Shown piece by piece: positions 1 to 64,000 of a DNA stretch of 64,000 nt. The notes under the pieces are model-generated. The model had not been told where the DNA came from, searched no databases, and saw only the letters and a list, made by a program, of their open reading frames with translations. How positions within the stretch are numbered: position 1 is the first letter of the stretch; every line of letters starts with the position of its first letter. This DNA comes from Hydrogenobacter sp. T-8 (GTDB lineage Bacteria; Aquificota; Aquificia; Aquificales; Aquificaceae), in assembly GCF_011006175.1 (NCBI RefSeq), contig NZ_CP048795.1:186001-250000 (forward strand), written 5' to 3'. The position numbers and the translations under genes are program-made.

Positions 1-2
1 CC

Positions 3-500
3 TATCCCATAAGGACCGAGGGTGGCATACACAACTCTGCGGTGGTGGTGGACAAGGGGAAGGTTGTAGGCAGGAGGCATAAGATAAAACTATTCCCACT
101 CTATGAAGAGCCAAGGCACTTCCTACCGGGATATGAAAACCCAGTCTTTGAAACCTCTTTGGCAAAGGTGGGCATTCTTATATGCTTTGAGCTAAGGTTT
201 CCAGAGCTTTCTTGGGCTTTGAGAGATGCACAGCTTTTAGTTGTTCCCTCTATGTGGGGGAAGAAGAGAAAGCTTCACCTTATGACCCTCTCAAGGGCAA
301 GGGCAATAGAGAACCAGTGCTTTCTCATGCTTTCCAACACATGGGGTGATGTGGGAGGGGAGGAATACGCAGGCTCTTCCGCCATATACGGACCTTGGGG
401 GCATGTGCTTGCCTTCTCAGAGAGGGGCGACAGCATACTTCAGGTGGGGGTAGACTTAGAGGAGGTACAAAAGGTAAGGAGACATATTCCCGTCCGATAA
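3..500 (+). CDS. Carbon-nitrogen hydrolase (nitrilase family), 5' end outside window
   Basis: The reading frame is open from the left edge, so this is the C-terminal ~165 residues of a longer gene (family usually 250-280). Two of the three nitrilase catalytic residues are visible: the lysine in RRHKIKLFP (window residue ~27) and the nucleophilic cysteine in ICFELRFPE. The first catalytic Glu must lie upstream. The family hydrolyses amides or nitriles such as omega-amidase or N-carbamoyl substrates in the cytoplasm; the substrate cannot be told from this fragment. The stop is 27 bp before pyrG, which seems to have its own promoter. Confidence 0.85.
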   Translation, partial: YPIRTEGGIHNSAVVVDKGKVVGRRHKIKLFPLYEEPRHFLPGYENPVFETSLAKVGILICFELRFPELSWALRDAQLLVVPSMWGKKRKLHLMTLSRARAIENQCFLMLSNTWGDVGGEEYAGSSAIYGPWGHVLAFSERGDSILQVGVDLEEVQKVRRHIPVR

Positions 501-3215
<2,715 letters not shown>

Positions 3216-3219
<4 letters not shown>

Positions 3220-3887
3220 ATTTCCAGCTTATACCCAAAGCCCCTCACTGTCTGAATCGCTTTTCCCTCTTCACCGAGTTTTTCCCTTAGCTTCTTTATA
3301 TGCACATCCACCGTTCTATCGTATACATCTCTCTTTAGCACCCTTTCTATAAGGTATTCTCTGCTCACGGGCTTGCCATAATTTTCAAGCAAGGCGGACA
3401 ATATTAGAAACTCTGTGGGTGTAAGTTCAATGACTTCTTCGCCCCTTTTAACCTCTTTTTTTTCCAAGTCTATATGAATGCTTCCGAGCTTGAATTGGGT
3501 TTGTTTTTTCTCCTTCCCTACCCTTCTTAGCACCGCCTTTACCCTTGCAAGGAGTTCCTTTAAGGAAAAGGGCTTGGTTATGTAGTCGTCCGCACCGAGA
3601 GAGAAACCCTTTAGCTTATCCTGTTCCATGTCCCGTGCGGTTACGAATATTATGGGTATATCCTTAAGACCTTCTTTTCCTCTCACATACTGGGCTATCC
3701 TAAAGCCATCGTAGTCTGGAAGCATCACATCAAGGAGCAAAAGGTCTGGCGGGTTTTCTTCAAGGTATTTTATGGCATCCGCACCCCTAAGACAAACAAG
3801 GGCTTCGTAGCCTTCTTTCCTTAGATTGTAAGCTATCAACTCCGCAAGGTCATTCTCATCTTCTACCACAAGTATCTTCAAGCTCAT
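3216..3887 (-). CDS. OmpR/PhoB-family response regulator
   Basis: 223 residues: an N-terminal receiver domain with the acidic pair near residues 9-10 (VVEDEND), phospho-acceptor Asp in LLLLDVMLP (~53), switch Thr in VTAR and the conserved Lys in ITKPF (~102), then a C-terminal winged helix with the usual ELTPTEF and RTVDVHIKKLR motifs. It would bind DNA when phosphorylated. No histidine kinase gene is adjacent, so it is an orphan here. It overlaps the carboxylase stop by 4 bp and the phosphoesterase start by 4 bp. PhoB-like in overall sequence, but no target genes are identifiable from the window. Confidence 0.93.
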
Positions 3888-5719
3888 ATCTTTATGGGTT
3901 TTATCTTTACAGCCACCTCATCTGGATTTATCACATCACCCACAGATATAAGCACTTCCTCCACTATACCTTCTACAGGACTGTGAACCTCATTTTCCAT
4001 CTTCATGGCTTCCACCACAAAGAGCACATCACCCTCTTTCACAGTCTGTCCTATACTTACCTTCACGTTTACCACCTTGCCGGAGATGGGTGAGGTTATG
4101 TCTCCAACACCCACAGGTCTTGGTCTTTTTGGCTTTACCTCCATGGCAGAGGTTATTTCACCGTAGGGCGATGGTATGCTTTCCACCTCCTTGAGAGGTC
4201 TGAGTATCACCTCCTCTAACTTTCCATCAAGCCTGATAAAGAAAGGTCTCCCTTCCGCAGTAGGCTCTCCCCTTCCTGCTATCTGAACATGATACTGTTC
4301 TCCATGAACCGTCACTATAAACTCTACTGGTATGTTTTCTCTTTTTTCTTCAATAAACTCTTCTGGAGGGAGCTTTTCTCCTTTTTCTCTGAATTCAAAA
4401 AACTCTTTGGCAACGAGAGGAAAAAGAGCATAAGAAATGATATCCTCCTCGCTCTTTGCACCAGCCTTTATAGCCTCTTCTCTGACCTTTGGTAATTCTG
4501 GCTCAAGTAAGTCCGCTGGTCTTACATGATATATAGGCTCTTCCTCTCCGAGGATTTTCTTTATAAGCTCTTCACTGATGGGTGCGGGTGGTCTGCCATA
4601 TAGCCCCTTTACATAGTCCTTTGTTTCCTTTGTAACCACTTTGTATCTTTCTCCATGTAGCACATTAAGAAAAGCCTGAGAGCCTACTATTTGGCTTGTG
4701 GGCGTAACAAGAGGTGGATATCCAAGGTCTTGACGGACCCTGACAACCTCCTCAAGCACCTCTGGTAGTTTTTCCTCCATACCCTGCTCTCTTAATTGGC
4801 TTATAAAGTTGGATATCATACCCCCGGGAACTTGATGTAAAAGAACTCCTACGTCTGGATAAGGTGGCAGAACATCGTATTTCTTATACTTTGTCCTTAT
4901 ACTTGCAAAGAGGTCTCCAGCCTTTTGATAGAGCTTTTCGTCCACCTTAACCTCATAGCCAAACTCCCTTAGCACATAGATCATGGTCTCGCCGGGTGGG
5001 TGAGAGGTTTGACAAGAAAGGCTATAAAAGACCGTATCTATCATGTCCGCACCCGCTTCTATACCCTTGAGCTGTGCCATCTCTGCAAGGTCCGCAGTGG
5101 TTTGAGTATGGAGATGGACAAGATAGTTTGGAAACTCTAACTTGAGGGCTTTTACCAATTCGTAGGCTACCTTTGGAGACAGCAGTCCTGCCTGGTCTTT
5201 TATGGAAATAATGTCTATTCCCATATCCACCAGTTCTTTTGCAACATTAACGTAATACTCCACCGTATGCACTGGGCTTATGGTATAAGAGAGCACTCCT
5301 TTAACTATTGCCCCCACCTTCTTGGCGGTTTCTATGGATTTTCTCATATTTCTTGTATCGTTCAGAGCGTCAAAGATCCTAAAGACCTCTATACCATTAT
5401 CGTATGCCCTTCTTACAAATTCCTCTACCACATCATCAGGATAGTGCCTGTAGCCTACTACATTTTGTCCTCTTAGGAGCATTTCAAGTTTTGTGTTTGG
5501 AGCATGCTTTTTGAAAAGTCTTAGCCTTTCCCACGGGTCTTCTTTTAGATACCTGAGACACACATCGAAGGTCGCCCCACCCCATACCTCAAGAGACCAG
5601 AAACCACACTTGTCAAGTATGCTTACTATTTCAAGCATATCCTCCGTTCTTACCCTTGTGGCAAGCAATGACTGAATACCATCCCTCAGAGAAACATCTG
5701 TTATGAAAATCTCTCGCAT
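3884..5719 (-). CDS. Biotin-dependent carboxyltransferase subunit (pyruvate carboxylase B / 2-oxoglutarate carboxylase large subunit / OadA type)
   Basis: 611 residues from the chosen start (MREIFITDVSLRDG). The N-terminal ~450 residues form an HMGL-like TIM barrel and PYC_OADA domain with EVWGGATFD, MLLRGQN, the carboxylated-lysine motif IKDQAGLL and a metal-site HLHTQ. The C-terminus has a biotinyl domain with EAMKMENEV. In this family the partner is a separate biotin carboxylase subunit; it is not encoded here. Aquificales use such pairs as pyruvate or 2-oxoglutarate carboxylases in the reductive TCA cycle, and the sequence alone does not settle which. The longer frame to 5806 is rejected because TATAAT lies 6 nt before 5719 and homology begins there. 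Confidence 0.88.
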   Translation of the reverse strand: MREIFITDVSLRDGIQSLLATRVRTEDMLEIVSILDKCGFWSLEVWGGATFDVCLRYLKEDPWERLRLFKKHAPNTKLEMLLRGQNVVGYRHYPDDVVEEFVRRAYDNGIEVFRIFDALNDTRNMRKSIETAKKVGAIVKGVLSYTISPVHTVEYYVNVAKELVDMGIDIISIKDQAGLLSPKVAYELVKALKLEFPNYLVHLHTQTTADLAEMAQLKGIEAGADMIDTVFYSLSCQTSHPPGETMIYVLREFGYEVKVDEKLYQKAGDLFASIRTKYKKYDVLPPYPDVGVLLHQVPGGMISNFISQLREQGMEEKLPEVLEEVVRVRQDLGYPPLVTPTSQIVGSQAFLNVLHGERYKVVTKETKDYVKGLYGRPPAPISEELIKKILGEEEPIYHVRPADLLEPELPKVREEAIKAGAKSEEDIISYALFPLVAKEFFEFREKGEKLPPEEFIEEKRENIPVEFIVTVHGEQYHVQIAGRGEPTAEGRPFFIRLDGKLEEVILRPLKEVESIPSPYGEITSAMEVKPKRPRPVGVGDITSPISGKVVNVKVSIGQTVKEGDVLFVVEAMKMENEVHSPVEGIVEEVLISVGDVINPDEVAVKIKPIKI

Positions 5720-5725
5720 AGGAAA

Positions 5726-5731
5726 ATTATA
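5726..5731 (-). promoter_or_regulatory. -10 box of the carboxylase operon, leaderless geometry
   Basis: TATAAT on the minus strand ends 6 nt before the ATG at 5719. It overlaps the thiL stop region, so the carboxylase can be transcribed separately from thiL. Confidence 0.5.
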
Positions 5732-6653
5732 CCACCCTAAAGTGGTCAAAACCTGTAGGCTTGAGGGGTTTACCGTCAATGAAGATACCTTCCCCTTCCT
5801 CCACAAAACCTATTTGAACCATACTGAGAAAGGGGTTCAACCTCTCAGGAGGATGGGTAAACAAAAGCTCATAGTCTTCCCCACCAGAAAGTGCATACTC
5901 AAGTGGGTCCTTGCCATGTCTTTTGCAAAAGCTCACAAGTTCTTGAGATATGGGTATCTTATCAGAAAAAAGGCTAATCTTTACTTGGCTTGCCTTTGAG
6001 AGTTTTTCCACATCCGAGGAGAGCCCATCGCTTATATCCATGCTGGCATTGGCGTATTTGGATATGTGTTTTATAAAGTCTATCCTTGCGGTGGGTCTTA
6101 GATGTTTCTCTATGAGCCTTAGTTCAAAATCTTCGTAGTGCTTTTTCTCCATTTGAAGAAGTTCAAGCCCAGCCTTTGAGTCTCCCAAGGTTCCAGAGAC
6201 AAAAACTCCATCCCCTATTTTTGCACCACCTCTTCCCACAAACCTTTCTGCTTTCCCCACCATAAAAACGTCTATACATAGCTTATCGCCCTTGCTTACA
6301 TTTCCACCCACAACCTGACAGGAATAAAATTCACAGGCTTTTTTTATTCCCAGGTATATCTCCTCCACATACCTCACCTCTAAATCTGGCAAAGTTAAAG
6401 AAACAAGGCAGTAAATAGGCTCTCCACCGTTTGCTACCACATCGCTCACATTGATGGATATGGCTTTCCAACCCACTGCAGAGGGTGGATAGTGGAGTTT
6501 AAAGTGTCTGTCTTGGAGAAGAAGGTCGCAGGTAAGTAGGAGCATACTTTTGCCAACGGTGATGGGAGCGGTATCGTCCCCTATTAGCTCACTCTGCAAT
6601 ATGCTTTTGAGCCTCTCTATAAGACCGAACTCCCCTATATCTGAAATTCTCAT
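5727..6653 (-). CDS. thiL: Thiamine-monophosphate kinase
   Basis: It phosphorylates thiamine monophosphate with ATP to thiamine diphosphate, the last step of cofactor synthesis. The 308 residues match the AIR synthase-like fold: N-terminal GEFGLIERL, VSDVVANGGEP, a DISDGLSSD Mg-nucleotide loop and SGGEDYELLFT near the C-terminus. The start overlaps the stop of the upstream NIL-domain gene (ATGA), so the two are co-translated. The product would serve the 2-oxoacid-metabolising enzymes of the organism, but no thiamine riboswitch was seen upstream. Confidence 0.95.
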   Translation of the reverse strand: MRISDIGEFGLIERLKSILQSELIGDDTAPITVGKSMLLLTCDLLLQDRHFKLHYPPSAVGWKAISINVSDVVANGGEPIYCLVSLTLPDLEVRYVEEIYLGIKKACEFYSCQVVGGNVSKGDKLCIDVFMVGKAERFVGRGGAKIGDGVFVSGTLGDSKAGLELLQMEKKHYEDFELRLIEKHLRPTARIDFIKHISKYANASMDISDGLSSDVEKLSKASQVKISLFSDKIPISQELVSFCKRHGKDPLEYALSGGEDYELLFTHPPERLNPFLSMVQIGFVEEGEGIFIDGKPLKPTGFDHFRVV

Positions 6654-6892
6654 TCTGTGAATATCTGACCCTCTATAGGTTGGACCATAACACCTTTATC
6701 CTCTATAAACTTCATAGCTTTTTCTATTTCCTCTGCTTCACCATCCATTTCAACGGTAAGTATGCCCGTATCCTTTGTAACCTTTGCGGTTCTTATGTTT
6801 ACTACCACATCAAAGTTTTTGCAGACCATACATAGAACAGGCTCTTTCACCTTTTCCTCTGGGTATATGAGCTGAAGCCTTATCAAGTTCAT
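6650..6892 (-). CDS. NIL-domain protein
   Basis: An 80-residue stand-alone NIL domain, a ferredoxin-like fold best known from the C-terminus of the methionine importer ATPase MetN and from some ferredoxin fusions, where it senses a ligand. The visible signature is RLQLIYPEEKVKEPVLCMVCKN at the start and the DGEAEEIEKAM helix. Two cysteines (CMVC) sit in the first helix. It is coupled to thiL by an ATGA overlap and has its own -10 box 7 nt upstream. Its ligand is unknown; a role in sulfur-amino-acid or thiamine control is only suggested by context. Confidence 0.75.
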   Translation of the reverse strand: MNLIRLQLIYPEEKVKEPVLCMVCKNFDVVVNIRTAKVTKDTGILTVEMDGEAEEIEKAMKFIEDKGVMVQPIEGQIFTE

Positions 6893-6899
6893 GAAAAGT

Positions 6900-6905
6900 A
6901 TTATA
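6900..6905 (-). promoter_or_regulatory. -10 box of the NIL-thiL operon, leaderless geometry
   Basis: TATAAT ends 7 nt before the ATG at 6892, next to the stop codon of the upstream HDOD gene. No Shine-Dalgarno sequence intervenes. Confidence 0.5.
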
Positions 6906-8153
6906 TCAGACCTTCAGGATATAGTCAGCCATATCAAAGGAAGACTTAGCTATGGAAATCAAAACCTGACGGTCTATACCTGTTAGCCTTTCTAAGTTCA
7001 CAAGGATATCACTCTTGGTTGGGTCTTGCATGTTCAACAATTCTGGAAATTTTTCCTCCAACATGATGGAGTAATCCAGTATACTCCTAAGGTGCACATT
7101 CTTTCCAGTATAACCATCAATAATTTCCTGCTCTATCTTGACATCCTTCAAGAAAGCTATCTTATCCATGCCGAGGATTTCATCTATAAGAGAAAAGAGA
7201 CCGATTAAGTAGGCTTCAGATTCGTATTGAGGATGTATAAATTCTGCAATTTTTTGAGCTATTAGAGCTCTTACGAGTGATTTCTTCCATAATTCTGGGT
7301 TTTCCACAGATACATAATCATTCATGGCGAGAACAAGCAGAAAATTCCTTAAATTCCTCAAGCCTATCATGGCACAAGCCTGCTCCACGCTCCTTATCTC
7401 CTTTATAGGAGAATAGTAAGCGGAATTTACAAGCCTAAGAATCTTTGCAGTCATGCCAACATCTGTGGCTATTAGGTTCGCAATTTCTTTTGGACTCTGG
7501 GCGGAGTGGGCTACCGCTATGAGTTTGAGCAAGGTATTCTTTAGGTAGGGTGCGGTCTGGAATTCCTTTAGTATAAAGGGACCTTCTAAGTATTTACCTT
7601 GAAAGAGGTCCCCCACTCTACTGACTCTACTATACTCTTCCGCATCCTCTATCTTTGAGATTAAAAGGGTTTTTGACTTAGACTTTGAGAGGTCTAGGAT
7701 CCTCTGATTGAGTCTCTTTGCATCCACGGAAATTATGCTTATCTTATCCAGAAGACCAGCTATCTTTTCATTTTCCAAATTCCTTTCACTTATACTGAAC
7801 AGCACACCCCGTTCCGTGTATTTATCAACAGCATTTAGTATCTGTCTATAAACCATCTCACCCACTGGCACTTGAGGTTCTATTATCTCTATTATCAATT
7901 TTTTAGGGTCAAGGGCCTCAATGGCTTTGTTTATAAGGGAGTCAAGGGATACATTTATCATCACTCTCTTCCCTTCCCCTACTCTCTCTATGCCTTGTTC
8001 TAGTATTATTTCTATTACTATGTATGTTGCCCTGCTGTAGGGAACTTCTTTAGGATACTCATACATATTATCTCTTTTTCTAAGGAAAACTTCAAAGGCA
8101 AACCTCCTACCCTCTTTGTTAAATATGGGTTGCTTTGCTATAAGAAAGCTCAT
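6906..8153 (-). CDS. EAL-HDOD (YuxH-like) signalling protein
   Basis: 415 residues: an N-terminal EAL-like region (1-~190) and an HDOD domain (~195-400) with [17 protein letters not shown] and an AMIGLRNLR motif. The EAL signature is degraded: FAFEVFLR stands where active cyclic-di-GMP phosphodiesterases have an E-A/V-L core with catalytic acids downstream, so the domain is probably a sensor or scaffold and not an active enzyme. Such proteins act in motility, pilus and stress signalling; a type IV pilus region lies in this window but not next to it. The start overlaps glyA by 35 bp, in the same operon direction. Confidence 0.85.
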
Positions 8154-9405
8154 CCATAACCTCTCTCAGTTCGGGATATAGGGGAAATTGTTGACAGAGC
8201 TCTATAACCTCCCTGCCCACTCTTTCAATCACATGGGAGTCCTCTATGTTCTGTATCACTTGGGCTATAAGTCTTGCGATCAGCCTCATTTCCTCTTCCT
8301 TCATGCCTCTGGTGGTCATGGCGGGCGTTCCAATCCTTATACCGCTTGTCTTTGTAGGGGGCAGTGGATCAAAGGGAACTGCGTTCTTGTTTACCGTTAT
8401 GTTTGCCCTGCCGAGAGCTTCCTCCGCCTGTTTACCAGTTATGCCCTTGTCTCTCAGGTCAAGAAGCACTATATGGCTGTCTGTTCCATTAGAGACCACC
8501 TTAAAGCCAAGCCTTATGAATTCTTCCGCCATAGCTTGAGCGTTTCTGACCACCTGCTTTGCATACTCTTTGAACTCTTCTGTCATTGCTTCCTTAAAGG
8601 CTACCGCCTTGGCTGCGATTACATGCATAAGGGGTCCGCCCTGTATCCCTGGAAAGACGCTTTTGTCTATCTCTTTGGCAAACTCCGCCTTGCAGAGGAT
8701 AAAGCCTCCTCTTGGACCTCTTAGGGTCTTGTGGGTTGTGGAGGTAACGAAGTGTGCATATGGCACGGGGTTTGGGTATACACCGCCAGCGATAAGCCCC
8801 GAGTAGTGTGCCATGTCCACCATGAGGTATGCACCGACCTCCTGGGCTATATGGGCAAACTTTTCCCAGTCTATGACCCTTGGATATGCGGACGCACCTG
8901 CCACTATAAGCTTTGGCTTGTGTTCTTTTGCCAACCTATAGACTTGGTCGTAGTCTATAAGCTCTGTCTCGGGGTTTAGCCCATAGTAGACCACGCTATA
9001 TATCTTTCCAGAGAAGTTTACCTTTGCACCGTGAGTAAGATGTCCTCCGTGAGCGAGGTCCATACCCAGTATGGTATCTCCCGGCTTTAGGACCGCCATA
9101 TATACCGCCATGTTTGCCTGAGAGCCAGAATGAGGCTGGACGTTGGCATGCTCCGCTCCATAGAGTTCTTTTACTCTCTTTATGGCAAGGTCTTCCGCAA
9201 TATCCACAAACTCACAACCACCGTAATACCTCTTGTGTGGCAATCCCTCCGCATACTTGTTGGTAAGCACAGAGCCTTGTGCTTCCATAACCGCAAGTGA
9301 TGTGAAGTTTTCTGAGGCTATAAGCTCCAAGTGGTAGAACTGCCTTTTGTATTCCTTTACTATGGCTTCGTATATCTCTGGGTCTGTATGCCTAAGGTGT
9401 CTCAT
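8119..9405 (-). CDS. glyA: Serine hydroxymethyltransferase
   Basis: A PLP enzyme interconverting serine and glycine with transfer of the one-carbon unit to tetrahydrofolate (or a related pterin). 428 residues, full length. Visible motifs are LIASENFTS, the nucleotide-like [17 protein letters not shown] and the PLP-binding lysine in [14 protein letters not shown] (around residue 230). It follows guaA by 10 bp on the same strand, so the two form an operon; a TAAAAT that includes the guaA stop lies 7 nt before the ATG and could give glyA its own leaderless transcript. Confidence 0.98.
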
Positions 9406-9412
9406 TTTTAAT

Positions 9413-9418
9413 ATTTTA
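9413..9418 (-). promoter_or_regulatory. Possible -10 box of glyA within guaA stop
   Basis: TAAAAT overlaps the guaA TAA codon and ends 7 nt before the glyA ATG. It fits the window-wide pattern but could be chance in an AT-rich junction. Confidence 0.35.
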
Positions 9419-10945
9419 CTCCCATTCTATGGTCGCTGGTGGTTTTGAGGATACGTCGTAGACTACCCTGTTTATCCCCTCTACCTCGTTTATTATCCTT
9501 CTCATCACATGGTCAAGGAACTCATAGGGAAGTCTTGACCAATCTGCAGTCATTCCGTCAGAGCTGTCCACAGCCCTGAGCCCCACTACCCTTTCGTATG
9601 TCCTCACATCACCCATAACACCCACACTTTTTACCGGCAAAAGTACCGCAAAAGCCTGCCAAACCTTATTGTAAAGACCCCACCTCTTTAACTCTTCTAT
9701 GAAGATGTGGTCTGCTTCCCTTAGTATTTCCAGGTCCTCCCCTTTTACCTCACCCAATATCCTTATGGCAAGACCCGGGCCGGGGAAGGGATGTCGCATG
9801 AGAAGCTCCTCTGGCACTCCCAAAAGTCTTCCCACCTGACGCACCTCGTCTTTAAAGAGTTCCCTGAGGGGCTCAAGAAGCCTCAGTCTCATCCTTTCTG
9901 GAAGACCTCCCACATTGTGATGGGTCTTTATGACTTTGGCACCGGGGACGCCGGCGCTCTCCACCACATCTGGATATAAGGTTCCCTGAAGGAGAAACTC
10001 CGCTCCAGATTTCTGTGCCTCTCTTTCAAAAACCTCCACAAAGGTATGCCCCACTATTCTCCTTTTCTCCTCTGGGTCTTCTACACCCCTCAGCCTTTCC
10101 AAAAACAACCCATCCGCATCTACCCTGTAAAAGGGTAGCTCCATTCTCCTAAAATAGCCCTCCACCTCTTCCGCCTCTCCCTTTCTCAAAAGCCCGTGGT
10201 TCACAAACACGCAGGTGAGCTGGTTTCCTATCGCCCTATATGTAAGAAGCGCCGCCACCGTTGAGTCCACACCTCCAGACAGAGCGCATATGACCTTTGC
10301 ATCTTTGACCTCCTCCTTTATTTCCTCTATCTTTTCCTCAACAAAATTACCCATGCTCCAGTTTCGCTGGGCTTGAGCAACCTTAAAGAGGAAGTTTCTC
10401 AGAAGCTCCTTCCCATATTGGGTATGGGCCACCTCTGGGTGAAACTGCACACCATATATGGCTTTGTTTCTATGTCTTATGACCGCATAGGGAGAGTTTT
10501 CTGAGCTTGCGAGAGCTTCAAAGCCCTCAGGAAGCCTTACCGCCTTGTCCGCATGGCTCATCCATACGTCAAATTCCTTTGGTAAACCTTCAAATAGTGG
10601 GTCTTCCTTTAGAACTTTTAGCTTTGCTCTTCCGTATTCTTGTTTTTGAGACCTTTCCACCACACCGCCAAGTTGATGCACTATAGACTGAAGCCCATAG
10701 CATATGCCCAGGATGGGAATGTTAAGGTTGTATAGCTCTGGGTCTGGAAGGGGTGCGTCCTGCTCGTATACAGAGGCGGGACCGCCGGAGAATATAAGGC
10801 AGTAGGGGTTTCTCTCCCTTACCTCCTTGTGGCTTATGTGATAAGGCACGATTTCGCTGTATACACCAAGCTCCCTTACCCTTCTGGCAATAAGCTGAAC
10901 ATACTGAGAGCCGAAGTTTAAGATAAGGGTTGGTCTCTTTATCAC
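9416..10945 (-). CDS. guaA: GMP synthase (glutamine-hydrolysing)
   Basis: It aminates XMP to GMP. 509 residues: an N-terminal class I amidotransferase domain with GGPASVYE, nucleophile Cys in GICYGLQ (~83) and FHPEV (~170); an ATP-pyrophosphatase domain with the P-loop [11 protein letters not shown] (~225); and the C-terminal dimerisation domain ending in KPPATIEWE, the family signature. The start is GTG, with TATAAT 7 nt upstream and no Shine-Dalgarno sequence. It is divergent from the cyclopropane-synthase-like gene and leads into glyA. Confidence 0.98.
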
Positions 10946-10952
10946 AATATTA

Positions 10953-10958
10953 ATTATA
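10953..10958 (-). promoter_or_regulatory. -10 box of guaA, leaderless geometry
   Basis: TATAAT on the minus strand ends 7 nt before the GTG start of guaA. Confidence 0.5.
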
Positions 10959-10965
10959 CATTGCC

Positions 10966-10994
10966 TTGACAGATAAAGAGCATGTACCTATACT
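10966..10994 (+). promoter_or_regulatory. Sigma-70 promoter of the cfa-like gene
   Basis: A consensus -35 TTGACA (10966-10971), a 17-bp spacer and TATACT (10989-10994). It is followed by GAGGAGG (11002-11008) and ATG at 11017. The in-frame TTG at 10966 that could be taken as a start codon is the -35 box itself. Confidence 0.75.
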
Positions 10995-11016
10995 AACAAT
11001 TGAGGAGGGCTATCAA

Positions 11017-12210
11017 ATGGTAGAAAAAATCATAGCAAAGATAAACGAGGGATTTAGTGAAGGCTTATGTGTGGAGCTACCTGATGGGGTTTGCATAGGA
11101 AAAGGACAGCATAGGATAAGGGTCTTAAAGAAGAGCGTCTTAGGGGAAGTTTTGAAAGACCCTGAGATGGGTTTCTGCGAAGCCTACATGAGGGGTGACA
11201 TAACTATTGAGGGTGATTTAGAGAAGGTCTTGATGGCATGCATGGAGTATGTGGAATCTGAGGGCAAGAAGGAACCTAAGGCTATCTTTGCTTCTCTCCT
11301 CAGAAGTATTTTGAAGGGCATAGGGCTTATAAAAAGGCTTGAAGGTAAGGAGGTAAGAAGGCACTACGACCTGGGTAACGAATTTTATCAGCTTTGGCTT
11401 GATAAGTCAATGACTTATTCCTGTGCCTTCTTTTCAGACCAAAACATGAGCCTTGAGGAAGCACAAAGCGAAAAGAGAAAGATAATATACGAAAAACTCC
11501 AGCTAAAAGAGGGAGACAGGCTCATAGACATTGGCTGTGGATGGGGTTCTATAATTCTTGAAACCGCCCTAAACTATGGAGTCTATTCCGTAGGCATAAC
11601 TTTGGCAAAAAATCAATATGAATATGTAAAAGAGAAGATAAAAAGCCTTGGTCTGGAGGGAAGGGCTGAGGTGTATCTTATGCACTACGAAGACTTGCCA
11701 AAGATCGGTAGAAAGTTCAATAAAGTAGTGTCAGTAGGTATGTTTGAGCATGTAGGAAAGGGAAGGCATAGGAAGTTTTTTGAAGTGGTCCGTGAAATAA
11801 TGGAAGATGGCGGACTTTTCCTGCTCCATACCATAGGAAAGGTTCACACCTCAAGCCAGAGCAGGTGGATAAGAAAATACATATTTCCAGGTGGCTACCT
11901 GCCCTCCATAGAAGAGGTGATCGGAGCTTCCAAAGGGCTTGGTTTCAACCTTATAGACATAGACAACTGGAGGCTTCACTATTATCTAACTCTGAAGGAA
12001 TGGAAGAAGAGGTTTTTGACTGTTAAGGACTGGGTTGTTAAGCGGTATGGGGAGGAGTTCTATAAGATGTGGGAGCTTTATCTTACCGCTTCTGCGGTTT
12101 CCTTCTACTTAGGTAGCAATCATCTTTTCCAGTTTCTCTTCTCAAAGGGTGTGCTAAACACCTACCCAGTTATGAGAAGATGCTTAGGTCAACCGCTTTT
12201 TGCCTCGTAA
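11017..12210 (+). CDS. Cyclopropane-fatty-acid-phospholipid synthase family methyltransferase
   Basis: An SAM-dependent enzyme that would modify unsaturated acyl chains of membrane phospholipids. About 397 residues. The family signature YDLGNEFYQLWLD is followed by MTYSCAFF and the SAM site LIDIGCGWGS; the C-terminal half has FEHVGKGRH and HTIGK as in Cfa. The start at 11017 is chosen because GAGGAGG lies 8 nt upstream and a complete promoter sits just before it; a longer frame from TTG at 10966 would begin inside the -35 box. The end overlaps the convergent MlaF-like gene by 22 bp. Methyl-branching or another lipid modification is possible; Cfa is the closest match seen. Confidence 0.9.
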   Translation: MVEKIIAKINEGFSEGLCVELPDGVCIGKGQHRIRVLKKSVLGEVLKDPEMGFCEAYMRGDITIEGDLEKVLMACMEYVESEGKKEPKAIFASLLRSILKGIGLIKRLEGKEVRRHYDLGNEFYQLWLDKSMTYSCAFFSDQNMSLEEAQSEKRKIIYEKLQLKEGDRLIDIGCGWGSIILETALNYGVYSVGITLAKNQYEYVKEKIKSLGLEGRAEVYLMHYEDLPKIGRKFNKVVSVGMFEHVGKGRHRKFFEVVREIMEDGGLFLLHTIGKVHTSSQSRWIRKYIFPGGYLPSIEEVIGASKGLGFNLIDIDNWRLHYYLTLKEWKKRFLTVKDWVVKRYGEEFYKMWELYLTASAVSFYLGSNHLFQFLFSKGVLNTYPVMRRCLGQPLFAS

Positions 12211-12956
12211 AGCTCACCTAGACCCTTTTTTATAAACTCCCTTACAAAGGGTATGTGAGAGTTCAGGATTTCTTCTTTTGTGCCTGTTTGAACCACTTGA
12301 CCTTCTTTTATTATCATTATCCTGTCTGATATGGAGAAGGCGGACACAAGGTCGTGAGATACCACTATAGCGGTAGAACCTGTCTTTTCTCGGAGGTTAA
12401 GGATAAGTTCGTCAATGAGCCTGCTGGTGATAGGGTCAAGCCCTGAGGTTGGCTCGTCGTATATGATAAGCTGTGGCTCTGTGGCTATAGCCCTTGCTAT
12501 TCCCACCCTCTTCTTCATACCGCCCGATAGCTCGGAAGGATAGAGGTCAAGCTCTTCTCCCGATAAGCCCACCATGCTTAGATACTTGAGGGCGGTAGCC
12601 CTAAGCTCTTCTCTCTTGTGCTTTCCATGTTCTAAGTGATAAAAGACCACGTTTTCCCAGACGGTGAGGCTATCAAAAAGGGCCGCTCCCTGAAAGACAT
12701 AGCCTATGCCCTTTCTTACATCATCCAGCTCCATCTGGGTAAGGGATGAAACATCTTTGCCAAAGACCTCCACTTTACCGCTCGTTGCCCTCAAGAGACC
12801 CACAAGACACTTGGTTATTGTGGTCTTACCGCTACCGCTCCCACCCAGTATGGTAAAGACTTCGCCCTCATACACCTCAAAGCTCACATCTTTGAGGATG
12901 GGTCTTCCATTCAGCTCAAGGCTCAGGTTTTCTACCGAGACTACCTTCTTCATCAA
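12189..12956 (-). CDS. MlaF-like ABC transporter ATP-binding protein
   Basis: 255 residues with Walker A GGSGSGKTT, Q-loop YVFQGAALFDSLTV, signature LSGGMKKRVGIARA, Walker B LIIYDEPTSGLDP and switch His in VVSHD. The GAALFDSLTVWENV stretch is typical of MlaF/TTG2A, the ATPase of lipid (phospholipid) transport between inner and outer membranes. The MlaE permease and MlaD substrate protein are not adjacent. It is coupled by a 4-bp overlap to the upstream FMN split-barrel gene, in the tRNA-Ser-headed operon that also encodes a CDP-alcohol phosphatidyltransferase, so a lipid theme is plausible. Confidence 0.9.
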   Translation of the reverse strand: MMKKVVSVENLSLELNGRPILKDVSFEVYEGEVFTILGGSGSGKTTITKCLVGLLRATSGKVEVFGKDVSSLTQMELDDVRKGIGYVFQGAALFDSLTVWENVVFYHLEHGKHKREELRATALKYLSMVGLSGEELDLYPSELSGGMKKRVGIARAIATEPQLIIYDEPTSGLDPITSRLIDELILNLREKTGSTAIVVSHDLVSAFSISDRIMIIKEGQVVQTGTKEEILNSHIPFVREFIKKGLGELYEAKSG

Positions 12957-13387
12957 ATCTTTAAGGCATCAAGCACCAATTGATCAAGCTCTCCAGCCTT
13001 TTGGAGGTCTCCAGTGTGCATAAAGGGTATGGTGCCAGTTATTGTGCCACCCGGGAAGAGGTTGTTCTCCACGCTGTTTATCCTTATCTCAAACACGGAG
13101 ACGGGAAACTTGACTTCCTCTATTCTGTCCTGAAGGAGGCTTGCGGTGCCATAGCAGGCAAGGGCTTTGTCCTGAGCTATGAGCATAAGGCATGCCTGCC
13201 CAGTCTGTTGCATGTTTTTAGAGCTTTTGGCGTTGGAGCTGAGGGCAACCCTTATGGTTCTCTCGTCAATAGGGTATACCCATGTGATAAAGGTAAGGTG
13301 TATATTACCCTCTTTGTCAGAAGTGGCAAGCACCACAGGGAAAACGCCCAGATTACGCATAAGGTCCATAAGCTCCTTTGGAAGCAT
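12953..13387 (-). CDS. Pyridoxamine 5'-phosphate oxidase-like (FMN split-barrel) protein
   Basis: A 144-residue protein starting LPKELMDLMRNLG, with VVLATSDKEGNIHLT and TIRVALSSNAKSSKNMQQ, a pattern typical of small PNPOx-like flavin-binding split barrels. The family binds FMN or related cofactors; the reaction is not known here. Its Shine-Dalgarno AGGAGG is made of the last two Arg codons (AGG AGG) of the upstream gene, and the start follows that stop by a few bases, so translation is coupled. It overlaps the MlaF-like gene by 4 bp. Confidence 0.75.
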   Translation of the reverse strand: MLPKELMDLMRNLGVFPVVLATSDKEGNIHLTFITWVYPIDERTIRVALSSNAKSSKNMQQTGQACLMLIAQDKALACYGTASLLQDRIEEVKFPVSVFEIRINSVENNLFPGGTITGTIPFMHTGDLQKAGELDQLVLDALKI

Positions 13388-13390
13388 CTT

Positions 13391-13966
13391 TCACCTCCTG
13401 GTTAGTTTTCTAAAAATATAAACCCTCTGCAGGGTAGTAATCAAAGACCCCACCGCTATGAGGACAACCGCAGGAAAGACAAGGTCAAGGGCTATGCCCG
13501 CCAGAAGGATAAACCACCTTTCGGGTCTTTCAAAGGTGCCCACCTTTAGCTCATAGCCAAGCCCCTCCGCCCTTGCTCTGGAGTAGCTAACTGTAAAGGA
13601 AAAAAGCATTGCCATGAGGGCAAAGAGGGACAGAAGTTTGTCTTCAGAAGACAGGGCTATGGCTATGAAGGGGAGAGCATCAGAGAGCCTGTCTAACAAA
13701 GAGTCAAGAAAGGCTCCAAGGTCTGAGTTTTTGCCAAGCCTTCTCGCAAGACTTCCATCCAGTGCATCAGACAGAGCTCCCAAGAGGAGAAGCACAAAGC
13801 TCAAGAGCAGATACCCAGAGTACAGAGCTAAGGAGCCAAAAAGCACAAAAACAAGCCCCATAAAGGTTATCATGTTTGGAGTAGCACCAATCCTCTCCAA
13901 GAACACAAGGAAGGGCTCTGTTAACTTCTCAAAGGTAGGCTTTAGCTCTCTTACAATATAGCTCAT
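13391..13966 (-). CDS. CDP-alcohol phosphatidyltransferase
   Basis: 191 residues with about five membrane segments and the complete family motif D-x2-DG-x2-AR-x8-G-x3-D-x3-D in SDALDGSLARRLGKNSD and the following LGAFLDSLLD. The enzyme would transfer a phosphatidyl group from CDP-diacylglycerol to an alcohol in the inner membrane. Its overall look resembles archaetidyl- or phosphatidyl-inositol-phosphate synthases more than PgsA, and a separate PgsA-like gene lies at 24985. The start is 13 nt from the 3' end of tRNA-Ser, with TAGGAG in that gap, so the mRNA is likely made by processing of a tRNA-mRNA transcript. Confidence 0.88.
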   Translation of the reverse strand: MSYIVRELKPTFEKLTEPFLVFLERIGATPNMITFMGLVFVLFGSLALYSGYLLLSFVLLLLGALSDALDGSLARRLGKNSDLGAFLDSLLDRLSDALPFIAIALSSEDKLLSLFALMAMLFSFTVSYSRARAEGLGYELKVGTFERPERWFILLAGIALDLVFPAVVLIAVGSLITTLQRVYIFRKLTRR

Positions 13967-13979
13967 ACTCTTCTCCTAC

Positions 13980-14066
13980 GGCGAGGGAGGGATTCGAACC
14001 CCCGGTGGGCTCTGAACCCACAGCGATTTTCGAGACCGCCCCGTTCGACCACTCCGGCACCTCGCC
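13980..14066 (-). tRNA. tRNA-Ser (anticodon CGA)
   Basis: 87 nt with acceptor stem GGCGAGG/CCTCGCC, an anticodon stem GCGGT/ATCGC holding the loop CTCGAAA (anticodon CGA), a long variable arm (TGTGGGTTCAGAGCCCACC region) as expected for class II serine tRNA, and T arm GGTTCGAATCC. CCA is not encoded. A -10 TATAAT lies 9 nt upstream inside a palindrome shared with the divergent O-antigen-ligase-like gene, and a protein gene follows 13 nt downstream. Confidence 0.97.
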
Positions 14067-14071
14067 TCTTT

Positions 14072-14083
14072 TATAATTATAAG
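14072..14083. promoter_or_regulatory. Divergent -10 region of tRNA-Ser and the O-antigen-ligase-like gene
   Basis: TATAATTATA (14072-14081) is a perfect palindrome, so it reads as a -10 box on both strands: for tRNA-Ser on the minus strand, 9 nt from its 5' end, and for the plus-strand gene. The overlapping TATAAG (14078-14083) is 8 nt before the plus-strand ATG at 14092. Confidence 0.5.
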
Positions 14084-14091
14084 GCTTTGCC

Positions 14092-15219
14092 ATGCTTATA
14101 GTCCTCTTTGCTTTGGGCTTGCTTTCCATAAGCCTCTTTGAGGCTTTGGTGGTCCTTATTCTTTTCTACCTTCTGTACAAGGGTTTTAAGGGTTTTCGGT
14201 GTAGGGGAAGTCTGCTTTTGCCTCTCACTTTGCATGCCCTTGTGGTTTTGGTCTCTACTACTCTTTTTCATACCTCTCAGATAGGCAAGGCTATAGAAAG
14301 GGGCGTGTTTTTACTCTCTTACTGCTATGGTGGACTGCTTAGGGTGGACGAAGGAAGTCTATATAGGTTTAATCTCTTTTTGGTGCTTTCTGGTCTGGCT
14401 CTTTTACCCTTGGTGTTTTACAGATACAGCCAAACAGGTCAACCTGCCATGTTTTGGGGTGGGTGGTTTGAGGTAGGAGCCTTTTACAGCATCTTTGCGG
14501 TCGCAAGCCTTTCTCTGCTCTTTTATTCAAAAAGGGTCTACTACCTTTTGCCCTTTCTACTTTTTGTGGGCGTGGTCTTTTTTACCATGAGAAGGTCTGC
14601 CATGCTGGGGCTTGCCTTTGCCCTTTTGGTTTTTGCCCTCCTTGTGGGACAGAAGGTTTCCAAAAAAGCCTTTTGGGGTATTTTGCTTACCCTTTTTGTT
14701 GGCTTTGCGGTAAGCACTGCCATTCTTGCACAAAAGGATATAAGGTATAAGACCATGTATGAAATGGTGCTGGGACGAAGACCTATAAATGACGAGACGC
14801 TAAACCACATATCCAGCTACCGTTGGGAGATAGCAAAAGCAGGCGTGCAGGTAGTAAAAAAAGACATACAGGAAAGAAACTGGCTTGCCCTTGCCATAGG
14901 TCATGGCATAAATTCTGGCTACTACCTTGAGCCAAAGAGCCCTGTGGGTGGGGTCTACGAGTCGGTATTCTTGCTTTCAGAGCTTATTGAGAAGGGTCTT
15001 TTGGGGCTTTTTGCAGTCCTTTGGGTTTATTATGCATACTTTAAGTTTTTGTTGGGCTTTAGGATAAGGGAGAGCATGGACTACCTTCTTATGCCCCTTT
15101 TACTTGCTCTTGGCTCTCACCTTGTGGGGACGGTCTTTACCTTTTTCTGGGATGCTATGCTACCCTTATATCTTGTGCTTTTTATGGTGGTAGAAAGGTT
15201 TAGGTCTTACAAACTGTGA
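14092..15219 (+). CDS. O-antigen ligase-like multi-spanning membrane protein
   Basis: 375 residues with roughly ten hydrophobic segments and a large polar stretch at about 220-290 containing RRPINDETLNHISSYRWE and GHGINSGYY. This matches the Wzy_C/WaaL plan: a long periplasmic loop with conserved Arg and His residues that joins O-antigen or another polysaccharide to lipid A core or polymerises it. No other surface-polysaccharide gene is adjacent. It is a single gene divergent from tRNA-Ser and has no Shine-Dalgarno site. Confidence 0.75.
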   Translation: MLIVLFALGLLSISLFEALVVLILFYLLYKGFKGFRCRGSLLLPLTLHALVVLVSTTLFHTSQIGKAIERGVFLLSYCYGGLLRVDEGSLYRFNLFLVLSGLALLPLVFYRYSQTGQPAMFWGGWFEVGAFYSIFAVASLSLLFYSKRVYYLLPFLLFVGVVFFTMRRSAMLGLAFALLVFALLVGQKVSKKAFWGILLTLFVGFAVSTAILAQKDIRYKTMYEMVLGRRPINDETLNHISSYRWEIAKAGVQVVKKDIQERNWLALAIGHGINSGYYLEPKSPVGGVYESVFLLSELIEKGLLGLFAVLWVYYAYFKFLLGFRIRESMDYLLMPLLLALGSHLVGTVFTFFWDAMLPLYLVLFMVVERFRSYKL

Positions 15220-15301
15220 TTTTTTGAAAATCCGAAAAAAAAGTAGATACTACAAAATATTTAAACATATGGTTTTTGGCTTACGCATGCTTAAAAGTCA
15301 G

Positions 15302-15555
15302 TTAATTTGTTTTTCTCCTCACCCTTATCTTACCGCTCATAAGATGGCGAAGTAGGCTCTTAAATAGGTTCTGAAGTGCTTTCTTATACTCTTCTTCTTT
15401 TTGAAGTTTGTCGTCTATGGCTCTTAGGACTTCCGCTATGGCTTTTTGCTCTTCATCTCCGCCACCTCCCCCAATCTCACCACCTTCCAATCAACAGGCA
15501 AAGGACCCAGCTCTGTATCTTTGAAATCCCTCTCCTCGTAAAACTCAAAACCCAT
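15302..15555 (-). pseudogene. Remnant of a type I restriction specificity subunit (hsdS)
   Basis: Reading from ATG at 15555, the first ~31 codons give an HsdS-type N-terminus (MGFEFYEERDFKDTELGPLP, then DWKVVRLGEVAE). This frame stops soon after. In a second frame the sequence gives the conserved HsdS C-terminal helix (EEQKAIAEVLRAIDDKLQ to the LFKSLLRHLMSGKIRV end). Both DNA-recognition domains are missing, so an internal deletion with frameshift fused the two ends near 15450. TATAAT lies 8 nt before the ATG. No hsdM or hsdR is nearby. The 82 bp between this relic and the upstream gene end (15220-15301) is AT-rich with nothing recognisable. Confidence 0.8.
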
Positions 15556-15569
15556 AGCAGAAAATTATA
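15533..15569. repeat. Direct repeat copy 1 (hsdS start region)
   Basis: The 25 bp at 15533-15557 are identical to 16499-16523, and the next 12 bp match at 9 positions. The repeat holds the hsdS relic start codon, its first codons and part of its -10 box. The two copies are 966 bp apart and bracket the Rpn-like gene. Confidence 0.85.
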
Positions 15570-15580
15570 AAACTTTGGCT

Positions 15581-16456
15581 TTATATACCAAGCTCTTCCT
15601 TCAAAACTTTCAATACATCCTCTGCAACTACCAACCTTTTAGCCAAAGCACGCAAAAATTCCCTATCTTTCACAGACCTTATCTTATCGCTTACACCCTC
15701 TGGCACATACCCAAGTCTACCTTCTATAAGGGTCAACACCATCTCCTGTGCAGACCTCAATAGCCCCTCCTCAAGCCCAATCTGCTTACCCTCTTCAAGA
15801 CCAAGCCTATATAGAATGTCCTTTTTCAGTTCTTTCTTTGGCAATTTTATATCTTCAGGTCTGACCACTATAGGCATATGCCTAACCTCCTCCGTGAACC
15901 TTATCCTTAAGTTAGGTCTTAGCTCCGTCAATGTCAAGGCTTTCAGAAAATACTCCTTCCTTTCCTCTTCACTCATACCCTCCATAGTCTTTATTATCCT
16001 GTATATCAAATAATCCTCATCCTCTACTTTACAAAGACACGCCAGCAGTATATCCATGGGGTCTGAGCTTTCTAAAAACAGTTTGCAGTCTATCTGTCTT
16101 ATGTCAAGTACTTCATAGCTAAAGGTCAGGTTTTTGAGCTTTAGTTTGGACTTCATCCTTAGTTTTTTGTTTCCCACATAAACGAGAAGTTGCTTTATGT
16201 TGTGGGTTTGGTATTTTTCTGCGATTAATGTATAATAGCGTAGCATTCTCCAAGGCATAGTAGGGTCGTTAAAGGATTGGAATTCCATATGCAGTATGCT
16301 TTCATCTTGAAGTTTTGCCAAGAAGTCTACCCTTAGCTCTGTGGATGGCAGGTTAGTAGGCAGTAGTTCCTTTATAGGTTTGGGTGAGAGAAGTTTACTG
16401 AACCTATAAGGGACTTCTTCAAAAATATCTTTCAAAGCTATGTCTTTTGAAGACAC
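15581..16456 (-). CDS. Rpn-family PD-(D/E)XK nuclease / transposase-like protein
   Basis: 291 residues. The N-terminal ~150 residues resemble Rpn (recombination-promoting nuclease) proteins, with VDFLAKLQDES followed by ILHMEFQS as the D...ExQ form of the PD-(D/E)XK site and the family-typical RMLRYYTLIAEKYQ. The C-terminus (EEGKQIGLEEGL and a helical tail) also fits. Such proteins are DNA endonucleases linked to recombination and often sit in variable genomic spots. The start is GTG with TATAAT 6 nt upstream. It lies between two copies of an hsdS 5' fragment, suggesting insertion or rearrangement at a former restriction locus. Confidence 0.82.
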   Translation of the reverse strand: MSSKDIALKDIFEEVPYRFSKLLSPKPIKELLPTNLPSTELRVDFLAKLQDESILHMEFQSFNDPTMPWRMLRYYTLIAEKYQTHNIKQLLVYVGNKKLRMKSKLKLKNLTFSYEVLDIRQIDCKLFLESSDPMDILLACLCKVEDEDYLIYRIIKTMEGMSEEERKEYFLKALTLTELRPNLRIRFTEEVRHMPIVVRPEDIKLPKKELKKDILYRLGLEEGKQIGLEEGLLRSAQEMVLTLIEGRLGYVPEGVSDKIRSVKDREFLRALAKRLVVAEDVLKVLKEELGI

Positions 16457-16462
16457 AAGGAG

Positions 16463-16468
16463 ATTATA
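16463..16468 (-). promoter_or_regulatory. -10 box of the Rpn-like gene, leaderless geometry
   Basis: TATAAT ends 6 nt before the GTG start; the gap reads CTCCTT and has no Shine-Dalgarno site. Confidence 0.45.
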
Positions 16469-16498
16469 GCATAATCCTATGTTATAAATTTTAGACTT

Positions 16499-16535
16499 TC
16501 CTCGTAAAACTCAAAACCCATAGTGGAAAGTTATA
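16499..16535. repeat. Direct repeat copy 2 (hsdS start region)
   Basis: Second copy of the 37-bp repeat at 15533. On the minus strand it encodes MGFEFYEES and then runs into a stop after 14 codons. It also carries a TATAAC 8 nt before the ATG, so it looks like a duplicated hsdS promoter-start fragment left upstream of the Rpn-like gene. Confidence 0.85.
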
Positions 16536-16545
16536 GCAAAAGACA

Positions 16546-17478
16546 TCAAGCGCGCACCACAAGGCGGTGAGCCCTACCCACAAGGTCGGTAAACCTTTCT
16601 ATAGACCTCTCTCTCATGTAGTCTTCTACGCCTTCTATGACCTTAAGGGGTGCATAGGGGTCAAAGAAGTTAGCGGTTCCCACTTGAATGCATACCGCAC
16701 CTGCAAGGATATGTTGTAAAGCGGAATCCGTGTCGTATATGCCACCAACGCCTATTATAGGGACAGAGTGTCCAAGCTCTGAAAAAACCTCCCAGACCAT
16801 TCTTACCGCTATGGGAAGTATGGCAGGACCAGAGAGACCTCCCATAAGTGTAGAAAGTTCAGGTCTTTGGCTTTTTGTGTCTATTTTCATACCAAGAAGG
16901 GTGTTTATGAGAACGAGCCCATCCGCACCCGCATCTACACAAACCTTGGCAAAGCCCTTTATATCTCCCGTATTGGGTGAGAGTTTTACAAGCACTGGCT
17001 TTTTTACCTTGGCTTTTACCCTTTCCACAAGCCTTGAGAGCACCACAGGGTCATGTCCAAAGAGCATACCTCCCTTTTTCACATTAGGACAAGACACGTT
17101 GAGCTCATAGGCTACCACCTTCTTGGCATCTTCAAGTGCAAGGCATACCTCCACATACTCTTCTTCTGTTTCTCCAAAAACATTGGCTATAAAGTGGGTG
17201 TCTATCTTCTCAAGGTTTGGGTATATCTTTTTCAAAAAGCCTTCCACTCCCGGGTTTTGAAGTCCTATGGAGTTTAACATCCCGCAGGGGGTTTCCGCAA
17301 TCCGTTCTGGTGCGTTGCCTTCGCGAGGCTTTAGAGATATACCCTTTGTAACCACCGCACCAAGCCTTGATATGTCATATATCTCCATAGCCTCAAGCCC
17401 ATAGCCAAAAGTTCCCGATGCTACCCAAACAGGGTTTTTAAACCTTACGCCAAAAAGCTCCACAGAAAGGTCAAGCAT
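16546..17478 (-). CDS. pyrD: Dihydroorotate dehydrogenase, class 1B
   Basis: It oxidises dihydroorotate to orotate in pyrimidine synthesis. 310 residues with an FMN TIM barrel: NPVWVASGTFGYG, GNAPERI, the active-site cysteine in ELNVSCPNVKKGG (class 1 enzymes use Cys), VKLSPN and IIGVGGI. Class 1B enzymes work with an FeS/FAD partner PyrK, which is not next to it. The start overlaps the upstream NDUFA9-like gene by 8 bp, so it belongs to the tatB-tatC-NDUFA9-like-pyrD operon. Confidence 0.95.
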   Translation of the reverse strand: MLDLSVELFGVRFKNPVWVASGTFGYGLEAMEIYDISRLGAVVTKGISLKPREGNAPERIAETPCGMLNSIGLQNPGVEGFLKKIYPNLEKIDTHFIANVFGETEEEYVEVCLALEDAKKVVAYELNVSCPNVKKGGMLFGHDPVVLSRLVERVKAKVKKPVLVKLSPNTGDIKGFAKVCVDAGADGLVLINTLLGMKIDTKSQRPELSTLMGGLSGPAILPIAVRMVWEVFSELGHSVPIIGVGGIYDTDSALQHILAGAVCIQVGTANFFDPYAPLKVIEGVEDYMRERSIERFTDLVGRAHRLVVRA

Positions 17479-18415
17479 TTATCTTCCTCCTAAACTCTTC
17501 CAAACTCCACCTTAGAGATTCTTCGTAAGAAATTGGCTCTCTTCCACAGAGCTTTTCTACACCTTCCTTTTCCACCTCAGGGTCAAGACCACATATATTA
17601 TCCCTCCACATCATAAGCATCTGGTCTGAGCTAAAGGGTGGTGGCTGAAGGACCCTTTCTACCACCAAACCACCTACATACATAAGGCTTTTTGGCACAG
17701 GTAGGAGCAAGACCTTCCTTTTCCAGTAGTCAAAAATGTCCTCCAAAAGCTCCCTAAAGCTCACCCTCCTGTTTCCGCACAGCTCGTAGGTTTTACCCTC
17801 GCTCTCTTCTAAGATAAGAGCCTTCACAAAGGCACAGGCAACATCTCTAACATCCACAGGCTGAAAGAGATAGCCACCGCCACCGGGCAGGGCAAAAAGC
17901 CTCAAAAACTTGGTAATGCTCCATAGGTCATAAAAGAGCTTTTGCTCAGGACCGAGTATGAGAGAGGGTCTCATTATGGTATAGCTTAGCCCCGACCTTT
18001 TTAGCTCCTCTTCCGCCATAAACTTGGTGCGATGATACATGGAGGGGGCATCCTTGTGGGTACCGAGAGAACTCATATGAACTACCCTTTTGAGCCTTCC
18101 ATACTCCCTTGAGACCTCGTATAGGTTCTTTGAATACAGATAATGCACCTTCATAAAGGTCTGTCCATGTCTTTTGCTTTCTACAAGTATACCTACCAGA
18201 TGCACCAAGTAGTCTGGCTGAAATTCCTCAAAGACCTTCCTGAGAGATGGCTTGTCCGCAAGGTCCACCCTGTAAGGATATACCTTATCGCCAAAAAGCC
18301 TCTCTAACTTAGCCACATCCCTAACACTACAGCCTACGGTATAACCCTTTTTTAGAAGCTCTCTTACTATATGTCTTCCTACAAAGCCTGTGGCACCAGT
18401 TATGAGAACCTTCAT
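17471..18415 (-). CDS. NAD(P)-binding NDUFA9-like / extended SDR protein
   Basis: 314 residues. The N-terminal Rossmann motif is TGATGFVGRHIV (residues ~6-17); MSSLGTHKDAPSMYHRTKFMAEE contains the Y-x3-K of short-chain dehydrogenases, and the middle has YTIMRPSLILGP. This is the complex I NDUFA9-like / atypical SDR group, often annotated as epimerase. The exact substrate is unknown; members bind NADPH and some act in quinone or lipid biology. It overlaps tatC by 4 bp and pyrD by 8 bp. Confidence 0.85.
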   Translation of the reverse strand: MKVLITGATGFVGRHIVRELLKKGYTVGCSVRDVAKLERLFGDKVYPYRVDLADKPSLRKVFEEFQPDYLVHLVGILVESKRHGQTFMKVHYLYSKNLYEVSREYGRLKRVVHMSSLGTHKDAPSMYHRTKFMAEEELKRSGLSYTIMRPSLILGPEQKLFYDLWSITKFLRLFALPGGGGYLFQPVDVRDVACAFVKALILEESEGKTYELCGNRRVSFRELLEDIFDYWKRKVLLLPVPKSLMYVGGLVVERVLQPPPFSSDQMLMMWRDNICGLDPEVEKEGVEKLCGREPISYEESLRWSLEEFRRKINA

Positions 18416-19170
18416 CCTTGAGCCACCTCTATGGCAGTTTCCTTTTGTTTGCGTCTTGCCAACTTTCCAGCAAGGAGCGAAAGCTCATAAAGAATTATCA
18501 GAGGTATAGCCATTATCACTTGCGTGGTCACGTCAGGGGCTATGAGAGCACCCGCCACAAAGGCAAGCACTATAAAGTATTTTCTAAAGGCTTTCAATTG
18601 TCTCTCCGTCACAAGCCCTGCCCTCTGCAGGAGGAATATGACCACAGGAAGCTCAAAGGCTATGCCAAAGCCTATTATCATCTTGAGAAGAAAGGATATA
18701 TACAGGTTCACAGAAAGAAAGGGTGTTGCCTGAAGCTGAGAAAGCCCTATGCCCAGCAGGAACCTTAGAGCCATAGGAAGGGCTACAAAGTAGGAAAAGG
18801 CTCCGCCAAGAAGAAAAAGAATAATAGAAAAAAGGGTTAGGGGAAGAACAAGTTTCTTCTCATTGGGATACAGGGCAGGCTCTACGAACCTCCAGAGCTG
18901 AAAGAGTATAACAGGAAGCGACAGGATAAAGCCAAAGACTATGGAAATCTTCAGCAGTATGAAAAGAGGCTCCGTAGGGGAGAGGGTCACAAGCTCTACC
19001 TGTGGGTATGACCTCCTTACTGGCTCTTTCAGTATTTCAAATATCTGGCTCGCAAAGTAGAAGGCTACACCCGTGCCTACAAGGAAAGCTACTATGGACT
19101 TAATCAGCCTGCTTCTTAGCTCCCTCAGATGCTCCGTCAGAGGCATCTTGGGAAGTTCGTGTTGTTCCAT
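18412..19170 (-). CDS. tatC: Sec-independent (Tat) translocase subunit TatC
   Basis: 252 residues with six membrane segments. N-terminal LTEHLRELRSRLI and the first periplasmic loop with Pro-rich LSPTEPLF and the conserved Glu are family hallmarks. TatC binds the twin-arginine signal of folded, often cofactor-containing proteins. The start at 19170 is taken because GAGG lies close upstream; an internal ATG at 19146 is also possible. The 5' end overlaps tatB by 71 bp in another frame, an unusually long overlap. Confidence 0.97.
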   Translation of the reverse strand: MEQHELPKMPLTEHLRELRSRLIKSIVAFLVGTGVAFYFASQIFEILKEPVRRSYPQVELVTLSPTEPLFILLKISIVFGFILSLPVILFQLWRFVEPALYPNEKKLVLPLTLFSIILFLLGGAFSYFVALPMALRFLLGIGLSQLQATPFLSVNLYISFLLKMIIGFGIAFELPVVIFLLQRAGLVTERQLKAFRKYFIVLAFVAGALIAPDVTTQVIMAIPLIILYELSLLAGKLARRKQKETAIEVAQG

Positions 19171-19429
19171 TATCCTCTTTTACCTCCTCACTTTTTTCCT
19201 TTTCTATTAAATCGTAAACACTTTCATCTTCAGGAGGGGTCGCATCCTTGCTCTCCTCCATTATTTTCTTGTTTATGCTTTCCATGTATAGCTGATATCT
19301 AAGCTCATCCCAAGTTTCTCTAACCTTTCGTAGAAACTCGCCTAACTTGGTAGCCACTTCCACCATCTTCTCGGGACCCAAGAAGACGAAGGCTACCGCA
19401 AGTATCACCAAGAGCTCGGGAAAGTCCAT
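19100..19429 (-). CDS. tatB: Tat translocase subunit TatA/TatB
   Basis: 109 residues: a short N-terminal membrane helix (FPELLVILAVAFVFLGPEKM), with the FGPxxL-type hinge in FLGPEKM, then an amphipathic helix and an acidic disordered tail. The Glu at the start of the helix and the longer tail suggest TatB; no second TatA gene is in this cluster, so it might serve both roles. A TATATT lies 7 nt before the start, as at many other genes here. It heads the tatB-tatC-NDUFA9-like-pyrD operon. Confidence 0.88.
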   Translation of the reverse strand: MDFPELLVILAVAFVFLGPEKMVEVATKLGEFLRKVRETWDELRYQLYMESINKKIMEESKDATPPEDESVYDLIEKEKSEEVKEDNGTTRTSQDASDGASEGAKKQAD

Positions 19430-19452
19430 GATTATAAATATAAACCAAAGCT

Positions 19453-20580
19453 TTAGAGAATATGCCTCAGTATCTCAATGGCTTGATCTATGTGTTTTTC
19501 CTCAACTATAAGGGGTGGGACAAACCTCAAGACCCTTTCTGCGGTGCAGTTTATAACAAGACCCTTTTCAAGTGCTTTTTGCACAAGCTCGGAGCAGTTC
19601 CTCTCAAGCTCCAAACCAAGCATTAGACCCTTGCCTCTGACCTTTCCCACTCCAAGCTCTTGGAGTTTTCTCTTGAAGTATTCTCCTACCCTTTGAACCT
19701 GTGGTAGGAGCTCCCTTACCCTGCGAACCACCACCATAGAAGCTCTGCAGGCAAGTGGGTTTCCACCAAAGGTAGAACCGTGTGAGCCTGCCTTAAAAGC
19801 CTTAGCGACCTCATCTCTGGCGAGCACCGCACCTATGGGGACTCCACCACCCAAGCCCTTTGCAAGGGTTATTATGTCTGGTTGTAAACTGTAGTGCTCG
19901 TAGGCGTAGAATTTGCCAGTCCTTCCTATGCCCGTTTGGACTTCGTCCACAATAAGCAGAAGACCCTCTTTCCTGCATAGTTCCTGAATTTTCTGCAAAA
20001 ACTCTCCCTCTGCCTCCCTTATGCCACCTTCTCCTTGTATAACCTCAAGCATTATTCCAGCGGTTTCTTTCTTTAGAGCATTCAAGACAGAATCAAAGTT
20101 GTTTAGCTCCGCATAGTCAAAACCTTCAAGGAGTGGCTCAAAGCCCTTTTGTATCTTTTCCTGTGCGGTTGCGGACATGGCACCAAAGGTTCTTCCATGA
20201 AAGGAGCTATAAAAGGTGATAATCCTGTATCTTTTCTCACCCTTCTCGTAAAAGTATCTTCTTGCGAGCTTTATAGCTCCTTCGTTTGCCTCCGCACCAC
20301 TGTTGCAGAAAAAGACCTTCCCAGAAGTCCAAAAGCTATCCACAAGCTCCTTTGCCAAATCTTCCTGCCATGGGTTTTCAAAGAGATTGGAAATGTGCAA
20401 AAGGCTTTGTGTTTGGTCGCATATGGCTTTTGTAAGCTCTGGGTCTGCGTATCCAAGGGCGTTTACCGCAATGCCTGCAAGAAAGTCAAGGTATTTTCTA
20501 CCTTGGTCGTCATACAAATATACTCCTTCGCCTTTGACAAACCTTACAGGAAGTCTTTTGTAGGTTTCCATAACATACAT
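19453..20580 (-). CDS. argD: Acetylornithine aminotransferase
   Basis: PLP-dependent class III aminotransferase of arginine (and possibly lysine) synthesis. About 375 residues. Visible: GVYLYDDQGRKYLDF, NSGAEANEGAIKLARR, the HGRTFGAMSAT loop, VDEVQTGIGRTG and the PLP lysine in ITLAKGLGGGVPIGA. I prefer the start at 20580 (MYVMETYKRLP), because a TAAACT lies 8 nt before it and family members begin at this point; a longer version from ATG at 20598, directly after the nadE stop codon, is possible. It lies directly downstream of nadE. Confidence 0.95.
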   Translation of the reverse strand: MYVMETYKRLPVRFVKGEGVYLYDDQGRKYLDFLAGIAVNALGYADPELTKAICDQTQSLLHISNLFENPWQEDLAKELVDSFWTSGKVFFCNSGAEANEGAIKLARRYFYEKGEKRYRIITFYSSFHGRTFGAMSATAQEKIQKGFEPLLEGFDYAELNNFDSVLNALKKETAGIMLEVIQGEGGIREAEGEFLQKIQELCRKEGLLLIVDEVQTGIGRTGKFYAYEHYSLQPDIITLAKGLGGGVPIGAVLARDEVAKAFKAGSHGSTFGGNPLACRASMVVVRRVRELLPQVQRVGEYFKRKLQELGVGKVRGKGLMLGLELERNCSELVQKALEKGLVINCTAERVLRFVPPLIVEEKHIDQAIEILRHIL

Positions 20581-20598
20581 GGCTATATAGTTTAGCAT

Positions 20599-22284
20599 TT
20601 AAAAGTAGCTACCGCTTATGGGCATCCTCCAGTCCTTTCCGAAGGCTCTTTTTGTTAGCTTTGGACCAATGGGTGCTTGTCTTCTTTTGTATTCTGCCCT
20701 TCTTACCATTCTAAGAACCTTCTTGACAAGCTCCCTATCAAAGCCCAAGGCTACTATCTCCTCCAGTCCCATGCCCTCTTCTATGTGTAACTCCAAGACC
20801 TTATCAAGAAGCTCGTAAGGTGGCAATGTATCTTGGTCTGTTTGATTGGGTCTTAGCTCTGCGGTAGGTGGTCTTATAAGGACTCTCTCTGGTATGTCTG
20901 GCTTTATGGAGTTTCTGTATCTTGCCAGTTTGTAGACCCACGTCTTATAAAGGTCTTTGATGGGAGCAAAGCCTCCAGCCATATCTCCGTATATGGTGGT
21001 GTAGCCTACTGCAGACTCGCTCTTATTGGAAGTAGAAAGCACAAGCCAGCCATATAGGTTGGAAAGGTAAAAGAGTATATTAGCCCTTATGCGTGCTTGC
21101 AGGTTTTCTTCTGCCACCGTCAGCTCCCGAGAGCCAAAGGTCTCAAGGTATGTCCGGTATATTTCAGAGATGGCATACTCAAGAAGCTCAATTTGGAGGT
21201 TTTCAGCGAGCTCGTAGACATCCTCTCTGCTTTCTGTGGAGGTATATTCCGAAGGCATAAAGACGCCCACAACCCTATCCCTTCCAAGGGCATCTACCGC
21301 AAGACAGGCAACCAAAGAGGAATCTATACCACCAGAAAGTCCCAGCACCACCTTTTGAAAGCCATTTTTTCCCACATAGTCCCTTATTGCCAGCACAATA
21401 GCCTTGTAGAGCTCCTCCTCTTGTTTTGGGGATGCCTCCACCCTTGCATCCTCTATCCCCTTCTGTAAAGTGTTCTCAAAGGAGACCACCCTTGTCTTCT
21501 CCACTTGCCTCTCCCTAAGCCTTAAGTCAAGAAGCCTTTTCCTTCTTACCCTTTCTATGTCAAGGCTTACCAGGAGCAGGTCTTCCTCAAAGGAGCTTGC
21601 CCTTGCAATAACCTTACCCTCTGGGTCTATCACCACGCTCCTGCCATCAAAAACCAGCTCATCCTGTCCTCCCACCATATTCACATAGACCACATAGGCT
21701 ATGTTGTCCTGAGCCCGGGCTCTTAGAAAGTTCTCTTTAAACTCATACTTTCCTCTGTAGTAGGGGGATGCGTTTATGTTTACCAGCACCTCACAACCTG
21801 ATAGGGCATAGAACCTTTCCCACCCGTCGGGATGCCATATGTCCTCGCATATGGAAAAACCCACCTTTACGCCATTTATCTCAAGTATAAGAGGCTCTTT
21901 TCCAGCCCTAAAGTATCTCTTTTCGTCAAAGACCGAGTAATTGGGAAGGAAGGTCTTTTTGTATATGCCAAGAAGTTGACCCCTACCTACAAGCACAAGG
22001 GCGTTATATAGGTCTCCTTCGTAATAAGGCATTCCTACCGCAAGGAGCGAGGACATACCCTCAGAAACCCTTAGTAATTCTTTAAGGGACCTTTCGCAGG
22101 ACCTCACGAAGTCCAACCTTAGCAGTAGGTCCTCCGGCGGATAGCCACAGAGAGAAAGCTCTGGGAAAACAACAAGGTGGGCTTGGGTATCTACCCTTTC
22201 CCAGATACCTTCTATCTTCTGAAGATTTACCCTTATACCTCCTACCACTGGGTTTATCTGACATAAGGCTATGTTGAGGAACAT
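20599..22284 (-). CDS. nadE: Glutamine-dependent NAD+ synthetase
   Basis: 561 residues, two domains. The N-terminal nitrilase-type glutaminase has Glu in FPELSLCGYPPEDLL, Lys in YKKTFLPN and Cys in GFSICEDIWHP. The C-terminal synthetase has the ATP-pyrophosphatase P-loop LGLSGGIDSSL and the GDMAGGFAPIKD motif. It converts nicotinic acid adenine dinucleotide to NAD+ with glutamine as the nitrogen source. A TAAAAT lies 8 nt before the ATG. argD follows with no gap. Confidence 0.97.
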   Translation of the reverse strand: MFLNIALCQINPVVGGIRVNLQKIEGIWERVDTQAHLVVFPELSLCGYPPEDLLLRLDFVRSCERSLKELLRVSEGMSSLLAVGMPYYEGDLYNALVLVGRGQLLGIYKKTFLPNYSVFDEKRYFRAGKEPLILEINGVKVGFSICEDIWHPDGWERFYALSGCEVLVNINASPYYRGKYEFKENFLRARAQDNIAYVVYVNMVGGQDELVFDGRSVVIDPEGKVIARASSFEEDLLLVSLDIERVRRKRLLDLRLRERQVEKTRVVSFENTLQKGIEDARVEASPKQEEELYKAIVLAIRDYVGKNGFQKVVLGLSGGIDSSLVACLAVDALGRDRVVGVFMPSEYTSTESREDVYELAENLQIELLEYAISEIYRTYLETFGSRELTVAEENLQARIRANILFYLSNLYGWLVLSTSNKSESAVGYTTIYGDMAGGFAPIKDLYKTWVYKLARYRNSIKPDIPERVLIRPPTAELRPNQTDQDTLPPYELLDKVLELHIEEGMGLEEIVALGFDRELVKKVLRMVRRAEYKRRQAPIGPKLTKRAFGKDWRMPISGSYF

Positions 22285-22292
22285 GGCTTAAT

Positions 22293-22298
22293 ATTTTA
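22293..22298 (-). promoter_or_regulatory. -10 box of nadE, leaderless geometry
   Basis: TAAAAT on the minus strand ends 8 nt before the nadE ATG at 22284; no Shine-Dalgarno site intervenes. Confidence 0.45.
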
Positions 22299-22331
22299 GA
22301 ACCTTAGGATCTTGACTGGTGCAAAAAGTTT

Positions 22332-22348
22332 TATAATTTATACTGGAG
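22332..22348 (+). promoter_or_regulatory. -10 box and ribosome site of hfq
   Basis: TATAAT at 22332-22337 is followed by GGAGG at 22344-22348 and ATG at 22358. A TTGACT at 22312-22317 is only 14 bp upstream of the -10, so the -35 is doubtful. Here, unlike many genes of this window, a normal leader is present. Confidence 0.5.
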
Positions 22349-22357
22349 GTCGGTAGG

Positions 22358-22567
22358 ATGTTTATGGAGAAGAATACAAACGTGCAGGACGAATACATTG
22401 AGGAGCTCAAAAGAAAGTCTGCCACTGTAACTGTCTTCCTCACAAGGGGCAACAGGATAACGGGCAAGGTGCTTGACCATGACAAGTATACCCTCTTGCT
22501 TGAGGTAGAGGGTGAGCCAAACCTCATATACAAACACGCCATAAGCACCATAGTGCAAGGGGGTTAA
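22358..22567 (+). CDS. hfq: RNA chaperone Hfq
   Basis: 69 residues, an Sm-fold protein. Visible signatures are the Sm1 region VTVFLTRGNRITGKVLDHDKY and the Sm2 motif YKHAISTI. It would form a hexameric ring binding A-rich and U-rich RNA. The C-terminal tail is absent, as in many thermophiles. ATG at 22358 is chosen because of GGAGG at a 9-nt spacing. The hflX start overlaps its stop by one base, the classic hfq-hflX order. Confidence 0.93.
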   Translation: MFMEKNTNVQDEYIEELKRKSATVTVFLTRGNRITGKVLDHDKYTLLLEVEGEPNLIYKHAISTIVQGG

Positions 22568-23673
22568 TGAAGAGCATCCTCGTAAGCCTTATAGAGAACA
22601 ACAGGCGAGAAAGCAGAGAATCCCTTGAGGAACTAAAGGAGCTGGTAAAGGCTGTTGGGGGCAGATATATAGGATACATAGTCCAGAAAAAGGCTCATCC
22701 AGACCCAAGATACCATGTGGGTGCGGGAAAGGTGGAAGAGATAAAGCAGGTGGCGGAGGGAACTGGTGCGGATGCGGTCATATTTGATGCCTTTCTTAGC
22801 CCCTCCCAGGTGGCAAACCTTGAAAAGGCTATAGGTAAAAGGATAATGGATAGGGCGGACTTGGTGTTGGAGATTTTCTCCCGTAGGGTTAGGTCAAAGA
22901 CTGCAAAACTGCAAGTGGAGTTGGCTAAACTTACCTATGAACTTCCAAGGCTTTATGGAAGAGGTAAGGAGCTTTCAAGGCTTGGCGGTGGTGTGGGAAC
23001 AAGAGGTCCTGGTGAGCAGGAGGCGGAGATAAGAAGAAGGTGGATAAAGCGGAGGATACAGCAGATAAAGGAAGAGCTTGAGGACATAAAAAGGCAAAGG
23101 AGGGAGCAAAGGAAAAGGAGGGAAAGCTCTGGAGATCTAAAGGTTGTAAAGGTTGCCCTTGTGGGCTATACCAACGTAGGCAAGTCAAGCCTTATGAGGA
23201 TTCTGACGGGTAGAGAAACCCTTGTGGCGGACATGCCCTTTGCCACCCTTGACACCACCACCTCTGCGAGGTTTCTCTTCCCAGACATAAAGGTGCTAAT
23301 CACGGACACGGTGGGCTTTATAAGAAAGCTCCCTCCGGAGCTAATAGAGTCCTTTAAGGCGACCCTTGAGGAGGTGCAAGAGGCGGACATAATCCTGCAT
23401 GTTATAGACATATCTGACAAAAACTGGCTTGAGAGGGTAAAGGTAGTAAAGGATATACTAAAAGACCTCTCCGCAGAGGACAAGCCAGTTATATATGTTT
23501 TCAACAAGGCGGACAAGGTGGTGGAAAGAGAAGAGGACATAAGGTATCTTACAGAACCCGCCTTTATGGAGGGCAAGTCTGTGGTGGTCTCTGCGGTAAA
23601 GGGTTGGGGGATAAGGGAACTGCTTGAGGCAATAAGGGAGAAGGTGGAAGAACTTCAAGGAGCGGTTGGATGA
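22567..23673 (+). CDS. hflX: GTPase HflX
   Basis: 368 residues. The N-terminal HflX domain has the GAGKVEEIKQ-like stretch and ends in the Gly-rich RLGGGVGTRGPGEQE loop; the G domain has G1 GYTNVGKSSL, G2 DTTTSARF region, G3 DTVGFIRKLP and G4 NKAD. HflX binds and splits stalled or stressed 70S ribosomes. It is coupled to hfq by TAATG and to purA by an ATGA overlap. Confidence 0.96.
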   Translation: MKSILVSLIENNRRESRESLEELKELVKAVGGRYIGYIVQKKAHPDPRYHVGAGKVEEIKQVAEGTGADAVIFDAFLSPSQVANLEKAIGKRIMDRADLVLEIFSRRVRSKTAKLQVELAKLTYELPRLYGRGKELSRLGGGVGTRGPGEQEAEIRRRWIKRRIQQIKEELEDIKRQRREQRKRRESSGDLKVVKVALVGYTNVGKSSLMRILTGRETLVADMPFATLDTTTSARFLFPDIKVLITDTVGFIRKLPPELIESFKATLEEVQEADIILHVIDISDKNWLERVKVVKDILKDLSAEDKPVIYVFNKADKVVEREEDIRYLTEPAFMEGKSVVVSAVKGWGIRELLEAIREKVEELQGAVG

Positions 23674-24962
23674 AAAGACATCTTGTGATACTGGGTGCCC
23701 AGTGGGGTGACGAAGGAAAAGGCAAGGTGGTGGACCTGCTCTCTGCGGACTTTGACATGGTGGTGAGGTATCAGGGTGGGAGCAACGCCGGACATACAGT
23801 GATGGTGGGAGGGGAAAAGTTTGTCCTACATCTTCTGCCCACGGGTATCCTGCACCAGCACACAGCGGGCGTGGTAGCCCAGGGTATGGTAGTGGACTTG
23901 GAGCTACTTGTGAAAGAGATGGAAGAGCTACAGCAAAGAGGTCTCAAGGTTTGGGACAGGGTCTTCATAAGCGATAGGGCACATCTTGTGCTGGAATACC
24001 ATAAACTACTTGACTCCCTCTTTGAAAGAAAGGGCAAGATAGGCACAACCCTCAGAGGCATAGGACCCTCCTATATGTTCAAGTATGGCAGGAGAGGTCT
24101 CAGGGTCTGCGACCTTCAAGACCCGGACAGGACTTACAAGATAATAAAGGAAAACATTGAGTTCGTCTCTGACATGTGCGAGAAGGTCTACTGTGAAAAC
24201 CACAAGCTGGATGCGGGGGAAATCTTTGAAAGAACGATGGAGAATTACAAAAAGATAAGAGATAGGGTAGCGGACACCACACGCCTACTCCTGAACTTTG
24301 GAGGTAGGGTTCTCTTTGAAGGTGCCCAGGGCACCATGTTAGACATTGACATGGGCACTTACCCCTATGTGACCTCCTCCAACGCCTCTGCTCTGGGGCT
24401 TTCCAACGGCACGGGGCTTCCGCCAAGGTATTTCTCAGAGGCTAACTTCTGGGCGGTTTCAAAGGCATACACCACAAGGGTAGGAGAAGGTCCCTTTCCC
24501 ACAGAGCTGGAAGGCAGGGAGGGCGAGCTTCTCAGGGAAAAAGGAGGCGAATACGGTGCTACCACCGGAAGACCAAGGAGGTGTGGATGGCTTGACCTTG
24601 TAGCTCTCAAGCATGCGGTGGACGTGAACGGGCTTGATGGGCTTATAATCACCAAACTTGACGTGCTGGATGCCTTTGAGGAGATAAGGGTATGCACCGC
24701 CTACGAGGTAGATGGTGAGTTAATAGACCATTTTCCTGCCAGCCTGAGCCTTCTTCAGAAGGTAAAACCCGTGTATAAAACCTTCAGAGGCTGGCAAAGG
24801 GACACGAGGGGAGCAAAAAGCCTCTCCATGATGCCCTCTGAGGCTCTGGAATACATTGACTTTATTCAAGAATACCTGCATGTGCCCGTGGTAATGCTCT
24901 CCACAGGACCAAAGAGGGAAGAATACTTCTGGCTTTATGAACCTGTAGGTAAAGAACTATAA
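23670..24962 (+). CDS. purA: Adenylosuccinate synthetase
   Basis: GTP-dependent ligation of IMP and aspartate, first step toward AMP. 430 residues. The N-terminal GAQWGDEGKGKVVDLL holds the P-loop and catalytic Asp; SNAGHTV supplies the catalytic His; GIGPSY and the GTP-binding ITKLDVLD follow. It overlaps hflX by 4 bp and is followed closely by pgsA, so hfq-hflX-purA-pgsA may be one transcript. Confidence 0.98.
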   Translation: MKRHLVILGAQWGDEGKGKVVDLLSADFDMVVRYQGGSNAGHTVMVGGEKFVLHLLPTGILHQHTAGVVAQGMVVDLELLVKEMEELQQRGLKVWDRVFISDRAHLVLEYHKLLDSLFERKGKIGTTLRGIGPSYMFKYGRRGLRVCDLQDPDRTYKIIKENIEFVSDMCEKVYCENHKLDAGEIFERTMENYKKIRDRVADTTRLLLNFGGRVLFEGAQGTMLDIDMGTYPYVTSSNASALGLSNGTGLPPRYFSEANFWAVSKAYTTRVGEGPFPTELEGREGELLREKGGEYGATTGRPRRCGWLDLVALKHAVDVNGLDGLIITKLDVLDAFEEIRVCTAYEVDGELIDHFPASLSLLQKVKPVYKTFRGWQRDTRGAKSLSMMPSEALEYIDFIQEYLHVPVVMLSTGPKREEYFWLYEPVGKEL

Positions 24963-24984
24963 AGTTCTCCACTGGGGATATGGT

Positions 24985-25542
24985 TTGAGAAGCGAGAAGC
25001 TGAGGGTAGTTCTCAACGCTATAAGTCTTTCAAGAATACCACTTGGGTTAGTGTTCCTTGTGCTGATTTTAAGAGGCGCACTTACAGAGGGTTTACTGGT
25101 TTTCCTTCTGGGTGTTTCCAGCGATAAGGTGGATGGTTTTCTCGCAAGAAGGCTAAGACTTGAAAAAATCGGACTGGGTAGGGTGCTGGACCCTATTTCA
25201 GACAGAATCTTTATTTCACTTTCCTTTCTTGCCCTTTGTCTTGCAGAACTGAAGGTTGATATAAGCTGGTGGGCTGTTCTTCTCACAGTAGGGCAAGACC
25301 TTATCCTCGCACCCGTGGGTGCCTACGCTACCTTTAAGAAACATAGGGTGAGTGTCTCGGCTCTCGGCAAGCTCGCCACCTCATATCAGTATGTCTTTGT
25401 GAGCTTCCTACTTCTTCTTAACCTCCTCGGCTTCAGCTTAAATTTGCTACCCCTTGAGCTTATGCTTGTGAGCCTTAACCTCCTCTCCGCAGGGCATCAT
25501 ATATACCTCTGGCTACTGAAAGGGAAGAATGGGGCTTCCTAA
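24985..25542 (+). CDS. pgsA: CDP-diacylglycerol-glycerol-3-phosphate phosphatidyltransferase-like protein
   Basis: 185 residues with five or six membrane segments. The CDP-alcohol transferase motif is present as DKVDGFLARRLRL and later GRVLDPISDR, but with nine residues between AR and G where the consensus has eight. It would make phosphatidylglycerophosphate in the inner membrane. The start is TTG, preceded by GGGGAT; an ATG five bases earlier hits a stop. Its 3' end overlaps the convergent glycosyltransferase gene by 68 bp. Confidence 0.82.
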   Translation: MRSEKLRVVLNAISLSRIPLGLVFLVLILRGALTEGLLVFLLGVSSDKVDGFLARRLRLEKIGLGRVLDPISDRIFISLSFLALCLAELKVDISWWAVLLTVGQDLILAPVGAYATFKKHRVSVSALGKLATSYQYVFVSFLLLLNLLGFSLNLLPLELMLVSLNLLSAGHHIYLWLLKGKNGAS

Positions 25543-26563
25543 GCCTCTTTATATTTTCCAAAAGTGTTTCCCTCAGGCTACGCTCTCTAAGAAAGGCTCT
25601 TAAAACTCTCCGTAGCTCTTCGCTGTTATTGGCAACCATACCTGCCTCGTTCTTCAACAGGTAAAGGGTGTTGTAATACTCCTGACCGGGAAGAGGTTTG
25701 TATATGAGAAGAGGTGTTTCCGCAGAAAGGGCTTCCGAGGTTGTTATACCACCAGCTTTAGAGATGAGAAGAATGGACCTTCCCATATATCTTGCCATCT
25801 CCTCATGTGTAAGAACTCCCTCAATAGCCTCTATTCCCCTGAACTTTCCCTTTACCTTTTGGCAGAGCCTCTTGTCAGTGCCACACAGTAGCACGGTTCT
25901 TATGTCCCCCGGCACAACCTCTTCAACCGCCTCACATATTTCTATGACGGAGGGAGTCATGCCAAACATGCCCGCACTTATGAGAAGAGTATCCCTTTTC
26001 TCTTCTCTAAACATGTCAAACTCGGGGTTTATGGGTATTCCCGTAACCTCAACCCTTCCACAGACCACACCCTTTCTGTGTATGTGAAATTCCACTTCCC
26101 GTGAAGGTACAAAGTAAACATCTACACCGTCGTGAAGCCACTGCACGTGGGCGACAAAATCTGTAATTACAACAAAAGCCTTCGGAACTGAAAAACCACT
26201 GCGTCTAAGTATCTTAAGCATACCTGCGTATGTGGGATAGACCGCAACAACCGCGTCTGGTTTTTCCTCTTCAAGGAGTTCTTTGAGCTTACCAATTCCC
26301 GGCAGGGAAAGGAGAAAGTTAAGGATGTTATCCTTCTCCATGTCGTATGTAGAGTTATAGAAGAGTCCATAGATTCTTGGGAAGTATTTCATCATGTAAA
26401 CGTAGAACCTTGCGTTAAGATTGTTAAGTTTTGGGTTCATGAGAAGGTAAGGGTCTTCTATCTTTACGCTCATAGAGTAGTTTTCTTCCAGAGCTCTTTT
26501 GATAGCCTTTGCTACGCTGTTATGCCCCCCACCGAAGGAAGAGGTAAGTATTAGCACCCTCAT
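25475..26563 (-). CDS. MurG/MGDG-synthase-type glycosyltransferase
   Basis: About 362 residues from MRVLILTSSFGGGHNSVA. The GGGH-x-SVAKA motif at the N-terminus, the SKAGGITTSEALSAETPLLIY block and the QEYYN segment are typical of the processive diacylglycerol / monogalactosyl-diacylglycerol synthase group (GT28), which adds UDP-sugars to lipid acceptors at the membrane. The frame extends to 26677, but ATG at 26563 overlaps the stop of the upstream permease gene (ATGA) and homology begins there. It is downstream of the ZnuB-like gene and convergent with pgsA. Confidence 0.85.
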   Translation of the reverse strand: MRVLILTSSFGGGHNSVAKAIKRALEENYSMSVKIEDPYLLMNPKLNNLNARFYVYMMKYFPRIYGLFYNSTYDMEKDNILNFLLSLPGIGKLKELLEEEKPDAVVAVYPTYAGMLKILRRSGFSVPKAFVVITDFVAHVQWLHDGVDVYFVPSREVEFHIHRKGVVCGRVEVTGIPINPEFDMFREEKRDTLLISAGMFGMTPSVIEICEAVEEVVPGDIRTVLLCGTDKRLCQKVKGKFRGIEAIEGVLTHEEMARYMGRSILLISKAGGITTSEALSAETPLLIYKPLPGQEYYNTLYLLKNEAGMVANNSEELRRVLRAFLRERSLRETLLENIKRLRKPHSSLSVARGIYDALRRGG

Positions 26564-27291
26564 CTGATTAGCTTTATTATAAACACAGCAAGACCCACAA
26601 GAGCCTGCAAAAACACAAGGCTGTAGCCTGTGGGAAGGTCTAGCCAAAAGGATAGGGCTATGGCTAAAAAGCTCCAAAAACTACCCCACACCCACGCAAA
26701 GATAAGACCTTTGCGGAGGAGCAAAGACACAAGTGCTGGAGATACAAGTAAAGAAAAAACCACTAGCACACCAGCCAACTTTACAGAGCTGGCAAGTGTA
26801 AGAGAAAATAAAGCAAAGAAAGAAAGCTCTTGCCAAAGTCCTCTAAAATGCCTGCGAAGGTATAGCAAAAGTCCTATAAGGGAGTATATGAGGGCAGTTT
26901 TGAAAACCTCCTCCAGCCGGACAAAGAGTATGTCGCTGGCGGTGAGTTTCTTTAGCTCCTCCATGCCATGAGCAGAAAAGGACAGCACAAGCACCACAAG
27001 GGAAAAGCCAAGAGCATACAGAAGTCCGATAAAAGCCTCTGAGTATTCTTTTAACCTCTGAGAGAGAGCAATAAGAAGGCTGGCAGAAAGTCCAAATAGG
27101 AGAGAAAAGAAATAGGCATATCTTCCATCAAGAAGCACAAGGGAGAGGGCAATACCCACCCCAGAGAGCTGAGCCACTGCAATGTCTGTAAAGATTATTC
27201 CCCTTTTGACTATTTCCCTTCCAAAGTAGGCATGAATGCCCACAAGCACCACAGAGAGCAGAAAACTGGAAAAAAAGAGGTCCCATATCAC
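26560..27291 (-). CDS. ZnuB/MntB-type metal ABC transporter permease
   Basis: 243 residues, seven to eight hydrophobic segments. Family marks are GREIVKRGIIFTDIAVAQLSGVG near the N-terminus and KLAGVLVVFSLLVSPAL in the second half. It would form the inner-membrane channel for Zn2+, Mn2+ or Fe2+ delivered by the adjacent binding protein. It overlaps the binding-protein gene by 4 bp and the glycosyltransferase by 4 bp. No ATP-binding subunit lies in this cluster. Confidence 0.9.
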   Translation of the reverse strand: MIWDLFFSSFLLSVVLVGIHAYFGREIVKRGIIFTDIAVAQLSGVGIALSLVLLDGRYAYFFSLLFGLSASLLIALSQRLKEYSEAFIGLLYALGFSLVVLVLSFSAHGMEELKKLTASDILFVRLEEVFKTALIYSLIGLLLYLRRHFRGLWQELSFFALFSLTLASSVKLAGVLVVFSLLVSPALVSLLLRKGLIFAWVWGSFWSFLAIALSFWLDLPTGYSLVFLQALVGLAVFIIKLIR

Positions 27292-28172
27292 TGTGAGAGC
27301 CTCCTTAGGATAAGGTCATACATGTCAAAGAGATTTTTTGCATTCTCTGAGCCCACATCGTTAGGAAGCACTAACACCCTTGCACCTATTGGCTCTGCCA
27401 CCCTTTGTGCGGTCCTTATCTCTCCCTTTCTGAAGCCCTCAAGTATCACAAACTTCACACCTTGACCCCTTGAGCTTTGTACAAGACTGTCTAAATGCCT
27501 CGCAGTAGGTGGTATACCCGGTAGAGGCTCAAGGGTTCCTACCTCTTGAATGCCATAGCGATTAAGCAGATAATTATAGGTCTTGTGCCACTGTATTACC
27601 TTTAGACCTCTGAGCTTTGAAAAGCCTTCGTCCCATTCCCTTAGCTTTGCGTTCCATTTTCTGAGAAAGTCTTCAAGGTTAGCGTTGTAGAAGGAGCAGT
27701 CTTTTGAGTTTAGTTCACACATCTTCTCCTTTATAGCCCTTGCAAGAATGGGAATGTTGTGGGGGTCAAAAACATAGTGAGGGTTTCCCTCAGGATGCAC
27801 GTCTCCCATTTCCCTTGATACCCTTTCTGGCTTTTCAATAATGTTTATGAACTGAGAAAGGTCCAAAAAGCCTTCTCTTCCGGGTTGAATTCTTGGATTG
27901 TTAGACTGCTGAATAAGGGGTGGCAAAAAGCCTATTTCAATACCTGCACCGTTTATTACCACAAGGTCTGCATCCCTCATCCTTGCTATATGAGAGGGTC
28001 TTGGCACCACAAAGTGGGGATCCTCATCCGGTCGGGCTATAACATGCACTCTCACTTTGTCCTTTCCTATCTCCTTTACGAGCTCTCCTATCCATGGATA
28101 GGTGGCAACCACTTTGAGCTGGGCAAAGGCAAAGGAAAGGCTAAACAGTAGCAGAGCTAAAAGGTTCTTCAT
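27288..28172 (-). CDS. ZnuA-like metal ABC transporter substrate-binding protein
   Basis: About 294 residues with a signal peptide (MKNLLALLLFSLSFAFAQ). Candidate metal ligands are His in RPDEDPHFVVP, His in NPHYVFDPHN, His in QWHKTYNYL and an acidic residue near the C-terminus. The His-rich loop of many ZnuA proteins is absent. ATG at 28172 is chosen: it has AGGAGG 8 nt upstream, whereas the in-frame GTG at 28181 is part of that Shine-Dalgarno. It would capture zinc or manganese in the periplasm for the ZnuB-like permease. Confidence 0.9.
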   Translation of the reverse strand: MKNLLALLLFSLSFAFAQLKVVATYPWIGELVKEIGKDKVRVHVIARPDEDPHFVVPRPSHIARMRDADLVVINGAGIEIGFLPPLIQQSNNPRIQPGREGFLDLSQFINIIEKPERVSREMGDVHPEGNPHYVFDPHNIPILARAIKEKMCELNSKDCSFYNANLEDFLRKWNAKLREWDEGFSKLRGLKVIQWHKTYNYLLNRYGIQEVGTLEPLPGIPPTARHLDSLVQSSRGQGVKFVILEGFRKGEIRTAQRVAEPIGARVLVLPNDVGSENAKNLFDMYDLILRRLSQ

Positions 28173-28186
28173 GGCATGCACCTCCT

Positions 28187-28198
28187 TTCAATATTGAA
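28187..28198. promoter_or_regulatory. Palindrome in the leader of the ZnuA-like gene
   Basis: TTCAATATTGAA is a perfect 12-bp palindrome between the predicted -10 and the Shine-Dalgarno site of the ZnuA-like gene. A similar TTTCAATATGA occurs just after the -10 of the promoter at 30577. An operator role is inferred only. Confidence 0.4.
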
Positions 28199-28200
28199 TT

Positions 28201-28241
28201 TGACATTGTATATCATAAACTACCCTCCTCCTTTTTGTCAA
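28201..28241 (-). promoter_or_regulatory. Promoter and possible operator of the ZnuA-like operon
   Basis: Reading the minus strand: TTGACA (28236-28241), 18-bp spacer, TATGAT (28212-28217). The imperfect inverted repeat TGATATACAATGTCA (28201-28215) overlaps the -10, in the position of a repressor site, and shares the AATGTCA half-site with the inverted repeat at 30581-30597. Confidence 0.5.
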
Positions 28242-28431
28242 GTCTTTTGCCTGCGGACTCTAAGAGCTTTTTAGCACCGAGGTATACCGCCATTCCTACT
28301 ACCATTGCAGAAGAGTCTATACAGGCAGGGCAGTGTCCACATCCACAAGCGGACATATAGCCAAAGGCTCCTACAGAGGGAGCAAGGGGAAGGGTTTTTA
28401 TAAGGGTTTTCTTAAGCATGATGTATCTCAT
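28213..28431 (-). CDS. Small Cys-rich membrane-associated protein (unknown function)
   Basis: About 68-72 residues depending on start (ATG at 28431 or 28419). It has a basic N-terminus, the cluster SACGCGHCPACIDSS with four Cys and one His, then a hydrophobic stretch (AMVVGMAVYLGAKKLL) and a charged tail. The Cys spacing suggests metal binding or a redox site. I do not recognise the family. It lies between the terminator of the His-rich porin gene and the ZnuA-like gene, so a role in metal handling is a reasonable guess. No Shine-Dalgarno site is evident. Confidence 0.6.
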   Translation of the reverse strand: MRYIMLKKTLIKTLPLAPSVGAFGYMSACGCGHCPACIDSSAMVVGMAVYLGAKKLLESAGKRLDKKEEGSL

Positions 28432-28449
28432 CTTAGGCTGTTTAAAGGC

Positions 28450-28465
28450 GGGGGCAAAAGCCCCC
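28450..28465 (-). terminator. Hairpin downstream of the His-rich outer membrane protein gene
   Basis: GGGGGC-TTTT-GCCCCC perfect stem-loop about 12-27 nt past the stop at 28477; followed by GCCTTTAAA, so the U-tract is weak. The same stem occurs after the thiol peroxidase gene. Confidence 0.55.
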
Positions 28466-28476
28466 AGATTAGAGCC

Positions 28477-29898
28477 TTAGAAGGGGTGAGCACCGTGAGC
28501 ACCTATGGCGAAGTTAAACTGCAGGATAACTTCCTTAACTGGCTTTCTCTTTTGACCCTCGTAGAAGGCTCTGTTTTCCCCTACCTGTAGCCTTATGCGA
28601 GAAAACTCGGTGGGAGTGTATTCCAACATGGCATAGTATGCAGGCAGGTTATCTGGAGCCCATACAGAGTTTCCTCCGACCTTTACGCTGTTTTTGTTTA
28701 TGAGCTCGTATCTGACACCTGCCCTCCACTGCTTGTGAAACCTACCTACAAGTTGAGCGTAAAAGCCTGCCTGTTTTTTACTTACATTTTCAGACACAAG
28801 ACTTCCACTATCAAATTCATACTCTAAACCCTTCTGGTCTCTATACATGTATTCTCCCTGCAAGGCTATATACCTTACGCTGTCTATCTGATATCTGGCG
28901 GTAAGGTCAAGACCGTAGAGCTTTGTCTTTGCATCAAGCCCGTGGTCTCCGTGAGAGTGTCTGTGTTTTCCTTGAGCGTATGAAAGTCCTGTGAGGATAG
29001 AGAGGTTTCCTATATCAAAGGAGGTCTTTAGGTATCCCACATAGAGGTTTGGCACGGGCTTGTCTTCAAGCTCAAAGGTGTTGCCCGTATTTGAGTCAGT
29101 TATGGTAAAGCCCTTGTAGTTAAAGCTTTGGTCGTTTTCACCTTGTAGCACCTCTACACCAAAGAGGAGATAAAAGGGTGTGGGTGCAAGCCATGTTATG
29201 CCTATACCCTTTTCCGTAAGACCGTCATCTCCAAGAAAGACCTTATTTGGTAGTGGCACCGTTGCAAAGTCCCAAGCGTGTGGGTGTTGTGCGTTTAGCC
29301 TTCCAAAGCCACTTCTAAACTTACCCACTTTGAGTTGAAAGCCCCCAGGCAAGCCCCTCGTAACCGCATAAGCCTCTTCTATCTCCGCACCATGCTCTGA
29401 GAAGGGTATGGTCGCATAAAGGTCAAAGTATGGGTCAACGGGTGCATAGAGGTATAGCTCGCCGTAGTTGAGATTAAAGCCTCTCCTTTCGTTAAGCATG
29501 CCGTGTCCATGTCCTTCTTCTCCGTGTGGATGCCAAAGTATGGGAATTTCAAGCTGTTTGTATTCATTATCCTTTCTATTTCTTGCTACCGCAGAAAAGT
29601 CCAATATAAAGGAAATGTCTGGCAAAAAGGCGGTCTGCCTGAAAGGAGAGACCTGATAAGCCCTTAGCCTCTCGTCAAACTTAGCCCTTAACTGAAGGCT
29701 CCTGTCCGCAGGCTCTGGCTTTTCTGAGAGTTTTTCCTCAAGTTTTGCCTGCTGAGCTTTTTCCAGAGCCTGTATTTTCCTCTCAAGCTCTTGGATAAGT
29801 CTTCTTTGTTCCTCTAACTGACGCTTTAGGTCCTGAAGGTTTTCCTGTGCAAAGGTAAAGCTAAATATTCCTCCAAGGAGCAATAGAGCTTTTTTCAT
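28477..29898 (-). CDS. His-rich outer membrane porin-like protein
   Basis: 473 residues. A signal peptide (MKKALLLLGGIFSFTFAQ) is followed by a coiled coil (~20-65, LKRQLEEQRRLIQELERKIQ) and a beta-barrel-like region with alternating patterns such as GFQLKVGKFRSGFGR and a C-terminus ending in F. Histidines cluster at WHPHGEEGHGHG (~120), GKHRHSHGDHG (~305) and IGAHGAHPF (end). The plan is that of an OprO/OprP- or SlpA-like porin with trimeric periplasmic coiled coil. The His clusters and neighbours suggest capture or passage of zinc or a similar metal across the outer membrane. SD AAGGAGGT is upstream. Confidence 0.75.
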   Translation of the reverse strand: MKKALLLLGGIFSFTFAQENLQDLKRQLEEQRRLIQELERKIQALEKAQQAKLEEKLSEKPEPADRSLQLRAKFDERLRAYQVSPFRQTAFLPDISFILDFSAVARNRKDNEYKQLEIPILWHPHGEEGHGHGMLNERRGFNLNYGELYLYAPVDPYFDLYATIPFSEHGAEIEEAYAVTRGLPGGFQLKVGKFRSGFGRLNAQHPHAWDFATVPLPNKVFLGDDGLTEKGIGITWLAPTPFYLLFGVEVLQGENDQSFNYKGFTITDSNTGNTFELEDKPVPNLYVGYLKTSFDIGNLSILTGLSYAQGKHRHSHGDHGLDAKTKLYGLDLTARYQIDSVRYIALQGEYMYRDQKGLEYEFDSGSLVSENVSKKQAGFYAQLVGRFHKQWRAGVRYELINKNSVKVGGNSVWAPDNLPAYYAMLEYTPTEFSRIRLQVGENRAFYEGQKRKPVKEVILQFNFAIGAHGAHPF

Positions 29899-29911
29899 GC
29901 TTATGACCTCC

Positions 29912-30250
29912 TTACAGTGTTATTACTTGCTCAACGCCTAATTGCTGGGCTTTTCCATATAGGTTTGGAAAGCACCCTATGGTTGCACCCTCCACCAGCT
30001 TGTCTGCAATGTTTCTCTCATAGCAACACTGGTCGCACCCCATAAGGAAGCCTATCTTGCCATCTCTTAGTAGTTTGGCAAGCCTTTCACCTATGGGATT
30101 GCCCTTAACTAACACATAGTTGTTGTCAAGAAAGAAAAACATTCCTGCCACCTCTACAGGGTGGGCGTCGTTCTCCAGCTGTGGGAGTATCATCCTCCCA
30201 AGTATGTAGCTGGCACTGTTTGGTGTGCTAAAGATATACAAAACTTTCAT
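29912..30250 (-). CDS. DsrE-like small protein
   Basis: About 112 residues from MKVLYIFSTPNSASY. The overall pattern (short Rossmann-like alpha/beta fold, KIGFLMGCDQCCYERNIA, then GATIGCFPNLYGKA) fits the DsrE/DsrF/YchN group, some of which move sulfur on a Cys. Three cysteines (CDQCC) and one further Cys are candidates for a thiol or metal site. ATG at 30250 is used; the in-frame GTG at 30259 is part of the Shine-Dalgarno AGGAGGTG, as at the ZnuA-like gene. It is 13 bp upstream of the porin gene in the same direction. Confidence 0.7.
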   Translation of the reverse strand: MKVLYIFSTPNSASYILGRMILPQLENDAHPVEVAGMFFFLDNNYVLVKGNPIGERLAKLLRDGKIGFLMGCDQCCYERNIADKLVEGATIGCFPNLYGKAQQLGVEQVITL

Positions 30251-30299
30251 GGCAAGCACCTCCTTTGGTAGTTTTTAGATGTAAGGGGTCGGTAAGTGC

Positions 30300-30566
30300 C
30301 TAAGAGGTTGGAGGTGCCCGCCCATAGGTGGTCTTTAAGAGAGGTCTAAAGGGTAAAGTTTGAAGGTAAGGCTCAGTCTTTACAAAAAAGGTTATAAGCC
30401 TAAGTTTTACTGAAGGTTGATAGCTTGGAGCATCTGTCTGAACATGCTGGATTATGCAAAGAGAACAGTCTATATGAAGCTCATGGTCTTCGTGGTGGTG
30501 CTCCGCAGAGGCAAAGTCCGCAAAGAGCAATAAGAGGACGCTTAGAAGTGAGACCAATAACCTCAT
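30300..30566 (-). CDS. Small exported DUF2946-like protein
   Basis: About 88 residues: a signal peptide or membrane anchor (MRLLVSLLSVLLLLFADFASA), a His/Asp stretch (EHHHEDHELH), a DCSLC pair and a C-terminal RAPP. That combination, Cx2C after a hydrophobic head and a terminal RAPP, is seen in DUF2946-type proteins of metal-related loci. Metal binding is inferred. The start at 30566 follows the -10 box of a strong promoter by 10 nt; the longer frame to 30605 would start upstream of the transcription start. Confidence 0.6.
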   Translation of the reverse strand: MRLLVSLLSVLLLLFADFASAEHHHEDHELHIDCSLCIIQHVQTDAPSYQPSVKLRLITFFVKTEPYLQTLPFRPLLKTTYGRAPPTS

Positions 30567-30576
30567 ATTGAAAGTG

Positions 30577-30605
30577 ATTTTAACATTCATAATGTCAACT
30601 GTCAA
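30577..30605 (-). promoter_or_regulatory. Strong promoter with inverted repeat, start of the small-protein/DsrE/porin operon
   Basis: On the minus strand TTGACA (30600-30605), exactly 17 bp, TAAAAT (30577-30582). The spacer holds TGACATT-ATG-AATGTTA (30581-30597), a 7-3-7 inverted repeat with one mismatch, a likely regulator site. It lies on the stop codon of the MNT-domain gene. Confidence 0.65.
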
Positions 30606-30883
30606 GGCTCTCTTGAGTATATCTCCACCGCCTCCTCCGTAAGCTCCTTATCCTTTATTAGGTCTATCTCATATGGTAGGTCAAGCTCCTCAAGGTTTGA
30701 ATAGAGTCTTAGGTATTCTGAAAAGCTCATCTGAGGTGCAACAAGCAAAAGGTCTATGTCAGAGCCCCTTGTATAATAGCCTTTAGCCCTTGAACCAAAG
30801 AGATATACCTTCTCCACCTTTGGATACTCTTTGAAGAAGTCTCTCAGAAGCTCAATAGTTTTTTCGTCAAGCCCTATCTCCAT
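30602..30883 (-). CDS. MNT-domain nucleotidyltransferase (MntA-type antitoxin)
   Basis: 93 residues. The minimal nucleotidyltransferase motif is clear: FGSRAKGYYTRGSDIDLLL, with the GS...SDIDL signature and a third Asp in YEIDLI. Paired with a HEPN protein it fits the HepT/MntA toxin-antitoxin type, in which the MNT protein adenylylates and neutralises the HEPN ribonuclease. The partner lies just upstream (stop to start 12 bp). Confidence 0.85.
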   Translation of the reverse strand: MEIGLDEKTIELLRDFFKEYPKVEKVYLFGSRAKGYYTRGSDIDLLLVAPQMSFSEYLRLYSNLEELDLPYEIDLIKDKELTEEAVEIYSREP

Positions 30884-30895
30884 ATTCCCTTTCCC

Positions 30896-31291
30896 TTATT
30901 TCCATGAAGGTTTCCAAAAGTTTGGAAAACTCTTGAAAAAATCCTTGACCACCTTATCCACTACCTGCTCCGCAAGGCTTTGGTCATAAGCATGTAAGGT
31001 TAGATTCCTTGCCTTTAACATATCCAGCCAAAGCTCTCCCTTTTCTATCAGACCATACTTAAAAGCTGTCTTGATAGCATCCCTTGAGCCTTTTATATCT
31101 GTATGACCTTGATAGAGAAGGTAGTCCCTCATTAGGTTCCAGGCAAGCTCAAAAACATACTCAAAAGCATGAATGAGTCCCTGCTTTTCCAAGTCCGTAA
31201 GCTCTCTACTTTTATATAGCTCCACCGCACTTCTCAATTGTTCAAGTGCCTTCTGGTAGCTGTCAAGCCTATATACCCACCTCGGTGTCAT
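30896..31291 (-). CDS. HEPN-domain protein (HepT / HI0074 type)
   Basis: 131 residues, all-helical: LEKQGLIHAFEYVFELAWNLMRDYL and the RX4H motif in RNLTLHAYD, the ribonuclease signature of HEPN toxins. It is transcribed ahead of its MNT partner. A TATATT is 7 nt upstream and overlaps the -10 box of divergent mog. A second HEPN/MNT pair with reversed gene order sits at 60679-61397. Confidence 0.85.
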   Translation of the reverse strand: MTPRWVYRLDSYQKALEQLRSAVELYKSRELTDLEKQGLIHAFEYVFELAWNLMRDYLLYQGHTDIKGSRDAIKTAFKYGLIEKGELWLDMLKARNLTLHAYDQSLAEQVVDKVVKDFFKSFPNFWKPSWK

Positions 31292-31295
31292 AGCT

Positions 31296-31304
31296 TATAA
31301 TATA
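31296..31304. promoter_or_regulatory. Overlapping divergent -10 boxes of mog and the HEPN gene
   Basis: The 18-bp gap between the two start codons holds TATAAT for mog (31296-31301, 8 nt before ATG) and on the other strand TATATT (31299-31304, 7 nt before ATG). The two boxes overlap by 3 bp. Confidence 0.5.
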
Positions 31305-31309
31305 ACCTC

Positions 31310-31840
31310 ATGGAAAAGGCAAAAATTGGAGTGCTTACCATATCAGATAGGGCAAGTAGAGGAGAATACGAAGACATAAGTGGTAAATACATTATAGAGT
31401 ATATAAATGAAGTTGTCACCTCACCCTTTGAGATAGTATACCGTATAGTCCCTGACGAGAGAGACCTAATAGAGGGTGCTTTGATACACATGGCGGACGT
31501 GGAGGGTTGCTGTCTTATACTTACCACCGGTGGGACAGGACCTGCACCAAGAGATGTGACGCCAGAAGCTACAGAGGCGATATGTCAAAAAATGCTCCCA
31601 GGCTTTGGCGAGCTCATGAGAGCGGTATCATTAAAACAAGTGCCTACCGCAATCCTTTCCCGTCAAACCGCAGGCATAAGAAACAAAACCCTCATAATAA
31701 ACCTACCCGGCAAGCCCCAATCTATAAAGGTCTGTCTTGATGCGGTTTTCCCTGCAGTCCCCTACTGCATAGACCTAATAGGTGGACCCTATATAACCAC
31801 AGACGAGAGCAAAGTCAAAGCCTTCAGACCCTCCAAGTAG
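31310..31840 (+). CDS. mog: Molybdopterin adenylyltransferase (MoaB/Mog family)
   Basis: 176 residues of the MogA/MoaB fold: GVLTISDRASRGEYED at the N-terminus, TTGGTGPAPRDVTPEA (the MPT-binding loop) and INLPGKPQSI near the C-terminus. It adenylylates molybdopterin before metal insertion by MoeA. moeA lies 28 kb away in this window next to molybdoenzyme subunits. No Shine-Dalgarno; TATAAT is 8 nt upstream of ATG. Confidence 0.95.
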   Translation: MEKAKIGVLTISDRASRGEYEDISGKYIIEYINEVVTSPFEIVYRIVPDERDLIEGALIHMADVEGCCLILTTGGTGPAPRDVTPEATEAICQKMLPGFGELMRAVSLKQVPTAILSRQTAGIRNKTLIINLPGKPQSIKVCLDAVFPAVPYCIDLIGGPYITTDESKVKAFRPSK

Positions 31841-31842
31841 CC

Positions 31843-32082
31843 CTACCTTTTTCTGGTAAACCTTAGGAGCTTTCCATCCTTTGCGTCAATTACCGCTGTG
31901 CCTTCCGTCCCTCTAACTCTATAAAAACACTCTCCTGTTTTCTTATTCTGAGAAAGCTGAGCGGACTGCACAGTTCCTACATGCTGTCTTGCATTGTTTA
32001 TAGCCTGCTCAAGGCTTATAGAAGGTCTGCAATCCTCAAAGGCAAAGCTAAGGAAGGGAATAAAGAGGATAAACTTCTTCAT
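31843..32082 (-). CDS. Small secreted PepSY-like protein
   Basis: About 79 residues with a short signal (MKKFILFIPFLSFAFE), SISLEQAINNARQHVG, a Cys pair and a C-terminal VIDAKDGKLLRFTRKR resembling the end of PepSY repeats. The role is unknown; PepSY proteins often act as periplasmic modulators of proteases or redox proteins. ATG at 32082 has AGGAGG 8 nt upstream; the in-frame GTG at 32091 lies in that sequence. It converges with mog, 2 bp apart. Confidence 0.6.
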   Translation of the reverse strand: MKKFILFIPFLSFAFEDCRPSISLEQAINNARQHVGTVQSAQLSQNKKTGECFYRVRGTEGTAVIDAKDGKLLRFTRKR

Positions 32083-32115
32083 AGCTCCCACCTCCTGCAG
32101 AGTATTTCAAAGCCT

Positions 32116-32328
32116 TTACTTTACTTCCTTCATCTTGCCCACCGCCTCCTGCAGGACGGACATAAAGGCTTCCGCCTTGTCCTCAAAAACCATGAGCCTG
32201 TTCTTCTTGTCTTCTGTTTGCTCTGTTATCACCAAGTAAGCGGAGCCATCCCTACCCTTCTTGATATCAAAAAAGTATGTTCTCTTGCCAGCGTTCAACT
32301 TCTTAGAATAGAGCCTTTCCCTTTCCAC
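32116..32328 (-). CDS. PUR-alpha-like single-strand nucleic acid-binding protein
   Basis: 70 residues. LYSKKLNAGKRTYFFDIKKG, then SAYLVITEQ and a C-terminal helix fit the bacterial PUR domain (DUF3276) found in Bacteroidetes and spirochaetes, including the Borrelia regulator BpuR. It would bind ssDNA or RNA as a dimer. The start is GTG with GGAGGAGG upstream; a TATAAT lies a few bases before that. It is upstream of the PepSY-like gene and likely cotranscribed. Confidence 0.75.
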   Translation of the reverse strand: MERERLYSKKLNAGKRTYFFDIKKGRDGSAYLVITEQTEDKKNRLMVFEDKAEAFMSVLQEAVGKMKEVK

Positions 32329-32404
32329 GATACAACCTCCTCCCTTTTATTATAAGTTAAAAACCCTTCCTCATCTAACTCAAAACCCTCCAAGAACAAC
32401 AAGG

Positions 32405-32419
32405 GGGGGCAAAGCCCCC
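32405..32419. terminator. Hairpin downstream of the thiol peroxidase gene
   Basis: GGGGGC-AAA-GCCCCC stem just after the stop at 32426. A T-run (GTTTTTT) lies on the plus-strand side, so it could be bidirectional; on the minus strand the U-tract is weak. Its stem equals that at 28450. Confidence 0.55.
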
Positions 32420-32425
32420 AGTTTT

Positions 32426-32935
32426 TTATAGAAGCTCTTTTACTTTGGCTACCACTTCGTCGTAGTTTGGCTCTTGGGTTATCTCTGGCACAAGCTGTAT
32501 GTAGGCTATTTTACCCTGCTTGTCCACCACGAATATAGCCCTTGCGAGAATACCCTTGAGAGCACCCTCGGATATTAGCACGCCATACTTCTCCATGTCT
32601 CTGTATCTGAAGTCAGAGGCTACCACCACATTGCCAATATTGAAGCTCTCACAGAACCTCTTTTGAGCAAAGGGAAGGTCCATAGAAATAACGCATACCG
32701 CCACGCCTTCCATACCTGCCATAAGCTCGTTGAATTTTTTGGTCTCTGTCTCACATACGGGAGTGTCCAAGGATGGGACAGTTATTATAACCTGCACCTT
32801 GTCGCTTGCCCCGCCTACCGTTACTTCTTGAAGGTCCTTTGTGACCACATAAGCCACCGGTGCAGGGTCTCCAACCTTTAGAGCGGGTCCGCAAAGGGCA
32901 ACAGGATTGCCTTTAAGGTTTACAGTCTGTGCCAT
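32426..32935 (-). CDS. tpx: Thiol peroxidase (Tpx-type peroxiredoxin)
   Basis: 169 residues. The peroxidatic Cys is in PSLDTPVCETET (~61) and the resolving Cys in KRFCESF (~95), the Tpx spacing. It would reduce hydrogen peroxide and alkyl peroxides with thioredoxin, valuable in a microaerophile. The start has an AGGAGGT Shine-Dalgarno site. It is monocistronic, bounded downstream by the hairpin at 32405. Confidence 0.96.
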   Translation of the reverse strand: MAQTVNLKGNPVALCGPALKVGDPAPVAYVVTKDLQEVTVGGASDKVQVIITVPSLDTPVCETETKKFNELMAGMEGVAVCVISMDLPFAQKRFCESFNIGNVVVASDFRYRDMEKYGVLISEGALKGILARAIFVVDKQGKIAYIQLVPEITQEPNYDEVVAKVKELL

Positions 32936-33034
32936 GGTTTTACCTCCTTATGGGTTTTGCTATATTTTAAGGGTTGTGGAAGGGCTTTCAGAATGATTTA
33001 TATCAAGAAGCTCAGATGCTTAGGCTTATAAGCT

Positions 33035-33040
33035 TATAAT
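33035..33040 (+). promoter_or_regulatory. -10 box of the coiled-coil nuclease-like gene, leaderless geometry
   Basis: TATAAT ends 8 nt before ATG at 33049; no Shine-Dalgarno site. The geometry is identical to that of mog. Confidence 0.5.
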
Positions 33041-33048
33041 TTACTATC

Positions 33049-34032
33049 ATGCAGGCACAAAACCTTGAAGAGCTAAAGAGGCTTGTTCTTAAGGTATTGC
33101 CAGAAATTATAAAGGAAGACCCCGTCATAAAGGCTTATATCAAAGACCTACTAAAAGACAGCTTCGCAGAGAAGGATAAGACCGAAGATAGGATAGAAAA
33201 GCTCTATGAGGAGCTGGTAAGACTAAGAGAGGATTCCGAGAAGAGGTGGCAGGAGTATTTGGAGGATAGGGAGAGGGTGTGGGCGGAGTTAGAAAGGCAA
33301 AGGGAAGAGTCTAACAGAAGATGGGAGCAATACATACAAGAAAGAGATAAAATGTGGGCGGAGCTGGAAAGGAGAAGAGAGGAAGAAAGACAAGAAAGGG
33401 AAAGAATGTGGGCAGAGATGGAAAGGAGAAGAGAAGAGGACAAAAAGGAAAAGGAATCAATCTGGGCAGAGTTGGAAAGACAAAGGGAAGAATCTGAAAG
33501 AAAGTGGGAGGAGTATAAGAAAGCTCTTGAGGAGCAAAGAGAAATACTTATGCAACATTCCAAGATACTTGAGGAACACAGCAAAGCTATACAGTTTCTT
33601 ATGGAAGAGGTAAAAAGGCTAAGCAGGAAACATGACTCTACTATTGGTGCTCTCGGAGCTTGCTGGGGGCTACATTCTGAGGAGTCTTTTAGGAATGCTC
33701 TCAAGGGTATACTTGAGGAGAGTTTTCCTGTAAAGGTGGAGAGATATATCAACTACGACAAGGAAGGTATAGTTTTTGGAAGACCAGACCAGATAGAGCT
33801 TGACCTTATCATTAAAAATGGTGAGATAATTGTGGCGGAGATAAAGTCCTCTATGAGTAAGGCTGATGTGTACGCCTTTTTAAGAAAGTTAGACTTTTAC
33901 CAATCTAAGGAAGGCGTAAAGGTTAGCAGAGCCATAATAATATCGCCTATGGTAGACCCAAAGGCAAAAGATGTTGCACTAAAAAATGGTATAGAGGTTT
34001 ATTCTTATGCGGAGGATGTGGAGGGGCTTTAG
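33049..34032 (+). CDS. Trp-punctuated coiled-coil protein with C-terminal PD-(D/E)XK-like domain (DUF3782 type)
   Basis: 327 residues. After a helical N-terminus (~1-60), residues ~65-160 are a charged coiled coil in which Trp recurs at spacings 11, 14, 11, 18, 18 and 14 (motifs like RVWAELERQREESNRRWEQY). The C-terminal ~120 residues contain IELDLIIKNGEIIVAEIKSS, an E-D...ExK pattern of the PD-(D/E)XK fold, and DFYQ. Similar proteins in thermophiles are annotated DUF3782. A DNA-acting role is inferred. It is a single gene with no partner nearby. Confidence 0.75.
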   Translation: MQAQNLEELKRLVLKVLPEIIKEDPVIKAYIKDLLKDSFAEKDKTEDRIEKLYEELVRLREDSEKRWQEYLEDRERVWAELERQREESNRRWEQYIQERDKMWAELERRREEERQERERMWAEMERRREEDKKEKESIWAELERQREESERKWEEYKKALEEQREILMQHSKILEEHSKAIQFLMEEVKRLSRKHDSTIGALGACWGLHSEESFRNALKGILEESFPVKVERYINYDKEGIVFGRPDQIELDLIIKNGEIIVAEIKSSMSKADVYAFLRKLDFYQSKEGVKVSRAIIISPMVDPKAKDVALKNGIEVYSYAEDVEGL

Positions 34033-34107
34033 AGGGTCTATTTTTCACATATAGTTCACGCAAAGAACCTAAGATTGTAAGAATCTATTATACTAAGGAG
34101 GGTTAAA

Positions 34108-34368
34108 ATGCTTAGAGTTTTTGCTATTAGTTTGATTTTGTTTGGCTTTTTACATGCTTTGGAATTGGACGGAGTAAAAGTAGAAGTTAGAGGGAATACG
34201 CTAAGTGTGGATGGCAGAAGCTATATACTTGGAAAAAACTTGGTAATAGAAAGCCCAACAGGAAACCAGTTAAACATAGATGCATTGAACTATGCAAGGG
34301 CTATAAAGATGGAGTTTAACAGAGCAGGTGAAGTTATTTACATAAAAATCTTAGGATGGTGGGATTAG
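34108..34368 (+). CDS. Small secreted protein upstream of PilY1
   Basis: 86 residues with a signal peptide (MLRVFAISLILFGFLHA) and a compact beta-rich remainder (LDGVKVEVRGNTLSVDGRSY). No family is recognised. SD AGGAGGGT precedes the start, and a TATACT lies just upstream of that. It overlaps the longest PilY1 frame and lies immediately before the preferred PilY1 start, so it is the first gene of the pilus-tip operon; a role in pilus assembly is inferred from position only. Confidence 0.65.
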   Translation: MLRVFAISLILFGFLHALELDGVKVEVRGNTLSVDGRSYILGKNLVIESPTGNQLNIDALNYARAIKMEFNRAGEVIYIKILGWWD

Positions 34369-34370
34369 CC

Positions 34371-37300
34371 ATGAGAAAGGTAGCTGTTTTGACAAAGGCT
34401 TTGGTTTTCCTAATTATATTGCTGATAGGGCCCTCAAGGTCAGCAAATATGTCTGATTACTGCTATGTACCTCCTTTTGTAGGCACAAGCGTAAAACCCA
34501 ATGTCCTTATTGTAATGGACTTCTCTGGCTCTATGCAGTTTCCTGCCTATGTGCCTTGCAATTTTGGAGGCTATAATAATTATGTAGCTCAATGTGGTAG
34601 TAGCACATACTCCTATAACCCAAATCAAACATATTCGGGATATTTTGACCCTGATAAGTGCTATCAATATTCTTCAAGCTTTTTTCAAGAGGCTAGCTGT
34701 AATTGCTCAAACAGAATCGGCTCAAGCAGTTGTATCTCAGGAAACCTTTTAAACTGGATAACTACAACACGAATTGATATCGCTCGTATGGTCTTAACTG
34801 GAGGAAGAACTTCTCAGTCCGGAGGAAATACCTTCCTTGAGAGCGAGGGGGCACAATATACTATAAATGAAAACAACCTAAAATGCAGGTTTAAGATAAA
34901 TGTTAATACCACTACCGATAGGCGGATAACCGTATCAAACTATAACGGCACTTGCCCATTAGGAAATAATACTATATCTAACGCTCGGATCAGGATTAGA
35001 CCTTCTGATCCGAACTCTATAAGAGGAATTATTCATTCTTTCTGTGATACTTCTGACTTGAATGGTCAGGTCAATGAGAAGTGCCAGCTCATTATGGAAT
35101 TTATGGTATTTGCAAGTGATGGTAGATATGGAGAGATCAGAACTGGTAAAAATGCAACCCTTGCAAGCCTGATTAGTGCTATAAACAATGAGCAACCCTA
35201 CTACGGTACACCTACAGGTGAAGCTTTGTGGGAAGCCTATGACTTTTATAAACAAAGCAACGACTATAACTATGAAGCAAATTCAGCTTATATTAATCGC
35301 GGAAATGGAAATGTAGATCCTTACTATGACGGTTCTGGAGGAAACAGCTATCCTGTGCCTTGTAGAAAGGGTTTTGTTTTACTGCTTTCAGATGGTGCTT
35401 GGAATGGTATTGTGGACCCAGTTGTGCCAGCCCGTATTATGGCAACACAAGACCTCAGAAGCGACCTATCTGGAAAGCAAAATGTTTATACATACGCAGT
35501 TTACGCCTTTGGAGATTTAGACCCTGGTACAAGTCTTCAAGGAAGGCAGGCAATGATAACTACCGCTATTTTTGGCGGCTTTGAAGACATTGACTCTAAC
35601 ACTTGGCCTTTCCCATTTACTGGAATTCAATACCCAAATGGAAGTGGAACTTGCTCTTCCCTTGAGTACACTGTAAGAACTAATATTCAAACGACTTCAA
35701 CTACCTATTGCAACAGTAGAGGTGTGACTTATTCCCTTCCCCAGTGCAATCCTCCAAATAATTGGGACCCCAAGTGTGCGGAGTGGGATACAGTTGGGAA
35801 TACTCCTAAGGACGGACTACCCTACAACTTCTTTGAAGCTAATGATGCGGAATCTTTGAGAAATGCCTTGCTTTCTGCCTTCTCCGAAATTCTCAAACGT
35901 GCCTCCTCTGGTGCCACTGTGGCAACCTTGGCTTCAAGAACTAGTATTTCTTCTGTGGTTCTACAACCTTACTTCTATCCCAGATACATCAGGCAAGATG
36001 GGACAGAGATATCATGGATAGGTTTCTTACGCAGTTTCTGGGTGGATACAAAACAAAACCTTAGAGAGGATACTAACACCAACAAAATACTTGAAATGGC
36101 TGGTAATGTTTTTGACAAGATATTCCAGTTTGTATTCGACCCAAACGCCAACGAGACAAAGGTAGCCATTCTCAGTGGTAGCGACCCAGACAATGCTTGC
36201 AGTATGGAAGCTCTGAGAGGTGTCAATGAGCTAAGACCTCTCTTTGATGCAGGATGCAGGCTTGCTGTCGAAAATCCCAACGATAGAAAGATATACTACA
36301 ATAAAGACGGTAACTTGGTAGAGTTTACTACAGGAGAGGCAAGTTATGTAAGGAGCATATGGCAGTCTATAGAAAACTCCGTAAATAATGATACAGGAGC
36401 AAGTTGTGTTATAAGATATCTCCGCGGGGAGAAGGTATCCTCAGACACAAATTGCAATGCGGTTCTTGGTCTTGTGAATAGGATTAGGGAGTTCGACACT
36501 GCATCTTTGGGTGCTTTGTGTCCCACCTACTCAGTCAGCGGGGAAAGGACCTGGAAGCTGGGAGATATAATATATTCCACGCCCTCTCTAGTCTCCGCAG
36601 AACCTCTAAACATATACCATCTTAGATACAGCGACAGCACCTATCTTGAATACATAAGGAGAAGCCAATATAGGAACAGAGCATCCTTTAGCTTTATAAG
36701 TGCTAATGATGGTATGTTGCATGTCTTTAGGATTGGCTCTATCAAAGAGAGGAAAGTCTGTTCCAACAACCAAAATATGGAGTGCAGCGAAGATTCGGAC
36801 TGCCCTGGCGGATACTGTATACCCAATCAGAACGCACCAGTTAAACTGATCAACGCACCAAACAACAACAATACAGACCTTATAGCACGCGAGGAGTGGG
36901 CTTTTATTCCACGGAACGCACTGCCTTATCTAGTCTGGTATGGAAGAAGTGACTACTGCCACGTGCCAACGGTGGACTATAGAACCATAGTGGTGGATGC
37001 CTCCATAGGTGGTGGCTCAAATGAAAGCAAGACTGTAAACAGCTGGAGGACCATATTGGTGGGAACTATGGGATTTGGGGGCAAGGCTATTACAGCAGGA
37101 GATTATACATACTCCTCTGCAATCTTTGCCCTTGACCTGACGGGTTGGCTCGATGGCACCAGCGATAGACCAACTCTTCTTTGGGAAAGGCCTATACCAG
37201 ACAACACACTAACGCTTTCCTTCCCTGCAATAGTCAGGCTTGGTGACCCAGATAAGAACGGCGAGTGGTATGTGGTTGTAGGAACAGGTCCGATGGAAGC

Positions 37301-38381
37301 TGGCGATAAACAGGCAACATCCGGCTCTGAAAGTTATGCAAGCTCAACAAAACTCTACTTTATAAACCTTAGAAACGGCGATGTGGTGAGGGATATAACC
37401 TTATCTCTCCCCTCTGGTGTAATGGCTGCAGTGGGTGATATAATGCCCTTTGATGTGGACAACGACTACAGGGATGACGTGCTTTACTTTGGGCTTTATG
37501 GAAGGGGGAACAATGGAAATTCTTGGGGCAACTTTTACAGGCTAACCCTAAGAAGTGGAAGCAGTTACAAGTCTGTGAACTCCCTTAGTGCGTCAGATAT
37601 ATCTACAGCAGTAGACCTGTCTTCCTTTAATACGGGCAGTCATAGACCACCAGTCTTTGGAGCACCTAACGCTACAAAGGATGAGATGGGTGCCTTATGG
37701 GTCTTTTTTGGAACAGGAAAGTTCCTGAGCTCCTTAGACAAAACTATACCTTATAACAACTTCCTAATTGGCTTTAAGGATGACTGCTGGAATGGCACAT
37801 GCTCCAACTCGTATACAAGAGGCAACATGGACAACACAACTGGAAGCACTACATCTGCGGTCGTCTCGGAACTCAAAAACATGTGTATCTGCACAAGTGC
37901 GGGATGCAACACAGAGCAGGTGGTTTCAAGCACCAGCTATACTGCACTGCCCCTACCCGTGTCAAGAGGCTGGTATTACCAACTAAGTGGTGAGGCTATA
38001 TACTCAAGACCAGTTGTCTTTGGAGGAATAGTAGACGCTCTTACCTTTGTCCCACCAGGTGATGTATGCCAAATGGAAGGTAGGTCTAACCTTCTTACCC
38101 TCTACTACAAGTCGGGCACTCCCTATCCCAGACCTGCGGTTCTGTCACCTAATGCGGTCTCTGGAAGTAGGACTATAGGCTCCACTGTTCAGGTTCTTGG
38201 ACACATCCAAGCGGGACAAGGTGTTCCGCCTATAGGTACTCCTTTCCAGATAAGCATGGCACCAGGTCAAAGCGCACAGTATGAAAAATTCGTCCAGCTC
38301 TCAAGTGGTCTTATACTTAGGTTCCCTCAGCAGGTAGGAACGGAAGCCCAGGGGAGGTTTATACTGTGGATAGAAAAGTAA
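34371..38381 (+). CDS. pilY1: PilY1-like type IV pilus tip adhesin
   Basis: About 1336 residues. A signal peptide is followed by a von Willebrand A-like domain with the MIDAS motif DFSGS (~50) and a C-terminal PilY1 beta-propeller (~700-1250) with the calcium loop DVDNDYRDD (~1029). It is Cys-rich in the N-terminal half. A C-x7-C-x4-DC-x4-C module (~796-816) recurs in two minor pilins downstream. PilY1 sits with minor pilins at the pilus tip, where it promotes extension and adhesion. ATG at 34371 is preferred over 34356 because the signal peptide starts there. The end overlaps the next gene by 16 bp. Confidence 0.88.
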   Translation: MRKVAVLTKALVFLIILLIGPSRSANMSDYCYVPPFVGTSVKPNVLIVMDFSGSMQFPAYVPCNFGGYNNYVAQCGSSTYSYNPNQTYSGYFDPDKCYQYSSSFFQEASCNCSNRIGSSSCISGNLLNWITTTRIDIARMVLTGGRTSQSGGNTFLESEGAQYTINENNLKCRFKINVNTTTDRRITVSNYNGTCPLGNNTISNARIRIRPSDPNSIRGIIHSFCDTSDLNGQVNEKCQLIMEFMVFASDGRYGEIRTGKNATLASLISAINNEQPYYGTPTGEALWEAYDFYKQSNDYNYEANSAYINRGNGNVDPYYDGSGGNSYPVPCRKGFVLLLSDGAWNGIVDPVVPARIMATQDLRSDLSGKQNVYTYAVYAFGDLDPGTSLQGRQAMITTAIFGGFEDIDSNTWPFPFTGIQYPNGSGTCSSLEYTVRTNIQTTSTTYCNSRGVTYSLPQCNPPNNWDPKCAEWDTVGNTPKDGLPYNFFEANDAESLRNALLSAFSEILKRASSGATVATLASRTSISSVVLQPYFYPRYIRQDGTEISWIGFLRSFWVDTKQNLREDTNTNKILEMAGNVFDKIFQFVFDPNANETKVAILSGSDPDNACSMEALRGVNELRPLFDAGCRLAVENPNDRKIYYNKDGNLVEFTTGEASYVRSIWQSIENSVNNDTGASCVIRYLRGEKVSSDTNCNAVLGLVNRIREFDTASLGALCPTYSVSGERTWKLGDIIYSTPSLVSAEPLNIYHLRYSDSTYLEYIRRSQYRNRASFSFISANDGMLHVFRIGSIKERKVCSNNQNMECSEDSDCPGGYCIPNQNAPVKLINAPNNNNTDLIAREEWAFIPRNALPYLVWYGRSDYCHVPTVDYRTIVVDASIGGGSNESKTVNSWRTILVGTMGFGGKAITAGDYTYSSAIFALDLTGWLDGTSDRPTLLWERPIPDNTLTLSFPAIVRLGDPDKNGEWYVVVGTGPMEAGDKQATSGSESYASSTKLYFINLRNGDVVRDITLSLPSGVMAAVGDIMPFDVDNDYRDDVLYFGLYGRGNNGNSWGNFYRLTLRSGSSYKSVNSLSASDISTAVDLSSFNTGSHRPPVFGAPNATKDEMGALWVFFGTGKFLSSLDKTIPYNNFLIGFKDDCWNGTCSNSYTRGNMDNTTGSTTSAVVSELKNMCICTSAGCNTEQVVSSTSYTALPLPVSRGWYYQLSGEAIYSRPVVFGGIVDALTFVPPGDVCQMEGRSNLLTLYYKSGTPYPRPAVLSPNAVSGSRTIGSTVQVLGHIQAGQGVPPIGTPFQISMAPGQSAQYEKFVQLSSGLILRFPQQVGTEAQGRFILWIEK

Positions 38382-39004
38382 GTGGTTACACTATTATGGA
38401 ACTGTTGGTTATAATTGCCATATTATCCATACTTGCTGGCTTCTTTTTATATCCCATGTTGGTGCAGGTGGCGAGGGAAAGGCTGAGGGCTGGTATGACC
38501 CAATTTGCCAGTGACCTTAACCAGGTAAAGCTTAGGTCTATATCTACGGGTAGCATGTGGGGCATAAGGGTATGCGGTGGTAACGGACAGTATAAGGTCT
38601 TTATAGACCATGATATGAACTGCAGAGATGTGAACCCAAACTGTACCTCAATCGATACTACAAGGGTTTGTTCCGCCGCGCCCAATGCAACATGTTCCGA
38701 TGGTGCTGACTGTTTAGCTAGCTGTGATAATAATAGCGGTAGATGTGTTAATGCCCCTGATGTTATCTGTAACACTGCTAATGACTGTCCTCCTAGCACG
38801 GGTCCCTGCCTTCAAAGAGAGAGACTGATAAGTTTTCCTACCGGCGTAGCACCGGGAAATGATTTTTACGTGGTCTTTGACCGCAGAGGCTACGTGCTGA
38901 ACTACTCCTGCGGTTTTGGTGCTGGAACTTTGACGCTAAGAAACTTCCTTGGGGAAGAGAGAAGGGTCATACTAGACAGACTCGGGAGGGTAAGGTATGA
39001 ATAA
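38366..39004 (+). CDS. Minor pilin, FimT/GspH-like, with Cys-rich modules
   Basis: 212 residues, GTG start. The prepilin site is SG/YTIMELLVIIAIL with Tyr at +1 and Glu at +5. The mature N-helix is followed by a FimT/GspH-like fold and two adjacent Cys modules (~101-150: VCSAAPNATCSDGADC and CVNAPDVICNTANDC). It would be processed by PilD and placed in the tip complex. It overlaps pilY1 by 16 bp and the next pilin by 8 bp. Confidence 0.85.
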   Translation: MDRKVSGYTIMELLVIIAILSILAGFFLYPMLVQVARERLRAGMTQFASDLNQVKLRSISTGSMWGIRVCGGNGQYKVFIDHDMNCRDVNPNCTSIDTTRVCSAAPNATCSDGADCLASCDNNSGRCVNAPDVICNTANDCPPSTGPCLQRERLISFPTGVAPGNDFYVVFDRRGYVLNYSCGFGAGTLTLRNFLGEERRVILDRLGRVRYE

Positions 39005-39701
39005 GAAGGGTTTTACTCTTATTGAACTTTTGGTTGCCACTATACTCTTGCTGATAATAATGATAGGCTTTTTGAGAGGGCTTCTTTTTTATATTCAGTA
39101 TTCTATCCAAGAACAGACAAAGGACAGGGCGCTGGAAATCATGGGGGAGATAGCTTCGAAGGTAGAGTCTATGCCTTACTGTCAGGACAATACTCCCACC
39201 TGCACGAACCATTTCTTACAAGCCAATGGAGGTTATGTAGCAGATTGGCAGAATGCAACTTGTGATATAGCTGGTCAATGTTCCTTTGACAACAGAGACA
39301 GTGACGGCGATGGATTAAGAGACTTTAGAGACCCCTACAACGGCAACAATAATAACTCAAGAGGTAATCCTCTCGGCACAGCGGATTGGCTTAACATAAA
39401 GCCAGGAACTTCATCCGTTTGCAAGCGCGACATAAATAGGCCCTGTACCAGAGAAGAAGACTGCCCTGGAGTGGGTCCCTGCGTTAAGCTATGCGCAGAT
39501 AGAGCTGGCAACCAAATACAAGACTTGATATGCGGGGAGCTTTTTAAAGGTAGATGGATATATGCGGGAGCAACACTCGCTCGAATCGTCAGGTATAATG
39601 TGGAGGTGGGAAAAGGGGTGGGGGTAATAGTGTGGTATTTTGAGCCTTCTTCTGGCAATTATAGGGGCTACGCAACTACTGTGATGAGGGAAAGAAAATG
39701 A
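38997..39701 (+). CDS. Minor pilin, PilV-like
   Basis: 234 residues with prepilin site [15 protein letters not shown]. The body is polar, holds DSDGDGLRDFRDPYN (an Asp-rich loop reminiscent of a calcium site) and one Cys module CKRDINRPCTREEDC (~140-160). Position in the operon after the FimT-like pilin and before PilW-like fits PilV. It overlaps both neighbours by a few bases. Confidence 0.82.
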   Translation: MNKKGFTLIELLVATILLLIIMIGFLRGLLFYIQYSIQEQTKDRALEIMGEIASKVESMPYCQDNTPTCTNHFLQANGGYVADWQNATCDIAGQCSFDNRDSDGDGLRDFRDPYNGNNNNSRGNPLGTADWLNIKPGTSSVCKRDINRPCTREEDCPGVGPCVKLCADRAGNQIQDLICGELFKGRWIYAGATLARIVRYNVEVGKGVGVIVWYFEPSSGNYRGYATTVMRERK

Positions 39702-40660
39702 AGAGAGGTTTCACTCTCATTGAACTGCTCGTAGTGATGGCAATAGCTCTCATAGTTGGTGTGGGTGTTTATGTTGCCTATGTGAACCTTATAAGAGAAG
39801 CGGTAACTAAGTCTATCATCGCAAAGAACGAACAAGACATAACCGCATTGCTTTACCAGATAAGGAAGGACTTCTCCAGTATAGGCTTTGGTGTGGACAG
39901 GAACAGACTTAGAATCGTAGATACCCATGGAACACCTAACGATGGAGTAATTGACTGCAACAGCTTAACAGCCTTTGGAAACTTTAACACTGTATTGGCA
40001 AGGTGTAGGGCTAACGACAGGCAAGAGGAACTTTACTTTCTGAGCCTTGCTAGCAGACAGCAGAGGTTTTCTGGATGCTGGTGGAGCACAAACACATTAG
40101 GACAACTCATAAACAGAAGCACCACTTACATGCTTGCGGAATGCCCCCAAAACCTTGATGGAATAGGTAACTGCCTTGCCCTTGACCCAAATAAGAATTG
40201 TGTAGAAACTGGGTGTTCAGTTCGGCCATGCAACACCTACACTTCTCAGGAGAACAGACTTATCTTTTTTGCAGGGGATGGTAGTTATCCAGGGAATTTT
40301 GCAGTTAGATACTACACCTCAGATATCAACCTCCCCAGAGAATGTGCTCCCCAAACCTTTAACCTTCTCAAGGATGTGCAGGGAGATGCCTTGGCTCAAC
40401 CTGTGGCTTCCTGTGTGGGTGCCTTCAGGGTGAGGTATTTCGACGGCAACAATTACTCGGAAAGTATAAATCTCATCCAGAATCTAAGAGCCATAAGAGT
40501 TTGCCTGCTCGTGCAGGTAGGAGGGCGGACTTCTCTGAATATGGAAGTGCCACAGTTTTCTGCGAGCTGTGGTGGAACAATGACAATACCAACGCAAGAT
40601 TGGAGGTGGTATAGATGGCGAGTAGTAGAGGAAAACATTATTTTGGAAAACATAAGATGA
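39698..40660 (+). CDS. Minor pilin, PilW-like
   Basis: 320 residues with prepilin site [17 protein letters not shown]. It is the longest of the four minor pilins, as PilW usually is, and contains several Cys pairs (e.g. CLALDPNKNCVETGC, a looser form of the module in its neighbours). It overlaps the PilV-like gene by 4 bp and the PilX-like gene by 4 bp. Confidence 0.82.
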   Translation: MKRGFTLIELLVVMAIALIVGVGVYVAYVNLIREAVTKSIIAKNEQDITALLYQIRKDFSSIGFGVDRNRLRIVDTHGTPNDGVIDCNSLTAFGNFNTVLARCRANDRQEELYFLSLASRQQRFSGCWWSTNTLGQLINRSTTYMLAECPQNLDGIGNCLALDPNKNCVETGCSVRPCNTYTSQENRLIFFAGDGSYPGNFAVRYYTSDINLPRECAPQTFNLLKDVQGDALAQPVASCVGAFRVRYFDGNNYSESINLIQNLRAIRVCLLVQVGGRTSLNMEVPQFSASCGGTMTIPTQDWRWYRWRVVEENIILENIR

Positions 40661-41130
40661 AAAGAGGCGTTGCCCTTATATCTGTTCTAACAACTGCTAT
40701 AATAGTGGCATTAATAATAGGTGGTCTGTATATACTGCTTACGAGGGTTTTTGAGACCTCCAGGATGTCTGGAGTTTATGCTACCACGAGGGATGCGGCA
40801 AGGGGTGGAATAAGCTATACAGTATCTCAGATAACAGGCGGTTCCTTTGATAGTCTCTTGACAGGCGACTGCCCAGATGGAACTGCCTCAAGACCTGGAA
40901 ACTGCTGTGACCTTAGACTTACTTACAGACTGGTCGGTGTAACTGGAGAATACACCAATACCGTAACCGTATGCCTCACAGGTTATGCACCACAGCCCGG
41001 CTTTGAGATAGAGGGCGTTGCCTACACAAGACCTTCCCCGGGTGGGAAAGGATATGTCTATACCATAGTTTCAGAGGCCCTGGGTCCGCAGGGTTCAAGG
41101 TCAAGGGTTGAGGCGGTCTATGTAAGATAG
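40657..41130 (+). CDS. Minor pilin, PilX/GspK-like, without Glu5
   Basis: About 157 residues from ATG at 40657, which forms an ATGA overlap with the previous stop; the upstream ATG at 40615 would lie inside the previous gene. The N-terminus is MKRG/VALISVLTTAIIVALI: a processing Gly but no Glu at +5, as in PilX or GspK pilins that cap the filament. The body has a Cys-rich CPDGTASRPGNCCDL. Last gene of the pilus-tip operon, converging with the second tandem pilin 6 bp away. Confidence 0.78.
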   Translation: MKRGVALISVLTTAIIVALIIGGLYILLTRVFETSRMSGVYATTRDAARGGISYTVSQITGGSFDSLLTGDCPDGTASRPGNCCDLRLTYRLVGVTGEYTNTVTVCLTGYAPQPGFEIEGVAYTRPSPGGKGYVYTIVSEALGPQGSRSRVEAVYVR

Positions 41131-41136
41131 TAGAAA

Positions 41137-41670
41137 CTACCTTATTACGCACTTTATACCTGCACCTTCACTATGTGTGTTGTTTGTAATCCTGCAGACT
41201 ACCATGAAATCTCCAATCCCGTCGAGCTTTCCAGCCACATAATAGTCTTGTGCAACCTGACCACCACTACAAACAAACTGTGAGCCTCTTGGATTGCCAT
41301 TTTCAATATGCGCGGAATTGTCTGGAGCTGTGCTTAGAACTTTAAAAGATACAGCCCCTCCAGGTGTAGACATCTTGGCATTAGAGGGCTGCAGGTTGTT
41401 TGATGTGTCAAAAACAAGACAGTTCTTAAGAGGAGCTGGCTCACTTCCCACTGTATCAATAACAAAACTTACTGGACTTGTCTGCTCCTTTGTTTGTAAA
41501 CACCAGACAAAAATATCCATAGCACAAGCTCTCACAACCGGTTCAGCATAAGAACTCAACTTTGCCCTTCTCTGATTCTTTGCATAGGAAAACAAACCTA
41601 TAGATACAAGCACTGATATTATGACAAGAACCATTAAAAGCTCTATAAGGGTAAAAGCTCTTATTTTCAT
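41137..41670 (-). CDS. Second type IV pilin (tandem paralogue)
   Basis: About 177 residues from ATG at 41670. The N-terminus reads MKIRA/FTLIELLMVLVII: the processing residue is Ala, not Gly. The body matches the upstream pilin block by block ([34 protein letters not shown]). The frame extends to 41697, but that start would lie inside a terminator hairpin. There is no Shine-Dalgarno site, and a strong terminator lies between it and the first pilin, so it is probably weakly expressed by read-through, or partly silent. Confidence 0.8.
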   Translation of the reverse strand: MKIRAFTLIELLMVLVIISVLVSIGLFSYAKNQRRAKLSSYAEPVVRACAMDIFVWCLQTKEQTSPVSFVIDTVGSEPAPLKNCLVFDTSNNLQPSNAKMSTPGGAVSFKVLSTAPDNSAHIENGNPRGSQFVCSGGQVAQDYYVAGKLDGIGDFMVVCRITNNTHSEGAGIKCVIR

Positions 41671-41704
41671 AAATAAATAAAAATGGGGGCAATACACCCC
41701 CCAT
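41671..41704 (-). terminator. Rho-independent terminator between the two pilin genes
   Basis: On the minus strand ATGGGGG...CCCCCAT with an 8-nt loop (41683-41704), followed by ATTTTTATTTATTT (41671-41682). It is the best hairpin-plus-U-tract terminator in the window, directly after the first pilin stop; the second pilin start codon follows at once. Confidence 0.8.
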
Positions 41705-41709
41705 AAGGC

Positions 41710-42285
41710 TTATTTCACTTGACAACGAACTCCAGTACCAGTAGAATGGGCAGAGTTTGTGATTGTGCAAACTACTATGTAATCACCAATACCATCCATC
41801 TTCCCAGCAACGTGTATGGTATTGCCTACCTCTCCCTGCGTGTTACATGTAAATGTGTCTCCCCTTGGGTTTCCATCAGTTATGTCAGTTGGACTACTTG
41901 GTTCTGAAGTTAGAACCTTAAAGGAAACTGGACCGCCTGGAGTAGTGAGCTTCACGGTATTAGCCTGTAGTGCACCGTTTGCGTCGTATACAAGGCAGTT
42001 TTTGAGGGGAGCATTACCTGTTCCTGTATCTATTGTGTATGAATCTGTCCCGCTTGCTGCTGGCCTTTCTGTACACCAAGCAACTATGTCCATAGCACAT
42101 GCTCTAACCGCAGGTTCCGCGTAGGAGCTTATCCTCGACTTTCTCTGATACTTCATGTAAGACGGCAGGGCTATTGATGCCAATATGGCTATGATGGCTA
42201 TAACCACAAGTAGCTCAATGAGGGTGAAACCCTTTGCCTTGTTGAGCTCTACCGCTTGCCTTGTGGCTCTAAGTAGCTTTTTCAT
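41710..42285 (-). CDS. pilA: Major type IV pilin candidate (PilA-like)
   Basis: 191 residues. A long leader ([19 protein letters not shown]) precedes the processing site [24 protein letters not shown], with Glu5 and Pro22. The mature part has paired cysteines ([31 protein letters not shown]). SD AAGGAGGGT is 5-8 nt upstream. It has a consensus promoter with an upstream direct repeat, a leader hairpin and a dedicated terminator, which fits a highly expressed structural subunit. It faces the plus-strand tip operon. Confidence 0.87.
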
Positions 42286-42308
42286 GACTACCCTCCTTAA
42301 AAGTATTT

Positions 42309-42331
42309 CCTCTCCCGCCCGGGCTGAGAGG
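42309..42331 (-). promoter_or_regulatory. Leader hairpin of pilA mRNA
   Basis: CCTCTC...GAGAGG outer stem with an inner GCCC/GGGC, on the pilA leader 25-45 nt before the ATG. It may protect the 5' end or control translation. Confidence 0.5.
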
Positions 42332-42339
42332 ATGGTAAT

Positions 42340-42367
42340 AGTTTACATCTTTAGAATGCAATGTCAA
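42340..42367 (-). promoter_or_regulatory. Sigma-70 promoter of pilA
   Basis: On the minus strand TTGACA (42362-42367), 16-bp spacer, TAAACT (42340-42345). No sigma-54 type GG-N10-GC element was found. Confidence 0.6.
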
Positions 42368-42371
42368 GGGG

Positions 42372-42391
42372 TTTCACGAAAATTTCACGAA
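42372..42391 (-). promoter_or_regulatory. Tandem TTCGTGAAA repeats upstream of the pilA promoter
   Basis: Two direct TTCGTGAAA copies 11 bp apart (about one helical turn), just upstream of the -35. That is the usual place for an activator dimer or tandem monomers. Confidence 0.45.
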
Positions 42392-42394
42392 CTC

Positions 42395-43003
42395 CTAAGC
42401 CTTATGTTCGCTCTGATATATCAGGATCGCAACTGACAGGGAGAGGAGAAAAAGACCCAAAAGTTTAATAAAAGTAAATCCCGTGTTCATCATATACAAA
42501 GCCACCAAAGGTAGAGAGTAAGAAAACATAACCCAATTTTTGTCTTTGGTGTATTTCAAACCCAAGAGGTGAGAAATAGGTGGTGCTCCTTTGGAGTGGA
42601 AAAAAGCATGCTGATACAAGTATATGAGAATAAGGCTCATGATTAGCTTAGACCAAACTACAGCCTTTGTGCTGTAAAAGAGCCTGCTTAGTAGGTTAGC
42701 AAAATCCTCAGACCATACAGAAAACTTAAGCATATAAAATACAAGGAGATTGTCTAAGAAGAGGGAAAGTAAAACCAAAGATACAGGTCTGGCCCTGCCC
42801 GCATCTACAACTATCATCTGACAAACGCTTCCAAGTTCAGCCTTTAGTTTTGAATATTTTTCCTCATCACATTCCACCACAGCCTCGTTTTTGCCTTCGT
42901 GAACACTTCTGTAAAGAGGAGTAGGGTTTATATCCAACTCAGACAACTTAAGAGCGATTTCCTCTAAGTTGTTTTCGTTTATGCCTCTTATTAGGAGCTT
43001 CAT
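42395..43003 (-). CDS. RDD-like membrane protein at the end of the pilus operon
   Basis: About 202 residues. A soluble N-terminal ~65 residues with a ferredoxin-like pattern (KLLIRGINENNLEEIALKLSELD) is followed by three or four membrane segments with HSKGAPPISHLLGLKY, similar to the GxTxGKxxLGLxV motif of RDD proteins. The function is not known. It starts one base into the pilQ stop (TGATG). A pilus-related role is inferred only from the operon. Confidence 0.6.
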   Translation of the reverse strand: MKLLIRGINENNLEEIALKLSELDINPTPLYRSVHEGKNEAVVECDEEKYSKLKAELGSVCQMIVVDAGRARPVSLVLLSLFLDNLLVFYMLKFSVWSEDFANLLSRLFYSTKAVVWSKLIMSLILIYLYQHAFFHSKGAPPISHLLGLKYTKDKNWVMFSYSLPLVALYMMNTGFTFIKLLGLFLLSLSVAILIYQSEHKA

Positions 43004-44724
43004 CACTGGCTGATTACGGTTGGAGTTATGAATATAAGAAGTTCCGTATCAAACTTTCTTACCCTCTCCTGTCCGAAGAGATACTTAAGCAAGGGAACTC
43101 TTACTACCCCAGGCACGCCCTCGTTAGTTACGCCATCTTGATTGTCTATTATGCCACCTAGCACCACGGTCTGACCATTTTCCACGACTATCTTGGTCTT
43201 TACCTCTTTTGTGTTTATGGCAGGTCCTTGTGGAGTTTGAATTCCCACGGTATCGCGTTTTATTTCTATATCCATTAGTATTCTACCATCTGGTGATATT
43301 ACCGGTGTGACATCAAGCTGGAGAACCACATCCTTGAACTGTATGTTCGGCACTGCGGTGCCACCGGCACCGACTGCAGCAGTTTGATAGGGAACTTGAA
43401 CGCCCTGTTTTATTGTAGCTTTCTGACCGTTAATAGTAACCACGGTAGGCTTCGCTATACTTTTAGCTTTATCTATCCTTTCAAGGGCTGAAATCCTTAG
43501 GTTAAGAGCGTTGAGAACACCCCTCTGATAGGTAAAGGTCAATATACCGCCAGGTGTGGCAGAAAGTCCAGGGATTGGGTTCAATGGTGTGTTTGTGCCT
43601 ATATTTGAACCAATACCTCCACTCCAAAATTGTGGAACATTAGCTTGTGATAACAAGGCATTCCAGTTTATGCCAAGCTCTCTGAGGGATTCTTCTCTAA
43701 CCTCTACTATGCGTGCCTCTATGGACACTCTTACGGGGCTTTCGCTTATGTAGTCTTTGAACCTTTCTTGTATAATTTGTAAAACATCTGGATAGTCAGT
43801 TATCATAACCGCGTTAAACTCCCTTATAATAGGAGTTGGGGCCTTTTGAGTTTGTTGTTGTGCTTGTGTCTGTTGTTGAGGCTGTAAGTCCTGCCTTTCT
43901 ACGAGAGCACCTCCACTCAGCACAATACCTGCTTCAGACCTTAGAGGCTCTATCATCTTTATAAACTCATCGGGGCTTATGTATTTTAGGTAGAATATCT
44001 TGGTAACTGGTCTTCTTTCAGAAGGTGTGGTGATTAGGAAAGGCTTAAGAGCCTCTGTGTACAGCTCCATCTGCTTGGGACTATCTGTTATGACAAGAGC
44101 GGAAAAATCATAAGATTTAGTTATTGATGTGTCTGGTCTAGTGTAAGACTTTATTCGTCTTTCTGCTTCATCTAGCCCTATGCCCCTTAGGTAGAACACC
44201 CTAGTAGTCCTCTCTTCTGCTGGGACCAGTGCATCTGCAAGTTTCCTATAATCCTTAAGTATTGGCTCAAGCCTTTTTATGTTTTTTTCCTCGTCCCTGA
44301 TATATATAGTTTTGAGCGTTTTGTCTATGACTATTTCTGCAGACGGAGTTACTCGTGCCTTTAGGAAGTTTATTATCTCGTTTATCTGTTTATCATCAAG
44401 TCCAGCTACGTTTATATTTATCTCTGCGCCTTTCGTAATACGGAAAACCTTTGTATCCGCAGGGACTGCTATGAGACTATACTCTTTTAGAATAATGTTC
44501 ATAGCTTCTCCTACGGGCACAGGTCTGTATATGGCAACGCTTACTGTCTTTTGAAGGTCTTGAGAAACCGCTGGGTCAAAGATAACATTCATACCAGAAA
44601 CTTCCGCAAGTGCCTTTAGGACTGCTTCCAATTTAACATTCTCAAACCTCATCTCTCTTACTGTCTGAGAGTAAGAAAAGCCCACAAACAAAAGTATCAC
44701 AATAAATCCTAATACCTTCCTCAT
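43003..44724 (-). CDS. pilQ: Secretin (PilQ-like)
   Basis: 573 residues with a signal peptide (MRKVLGFIVILLFVGFSYSQ), an N-terminal secretin/STN-like domain (FENVKLEAVLKALAEVSGMN), two N1-like repeats, a Gln-rich linker (~287-302, QQQTQAQQQTQ) and the secretin domain with RIVEVREESLRELGINW, VENGQTVVLGG and a closing FITPTVI. It forms the outer membrane pore for the pilus. It is shorter than proteobacterial PilQ and lacks AMIN domains. It overlaps both neighbours. Confidence 0.92.
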   Translation of the reverse strand: MRKVLGFIVILLFVGFSYSQTVREMRFENVKLEAVLKALAEVSGMNVIFDPAVSQDLQKTVSVAIYRPVPVGEAMNIILKEYSLIAVPADTKVFRITKGAEININVAGLDDKQINEIINFLKARVTPSAEIVIDKTLKTIYIRDEEKNIKRLEPILKDYRKLADALVPAEERTTRVFYLRGIGLDEAERRIKSYTRPDTSITKSYDFSALVITDSPKQMELYTEALKPFLITTPSERRPVTKIFYLKYISPDEFIKMIEPLRSEAGIVLSGGALVERQDLQPQQQTQAQQQTQKAPTPIIREFNAVMITDYPDVLQIIQERFKDYISESPVRVSIEARIVEVREESLRELGINWNALLSQANVPQFWSGGIGSNIGTNTPLNPIPGLSATPGGILTFTYQRGVLNALNLRISALERIDKAKSIAKPTVVTINGQKATIKQGVQVPYQTAAVGAGGTAVPNIQFKDVVLQLDVTPVISPDGRILMDIEIKRDTVGIQTPQGPAINTKEVKTKIVVENGQTVVLGGIIDNQDGVTNEGVPGVVRVPLLKYLFGQERVRKFDTELLIFITPTVISQ

Positions 44725-44951
44725 TTTTTACCTCCTTCCCTTTGTTCTTCGGTCTTTTTCATAAACTGTGATGGGTTTCTGTCTACTCTTATGTTTCTTA
44801 CCGAGCCATCTTTTTCTTCAACCACAATGTAATTTTCTACCTTTCCCTGCCTTTCAATCACTATATAGCCTACCGCACCCTCAAGGTTTTGAAAGGGTTG
44901 CTGTGCAAAGACAAAACCAAAACAAGTCAAAAGAAATATCAATCTCTTCAT
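44721..44951 (-). CDS. Small periplasmic protein, PilP position
   Basis: 76 residues with a signal sequence (MKRLIFLLTCFGFVFAQ) and a small domain FQNLEGAVGYIVIERQGKVENYIVVEEKDGS, then a Lys/Glu-rich tail. It sits exactly where PilP is in the usual pilMNOPQ order. Only the family-like GAVG...I...G...Y pattern resembles PilP's C-terminal beta domain; the length is half. PilP-like is a guess from position and pattern. It overlaps the neighbours by 4 bp on each side. Confidence 0.6.
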   Translation of the reverse strand: MKRLIFLLTCFGFVFAQQPFQNLEGAVGYIVIERQGKVENYIVVEEKDGSVRNIRVDRNPSQFMKKTEEQREGGKK

Positions 44952-45655
44952 AGCTCCTGTCCCTCCTTCATTAGGATATTTATTACCATTTCCGCCCTCA
45001 ACTTATTACCTTCACTGCTGAGACTTAGCGACACTGGATAGGATATTATACCCTCTCTTCTCATGCCATCAAGGAATGCTCTCACGGAAGCGTAGTCTCC
45101 AAGGAGCGTCATTTTAACCTCGCTTCTTAGAAGAGTTACCCCTTCTTGAGGTTGTTGCCCCGTTTGCTGTTGACCTTTTTGCCCCTGTTGTTGGGTTTGT
45201 TGCTGTTGCTGTAATTCCTTTACGACCTTCTTTTCACCTTCTTGGGTTATTGCATAGCTTACCTTTTGAGCCCCAGAAACCTGCAGGTTGAGTATTTTAA
45301 CTTTTGACCTTTTAGCTATACGCCCTATGTTGGCAATTATTTTACCCACATCTTTTTCTGTTGGTATTTCTCCAACCAAACTAACAAGTTCCGCTTGTTT
45401 TGTAAGGTATTCTTCTTCAAGAGCCTTTTCTTCCTTCCTTAGGTTCTCAAGTATTGCTGGATTAAGGCTTGCCCTTATGCGTTGAATATCCGCTTTAGCA
45501 TTGTTCACTTCTACTTTTAGTTTGCTTACTTCGTCCATAGCTGGAGATAGTAGCATGAGCCAAATATATACGATTAAAACAAGGGGAAGGACAAGAATTA
45601 GGACATACCTCTGCCAAGGGGGAAGTGCCTTAAACTGTTCTATGAGTTTTTGCAT
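44948..45655 (-). CDS. pilO: PilO-like inner membrane assembly protein
   Basis: 235 residues. A short cytoplasmic N-terminus (LPPWQRY), one membrane segment (VLILVLPLVLIVYIWLM), a coiled coil (~40-90) and a ferredoxin-like PilO domain interrupted by a Gln/Gly/Thr-rich stretch (~148-170, LQQQQQTQQQGQ). PilN and PilO form the periplasmic bridge between PilM and PilQ. Order and topology support the call. Confidence 0.85.
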   Translation of the reverse strand: MQKLIEQFKALPPWQRYVLILVLPLVLIVYIWLMLLSPAMDEVSKLKVEVNNAKADIQRIRASLNPAILENLRKEEKALEEEYLTKQAELVSLVGEIPTEKDVGKIIANIGRIAKRSKVKILNLQVSGAQKVSYAITQEGEKKVVKELQQQQQTQQQGQKGQQQTGQQPQEGVTLLRSEVKMTLLGDYASVRAFLDGMRREGIISYPVSLSLSSEGNKLRAEMVINILMKEGQEL

Positions 45656-45658
45656 GGT

Positions 45659-46309
45659 CTACCTCCCCTCCTGTAGGTTTCTTTCAGAGGAAAGTTTAGC
45701 GGAGTAATATTCAAATCCATGAGGGTTTAACTTTCTCTCAAGCTGAGCGAGAGAAGCTCTCTCAGAAGCATTACTTAGTGCCTTCCCATAAGAACTGAGG
45801 CTCTCGTAGTCAAAGGAGTTTATTTCAAGCTCTGAAGTTAGCTTCTGTTGATTTATATCTAAAGATTGTCTGTAGGAACTAATCCAAGCAGCTTTGGGCA
45901 CGTAGGACATGTAAAAGGAAAAGCCTGAGTTAAAAGGCTCGTAGTAAGCCTTTAGCCCGACGATTATGTCCTTACTCTTTTCAACATCCTGAACTTCTTT
46001 CTTTATTCTGGCTATTCTCTCTTCTATAGCCCTTTTCTCATCAAGGAATTTTTTTGCCTCTGCTTGAAGCCTTGTCTTCTCTGCGTTTAAATTGCTTATC
46101 TCTGCCTTAAGATGCTCTACATCTTGACGAACCTTCCAATAATACCCCAATACCGCCACCACACCAAGCCATAGCAAAAGCCCTGCGTAATATTCTCCCC
46201 CAGCTTTGAGTAAGTCCTGCACCTTTAAAGTTTTCAAGGATGATAAATCAAAGGCTATGCCCCTTTTTGCCTCCTCCTTCCTTACCTTTGCAAGGTTTAT
46301 CTTTATCAT
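45659..46309 (-). CDS. pilN: PilN-like inner membrane assembly protein
   Basis: 216 residues. The N-terminal MIKINLAKV is the short peptide that binds PilM in this family. One membrane segment (~37-57), a long coiled coil (~60-115) and a ferredoxin-like end follow. It overlaps pilM by 4 bp and precedes pilO by 3 bp. Confidence 0.87.
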   Translation of the reverse strand: MIKINLAKVRKEEAKRGIAFDLSSLKTLKVQDLLKAGGEYYAGLLLWLGVVAVLGYYWKVRQDVEHLKAEISNLNAEKTRLQAEAKKFLDEKRAIEERIARIKKEVQDVEKSKDIIVGLKAYYEPFNSGFSFYMSYVPKAAWISSYRQSLDINQQKLTSELEINSFDYESLSSYGKALSNASERASLAQLERKLNPHGFEYYSAKLSSERNLQEGR

Positions 46310-47169
46310 CCTTCCATCCCCCTTATACTTAATATGTACGGAATAAAGAAGTTTGGTTTAAGCTCCTCAAGGTCAAGAATCCCAAGTATAGGAAGGTTTT
46401 CCATGATTCGCGTAAGCATTTCCTCATCTGCGATTATGGGTCCTGCTACATACATACTGGAAAGGTCGTTCAGAACCACAATGTTTCTAATCTCCGCAAA
46501 AAAACTCTCAAGGGACTCCTCATCCCTGCTTTTCAAGAACTCCGAGAAGCTCCAATAGGTCACGTAGTAGCTTATATTGGTGGGTGAATAGGTGGTTAGT
46601 ATGGAGTAGTTATAGTCAATGTAAAGAATGGAAAAGGGAACAGGGAGCTTGTGATAGAGCCCGTAATTTATTATGGCGACAACCTCGTAGTCAAGAGTAT
46701 GAAGTTTAAGCCCCACACTTTCCACCATTTTTCTTATGCCTTCAACTGTTTCTTTCCGAGAGAGCACTAGAACCACACCCACCTGTTTCCCCTCAGCTCC
46801 TGGCTCCAGTATAAAATAGTCGTAATAGGTTTCTTCTCTCATGGCGGAGAGTTCCCTCTTTATAGACCACTCTATGGCACTCTGGAGGTCCTTCTTGCTC
46901 ATGGATGCAGGATATTTGTAGAACTTGAGAAGCCCATCGTTGACCGGTATGCAGGCTACGACCCTTTTGCCAGAGAGCCCGTATTTTTGAACTACCTCTC
47001 TCAGGACTTTTTCCTTATCCTTCCCCTCAAGGTTTACTTCAATGGGTTCTGAAAGAGGCTTTTTGTCTTTCCCCAGCTCCAGAAGTCTTATAACCTTGTC
47101 TGTAAACTGCAGACCCACTATGGTCTTGACACCCTTTAGCAAGGGTGGAAAGGCAAGGCTTATGTTCAT
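46306..47169 (-). CDS. pilM: PilM-like actin-fold protein
   Basis: 287 residues: FTDKVIRLLELGK as the first phosphate loop, VVACIPVNDGLLKFYKYPASMSKKDLQSAIEW as in PilM (segment shown in part), and YIDYNYSILT. It is shorter than the proteobacterial form (~350), lacking part of the last subdomain. It binds PilN on the cytoplasmic side. It begins in an ATGA overlap with ppsA, so pilus assembly is tied to that transcript. Confidence 0.85.
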   Translation of the reverse strand: MNISLAFPPLLKGVKTIVGLQFTDKVIRLLELGKDKKPLSEPIEVNLEGKDKEKVLREVVQKYGLSGKRVVACIPVNDGLLKFYKYPASMSKKDLQSAIEWSIKRELSAMREETYYDYFILEPGAEGKQVGVVLVLSRKETVEGIRKMVESVGLKLHTLDYEVVAIINYGLYHKLPVPFSILYIDYNYSILTTYSPTNISYYVTYWSFSEFLKSRDEESLESFFAEIRNIVVLNDLSSMYVAGPIIADEEMLTRIMENLPILGILDLEELKPNFFIPYILSIRGMEG

Positions 47170-49721
47170 GGCACCATCTCCCTCATCCTATTTTCCGCAT
47201 CCGCAACCACGAGCATGGTCTTAAGCACAGAATCTGGGTTTAGAGATATGCTGTCTATACCCTGCTCCACAAGAAAGACCGCAAACTCTGGAAAGTCAGA
47301 TGGACCCTGACCGCATATGCCCACCTTTTTACCCTTTTCCTTTGCGGTTTGTATAAGGTGTGCTATGAACCTCTTTACCGCCTCGTTTCTTTCGTCATAA
47401 AGGTGTGCTACAAGTCCAGAGTCTCTGTCAAGACCAAGGGTTAGCTGTGTGAGGTCATTGGAACCTATAGAAAAGCCGTCAAATATCTCCGCAAACCTGT
47501 CCGCAAGTATTACGTTGCTGGGAAGCTCAGCCATCACATAGACTTCAAGCCCGTTTTCCCCCTTCCTGAGTCCATATTGCTCCATTACCTGTAGCACCCT
47601 TTCTCCCTCCTCGGGTGTTCTACAAAATGGTATCATAACCTTTGTATTTGTCAAGCCCATCTTGTTCCGCACCCTTAGTATTGCCTGACACTCAAGCCCA
47701 AAGGCGGGTTTATAGACCTCTGAATAATACCTTGATGCGCCCCTCCAGCCCAGCATGGGGTTTTCTTCCTCTGGTTCAAAAAGCTCACCGCCTATTAGCC
47801 CTCTGTATTCGTTGGACTTAAAGTCAGAAAACCTAACAATGACCGGGTTCGGATAAAAGGCGGAGGATATTTTAGCAACCCCGTAAGAGAGCTTTTTCAC
47901 AAAATACTGAGCCTTGTCCTCATAGCCAAAGGTGAGGCTCTCTATGTCCTCTATGAGCTTTTGAAGGTTTATCTGTTTTTTGTCCTTGCCCTTTGCCAGC
48001 TTGTCTGAGAGCGGTGGCTTTGCATACCTGTATATGACAGACATGCTCACATTACCCCTGTCATCCAAAAGACCCTGAGCCCTTAGCTCTTGGTATAGTT
48101 CCTTTATCTCTGCGTAGTGTAGGAGGGCAAGGGGGTGTATCTTTATGTAGTTGGCTATTATGAACTCTTCTCTGGCAAGTCCCACGCCGTCGTTGGGGAT
48201 GGAGGAATACTTAAAGGCGGACTCTGGATTGCCCACGTTCATCATTATCTTTGTGTTTGTCCTTGGGAGGTTTTCAAGGTTTATCTCCTCAACCTCAAAA
48301 GGGACAAAGCCTTCGTAAACATAACCCACCTCACCCTCCGCACAGGAAAGGGTCACCTCCATGCCTGTTTTGAGTATCTCTGTGGCTTTGTGAGTGCCCA
48401 CCACCGCAGGTATTCCAAGCTCTCTTGCTACTATGGCTGCGTGTGCGGTTCTGCCTCCCCTGTTGGTTATTATGCCCTTCGCCTTCTTCATTACAGGCTC
48501 CCAGTCGGGGTCTGTTATGTCGGTGACCAGTATCTCACCTTCTTGAAACTGCCCCGCATCTTTTAGGTCGTGTATGACCCTTACCTTTCCGTGGGCAATT
48601 TTGTCACCCACCGCTATGCCATAAACTATTCTTTTCTTTGCCCTTTCTTCAATAGGCTGGGTGAACTTGTAGACCTTGAGGATGTTTTCTTCTCTTCTTG
48701 AGTGCACAGTTTCTGGTCTTGCCTGCACCACAAAGAGCTGATTAAGCACTCCATCCTTCGCCCATTCTATGTCCATGGGCATCCACTTGCCATTTTTTCT
48801 GGAGTAGTAATCCTCTATGAGTATGCCCCATCTTGCAAGCTGGAGAATCTCATCGTCAGATAGTGCAAACTGCTTTTGCTCTTGGAGGGATACGTTTACC
48901 ACCTTGACCCTCTCCTGCCCAGTGCCATATACCATCTTTCTGTCTTTTCTTCCCAGCTTTTTCTCAATTATGGCAGAGTATCCAGCCTGAAGGGTGGGCT
49001 TGAAGACCATGTATTCGTCGGGAGTTACCATACCCTGAACCAAAAGCTCACCAAGTCCATAAGAGGCGTTTATCACCACCACATCCTTAAAGCCAGATTC
49101 TGTGTCAAGGGTGAACATGACACCAGAGGCACCCATATCGGAGCGAACCATCTTCTGCACGCCAATGGCTATGCCTACCTTGAAGTGGTCAAAGCCAAAG
49201 GACTCCCTGTAGGATATAGCTCTGTCGGTAAAGAGGGAGGCAAAGCCGTTTTTAACTGCGGTCAGCACGTTCTCCGCACCCACCACATTGAGGTAAGTCT
49301 CTTGCTGTCCTGCAAAGGATGCATGGGGCAGGTCTTCTGCTGTGGCGGAGGATCGCACCGCTACATCCACCGCAAAAGAGCCATACCTCTCTGAGAGTTT
49401 TTCATAGTAGTTTTTTATTCCCTCTTCAATCTCCCTTGGGAACTCACCACCCTTTATAAGTTCTCTTATCTGGTGACCCTTCTTTGCAAGGTCTATCACA
49501 TCCTTTGGGTCAAGCCCACGAAGTATCCTCCTTATCTCCTCCTCAAGTCCGTTATGCTCAATGAATTTGTAGTAAGCCTCAGAGGTTACCACAAAACCGT
49601 AGGGGACATTGACGCCAAGGGAAGACAGGTTTCTTATCATCTCACCAAGAGAGGCATTCTTGCCCCCCACGAGGGGTATATCCTCGATGCCCACCTCATC
49701 AAGCCACACAAGATACTTCAT
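47166..49721 (-). CDS. ppsA: Phosphoenolpyruvate synthase
   Basis: 851 residues: N-terminal ATP-grasp domain (GGKNASLGEMIRNL, RSSATAEDLPHASFAGQQET), the phosphohistidine domain with the catalytic His in TNRGGRTAHAAIVARELG (~430) and the C-terminal PEP-binding TIM barrel ending with GICGQGPSD and DSISLNPDS. It converts pyruvate and ATP to PEP, AMP and phosphate, feeding gluconeogenesis from reductive-TCA-derived pyruvate. It overlaps glyS and pilM by 4 bp each. Confidence 0.97.
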   Translation of the reverse strand: MKYLVWLDEVGIEDIPLVGGKNASLGEMIRNLSSLGVNVPYGFVVTSEAYYKFIEHNGLEEEIRRILRGLDPKDVIDLAKKGHQIRELIKGGEFPREIEEGIKNYYEKLSERYGSFAVDVAVRSSATAEDLPHASFAGQQETYLNVVGAENVLTAVKNGFASLFTDRAISYRESFGFDHFKVGIAIGVQKMVRSDMGASGVMFTLDTESGFKDVVVINASYGLGELLVQGMVTPDEYMVFKPTLQAGYSAIIEKKLGRKDRKMVYGTGQERVKVVNVSLQEQKQFALSDDEILQLARWGILIEDYYSRKNGKWMPMDIEWAKDGVLNQLFVVQARPETVHSRREENILKVYKFTQPIEERAKKRIVYGIAVGDKIAHGKVRVIHDLKDAGQFQEGEILVTDITDPDWEPVMKKAKGIITNRGGRTAHAAIVARELGIPAVVGTHKATEILKTGMEVTLSCAEGEVGYVYEGFVPFEVEEINLENLPRTNTKIMMNVGNPESAFKYSSIPNDGVGLAREEFIIANYIKIHPLALLHYAEIKELYQELRAQGLLDDRGNVSMSVIYRYAKPPLSDKLAKGKDKKQINLQKLIEDIESLTFGYEDKAQYFVKKLSYGVAKISSAFYPNPVIVRFSDFKSNEYRGLIGGELFEPEEENPMLGWRGASRYYSEVYKPAFGLECQAILRVRNKMGLTNTKVMIPFCRTPEEGERVLQVMEQYGLRKGENGLEVYVMAELPSNVILADRFAEIFDGFSIGSNDLTQLTLGLDRDSGLVAHLYDERNEAVKRFIAHLIQTAKEKGKKVGICGQGPSDFPEFAVFLVEQGIDSISLNPDSVLKTMLVVADAENRMREMVP

Positions 49722-51700
49722 GCCTTACCTCCTTCTGTTACTATCTTGCTAAAATCCGCAAACCTGTTAAAAAGTTTTTTTATTCTGTAAAGAAGGGAAA
49801 GCCTGTTTTTCCTTACCTCTTCTCTGGGGTCCATCACTAAGACCTTATCGAAGAACCTATCTATGGGTTCCTTTAGGACGGATAAATTGAGTAAATCCTG
49901 CGTGTCTTCGAGGCTCCTATAGGCTTGCCAAAGGCTTTTTTCCTCTTCCTCTTGGAATAGCCCTTCTTCTACCATATCTTCCCTCCATTCTGAGGGCAGT
50001 ATCCTTACCACCCTCCTGTAGGCTTCTACTATATGTTTAAATTCTTCCTCCTCTCTGAGGCTGGCAAGGGTTTTTACTATGCTTATAGCCTCATAGGGTC
50101 TGAATGGGCTTTTCACTTCAAGAACCGCCCTAACAAGGTCGTAGCCATAGGGGTCAAGGTAGGCTTCAAGCCTTGCTTCAAGAAACTTCTCCATGTCTTT
50201 TGTATAGCTTTCAAGCAATGCGGAAAGGTCTATATTCCACCCAAAGTGCTCTAATATGGCAAAAAGCCCTTGAGCAAGCCTTTTCATACCGTAGGGGTCT
50301 GAGCTTCCCTTTGGGGCTTCGCCCACTGTGATGAGAGTGTTTAGACTGTCAAGTCTATCCGCTATAGATAGCACCGCAGAGATATCGCTTGAGGGCAATG
50401 GGTCAGAGGCTCTTACTGGAAGATAATGTTCATACAAAGCAAGAGCAACTTCCGGGTCTTCACCCTGCTTGAGGGCGTATATGTATCCCATATAACCTTG
50501 AAGTTCGTCAAGCTCCCTTACCATCTGCGTAAGAAGGTCTACCTTACAGAGCTGGCTTGCCCTCTCTATCTTTCTCTTCTTATCTTCAGAAAATCCCAGA
50601 AGGTCCGCCAGCTTCATGGCAAGTGCTCCAACCCTTCTAACCTTCTCTAACATACTGCCGGCCTTTGGATGGAATAGAACTTCCGACAGCTGAGGGAGAA
50701 GCTCCTCCAAAGGTTTTTTGAGGTCTTCTCTGTAGAAAAACAGCGCATCCTCAAGCCTCGCCCTTATCACCTTTTCGTAGCCTCTAACGATTACACTATC
50801 TCTTGGATAGTTGTTGCTTATGGCTATAAAGTAGGGCAGGAGCCGGCCCTCTTTTTCTACGCAGAAGAACCTCTGATGATGGGCAAGGACGGTCATTATT
50901 ACCCTGTCAGGAAGCTCAAGGTATTTTTCCTCAAACTTTCCAACCACCGCAAAGGGAAACTCTACGAGGTTTGCCACCTCCTCTTCCAAACCCTCGGGGT
51001 AAAAGGGCTTTCCGCCAAGAGCATAAGCCTCATCCCGAAGAAATGCAAGCACCATGCCGAGCCTTTCTTTATAGTCCGCAATAACATAACTACCCTTAAG
51101 AGCCTCAACATAGTCCCCTGCGCTCCTGAGCTCCACTTGACCAGGGGAGAGTATCCTGTGTCCATAGGTTATCCTGTCAGCCCTTAGCTTTCCGAAGGAG
51201 AGGGGAAGAACTTGGTCACCGTAAAGGGCACATATCCATCTTATGGGTCTTGAAAACCTGAGGTTTGAAGAGTCCCACCTCATGGTTTTTGGGAAGGGGA
51301 CAGATTGGAGAAGCTCCTCAAAGGTTTCTGAAAGTTTCTCAAGGGGTGAGACTTCTTTTACCCTCCTTCTTATAGCCACATACAGACCCTCACCCTTTTG
51401 AACTTCAATGGCTTCTTCCATGCTTGCCTTGTTTCTTTCAAGAAAGGCAAGAAGTGCCTTAGTGGGCTTTCCTTCCTCATAGGCTACCTTAACTGGTGGA
51501 CCATAGATGGTTTCTTCCCTCTCAGGGGCAATGTTTTGGAAGTTTTTAACAAAAAAGGCAAGCCTTCTCGGTGTTGCAAAGGTTTGGATGTCTTCTCTCT
51601 GCAGTATGTGGTGGAGTTTTTCTTTCAGATGGTCTACCGCGCGCAGTATAGCACCTGCGGGCAGTTCTTCCGTTCCTATTTCTATGAGAAGGTCTTTCAT
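49718..51700 (-). CDS. glyS: Glycyl-tRNA synthetase beta subunit
   Basis: About 660 residues from MKDLLIEIGTEELPAG, the family start. Further motifs are TPRRLAFFV, GPPVKVAYEEG, FSRPIRWI and the C-terminal anticodon-binding ALKQGEDPEVALALYEHYLP and VMDPREEVRKNRLSLL. It pairs with the alpha subunit GlyQ, not in the window. The start at 51700 follows the TPR gene stop by one base; the longer frame to 51742 would run into that gene. Confidence 0.96.
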   Translation of the reverse strand: MKDLLIEIGTEELPAGAILRAVDHLKEKLHHILQREDIQTFATPRRLAFFVKNFQNIAPEREETIYGPPVKVAYEEGKPTKALLAFLERNKASMEEAIEVQKGEGLYVAIRRRVKEVSPLEKLSETFEELLQSVPFPKTMRWDSSNLRFSRPIRWICALYGDQVLPLSFGKLRADRITYGHRILSPGQVELRSAGDYVEALKGSYVIADYKERLGMVLAFLRDEAYALGGKPFYPEGLEEEVANLVEFPFAVVGKFEEKYLELPDRVIMTVLAHHQRFFCVEKEGRLLPYFIAISNNYPRDSVIVRGYEKVIRARLEDALFFYREDLKKPLEELLPQLSEVLFHPKAGSMLEKVRRVGALAMKLADLLGFSEDKKRKIERASQLCKVDLLTQMVRELDELQGYMGYIYALKQGEDPEVALALYEHYLPVRASDPLPSSDISAVLSIADRLDSLNTLITVGEAPKGSSDPYGMKRLAQGLFAILEHFGWNIDLSALLESYTKDMEKFLEARLEAYLDPYGYDLVRAVLEVKSPFRPYEAISIVKTLASLREEEEFKHIVEAYRRVVRILPSEWREDMVEEGLFQEEEEKSLWQAYRSLEDTQDLLNLSVLKEPIDRFFDKVLVMDPREEVRKNRLSLLYRIKKLFNRFADFSKIVTEGGKA

Positions 51701-51701
51701 G

Positions 51702-52268
51702 CTAATCCCCCATGAGAGAAAGAGCTTGTGCCATATTGGCAAAGTAGGTGTTGGGACTTTTTTCTTCTATCTTTTTCAAGACCGCCCTTGCCTCTTCTGT
51801 TTTTCCTTCCGCTTTGAGAATCTGAGCCTTTAGCAGGAGAGAACTTGCGTAATTAAAGTCCTCTTCCCTTATGCCCTCCAGTTCTCTAAGAGCATCCTTT
51901 TTTTTACCCTCTCTAAAGAGCTCATAAGCGTACCTTTCTCTGTAGAGGGCTAATAGCTTCTTGTCCTTGAGGTTTTTTACTATTTCACCGAGCACCTCAT
52001 GGGTATTAACCTTGCTTTCCTTTGAATGCTTCGAAATGTAGAGCTTATAGGAGAGAAGAAGAGGTTTCATGGGACTGTTAGGGGCAGAGTTTATAAGCTC
52101 CTCCGCCTTTTTGTAGTTGCCTGCTTGCAGAAGTTTTCTTATTTCGTATTCTTTATAAGAAGCCTCCTGAAGTTTACGATTTCTGTAGTTATCCCAAAGG
52201 AGAAAGCCTCCAACAAGAATAAGAACGACCGCTATAAGACCACCTACCCTTAACAGAATATCCCTCAT
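51702..52268 (-). CDS. Membrane-anchored TPR-like protein (YfgM-type)
   Basis: 188 residues: an N-terminal anchor (LLRVGGLIAVVLILVGGFLLWDNY) and tetratricopeptide-like helices (LLQAGNYKKAEELINSAP; EGKTEEARAVLKKIEEKSP). The plan resembles YfgM/BamD-neighbour proteins that associate with the Sec translocon; secF lies directly upstream. TATAAT is 7 nt before ATG, so it may have its own promoter inside the operon. Confidence 0.7.
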   Translation of the reverse strand: MRDILLRVGGLIAVVLILVGGFLLWDNYRNRKLQEASYKEYEIRKLLQAGNYKKAEELINSAPNSPMKPLLLSYKLYISKHSKESKVNTHEVLGEIVKNLKDKKLLALYRERYAYELFREGKKKDALRELEGIREEDFNYASSLLLKAQILKAEGKTEEARAVLKKIEEKSPNTYFANMAQALSLMGD

Positions 52269-52275
52269 CAATAAG

Positions 52276-52281
52276 ATTATA
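52276..52281 (-). promoter_or_regulatory. -10 box of the TPR-glyS-ppsA-pil operon, leaderless geometry
   Basis: TATAAT ends 7 nt before ATG at 52268 and sits at the stop region of secF. It may start the long transcript that runs through glyS, ppsA and pilMNOQ. Confidence 0.5.
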
Positions 52282-53140
52282 CACCCACGGGCTGAGCCCT
52301 AAACCTGCTCTTAATATCAAAGACCAGAGCACTTGCCACAAATATGGAGGACAAAGTTCCCACCACAACACCCACTACAAAGGAGAACATTATGTTAGAG
52401 AGGGCAGGACCTCCAAACATAAAGAGCATGAGAGAAACCACAAAGGTGGTAAGAGAGGTCATTATGGTTCTTGCGAGGGTCTGGTTTATGGAGATGTCTA
52501 TCAAGTCTCTAAAGGGTGTTCCCTTCCTTATCCTGAGGTTTTCCCTTATTCGGTCAAAGACCACCACCGTATCAGAGACCGAATAGCCAGCCACGATAAG
52601 AAGAGCCGCTACCACATCAAGGTTCACCTCCCTCTGGGTTATAGAATATGCACCCACCACTATAAGCACATCGTGAGCCAGAGCAATTATAGCCCCAAAA
52701 GCCCAAAGGGGTTCAAACCTATATCCAAGGTAAAGAAGTATGCCAAAAATGGCAATTAGCATCGCCCATATTGCCTTTTGACGAAGCTCAGAGGTTATTA
52801 TTCCTCCTATGCTTTCAGACCTTATTAGTTCGTAGTTGGAAAGGGTCTTCAGCTTTTCAAGAGCTGGCTGTGTGGGGTCTCCAAGTCTTAGCTTTACAAT
52901 AACCGTTCCCTGTGCGGTGTCCTGAACTTGAAAGTGAGAGTATCTTGCTTCTTCAAGAAGTCTTCTTACCTCTCCAACCTTTACAGGCTTTTCAAACTTT
53001 ACCTCAAGAACACTACCACCAGTAAAGTCAAGCCCAAGATTGAGACCCTTATAAAAAAGAGATAGAAGGCTTAGGATGAGAAGCAAGAGGGATATAACAT
53101 AGGCATAATACCTGAGGCTCATAAAGGGTATACTTTTCAT
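52277..53140 (-). CDS. secF: Protein translocase subunit SecF
   Basis: 287 residues with six membrane segments: GLNLGLDFTGGSVLEV (the conserved D4-like loop) after TM1, then a periplasmic domain and GYSVSDTVVVFDRIREN, the signature of SecD/SecF proteins. With SecD it uses proton motive force to complete export. SecD is not in this window, although the two are usually adjacent or fused. The start codon shares a 15-bp gap with the divergent GT39 gene. Confidence 0.96.
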   Translation of the reverse strand: MKSIPFMSLRYYAYVISLLLLILSLLSLFYKGLNLGLDFTGGSVLEVKFEKPVKVGEVRRLLEEARYSHFQVQDTAQGTVIVKLRLGDPTQPALEKLKTLSNYELIRSESIGGIITSELRQKAIWAMLIAIFGILLYLGYRFEPLWAFGAIIALAHDVLIVVGAYSITQREVNLDVVAALLIVAGYSVSDTVVVFDRIRENLRIRKGTPFRDLIDISINQTLARTIMTSLTTFVVSLMLFMFGGPALSNIMFSFVVGVVVGTLSSIFVASALVFDIKSRFRAQPVGV

Positions 53141-53143
53141 GTT

Positions 53144-53153
53144 TATAATTGTA
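53144..53153. promoter_or_regulatory. Overlapping divergent -10 boxes of secF and the GT39 gene
   Basis: The 15-bp gap holds TATAAT for the plus strand (53144-53149, 6 nt before ATG 53156) and TACAAT for the minus strand (53148-53153, 7 nt before ATG 53140). The boxes overlap by 2 bp. Confidence 0.55.
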
Positions 53154-53155
53154 GC

Positions 53156-54637
53156 ATGCTTTACCTTATAGCTCTTTTGGTGCCTCTGCTTTACTTTTTT
53201 AACTTGGGAAGTTTTCAGGTCTGGTCTCCCAACGAAGCCTTTTATGCGGACTCTGCGCGCAGAATGCTACAGAGTGGTGATTTCATAACACCATACTATA
53301 ATGGAGAGTTAAGGCTCAATAAACCACCCATGACCTATTGGCTTGTGGCTATCGGCTATTCCCTCTTTGGTGTCAACGAATTTGGTCTTAGGTTTATGCA
53401 TTCCCTTCTTGGGCTTGGGACGGGCCTCATAACCCTGCTAATGGCAAGAGAGCTTACTGGAAGCTGGAGGGTCGGGCTTCTGAGCTTTGTGGTGCTTACC
53501 CTATCTTTGCAGTTCTTTGCCAATGCCCAATATGCCTCTCCAGAATTGCCCTTTACCTTCTTTATAACCCTTAGCCTTTATCTGTGGCTTTTATACTACA
53601 GGAGGGAAAACATAGTTTTCCTGCCTCTCGCTCTTCTTTCTTCCTCTCTTGCCATGCTTGTAAAGGGTCCTGCGGGCTTTGTCCTGCCGGCGGGCGTAGT
53701 CTTTTTATACCTTCTTCTAACAGACCCAAAGGAGCTTCTAAAACTTAGGTATTACCTTCTCAGCCTTTTTGCCCTTGCTCTGGGTCTTTGGTGGCACTTC
53801 TATCAGCTCCTTACCAAGGGAAGCCTCTTCTGGGAGGTTTTCTACCGAGAAAATCTCAAAAGGGTCTATCATGGCAATGAGCCCTTCTACTTTTACTTAG
53901 CAGACCTAAATGTGAGCTTCTTACCCTATTCGCTTATCTTCTTCCCAGCACTTCTTTGGGTAGTCCTAAGGGTCAGAAGAGAATACGCCTTTCCCCTCCT
54001 GTGGTTTTCTTTTGTTTATGGGCTCTTTAGTCTTATCGCTCAAAAGATACCCGTTTATGTGCTTCCTGCCTTTCCCGCCCTTGCCATTATTACCTCTGGC
54101 TTTTTGGAGTCTCAGGATTGGGAGAAGCTCAAGAAGACTATGTCCTTTACGCTCTCCGCACTGATAGTGCTTGTGCTTCTTATCGGTGTGTTTGTCTTTT
54201 CACTAAACACCTTGCTTTTACTTCTGTTGCCTCTCCCCTTTGTGCTTTTCCTCAGGGACTACAGGCTTTCGCCTGCGGTGACTGGTCTCTTAATTGTGGT
54301 GTTTCTCAAACTTGGGCTACTGCCAGAGCTGGAGAACAAAAGGCACGTGAGAGAGTTGGGTCATTTTATAAGAGAACTTGACCCTACTGGGGCAAAGCCC
54401 ACATATGAGGTGGGACACTTCCACCATAGCCTGCCCTTCTATTCGGAGAGAAGGATAATAAGAGATAGCCAGCCCGAAAGGGGGTCTGTGGTAGTTTTCA
54501 GGCTCAATTCCTTTGATGGTTGTGAGCCAGTTAGGACCTTCAGGCTTTATACTGGTTCAGAAAGTAGGCTCTTTAAGTTTATCATGGATGCACGCAGGGA
54601 TAAAAACTTTGCAGATTTTGGCGTATGCCTCTATTGA
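53156..54637 (+). CDS. GT39/ArnT-like membrane glycosyltransferase
   Basis: 493 residues with about eleven membrane segments. The first periplasmic loop holds SPNEAFYADSARRML and KPPMTYW, with the acidic residue pair typical of the ArnT/PMT (GT39/GT83) group that transfers a sugar from an undecaprenyl or dolichyl carrier, e.g. to lipid A or proteins. The substrate is unknown. The 3' end overlaps the convergent OmpA gene by 7 bp. Confidence 0.85.
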   Translation: MLYLIALLVPLLYFFNLGSFQVWSPNEAFYADSARRMLQSGDFITPYYNGELRLNKPPMTYWLVAIGYSLFGVNEFGLRFMHSLLGLGTGLITLLMARELTGSWRVGLLSFVVLTLSLQFFANAQYASPELPFTFFITLSLYLWLLYYRRENIVFLPLALLSSSLAMLVKGPAGFVLPAGVVFLYLLLTDPKELLKLRYYLLSLFALALGLWWHFYQLLTKGSLFWEVFYRENLKRVYHGNEPFYFYLADLNVSFLPYSLIFFPALLWVVLRVRREYAFPLLWFSFVYGLFSLIAQKIPVYVLPAFPALAIITSGFLESQDWEKLKKTMSFTLSALIVLVLLIGVFVFSLNTLLLLLLPLPFVLFLRDYRLSPAVTGLLIVVFLKLGLLPELENKRHVRELGHFIRELDPTGAKPTYEVGHFHHSLPFYSERRIIRDSQPERGSVVVFRLNSFDGCEPVRTFRLYTGSESRLFKFIMDARRDKNFADFGVCLY

Positions 54638-55734
54638 CTAGGTACTTGAATCACGATAAACTCCGCTCTTCTGTTCGTAAACCTTCCTATGGGAGTGGTA
54701 TTGTCCGCTATGTATCTTTCTTTTCCAAAGCCAGCGATCTCTATCCTGTCCGCAGGTATGCCAGCCTTTATAAGATAATCTCTTACCGCCTGAGCTCTTC
54801 TTAGAGCGAGCCTGTCGTTATACGCTTTTGGTCCTATGTTGTCTGTAAAGCCTTCTATCCTTACCCTTACATTGGGGTTCTCCTTAAGGGTCTTTACCAC
54901 TTCGTTGAGAAGTGGGATGTATTCCCTTTTTATGCTGTGTTTATCAAAGTCAAAGTGCACCCTTGCGGTCACCATGAGGGGCTCTTCCTGAGGTTGAGCT
55001 GGCATAGGAGCAGGTGCGGGAGGAGGTGTCACTTGTTCAGCCTTTGCAAGCTCCGGAACAAAGGGCTTTCCCGTATAGCATTCAAGGTTTCCTTCTCTGG
55101 CAATATCCACCTTCTGTATAGCATTCTTAAGCTCCATCTGGGCTTTTTCGTAAAAATTCACAACTCTTGTGACGCTGGGTTGGGGTTTTGAAAGCTCATA
55201 AGCCATGGCATCGTAGTAAACCTCCCCCCTTGCAAGTTCTACAGGGGCACAGCTCAAGGCTTTGTTTTCCCTTGCATACCTTAGCGCGGAGTTCAGGGAG
55301 TTTATGTCAATCCCAAGGGCTTTTTCGTATTCTACCCTTACTTTTGAACCTTCTTCTTCATCGTAGTAGAAAGGCTCCCCATACTCACCATATTCAACCT
55401 TTTTAACCTTCTTTATCTCCGCCTGAGTTATGAATTCTATGCTATCAAGAGCCACCTTTTCTGAAGCAGTTTTAGAAAGAGCGTTAAAGCTCTTTACCAT
55501 AAAGAGCCTTGAGCCTACTTCATCCATTTCGGAAGCCAACAAGTTAGCCACATCCCTGCTCGCCCTTGCCTTCTCAAAGTGGTAGGGGTTCTTCTTGTCC
55601 ACCTCCCCCCTCTTTGCAAGCTCAATGCTTCTCTGAACTTGATTTATACCTTCAAGAAGTCTCATGTTAGAGAGGTCTTGTGCAAAGAGGAATGTGGAGC
55701 TTATTAGTAATAGTAAAATGCTAAGCCTTTTCAT
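54631..55734 (-). CDS. OmpA-family peptidoglycan-associated protein
   Basis: 367 residues: a signal peptide (MKRLSILLLLISSTFLFAQ), an alpha-helical N-terminal domain (~20-215), a Pro/Ala-rich linker (TPPPAPAPMPAQPQEEP) and a C-terminal OmpA domain (~250-360) with VHFDFDKHSIK, IEGFTDNIGPKAYNDRLALRRA (seen in two parts) and RFTNRRAEF. The N-terminal domain is not a typical beta barrel, so it may be periplasmic. It would bind peptidoglycan. SD GGAGGG is upstream. Confidence 0.88.
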   Translation of the reverse strand: MKRLSILLLLISSTFLFAQDLSNMRLLEGINQVQRSIELAKRGEVDKKNPYHFEKARASRDVANLLASEMDEVGSRLFMVKSFNALSKTASEKVALDSIEFITQAEIKKVKKVEYGEYGEPFYYDEEEGSKVRVEYEKALGIDINSLNSALRYARENKALSCAPVELARGEVYYDAMAYELSKPQPSVTRVVNFYEKAQMELKNAIQKVDIAREGNLECYTGKPFVPELAKAEQVTPPPAPAPMPAQPQEEPLMVTARVHFDFDKHSIKREYIPLLNEVVKTLKENPNVRVRIEGFTDNIGPKAYNDRLALRRAQAVRDYLIKAGIPADRIEIAGFGKERYIADNTTPIGRFTNRRAEFIVIQVPSQ

Positions 55735-55762
55735 GCTTCCCTCCTTTCTCCTTATTCTACAA

Positions 55763-55768
55763 TAAAAT
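55763..55768 (+). promoter_or_regulatory. -10 box of dtd, leaderless geometry
   Basis: TAAAAT ends 8 nt before the dtd ATG at 55777; no Shine-Dalgarno site. Confidence 0.45.
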
Positions 55769-55776
55769 TTTACATC

Positions 55777-56220
55777 ATGCGGGCTGTTCTACAAAGGGTC
55801 AGGGAGTCAAAGGTTATTGTGGAGGGCGTAGAAGTGGCAAGCATAGGGGAGGGGCTTAATATACTCTTAGGTGTAGGTGTGGGAGATACAGAGGAAGATG
55901 TGAAAAAGCTCGTAGAAAAGACAGTGAGCCTTCGTATATTTGAAGATAGCTCTGGAAAGTTTAACCTTTCTATTCTTGATATAAAGGGCTCTGCACTTGT
56001 GGTTTCCCAATTTACTCTTTACGCTAACGTAAAAAAAGGTAGGAGACCCAGCTTTGAGCTTACGGAGAAACCAGACAGGGCAAAAGAGCTTTACGAACTT
56101 TTTGTAAAAAGGCTCTCGGAGTATGTGCCTACCCAGTGTGGTGTGTTTGGTGCCATGATGGAAGTTCATATAGTCAACTGGGGACCCGTCACCATAATTC
56201 TTGATAGTAAAGAACTTTAG
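55777..56220 (+). CDS. dtd: D-aminoacyl-tRNA deacylase
   Basis: 147 residues. MRAVLQRVRESKVIV, the SQFTLYANVKKGRRPSF motif (active-site Ser-Gln-Phe-Thr) and the GAMMEVHIVNWGPVTI end with the Gly-x-Pro-type Trp-Gly-Pro cis motif are hallmarks. It removes D-amino acids or Gly from mischarged tRNA. It overlaps the convergent PLD-HerA gene by 4 bp. Confidence 0.96.
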   Translation: MRAVLQRVRESKVIVEGVEVASIGEGLNILLGVGVGDTEEDVKKLVEKTVSLRIFEDSSGKFNLSILDIKGSALVVSQFTLYANVKKGRRPSFELTEKPDRAKELYELFVKRLSEYVPTQCGVFGAMMEVHIVNWGPVTIILDSKEL

Positions 56221-58067
56221 AGCTCTATCTCCACAAGCATGCTAAAGGGAACCGCTATGCCACTAAGGAACAGATGTCCGGGTTTTAAGGTGGGGAGAAG
56301 CCTCAGCTGGTCTTCGGAGGGATACTCAAAAAACTGAGACACTGCGCTTATATCGTTCTGGGTTATGAGCCTGAAGATTGCCTGAGTGTTTAGTTGTGAT
56401 AGCACATATTTGCTCAGATTTGCAGGTCTTTGGGATACCGCCACGAGACCTATGCCAAACTTTCTCCCCTCAAGGGCTATCCTCTTGGTCATGTTTATGG
56501 CGAAGTTTTCCCTGCCAGCGGGGACATCTGTAGCACCCCTCTCTGGAGCAAAGTTATGAGCTTCTTCGAGCACCACAAGTCTTCTCAGAGTGTTAGACCT
56601 TGCCAAAGACAAGATTTCCCTGAGTATCAAACCGGTCAAGTTCAATCGTGTTGTAAGGTTCACCACATCTCTAAGGTCTACTATAACCACATCTTTCGTA
56701 GAGCTTAAAGCATCCTCCAGCAGTCTAAAGACCTCTGGTTGATTTTGGAGTGCCTCTTGCCCCATATCTTTTGAGATCATATGAAGCACTTCAACCACAT
56801 CCCTTCTTAGTCCACCCTTTGAGACATTAAGGAGCATATCCCCAAGCCCCCTTTCATTGTAGGCGGAGGTCTTAAGGTCTGGTTTTAGGAAAGCCCTCAA
56901 TTGAGTAAGGAAACCCCTCTCTTCCTCACTCCTTTCGTGAAGGGAAAGACCATATTCCCTAAATAGGTCCTTTATATCCTCTATCCAAACAGGAATTAGA
57001 GTGTAGGGTATTTTCACATAGTGCACCCTTTCTTCTTTAATCCTCAGCTTTTGCTTGTATTCTCCAAAAAGGTCAAAAATAAGGGTTTTGCATGTTCCAG
57101 GTGGTGTGTTTTCCACGAGCCTAACCACAAAGGTGGTTTTCCCAGACCCTGTTGTCCCAAGAACAGCCATGTGCATACCGCTTATCTTCGCAAGGTCTAA
57201 GTGGACATACACTCCCTTTCCCACGAGGTTTCCAACCTTTATGGGTAGGTCCATTGTATAGCCAGAAAGGTTTGTTCTCATTACCTTCCGCAGACCCTCG
57301 TCCTCCTCTCTGACGCTGAGAAGTTGGTCTCCCGGTAAAAGACCAGAGATTGGCGTGCTAAAGTATCCTTCCTCTTCTTCTATGAGCTCAAGGAGCACTT
57401 TGACCTTTCCCATAAGGATAGACTTTCTAAGGAGTGTCTTATAGTAGGCAACGAGCCAGCTCCTGCTTTCAGAAGGCATCTCCACAAAATCCAGCTGACC
57501 TGTCTGAGTGTATACCCTTGTGAGCTTACATAGAAGTCTTCCCCTCTCACCCTGAGCCCAGAGGAAAGACTGCTCTGGAAGGTTCTCAAAAAGAAGAACC
57601 ACCGCCTCTACAGAAGATTCTGCAGACACAACAACCGCTACCGCATCCTTAGATAGCCTTACAGACTCTTTTTTATAATCCTCAAATAGCTCAAGGGTCT
57701 TCTTAACCTCCTCCCCCCGTAGGGAAACCATCACTTCCAAATTGCCCTCTTCCTCAAGCCCAGACCTTGTAAGGTTTGCGGAGCCCACGAAGGCTACTTT
57801 ATCGTCTATGAGTATTAATTTTGCGTGAAGCCTATGGTTTATATATATTTTTGCCCCATACTTTTCCAAAACTCTGAATGTTCCTTCACCTGTTATGCCG
57901 AGGTCCTTTAGATCTCCTGCCCTAAGTATAACTTCAAGTTTTACCCCCTTAGGAAGTCCTTCAAGGATCTTTTCCACCATACACTGATCAATCCAAGGCG
58001 AGGCTATCTTGAGGCTTTTTTCAGCTTTTGCTATTTCCTCCTTTATGGGCTCAAGAAAATTCTTCAT
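56217..58067 (-). CDS. Phospholipase D-like nuclease fused to HerA/DUF87-type ATPase
   Basis: 616 residues. Residues ~1-130 form one PLD half with HKD motif HAKLILIDD (~81) and GSANLTRSG, as in BfiI-type nucleases. Residues ~130-230 are a less clear linker; ~235-300 resemble the HerA beta-barrel (PISGLLPGDQLLSV, VGKGVYVHLDLAK). The ATPase (~300-616) has Walker A GTTGSGKTT (~306), Walker B RLVVLEEAHNF (~498) and a sensor/Arg region ALEGRKFGIGLVAVSQRPANL. HerA forms hexameric DNA translocases, usually with NurA; here the PLD domain may replace it. Repair or defence is inferred. The 5' end overlaps coaE by 17 bp. Confidence 0.8.
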   Translation of the reverse strand: MKNFLEPIKEEIAKAEKSLKIASPWIDQCMVEKILEGLPKGVKLEVILRAGDLKDLGITGEGTFRVLEKYGAKIYINHRLHAKLILIDDKVAFVGSANLTRSGLEEEGNLEVMVSLRGEEVKKTLELFEDYKKESVRLSKDAVAVVVSAESSVEAVVLLFENLPEQSFLWAQGERGRLLCKLTRVYTQTGQLDFVEMPSESRSWLVAYYKTLLRKSILMGKVKVLLELIEEEEGYFSTPISGLLPGDQLLSVREEDEGLRKVMRTNLSGYTMDLPIKVGNLVGKGVYVHLDLAKISGMHMAVLGTTGSGKTTFVVRLVENTPPGTCKTLIFDLFGEYKQKLRIKEERVHYVKIPYTLIPVWIEDIKDLFREYGLSLHERSEEERGFLTQLRAFLKPDLKTSAYNERGLGDMLLNVSKGGLRRDVVEVLHMISKDMGQEALQNQPEVFRLLEDALSSTKDVVIVDLRDVVNLTTRLNLTGLILREILSLARSNTLRRLVVLEEAHNFAPERGATDVPAGRENFAINMTKRIALEGRKFGIGLVAVSQRPANLSKYVLSQLNTQAIFRLITQNDISAVSQFFEYPSEDQLRLLPTLKPGHLFLSGIAVPFSMLVEIEL

Positions 58068-58665
58068 TTTGAAACTCCACCCAATTCCTGAAGACCCTCA
58101 CAAGTTCAAAGGTTCTGCTTCTGAGTTTGTTAAGGGTTTCCGTGTTCTCCAGTATGAAGTGAGCGTATCTCATCTTCTCTTCAGGTGGCAGTTGGTTTCT
58201 CCATCTCCTCTCAAAGTCCTCCAAACTGTAGCCTGCCCTCAAGGCTCTCTCCTTGCAAAGTTCATAAGGTGCATACACAAGCACCGTCGCGTGGTAATTT
58301 CTGTACGTGCCTTTCTCTATTAACAGGCTTGCTTCCACAACCACAATGCTATTTGAAGGAAGCCTTCTAAACTCTTCATCAAGCCTTCTGTATAGTTCAG
58401 TATGAGTTATACTTTCCAACAGTCTTAGGCTCTGTGGGTCTGAAAAGACTATCTGTGCAAGTGTTTTTCTGTCAATGTTTCCCTCCTTGTCAAGCACCCT
58501 ATCGCCAAAAGCCTCTAATACCTTTTTGTAAACTTCACCCTTTTCTTCGTAGAAGGACCTTATTATTCTGTCCGCATCAAAGACGTGAAAGCCGGCCTCT
58601 TGAAAAAAACTTCCTACGGTGGATTTACCAGAGCCAAGATTTCCTGTTAAGGCTATCTTTAACAT
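58051..58665 (-). CDS. coaE: Dephospho-CoA kinase
   Basis: Last step of coenzyme A synthesis. 204 residues: P-loop LTGNLGSGKSTVGSFF, FDADRIIRSFYEE (DADxxxR motif) and a lid-region RWRNQLPPEEK. TAAAAT lies 8 nt before ATG with no Shine-Dalgarno. It is upstream of the PLD-HerA gene with a 17-bp overlap and divergent from the cytochrome gene. Confidence 0.95.
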   Translation of the reverse strand: MLKIALTGNLGSGKSTVGSFFQEAGFHVFDADRIIRSFYEEKGEVYKKVLEAFGDRVLDKEGNIDRKTLAQIVFSDPQSLRLLESITHTELYRRLDEEFRRLPSNSIVVVEASLLIEKGTYRNYHATVLVYAPYELCKERALRAGYSLEDFERRWRNQLPPEEKMRYAHFILENTETLNKLRSRTFELVRVFRNWVEFQNEEFS

Positions 58666-58673
58666 TAAGAGAT

Positions 58674-58679
58674 ATTTTA
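58674..58679 (-). promoter_or_regulatory. -10 box of coaE, leaderless geometry
   Basis: TAAAAT on the minus strand ends 8 nt before ATG at 58665. Confidence 0.45.
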
Positions 58680-58694
58680 AACGGAGGTGCGGTC

Positions 58695-58943
58695 ATGAAA
58701 AAGTTTTATATATCCCTTTTGCTTGTAAGCCTTGGCTTTGCCTTAGAGGGAGAGCTTATCTTTAAAAATTCTTGTATGAGATGCCATACAGAAAAGGATA
58801 GAAAGCCCCTGAGCTACCTAAAGGAGAAGTACAAGGGTAAGCCTGAGGCAGTTATGGAGCTTACGAAAAGGTGTCCATGGGGTCAGGGGCTGTCGGAAAT
58901 GGAAGCGGAACTTGTCAGCAAGTGGCTGGCGGGTATAAAATAG
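58695..58943 (+). CDS. Small monohaem cytochrome c
   Basis: 82 residues from ATG 58695: signal peptide (MKKFYISLLLVSLGFALE), haem-binding CMRCH at ~33-37 and later Met residues that may be the axial ligand (VMELTKRCPWGQGLSEMEAE). The start has GGAGGTG at a good spacing; a longer frame from 58434 runs through coaE antisense and is rejected. It would carry electrons in the periplasm, possibly for the molybdoenzyme module nearby. The Uma2-like gene follows 4 bp later. Confidence 0.85.
   Translation: MKKFYISLLLVSLGFALEGELIFKNSCMRCHTEKDRKPLSYLKEKYKGKPEAVMELTKRCPWGQGLSEMEAELVSKWLAGIK
58936..58941 (+). promoter_or_regulatory. Possible -10 box of the Uma2-like gene
   Basis: TAAAAT overlaps the cytochrome stop codon and ends 6 nt before ATG at 58948. 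Confidence 0.35.
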
Positions 58944-58947
58944 AGCC

Positions 58948-59463
58948 ATGGGCTTGGCTGAAAGGTATCCAGTAAGATACACGGTGGAGGACTGGAAGCA
59001 CTGGCAAGGAGACTGGGAGCTGGTGGAGGGCGTTCCCTACGCTATGGCGTCGCCTAGACCAGTGAACCAAATGCTGCTCAGCCAGCTCTCTTGGCTTTTG
59101 ATAACAAAGCTGGTAGGGTGTCCTCAGTGTGTAGTCTATTCAGAGCTTGATTGGTATGTTAGCTATGATACAGTTATAAGACCTGATTTAATGGTGCTTT
59201 GTGGGGATATTCCTGAGAGAGTAGAAAGACCTCCAGAGCTTGTGGTGGAAATAGTTTCGCCCTCCAGCAGGCATATGGACGAAGGGCTAAAGTTTGAACT
59301 GTGTGAAAGGGAAGGTGTGAAATACTTTGTGTTAGTTTACCCCGAAGAGAGAAGTGTTAGGGTCTTTGAGCTTTTGGAGGATAAATACGAAGAAAAGCCT
59401 GACAGGAATTTCAAGCTATCAGCCTGTGAAGTTGAAATTGATTTTGCAAAAATATTTGTTTAG
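58948..59463 (+). CDS. Uma2-family (DUF820) putative endonuclease
   Basis: 171 residues with the PD-(D/E)XK-like Uma2 pattern: WELVEGVPYAMASP at the start, RPDLMVL, ELVVEIVSPSS and KYFVLVYPEE. The PD...ExK-like residues in VIRPDLMV and VVEIVSPS suggest a nuclease fold. The biological function of Uma2 proteins is unclear; they are frequent in thermophiles and cyanobacteria. Two further copies lie at 63.1-64 kb. Confidence 0.85.
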   Translation: MGLAERYPVRYTVEDWKHWQGDWELVEGVPYAMASPRPVNQMLLSQLSWLLITKLVGCPQCVVYSELDWYVSYDTVIRPDLMVLCGDIPERVERPPELVVEIVSPSSRHMDEGLKFELCEREGVKYFVLVYPEERSVRVFELLEDKYEEKPDRNFKLSACEVEIDFAKIFV

Positions 59464-59473
59464 GGGGTATGGC

Positions 59474-60679
59474 ATGCTTACGCCTTACGAGACAGCCCTT
59501 GACTTGCTCCTTGAAAGAGTGGAAAGACTACCAACGGAAAGGGTGTTGCTGTGGGATGCGGTAAATAGGGTGCTGGCGGAGGATGTGTTTGCAGACAGGG
59601 ACAGCCCAGCCTTTGATAACTCCGCCATGGACGGCTATGCGGTCGTATCTCAAGACCTTGAGGAAGTTCCAGTAAAGCTAAGGATGGTGGGTGAGGTCTC
59701 CGCAGGTGGTGAGTTCTCTGGACGCTTAGAGAGGGGACAAGCCATAAGGATATTCACGGGTGCACCTATTCCAGAGGGTGCAAATGCGGTTGTGCCTGTA
59801 GAATATACGAAACTTGAAGGTGAGTATGTGCTCATAGAAAGGTCTTTCAAAGAGGGTGCTAACATAAGGAGAAGGGGAGAAGAAATAAAGGGAGGAGAAC
59901 TTATTCTCAAGAGAGGCACGAGGATAAGGGGCTATGAGGTAGGTCTGCTTGCCTTTGCCAACAAGGTCTTTGTGGAAGTGTGTCAAAAGCCAAGAGTAGC
60001 GGTGCTTTCCACTGGCGACGAGATAAAAGAGCCTGGAGAACCCATAGAAAAGCCATCACAGATAAGGAGCACAAATAATCACCTTCTGTATGCAAGGGCA
60101 AGGGAGCTTGGTTGTGAAGTGCACCAGCTGGGGATAATAAGGGATGAGCCAGAGAGTATAAAGAAAGTCCTCCAGAGGGTGGAAGATTACGACGTGTTTA
60201 TCACCACAGGTGGGGTATCTGCAGGAGAGAAGGATTTTGTCCATAAGTTGGTAAAGGATATGGGTTTTGAGGTGGTCTTCCACAAGCTAAGGATAAAGCC
60301 TGCAAAACCTGTGCTTTTTGCCAAAAGGGGAAGGACCCTCTTCTTTGGTCTACCGGGCAATCCCGTATCCTGTGTCATGGCTTTTGATATACTTGTTAAA
60401 CCAGCCCTTTTGAAAATGCAGGGAGTAGAAGAGCATAGACCCAAGTTTCTAAAGGCAGAGCTTCTTAGGGATTTTTCAAGGAAGGATGCGGAAAGAAGAG
60501 AGTTCGTAAGAGCGAAGTATATGGAGAAGGACGGCAGGCTATTTTGTGACTATTCTCCTAAAACTCAGTCTCACATGCTTACCTCATACATGGATGCCAA
60601 CTGCTACATGGTAGTATACGAAGGGGTGCATGAGCTAAAGGCAGGTCAACAGGTAGATATTGTGCCTTTTGATTGGTGA
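59474..60679 (+). CDS. moeA: Molybdopterin molybdenumtransferase
   Basis: About 401 residues from ATG 59474 (GGGGGTATGGC before it). Motifs: DSPAFDNSAMDGYAV, FTGAPIPEGANAVVPVEYT, VLSTGDEIKEPG, TTGGVSAGEKDFV and FGLPGNPVSC. It inserts molybdate (or tungstate) into adenylylated molybdopterin made by Mog. The longer frame from 59354 would overlap the Uma2-like gene and is not needed. It sits by molybdoenzyme subunit genes at 61.4-63.1 kb. Confidence 0.96.
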   Translation: MLTPYETALDLLLERVERLPTERVLLWDAVNRVLAEDVFADRDSPAFDNSAMDGYAVVSQDLEEVPVKLRMVGEVSAGGEFSGRLERGQAIRIFTGAPIPEGANAVVPVEYTKLEGEYVLIERSFKEGANIRRRGEEIKGGELILKRGTRIRGYEVGLLAFANKVFVEVCQKPRVAVLSTGDEIKEPGEPIEKPSQIRSTNNHLLYARARELGCEVHQLGIIRDEPESIKKVLQRVEDYDVFITTGGVSAGEKDFVHKLVKDMGFEVVFHKLRIKPAKPVLFAKRGRTLFFGLPGNPVSCVMAFDILVKPALLKMQGVEEHRPKFLKAELLRDFSRKDAERREFVRAKYMEKDGRLFCDYSPKTQSHMLTSYMDANCYMVVYEGVHELKAGQQVDIVPFDW

Positions 60680-61029
60680 TGGAAAGTGGAGAGCTGTGGA
60701 AACTAAGGAAACAAGTGCTTGAAGTTCTTGGGTCTAAGCTAAACATAGATAAGTGTCTTCTTCTCCTGTATGGCTCAACCGCCTTAGGAGAGGACACAGA
60801 GCTTTCAGATATAGACCTTGCTTTGGACTGCCTTGAACCCATAGAGGATGGGCTTTTTCTACAGCTTGAGGAAGAGCTAAACCTGTATGTGGACACACCA
60901 AAGAGGATTGAGCTTGTAGAGTTAAGGAGATTGTCTGAGGAATTCTTAGAGAGCATACTCACAGGAGCGGTGTTATGGCATGTGGGGAAAGATTACTTAA
61001 AAAGTTGGCTCAAACAGAAAGGGCTTTAG
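60679..61029 (+). CDS. MNT-domain nucleotidyltransferase (second HEPN/MNT pair)
   Basis: 116 residues with LYGSTALGEDTELSDIDLAL, the GS...SDIDL motif of minimal nucleotidyltransferases, and a third acidic position in RIELVEL. ATG at 60679 overlaps the moeA stop (TGATG). The partner HEPN gene starts 55 bp before this gene ends, in another frame. Confidence 0.82.
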   Translation: MESGELWKLRKQVLEVLGSKLNIDKCLLLLYGSTALGEDTELSDIDLALDCLEPIEDGLFLQLEEELNLYVDTPKRIELVELRRLSEEFLESILTGAVLWHVGKDYLKSWLKQKGL

Positions 61030-61397
61030 GCAAGTTGGAGCAGGTAAAGGACCTCAAAGAAAGGCTTGAGGAAGAGATTCTTTATGAAGTTTGTGTAAAA
61101 AGGTTTGAATACACCTTTAAAACCTCGTGGAAAACGGTCAGGCTTTTTCTTTTAGAGCAAAAAGGGCTTGAATGTAATTCTCCTATGGATTGTTTTAAGA
61201 GTTTTTACTCCGTTGGAATGTTAGAGAAGGGTTTTGGAAACAATATTCCTCGCGTGGTTAGACTAAGAAATGAAGTGGTTCATATATACGATTTTTCTTT
61301 GGCAGAAAAGGCTTATACAAGCATAATGGAGACCGCCCTGCCTCTTCTCAGGGCGGTGGTTAGGAAAATAAGGGAGGAGTGCCAAAAGGAAGATTAG
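60975..61397 (+). CDS. HEPN-domain protein (second HEPN/MNT pair)
   Basis: 140 residues, helical, with CVKRFEYTFKTSWKTVRLFL and the RX4H motif in RLRNEVVHIYD. This matches the HI0074/HepT-like group. It overlaps the MNT gene by 55 bp and the convergent DmsC-like gene by 4 bp. The gene order (MNT first) is opposite to the pair at 30.6-31.3 kb, and the two HEPN proteins are only distantly similar. Confidence 0.8.
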   Translation: MACGERLLKKLAQTERALGKLEQVKDLKERLEEEILYEVCVKRFEYTFKTSWKTVRLFLLEQKGLECNSPMDCFKSFYSVGMLEKGFGNNIPRVVRLRNEVVHIYDFSLAEKAYTSIMETALPLLRAVVRKIREECQKED

Positions 61398-62404
61398 AGC
61401 CTTATGACCGTTTTCTTTCTTTCCATATAGCCCTTTCTCAGTCTATAGCCTTCTTCTGGGTATAGTCCATAAAAGAGATTTTGCACGTGGTTGCCTTCCA
61501 CGAAGAAACACCACCTTTCTAAAAAGCTACCCAATACGAGGCTTGCAAAGGCTATCTTAAAAAAGTTGTAGTTATAGTTTCCAGTAATCCAAGCGTAGAC
61601 TATAAGGAAAAGTGGCACAATGAAGGTGAGTATGTAGGCAACAGGAAGAACAGAGCCAAGTAGGTCTTTACCTTTTTTGTAATAGAATTCCTCTGTGCAG
61701 TAATTGTTTGTGGTTGTGCCTGTGTCAAGGACTCTTATGGGTCTGTTGTGTGGTAGGTTTAGGGCTTCATTTATGGTTGGTCTTGGAATGATAAACTGCC
61801 TTATGTTAAAGGCTATCCTAAAGGCAAGCCCAAGGGAAACAAATAGGAATGTGAGGAAAAGATAAGTTGGGATAAACTCGGGTCTGTAAAAATAGGTCAA
61901 AGACAAAAAGGCAGAGGAGCCAAGCATAAGATACATGTTGAGATAATAAAGCACCGTGAGAGAGGTATTCCACTCAAGCACAAACTTGTTGCTGGCGTAT
62001 ATCATGGCAGTGGAAAAGGCAGAAAGCCATCCAAGAACAAAGGTAAGGATACCCAAAGAGTGCTGTATAAAGGGGTTTGCATTAAAGTAATAGGCAAGCC
62101 CATAAAGAAAAAGGACAAAACCATAGACTCCACTAAAGACCGCCTCACGGGAAAGCCAAGAGGTGTGGAAACGCTTTATAGCCTTCCAGGCTCTCATTTT
62201 GTGTCCAAGGTGAAAGCTCGCACCAATTGCACCAAGTCCTATGAGGATGAGGGAGATAACCAGTGAAATAATAACTGCCTGTCTTGGCATTGCGGTGTTT
62301 TTACCAAAGAGTATGAGAAACTCCATAAAGTAGGTAAAGGTGAAAAGCCCTATGGAAACACCTGCGGTTAAGAAAAACCATATCAAAGAGATGGGTGGAT
62401 GCAT
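61394..62404 (-). CDS. DmsC/SoeC-type membrane anchor subunit of a molybdoenzyme
   Basis: 336 residues with eight or nine membrane segments. SFHLGHKMRAWKAIKRFHTSWLSREAV is the DmsC family signature (shown as segments FHLGHKMRAWKAIKRF and SWLSREAV). The subunit links quinone to the iron-sulfur subunit. SoeC of sulfite-oxidising SoeABC, DmsC and related polysulfide or arsenate-type anchors share it; the substrate cannot be told without the catalytic subunit. It is 3 bp downstream of the FeS gene. Confidence 0.88.
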   Translation of the reverse strand: MHPPISLIWFFLTAGVSIGLFTFTYFMEFLILFGKNTAMPRQAVIISLVISLILIGLGAIGASFHLGHKMRAWKAIKRFHTSWLSREAVFSGVYGFVLFLYGLAYYFNANPFIQHSLGILTFVLGWLSAFSTAMIYASNKFVLEWNTSLTVLYYLNMYLMLGSSAFLSLTYFYRPEFIPTYLFLTFLFVSLGLAFRIAFNIRQFIIPRPTINEALNLPHNRPIRVLDTGTTTNNYCTEEFYYKKGKDLLGSVLPVAYILTFIVPLFLIVYAWITGNYNYNFFKIAFASLVLGSFLERWCFFVEGNHVQNLFYGLYPEEGYRLRKGYMERKKTVIRL

Positions 62405-62407
62405 GCC

Positions 62408-63106
62408 TTAACCTCCTACATGATGTCTTCTTAAAACCTCTAAGAAGAGAGGATTATCGTGCTTTAGAAGGTGCTCGTCCACATGGACTTTTGTCTCCGT
62501 TCTTGGCAAGTAGTGATTACCTGGGTTTGTGCCTGCGTCAGAGAATAGCACAAAGCCATTACGCTCCTTTATGACCCTGTACACTTCGCTGTTTGGGTCT
62601 TCTATATCTCCAAAGAACCTTGCCTTTGCAGGGCATGTAAGGACACAGGCAGGTTTTCTGTGCTCTGGTGGAAGGGACTCGTCGTATATTCTGTCTATAC
62701 AAAGGGTGCATTTTTTCATCACCTTGTCCGCTTCGTCAAATTCTCTACAACCATAGGGACAAGACCAAGAGCAGAGCTTACAACCAATGCAGTCATCATA
62801 ATTTACAAGCACTATGCCATCCTGCTCTCTCTTGTAGCTTGCACCTGTGGGACAAACTGGGACGCAGGGTGCGTCTTGACAGTGCAGGCAAGACTTAGGA
62901 AGGTGAAAGACCTGCGTATTTGGAAACTCGCCCATTTCGTAGGTCATTATTCTGTTATACCAAACACCCTGAGGCTCCTTACCATAAGGGTCAAAGTCAG
63001 AAAGAGGTCCAAAGGCTGCCTGTGTGTTCCACTCTTTGCAGTTTGTAGCACAGGCATGACAGCCAACACAGGTGTTAAGGTCTATCACAAGTGCAAACTG
63101 TGCCAT
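62408..63106 (-). CDS. Four-cluster ferredoxin subunit (DmsB/SoeB type)
   Basis: 232 residues with four [4Fe-4S] motif sets: CVGCHACATNCKEWN, CLHCQDAPCVPVCP, CIGCKLCSWSCPYG and CTLCIDR with PACVLTCPAKA. It carries electrons between the catalytic molybdopterin subunit and the DmsC-like anchor. The catalytic subunit gene would be expected just upstream, but two Uma2-family genes stand there; it may lie beyond the right edge. No Tat signal, as usual for B subunits that travel with the A subunit. Confidence 0.93.
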   Translation of the reverse strand: MAQFALVIDLNTCVGCHACATNCKEWNTQAAFGPLSDFDPYGKEPQGVWYNRIMTYEMGEFPNTQVFHLPKSCLHCQDAPCVPVCPTGASYKREQDGIVLVNYDDCIGCKLCSWSCPYGCREFDEADKVMKKCTLCIDRIYDESLPPEHRKPACVLTCPAKARFFGDIEDPNSEVYRVIKERNGFVLFSDAGTNPGNHYLPRTETKVHVDEHLLKHDNPLFLEVLRRHHVGG

Positions 63107-63108
63107 CT

Positions 63109-63654
63109 TTATACCTCCTTAAAAACTTCTTCAAGGTCTAAGTCTACATCTAAAACTTTAGAAAATACCTTACCCTTTTCCACAGCCCTTGAAGTTAGCT
63201 TAAAACCTTCTTCTGAGTTTGTGTATATTTCAAGGCTTCTTTCCATAGGGTCAACTATCCAATACTCTCTCACTCCTGCCCTTTCGTAAACCTTTTTCTT
63301 GACCCTTAGGTCGTAGTATGCAGTGGAAGGCGAGAGTATCTCTACCACCACATCAGGCGGTCCATACACACCCTTGCTAGTTATCCTTGCCTTTGAGCCT
63401 TTTAAAACCACCATTATATCTGGCTGGTAGGCGTTTTCTTCGTCAAGATATAAGTCCACTGGAGCGTAGATGACCTCACCTTTGCCTGCATCTTCGATGA
63501 GCCTATATAATCTCACAAAGACCCTCTTTGAGCTTCTAAAGTGCTCAAACCCTGGTGCTGGGCTCATAATAAGCTCTCCTTCAACAAGCTGGTATGGACT
63601 ACCTTCTGGCAATGCCTCGTAGTCTGCTACAGTCTTCTTTTCAAGGGTCTTCAT
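63109..63654 (-). CDS. Uma2-family (DUF820) putative endonuclease, tandem copy 1
   Basis: 181 residues: YQLVEGELIMSPAPG, YQPDIMVVLKG, DVVVEILSPSTAYYD and REYWIVDPMERS, the Uma2 core with the PD...ExK-like pattern. It is strongly similar to the next gene upstream and overlaps it by 4 bp, so the two are a recent tandem duplication in one transcript. It precedes the ferredoxin-subunit gene by 2 bp. Confidence 0.88.
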   Translation of the reverse strand: MKTLEKKTVADYEALPEGSPYQLVEGELIMSPAPGFEHFRSSKRVFVRLYRLIEDAGKGEVIYAPVDLYLDEENAYQPDIMVVLKGSKARITSKGVYGPPDVVVEILSPSTAYYDLRVKKKVYERAGVREYWIVDPMERSLEIYTNSEEGFKLTSRAVEKGKVFSKVLDVDLDLEEVFKEV

Positions 63655-64000
63655 GGCTCTATACCCTCAAAAACCTCTTCAAGCTCAAGCTCCAAAGAAA
63701 GCACCTCAGACCTCACCACACCCTTACCCTTTGCCTTGCTTATAAGTTTAAAACCCTCTTCTGTATTGAGATATACCTCAAAAGTTCTCCTAAGAGGGTC
63801 CACTATCCAATACTCTCTCACTCCAGACCTCTCATAAACATCCTTTTTTTGCGTCAAGTCATAGTATGCAGTGGAAGGTGAAAGTATCTCCACCACCACA
63901 TCAGGCGGTCCATAAACGCCTTTTCTGGTTATCTTTGCCTTTGAGCCTTTGAGAATTACCACTATGTCAGGTTGGTAGACGTTCTCTTCATCAATATACA
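63651..64000 (-). CDS. Uma2-family (DUF820) putative endonuclease, tandem copy 2, 5' end outside window
   Basis: The frame continues to the right edge (window-edge residues YIDEENVYQPDIVV match copy 1 YLDEENAYQPDIMVV), so the start lies outside. About 116 residues are present, with SPSTAYYD and REYWIVDPLRR. A start at 63962 would be internal. Same family and orientation as copy 1. Confidence 0.85.
   Translation of the reverse strand, partial: YIDEENVYQPDIVVILKGSKAKITRKGVYGPPDVVVEILSPSTAYYDLTQKKDVYERSGVREYWIVDPLRRTFEVYLNTEEGFKLISKAKGKGVVRSEVLSLELELEEVFEGIEP

Follow-up and report, generated by a model that had tools for sequence, protein, structure and literature searches.

We consider it probable that a cysteine-rich module of about 20 residues, found in the tip adhesin PilY1 and in two minor pilins of a pilus-tip operon of Hydrogenobacter sp. 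T-8, is an independent disulfide mini-domain that has entered exported proteins, above all PilY1, through in-frame insertion at their exposed loops. The window analysed here is a stretch of 64,000 nucleotides (contig NZ_CP048795.1, positions 186,001 to 250,000), and coordinates refer to it unless the genome is named. Four cysteines at fixed spacing, their even number and the tolerance of many different loops suggest a closed unit with two disulfides. The four cysteines would pair among themselves, presumably in two bonds that leave the ends of the module close together, and such internal pairing would allow its addition to a loop without disturbing the fold of the host. Among the genomes compared, the spread of the module into the two minor pilins is best read as specific to this species.

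The preliminary description of this DNA had claimed that the same cysteine spacing occurs exactly in four places, and this is borne out. The pattern C-x7-C-x4-DC with a fourth cysteine is found, always in frame and on the + strand, once in PilY1 (CSNNQNMECSEDSDCPGGYC, 36759..36818, C802-C810-C816-C821), twice in a FimT-like pilin (CSAAPNATCSDGADCLASC, 38669..38725, C102-C110-C116-C120, and CVNAPDVICNTANDCPPSTGPC, 38744..38809, C127-C135-C141-C148) and once in a PilV-like pilin (CKRDINRPCTREEDCPGVGPC, 39420..39482, C142-C150-C156-C162). The gap between the third and fourth cysteines is x4 in PilY1, x3 and x6 in the first and second FimT copies, and x5 in PilV. Across the whole family the spacing is C-x7-C-x4-[D/E]C-x2..8-C, and the module usually starts with C[ST]N[DN]. 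When the pattern was searched genome-wide it did not prove common in unrelated proteins: the single complete contig (1,805,817 bp) holds six DNA matches, of which four are the operon copies, the fifth (CTFHYRQTCKYRHDC) is an unrelated sequence recurring identically in several relatives and the sixth carries an in-frame TGA. Shuffling whole proteins produced the spacing by chance with P = 0.001 for PilY1, in 0 of 50,000 trials for the two FimT copies and with P = 0.001 for PilV; with the fourth cysteine included these values became 1e-4, 0 and 1.4e-4. Stricter shuffles, restricted to the cysteine-rich stretch, gave 7e-4, 7e-5 and 4e-3, respectively. The four copies with exact spacing are thus confirmed as genuine and improbable by chance under both designs. 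A similar cysteine spacing, CTxHYRxxCKYRxDC, was seen at genome positions 255163-255207 (L005), in an unrelated context that is conserved in many relatives.

The hosts are an ordinary PilY1 and ordinary minor pilins in the usual tip operon. The three genes are adjacent and slightly overlapping, and their order is retained in relatives. PilY1 (34356..38381, + strand, 1341 aa) has a vWA-like N-terminal part and a C-terminal beta-propeller; it scores 37.5 bits against PF05567 (cut-off 28.1), and the AF2 model of residues 561-1341 (pLDDT 82) has as its best PDB match 3hx6, the C-terminal domain of P. aeruginosa PilY1 (E 1e-18). By family and fold it is therefore an ordinary member of the PilY1/PilC type IV pilus tip adhesins (PF05567, NF040838), from which it differs in carrying a recurrent module of shifting place that we did not find described in the papers searched. 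The FimT/FimU-like pilin (38366..39004, + strand, 212 aa, GTG start) passes the cut-offs of both the prepilin signature PF07963 (23.1 bits) and PF12019 GspH (24.1 bits, cut-off 21), and its AF2 model best matches FimU (4ipu, E 9e-4). It shares with the FimU/FimT and GspH minor pilins the fold of a helix and a beta-sheet, which here surrounds an insert of about 50 residues with eight extra cysteines between strands 2 and 3 (residues 82-152). The third host (38997..39701, + strand, 234 aa) scores 16.0 bits against the TIGR02523 equivalog, below its cut-off of 52.2, and we call it PilV-like only from its operon position, which is as in relatives, and its prepilin signature (PF07963). Two neighbouring regions may be mentioned here. 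Just upstream of the tip operon (33049-34032, + strand) lies a gene whose coiled-coil product has DUF3782 and a PD-(D/E)XK nuclease-like domain. At 41137-42285 on the - strand, a pair of similar prepilin genes in tandem faces the operon and may represent a duplicated major pilin.

A looser version of the module had also been proposed in a PilW-like pilin. The cysteine cluster of this protein (CLALDPNKNCVETGCSVRPC, 40172..40231, + strand, C159 to C178) is spaced C-x8-C-x4-C-x4-C and has no aspartate before the third cysteine. Its first cysteine belongs to a CL[DE]xxxK stretch common to PilW orthologs that lack the remaining cluster. We therefore reject PilW as a fifth carrier.

Are the four copies related to each other and to those of other organisms? 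We built an independent profile from 32 modules from outside Aquificota and set its scores against shuffled decoys. The PilY1 copy reached 21.1 bits (E 4e-6; best decoy 5.5) and is securely placed in the module family by this comparison. The second FimT copy, at 8.1 bits against 6.2 for the best decoy, is probably a member as well. The first FimT copy (5.5 bits, in the decoy range) and the PilV copy (2.8 bits) could be, judged on their spacing, either strongly diverged members or look-alikes. At the DNA level the four operon modules are 43-57% identical to each other and 33-65% identical to the modules of other species. Identity is thus at background, and we reject recent copying between the PilY1, FimT and PilV genes. 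Hence, the suggestion that the module is exchanged is supported over long time spans at the level of the family, with its three phyla, many PilY1 loops and the two sites described below, and is not supported for recent exchange within the operon.

The distribution in orthologs also separates PilY1 from the pilins. Alignment of the FimT and PilV orthologs of 15 other genomes revealed the module in neither protein, so the expected conservation in orthologous pilins fails. In FimT of this genome (G000), the two copies are an additional stretch that lies in the pilin sheet between its strands 2 and 3; the protein has 12 cysteines and its ortholog in G029 has 4, an excess of exactly two four-cysteine units. 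The AF2 model places this stretch poorly (pLDDT 40-51). The PilV module, which the orthologs lack, occupies a variable loop; in G029 and G035 the corresponding loop holds other cysteines. As this loop is already cysteine-rich in these two genomes, local elaboration could have taken place. One might accordingly ask whether only the PilY1 module is a true one, with the first FimT copy and PilV arriving on their own at this spacing, as one well suited to a small disulfide loop. The decoy-range profile scores of these two copies, the background DNA identity and the cysteine-rich PilV loop of the relatives all speak for such partial convergence. Yet, two adjacent genes are unlikely to hold the exact 7-4-D spacing three times by chance, even when the local cysteine content is kept, and the second FimT copy outscores all decoys. 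We regard partial convergence as a possible but distinctly less likely account.

Within Aquificaceae the module occupies different places in PilY1. In this genome it is a clean insertion at what we call site A, a propeller loop following DGMLHVFRIG, where the AF2 model is confident (pLDDT about 81-89). Site A is filled in this genome and in genus g3, and orthologs without the module have short loops. Site B, about 130 residues upstream, is empty here (IWQSIENSVNND, 36366..36389, + strand, from the alignment of PilY1 orthologs) and is occupied by KVCSNxPxxLCxNNGDCxGGxxC in G006, G019, G027, G029, G034, G078, G080 and G084, carriers that span genera g1 (G006), g6, g7 and g10. The history of these sites was followed on a tree of the C-terminal part, since some PilY1 have a different N-terminal half and a full-length tree is misleading. 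This tree rejects the site-B carriers as one clade (AU p 7e-66) and does not reject the site-A carriers as one (AU p 0.08). Polyphyly of the site-B carriers points to repeated gain and loss or to recombination. The site-A module of this genome is 61-65% identical in DNA to site-B modules (G006, G029, G080, G084) and 41-43% identical to the site-A modules of g3. Descent from the g3 module is thus disfavoured, as the DNA is closer to the site-B modules of the neighbours, and this comparison of just 54 bases hints at a relocation from site B to site A.

A wider search extends the range of the module well beyond this family. A module profile run on 136 Aquificota genomes gave matches in 14 at E < 1e-4, and all 14 carry the module in PilY1; a single genome of the 136, the present one, has it also in FimT and PilV. 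One exact scan of GTDB genomes revealed it in records of Patescibacteria, Deltaproteobacteria and Nitrospirae. In Nitrospirota seven of the eight positive genomes have a PilY1 module, in G147 within the loop equivalent to site A, and in a third phylum two PilY1 proteins have one. None of the Patescibacteria matches lies in PilY1. Mapped onto the PilY1 of this genome, with very divergent sequences placed approximately, the insertions fall near residues 76, 117, 151, 265, 310, 350, 671, 695, 768, 801, 963, 1056 and 1132, and within the AF2-modelled part these positions are loops or ends of secondary-structure elements. The other hosts include NHL propellers, glucose-dehydrogenase (GSDH) propellers and Lcl_C proteins. 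A preference for PilY1 as host is indicated by these counts, which come from profiles partly trained on PilY1 modules. We also observed a Nitrospirae PilY1 of 2108 aa (L157:1580-7903:-) with at least 8 modules across its vWA-like region and propeller. Other secreted beta-propellers with the module (glucose/sorbosone dehydrogenase, NHL repeats; L174:667-2784:+, L172:1-741:- and L191) come from a soil Deltaproteobacteria record and from Patescibacteria, and the sequence context of L191 resembles that of L172.

These data also bear on the explanations that come to mind when only this operon is considered. Disulfides stabilise exported proteins and the host belongs to a thermophilic family, and rigidification for growth at high temperature had been put forward on seeing the sequence. 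This is unlikely as the reason for the module, which is present in genomes whose record titles name groundwater, soil or marine sources and gives no match at E < 1e-4 in 122 of the 136 Aquificota genomes. The many positions in one gene family, the in-frame insertion and the patchy distribution might instead evoke a selfish DNA element that, like the Rickettsia palindromic element, spreads copies of itself into genes. Elements of this type are expected to leave similar DNA copies in a genome, whereas the modules here are at background identity, and the eight copies compared in the Nitrospirae PilY1 are also unlike in DNA (at most 61% identical). Significant profile matches in this genome are moreover confined to three genes of one operon, and scarcely more than the cysteine and aspartate codons is conserved, which suggests selection on the protein. 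We judge a selfish origin to be very improbable.

The identical spacing in three proteins of one operon in this genome had further suggested a joint surface, on which the modules of PilY1, FimT and PilV would touch one another in the tip complex. This idea finds no support in the comparisons: the pilin orthologs of the 15 other genomes lack the module, close relatives have it at different places in PilY1, and it is missing from PilX and PilW, which probably lie next to PilY1. In a published model of the Myxococcus tip, PilX and PilW adjoin PilY1, with PilV placed between the shaft of pilins and the other components (PMC7541494). Contact between modules is unlikely to be general, given that carriers and positions vary by species and that the Myxococcus PilV is not beside PilY1, and we give a joint surface only slight credence.

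Does the module have a known counterpart? Compared with Pfam and with solved structures, the module itself had no match. Its closest resemblance is to TIGR04201 (Myxo_Cys_RPT), likewise a small repeat found in exported proteins. The two overlap in a C-x4-DC-x4-C core, and in PilY1 the model overlaps the latter half of the module. The TIGR04201 repeat was first described from TraA, occurs in other myxobacterial surface proteins and was proposed to form a rigid stalk (Pathak et al. 2012, PMC3325183). Against a cut-off of 25 bits, the PilY1 module scored 18.1 with hmmscan and 24.9 in a genome search, or 26.3 together with its neighbours. The site-B module of G084 scored 9.9 bits, the PilY1 modules of G027 and of Nitrospirae gave no match, and neither did FimT and PilV of this genome (hmmscan). 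In TraA the repeats are 22 residues long and in tandem, whereas here single loop insertions bear an added C-x7-C arm. We did not see tandem repeats in the style of TIGR04201: PilY1 and PilV have one copy each, and the two copies in FimT go unrecognised by the model. The module thus resembles TIGR04201 without clearly belonging to it, as the PilY1 score lies around the cut-off, the other copies are below it and the tandem arrangement is lacking. A 2026 survey of myxobacterial PilY1 notes large differences in the number of cysteines and in predicted disulfides (PMC13190605); its text is free of the words "repeat", "insertion" and "loop", and we saw no such module in it. Our search of the literature on Aquificota pili and on cysteine modules in PilY1 found nothing specific.

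How, then, might an inserted disulfide mini-domain serve the pilus? It would decorate the pilus tip with a compact and mechanically stiff unit that resists proteases, one that may come, shift and go in the course of the diversification of the tip adhesin. On exposed loops of the tip it could withstand proteolysis and force, or join in binding. PilY1 is thought to decide to which targets type IV pili attach, and the number of cysteines is among the features that set classes of PilY1 apart. One might speculate further that PilY1 is a landing platform, into which several phyla independently re-insert a ligand-binding cassette that changes the adhesion of the pilus tip, here reaching two pilins as well; we find this rather unlikely. 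A recognisable and so far nameless module, at interchangeable positions of PilY1 and in distant phyla, would be a concrete unit behind part of the variation of this protein, and a profile of it would allow annotators to mark it.

PilY1 seems to vary also at a larger scale. In G035, G029 and G056 the open frames of PilY1 (L039, L040 and L044) are 1615-1660 aa long and match the N-terminal part of the protein of this genome over only about 150 residues, then again from residue 470 or so onward. G029 and G035 are placed differently in the full-length and C-terminal PilY1 trees. This suggests, from the alignments and trees, that the N-terminal domain of PilY1 was replaced by recombination in these three genomes.
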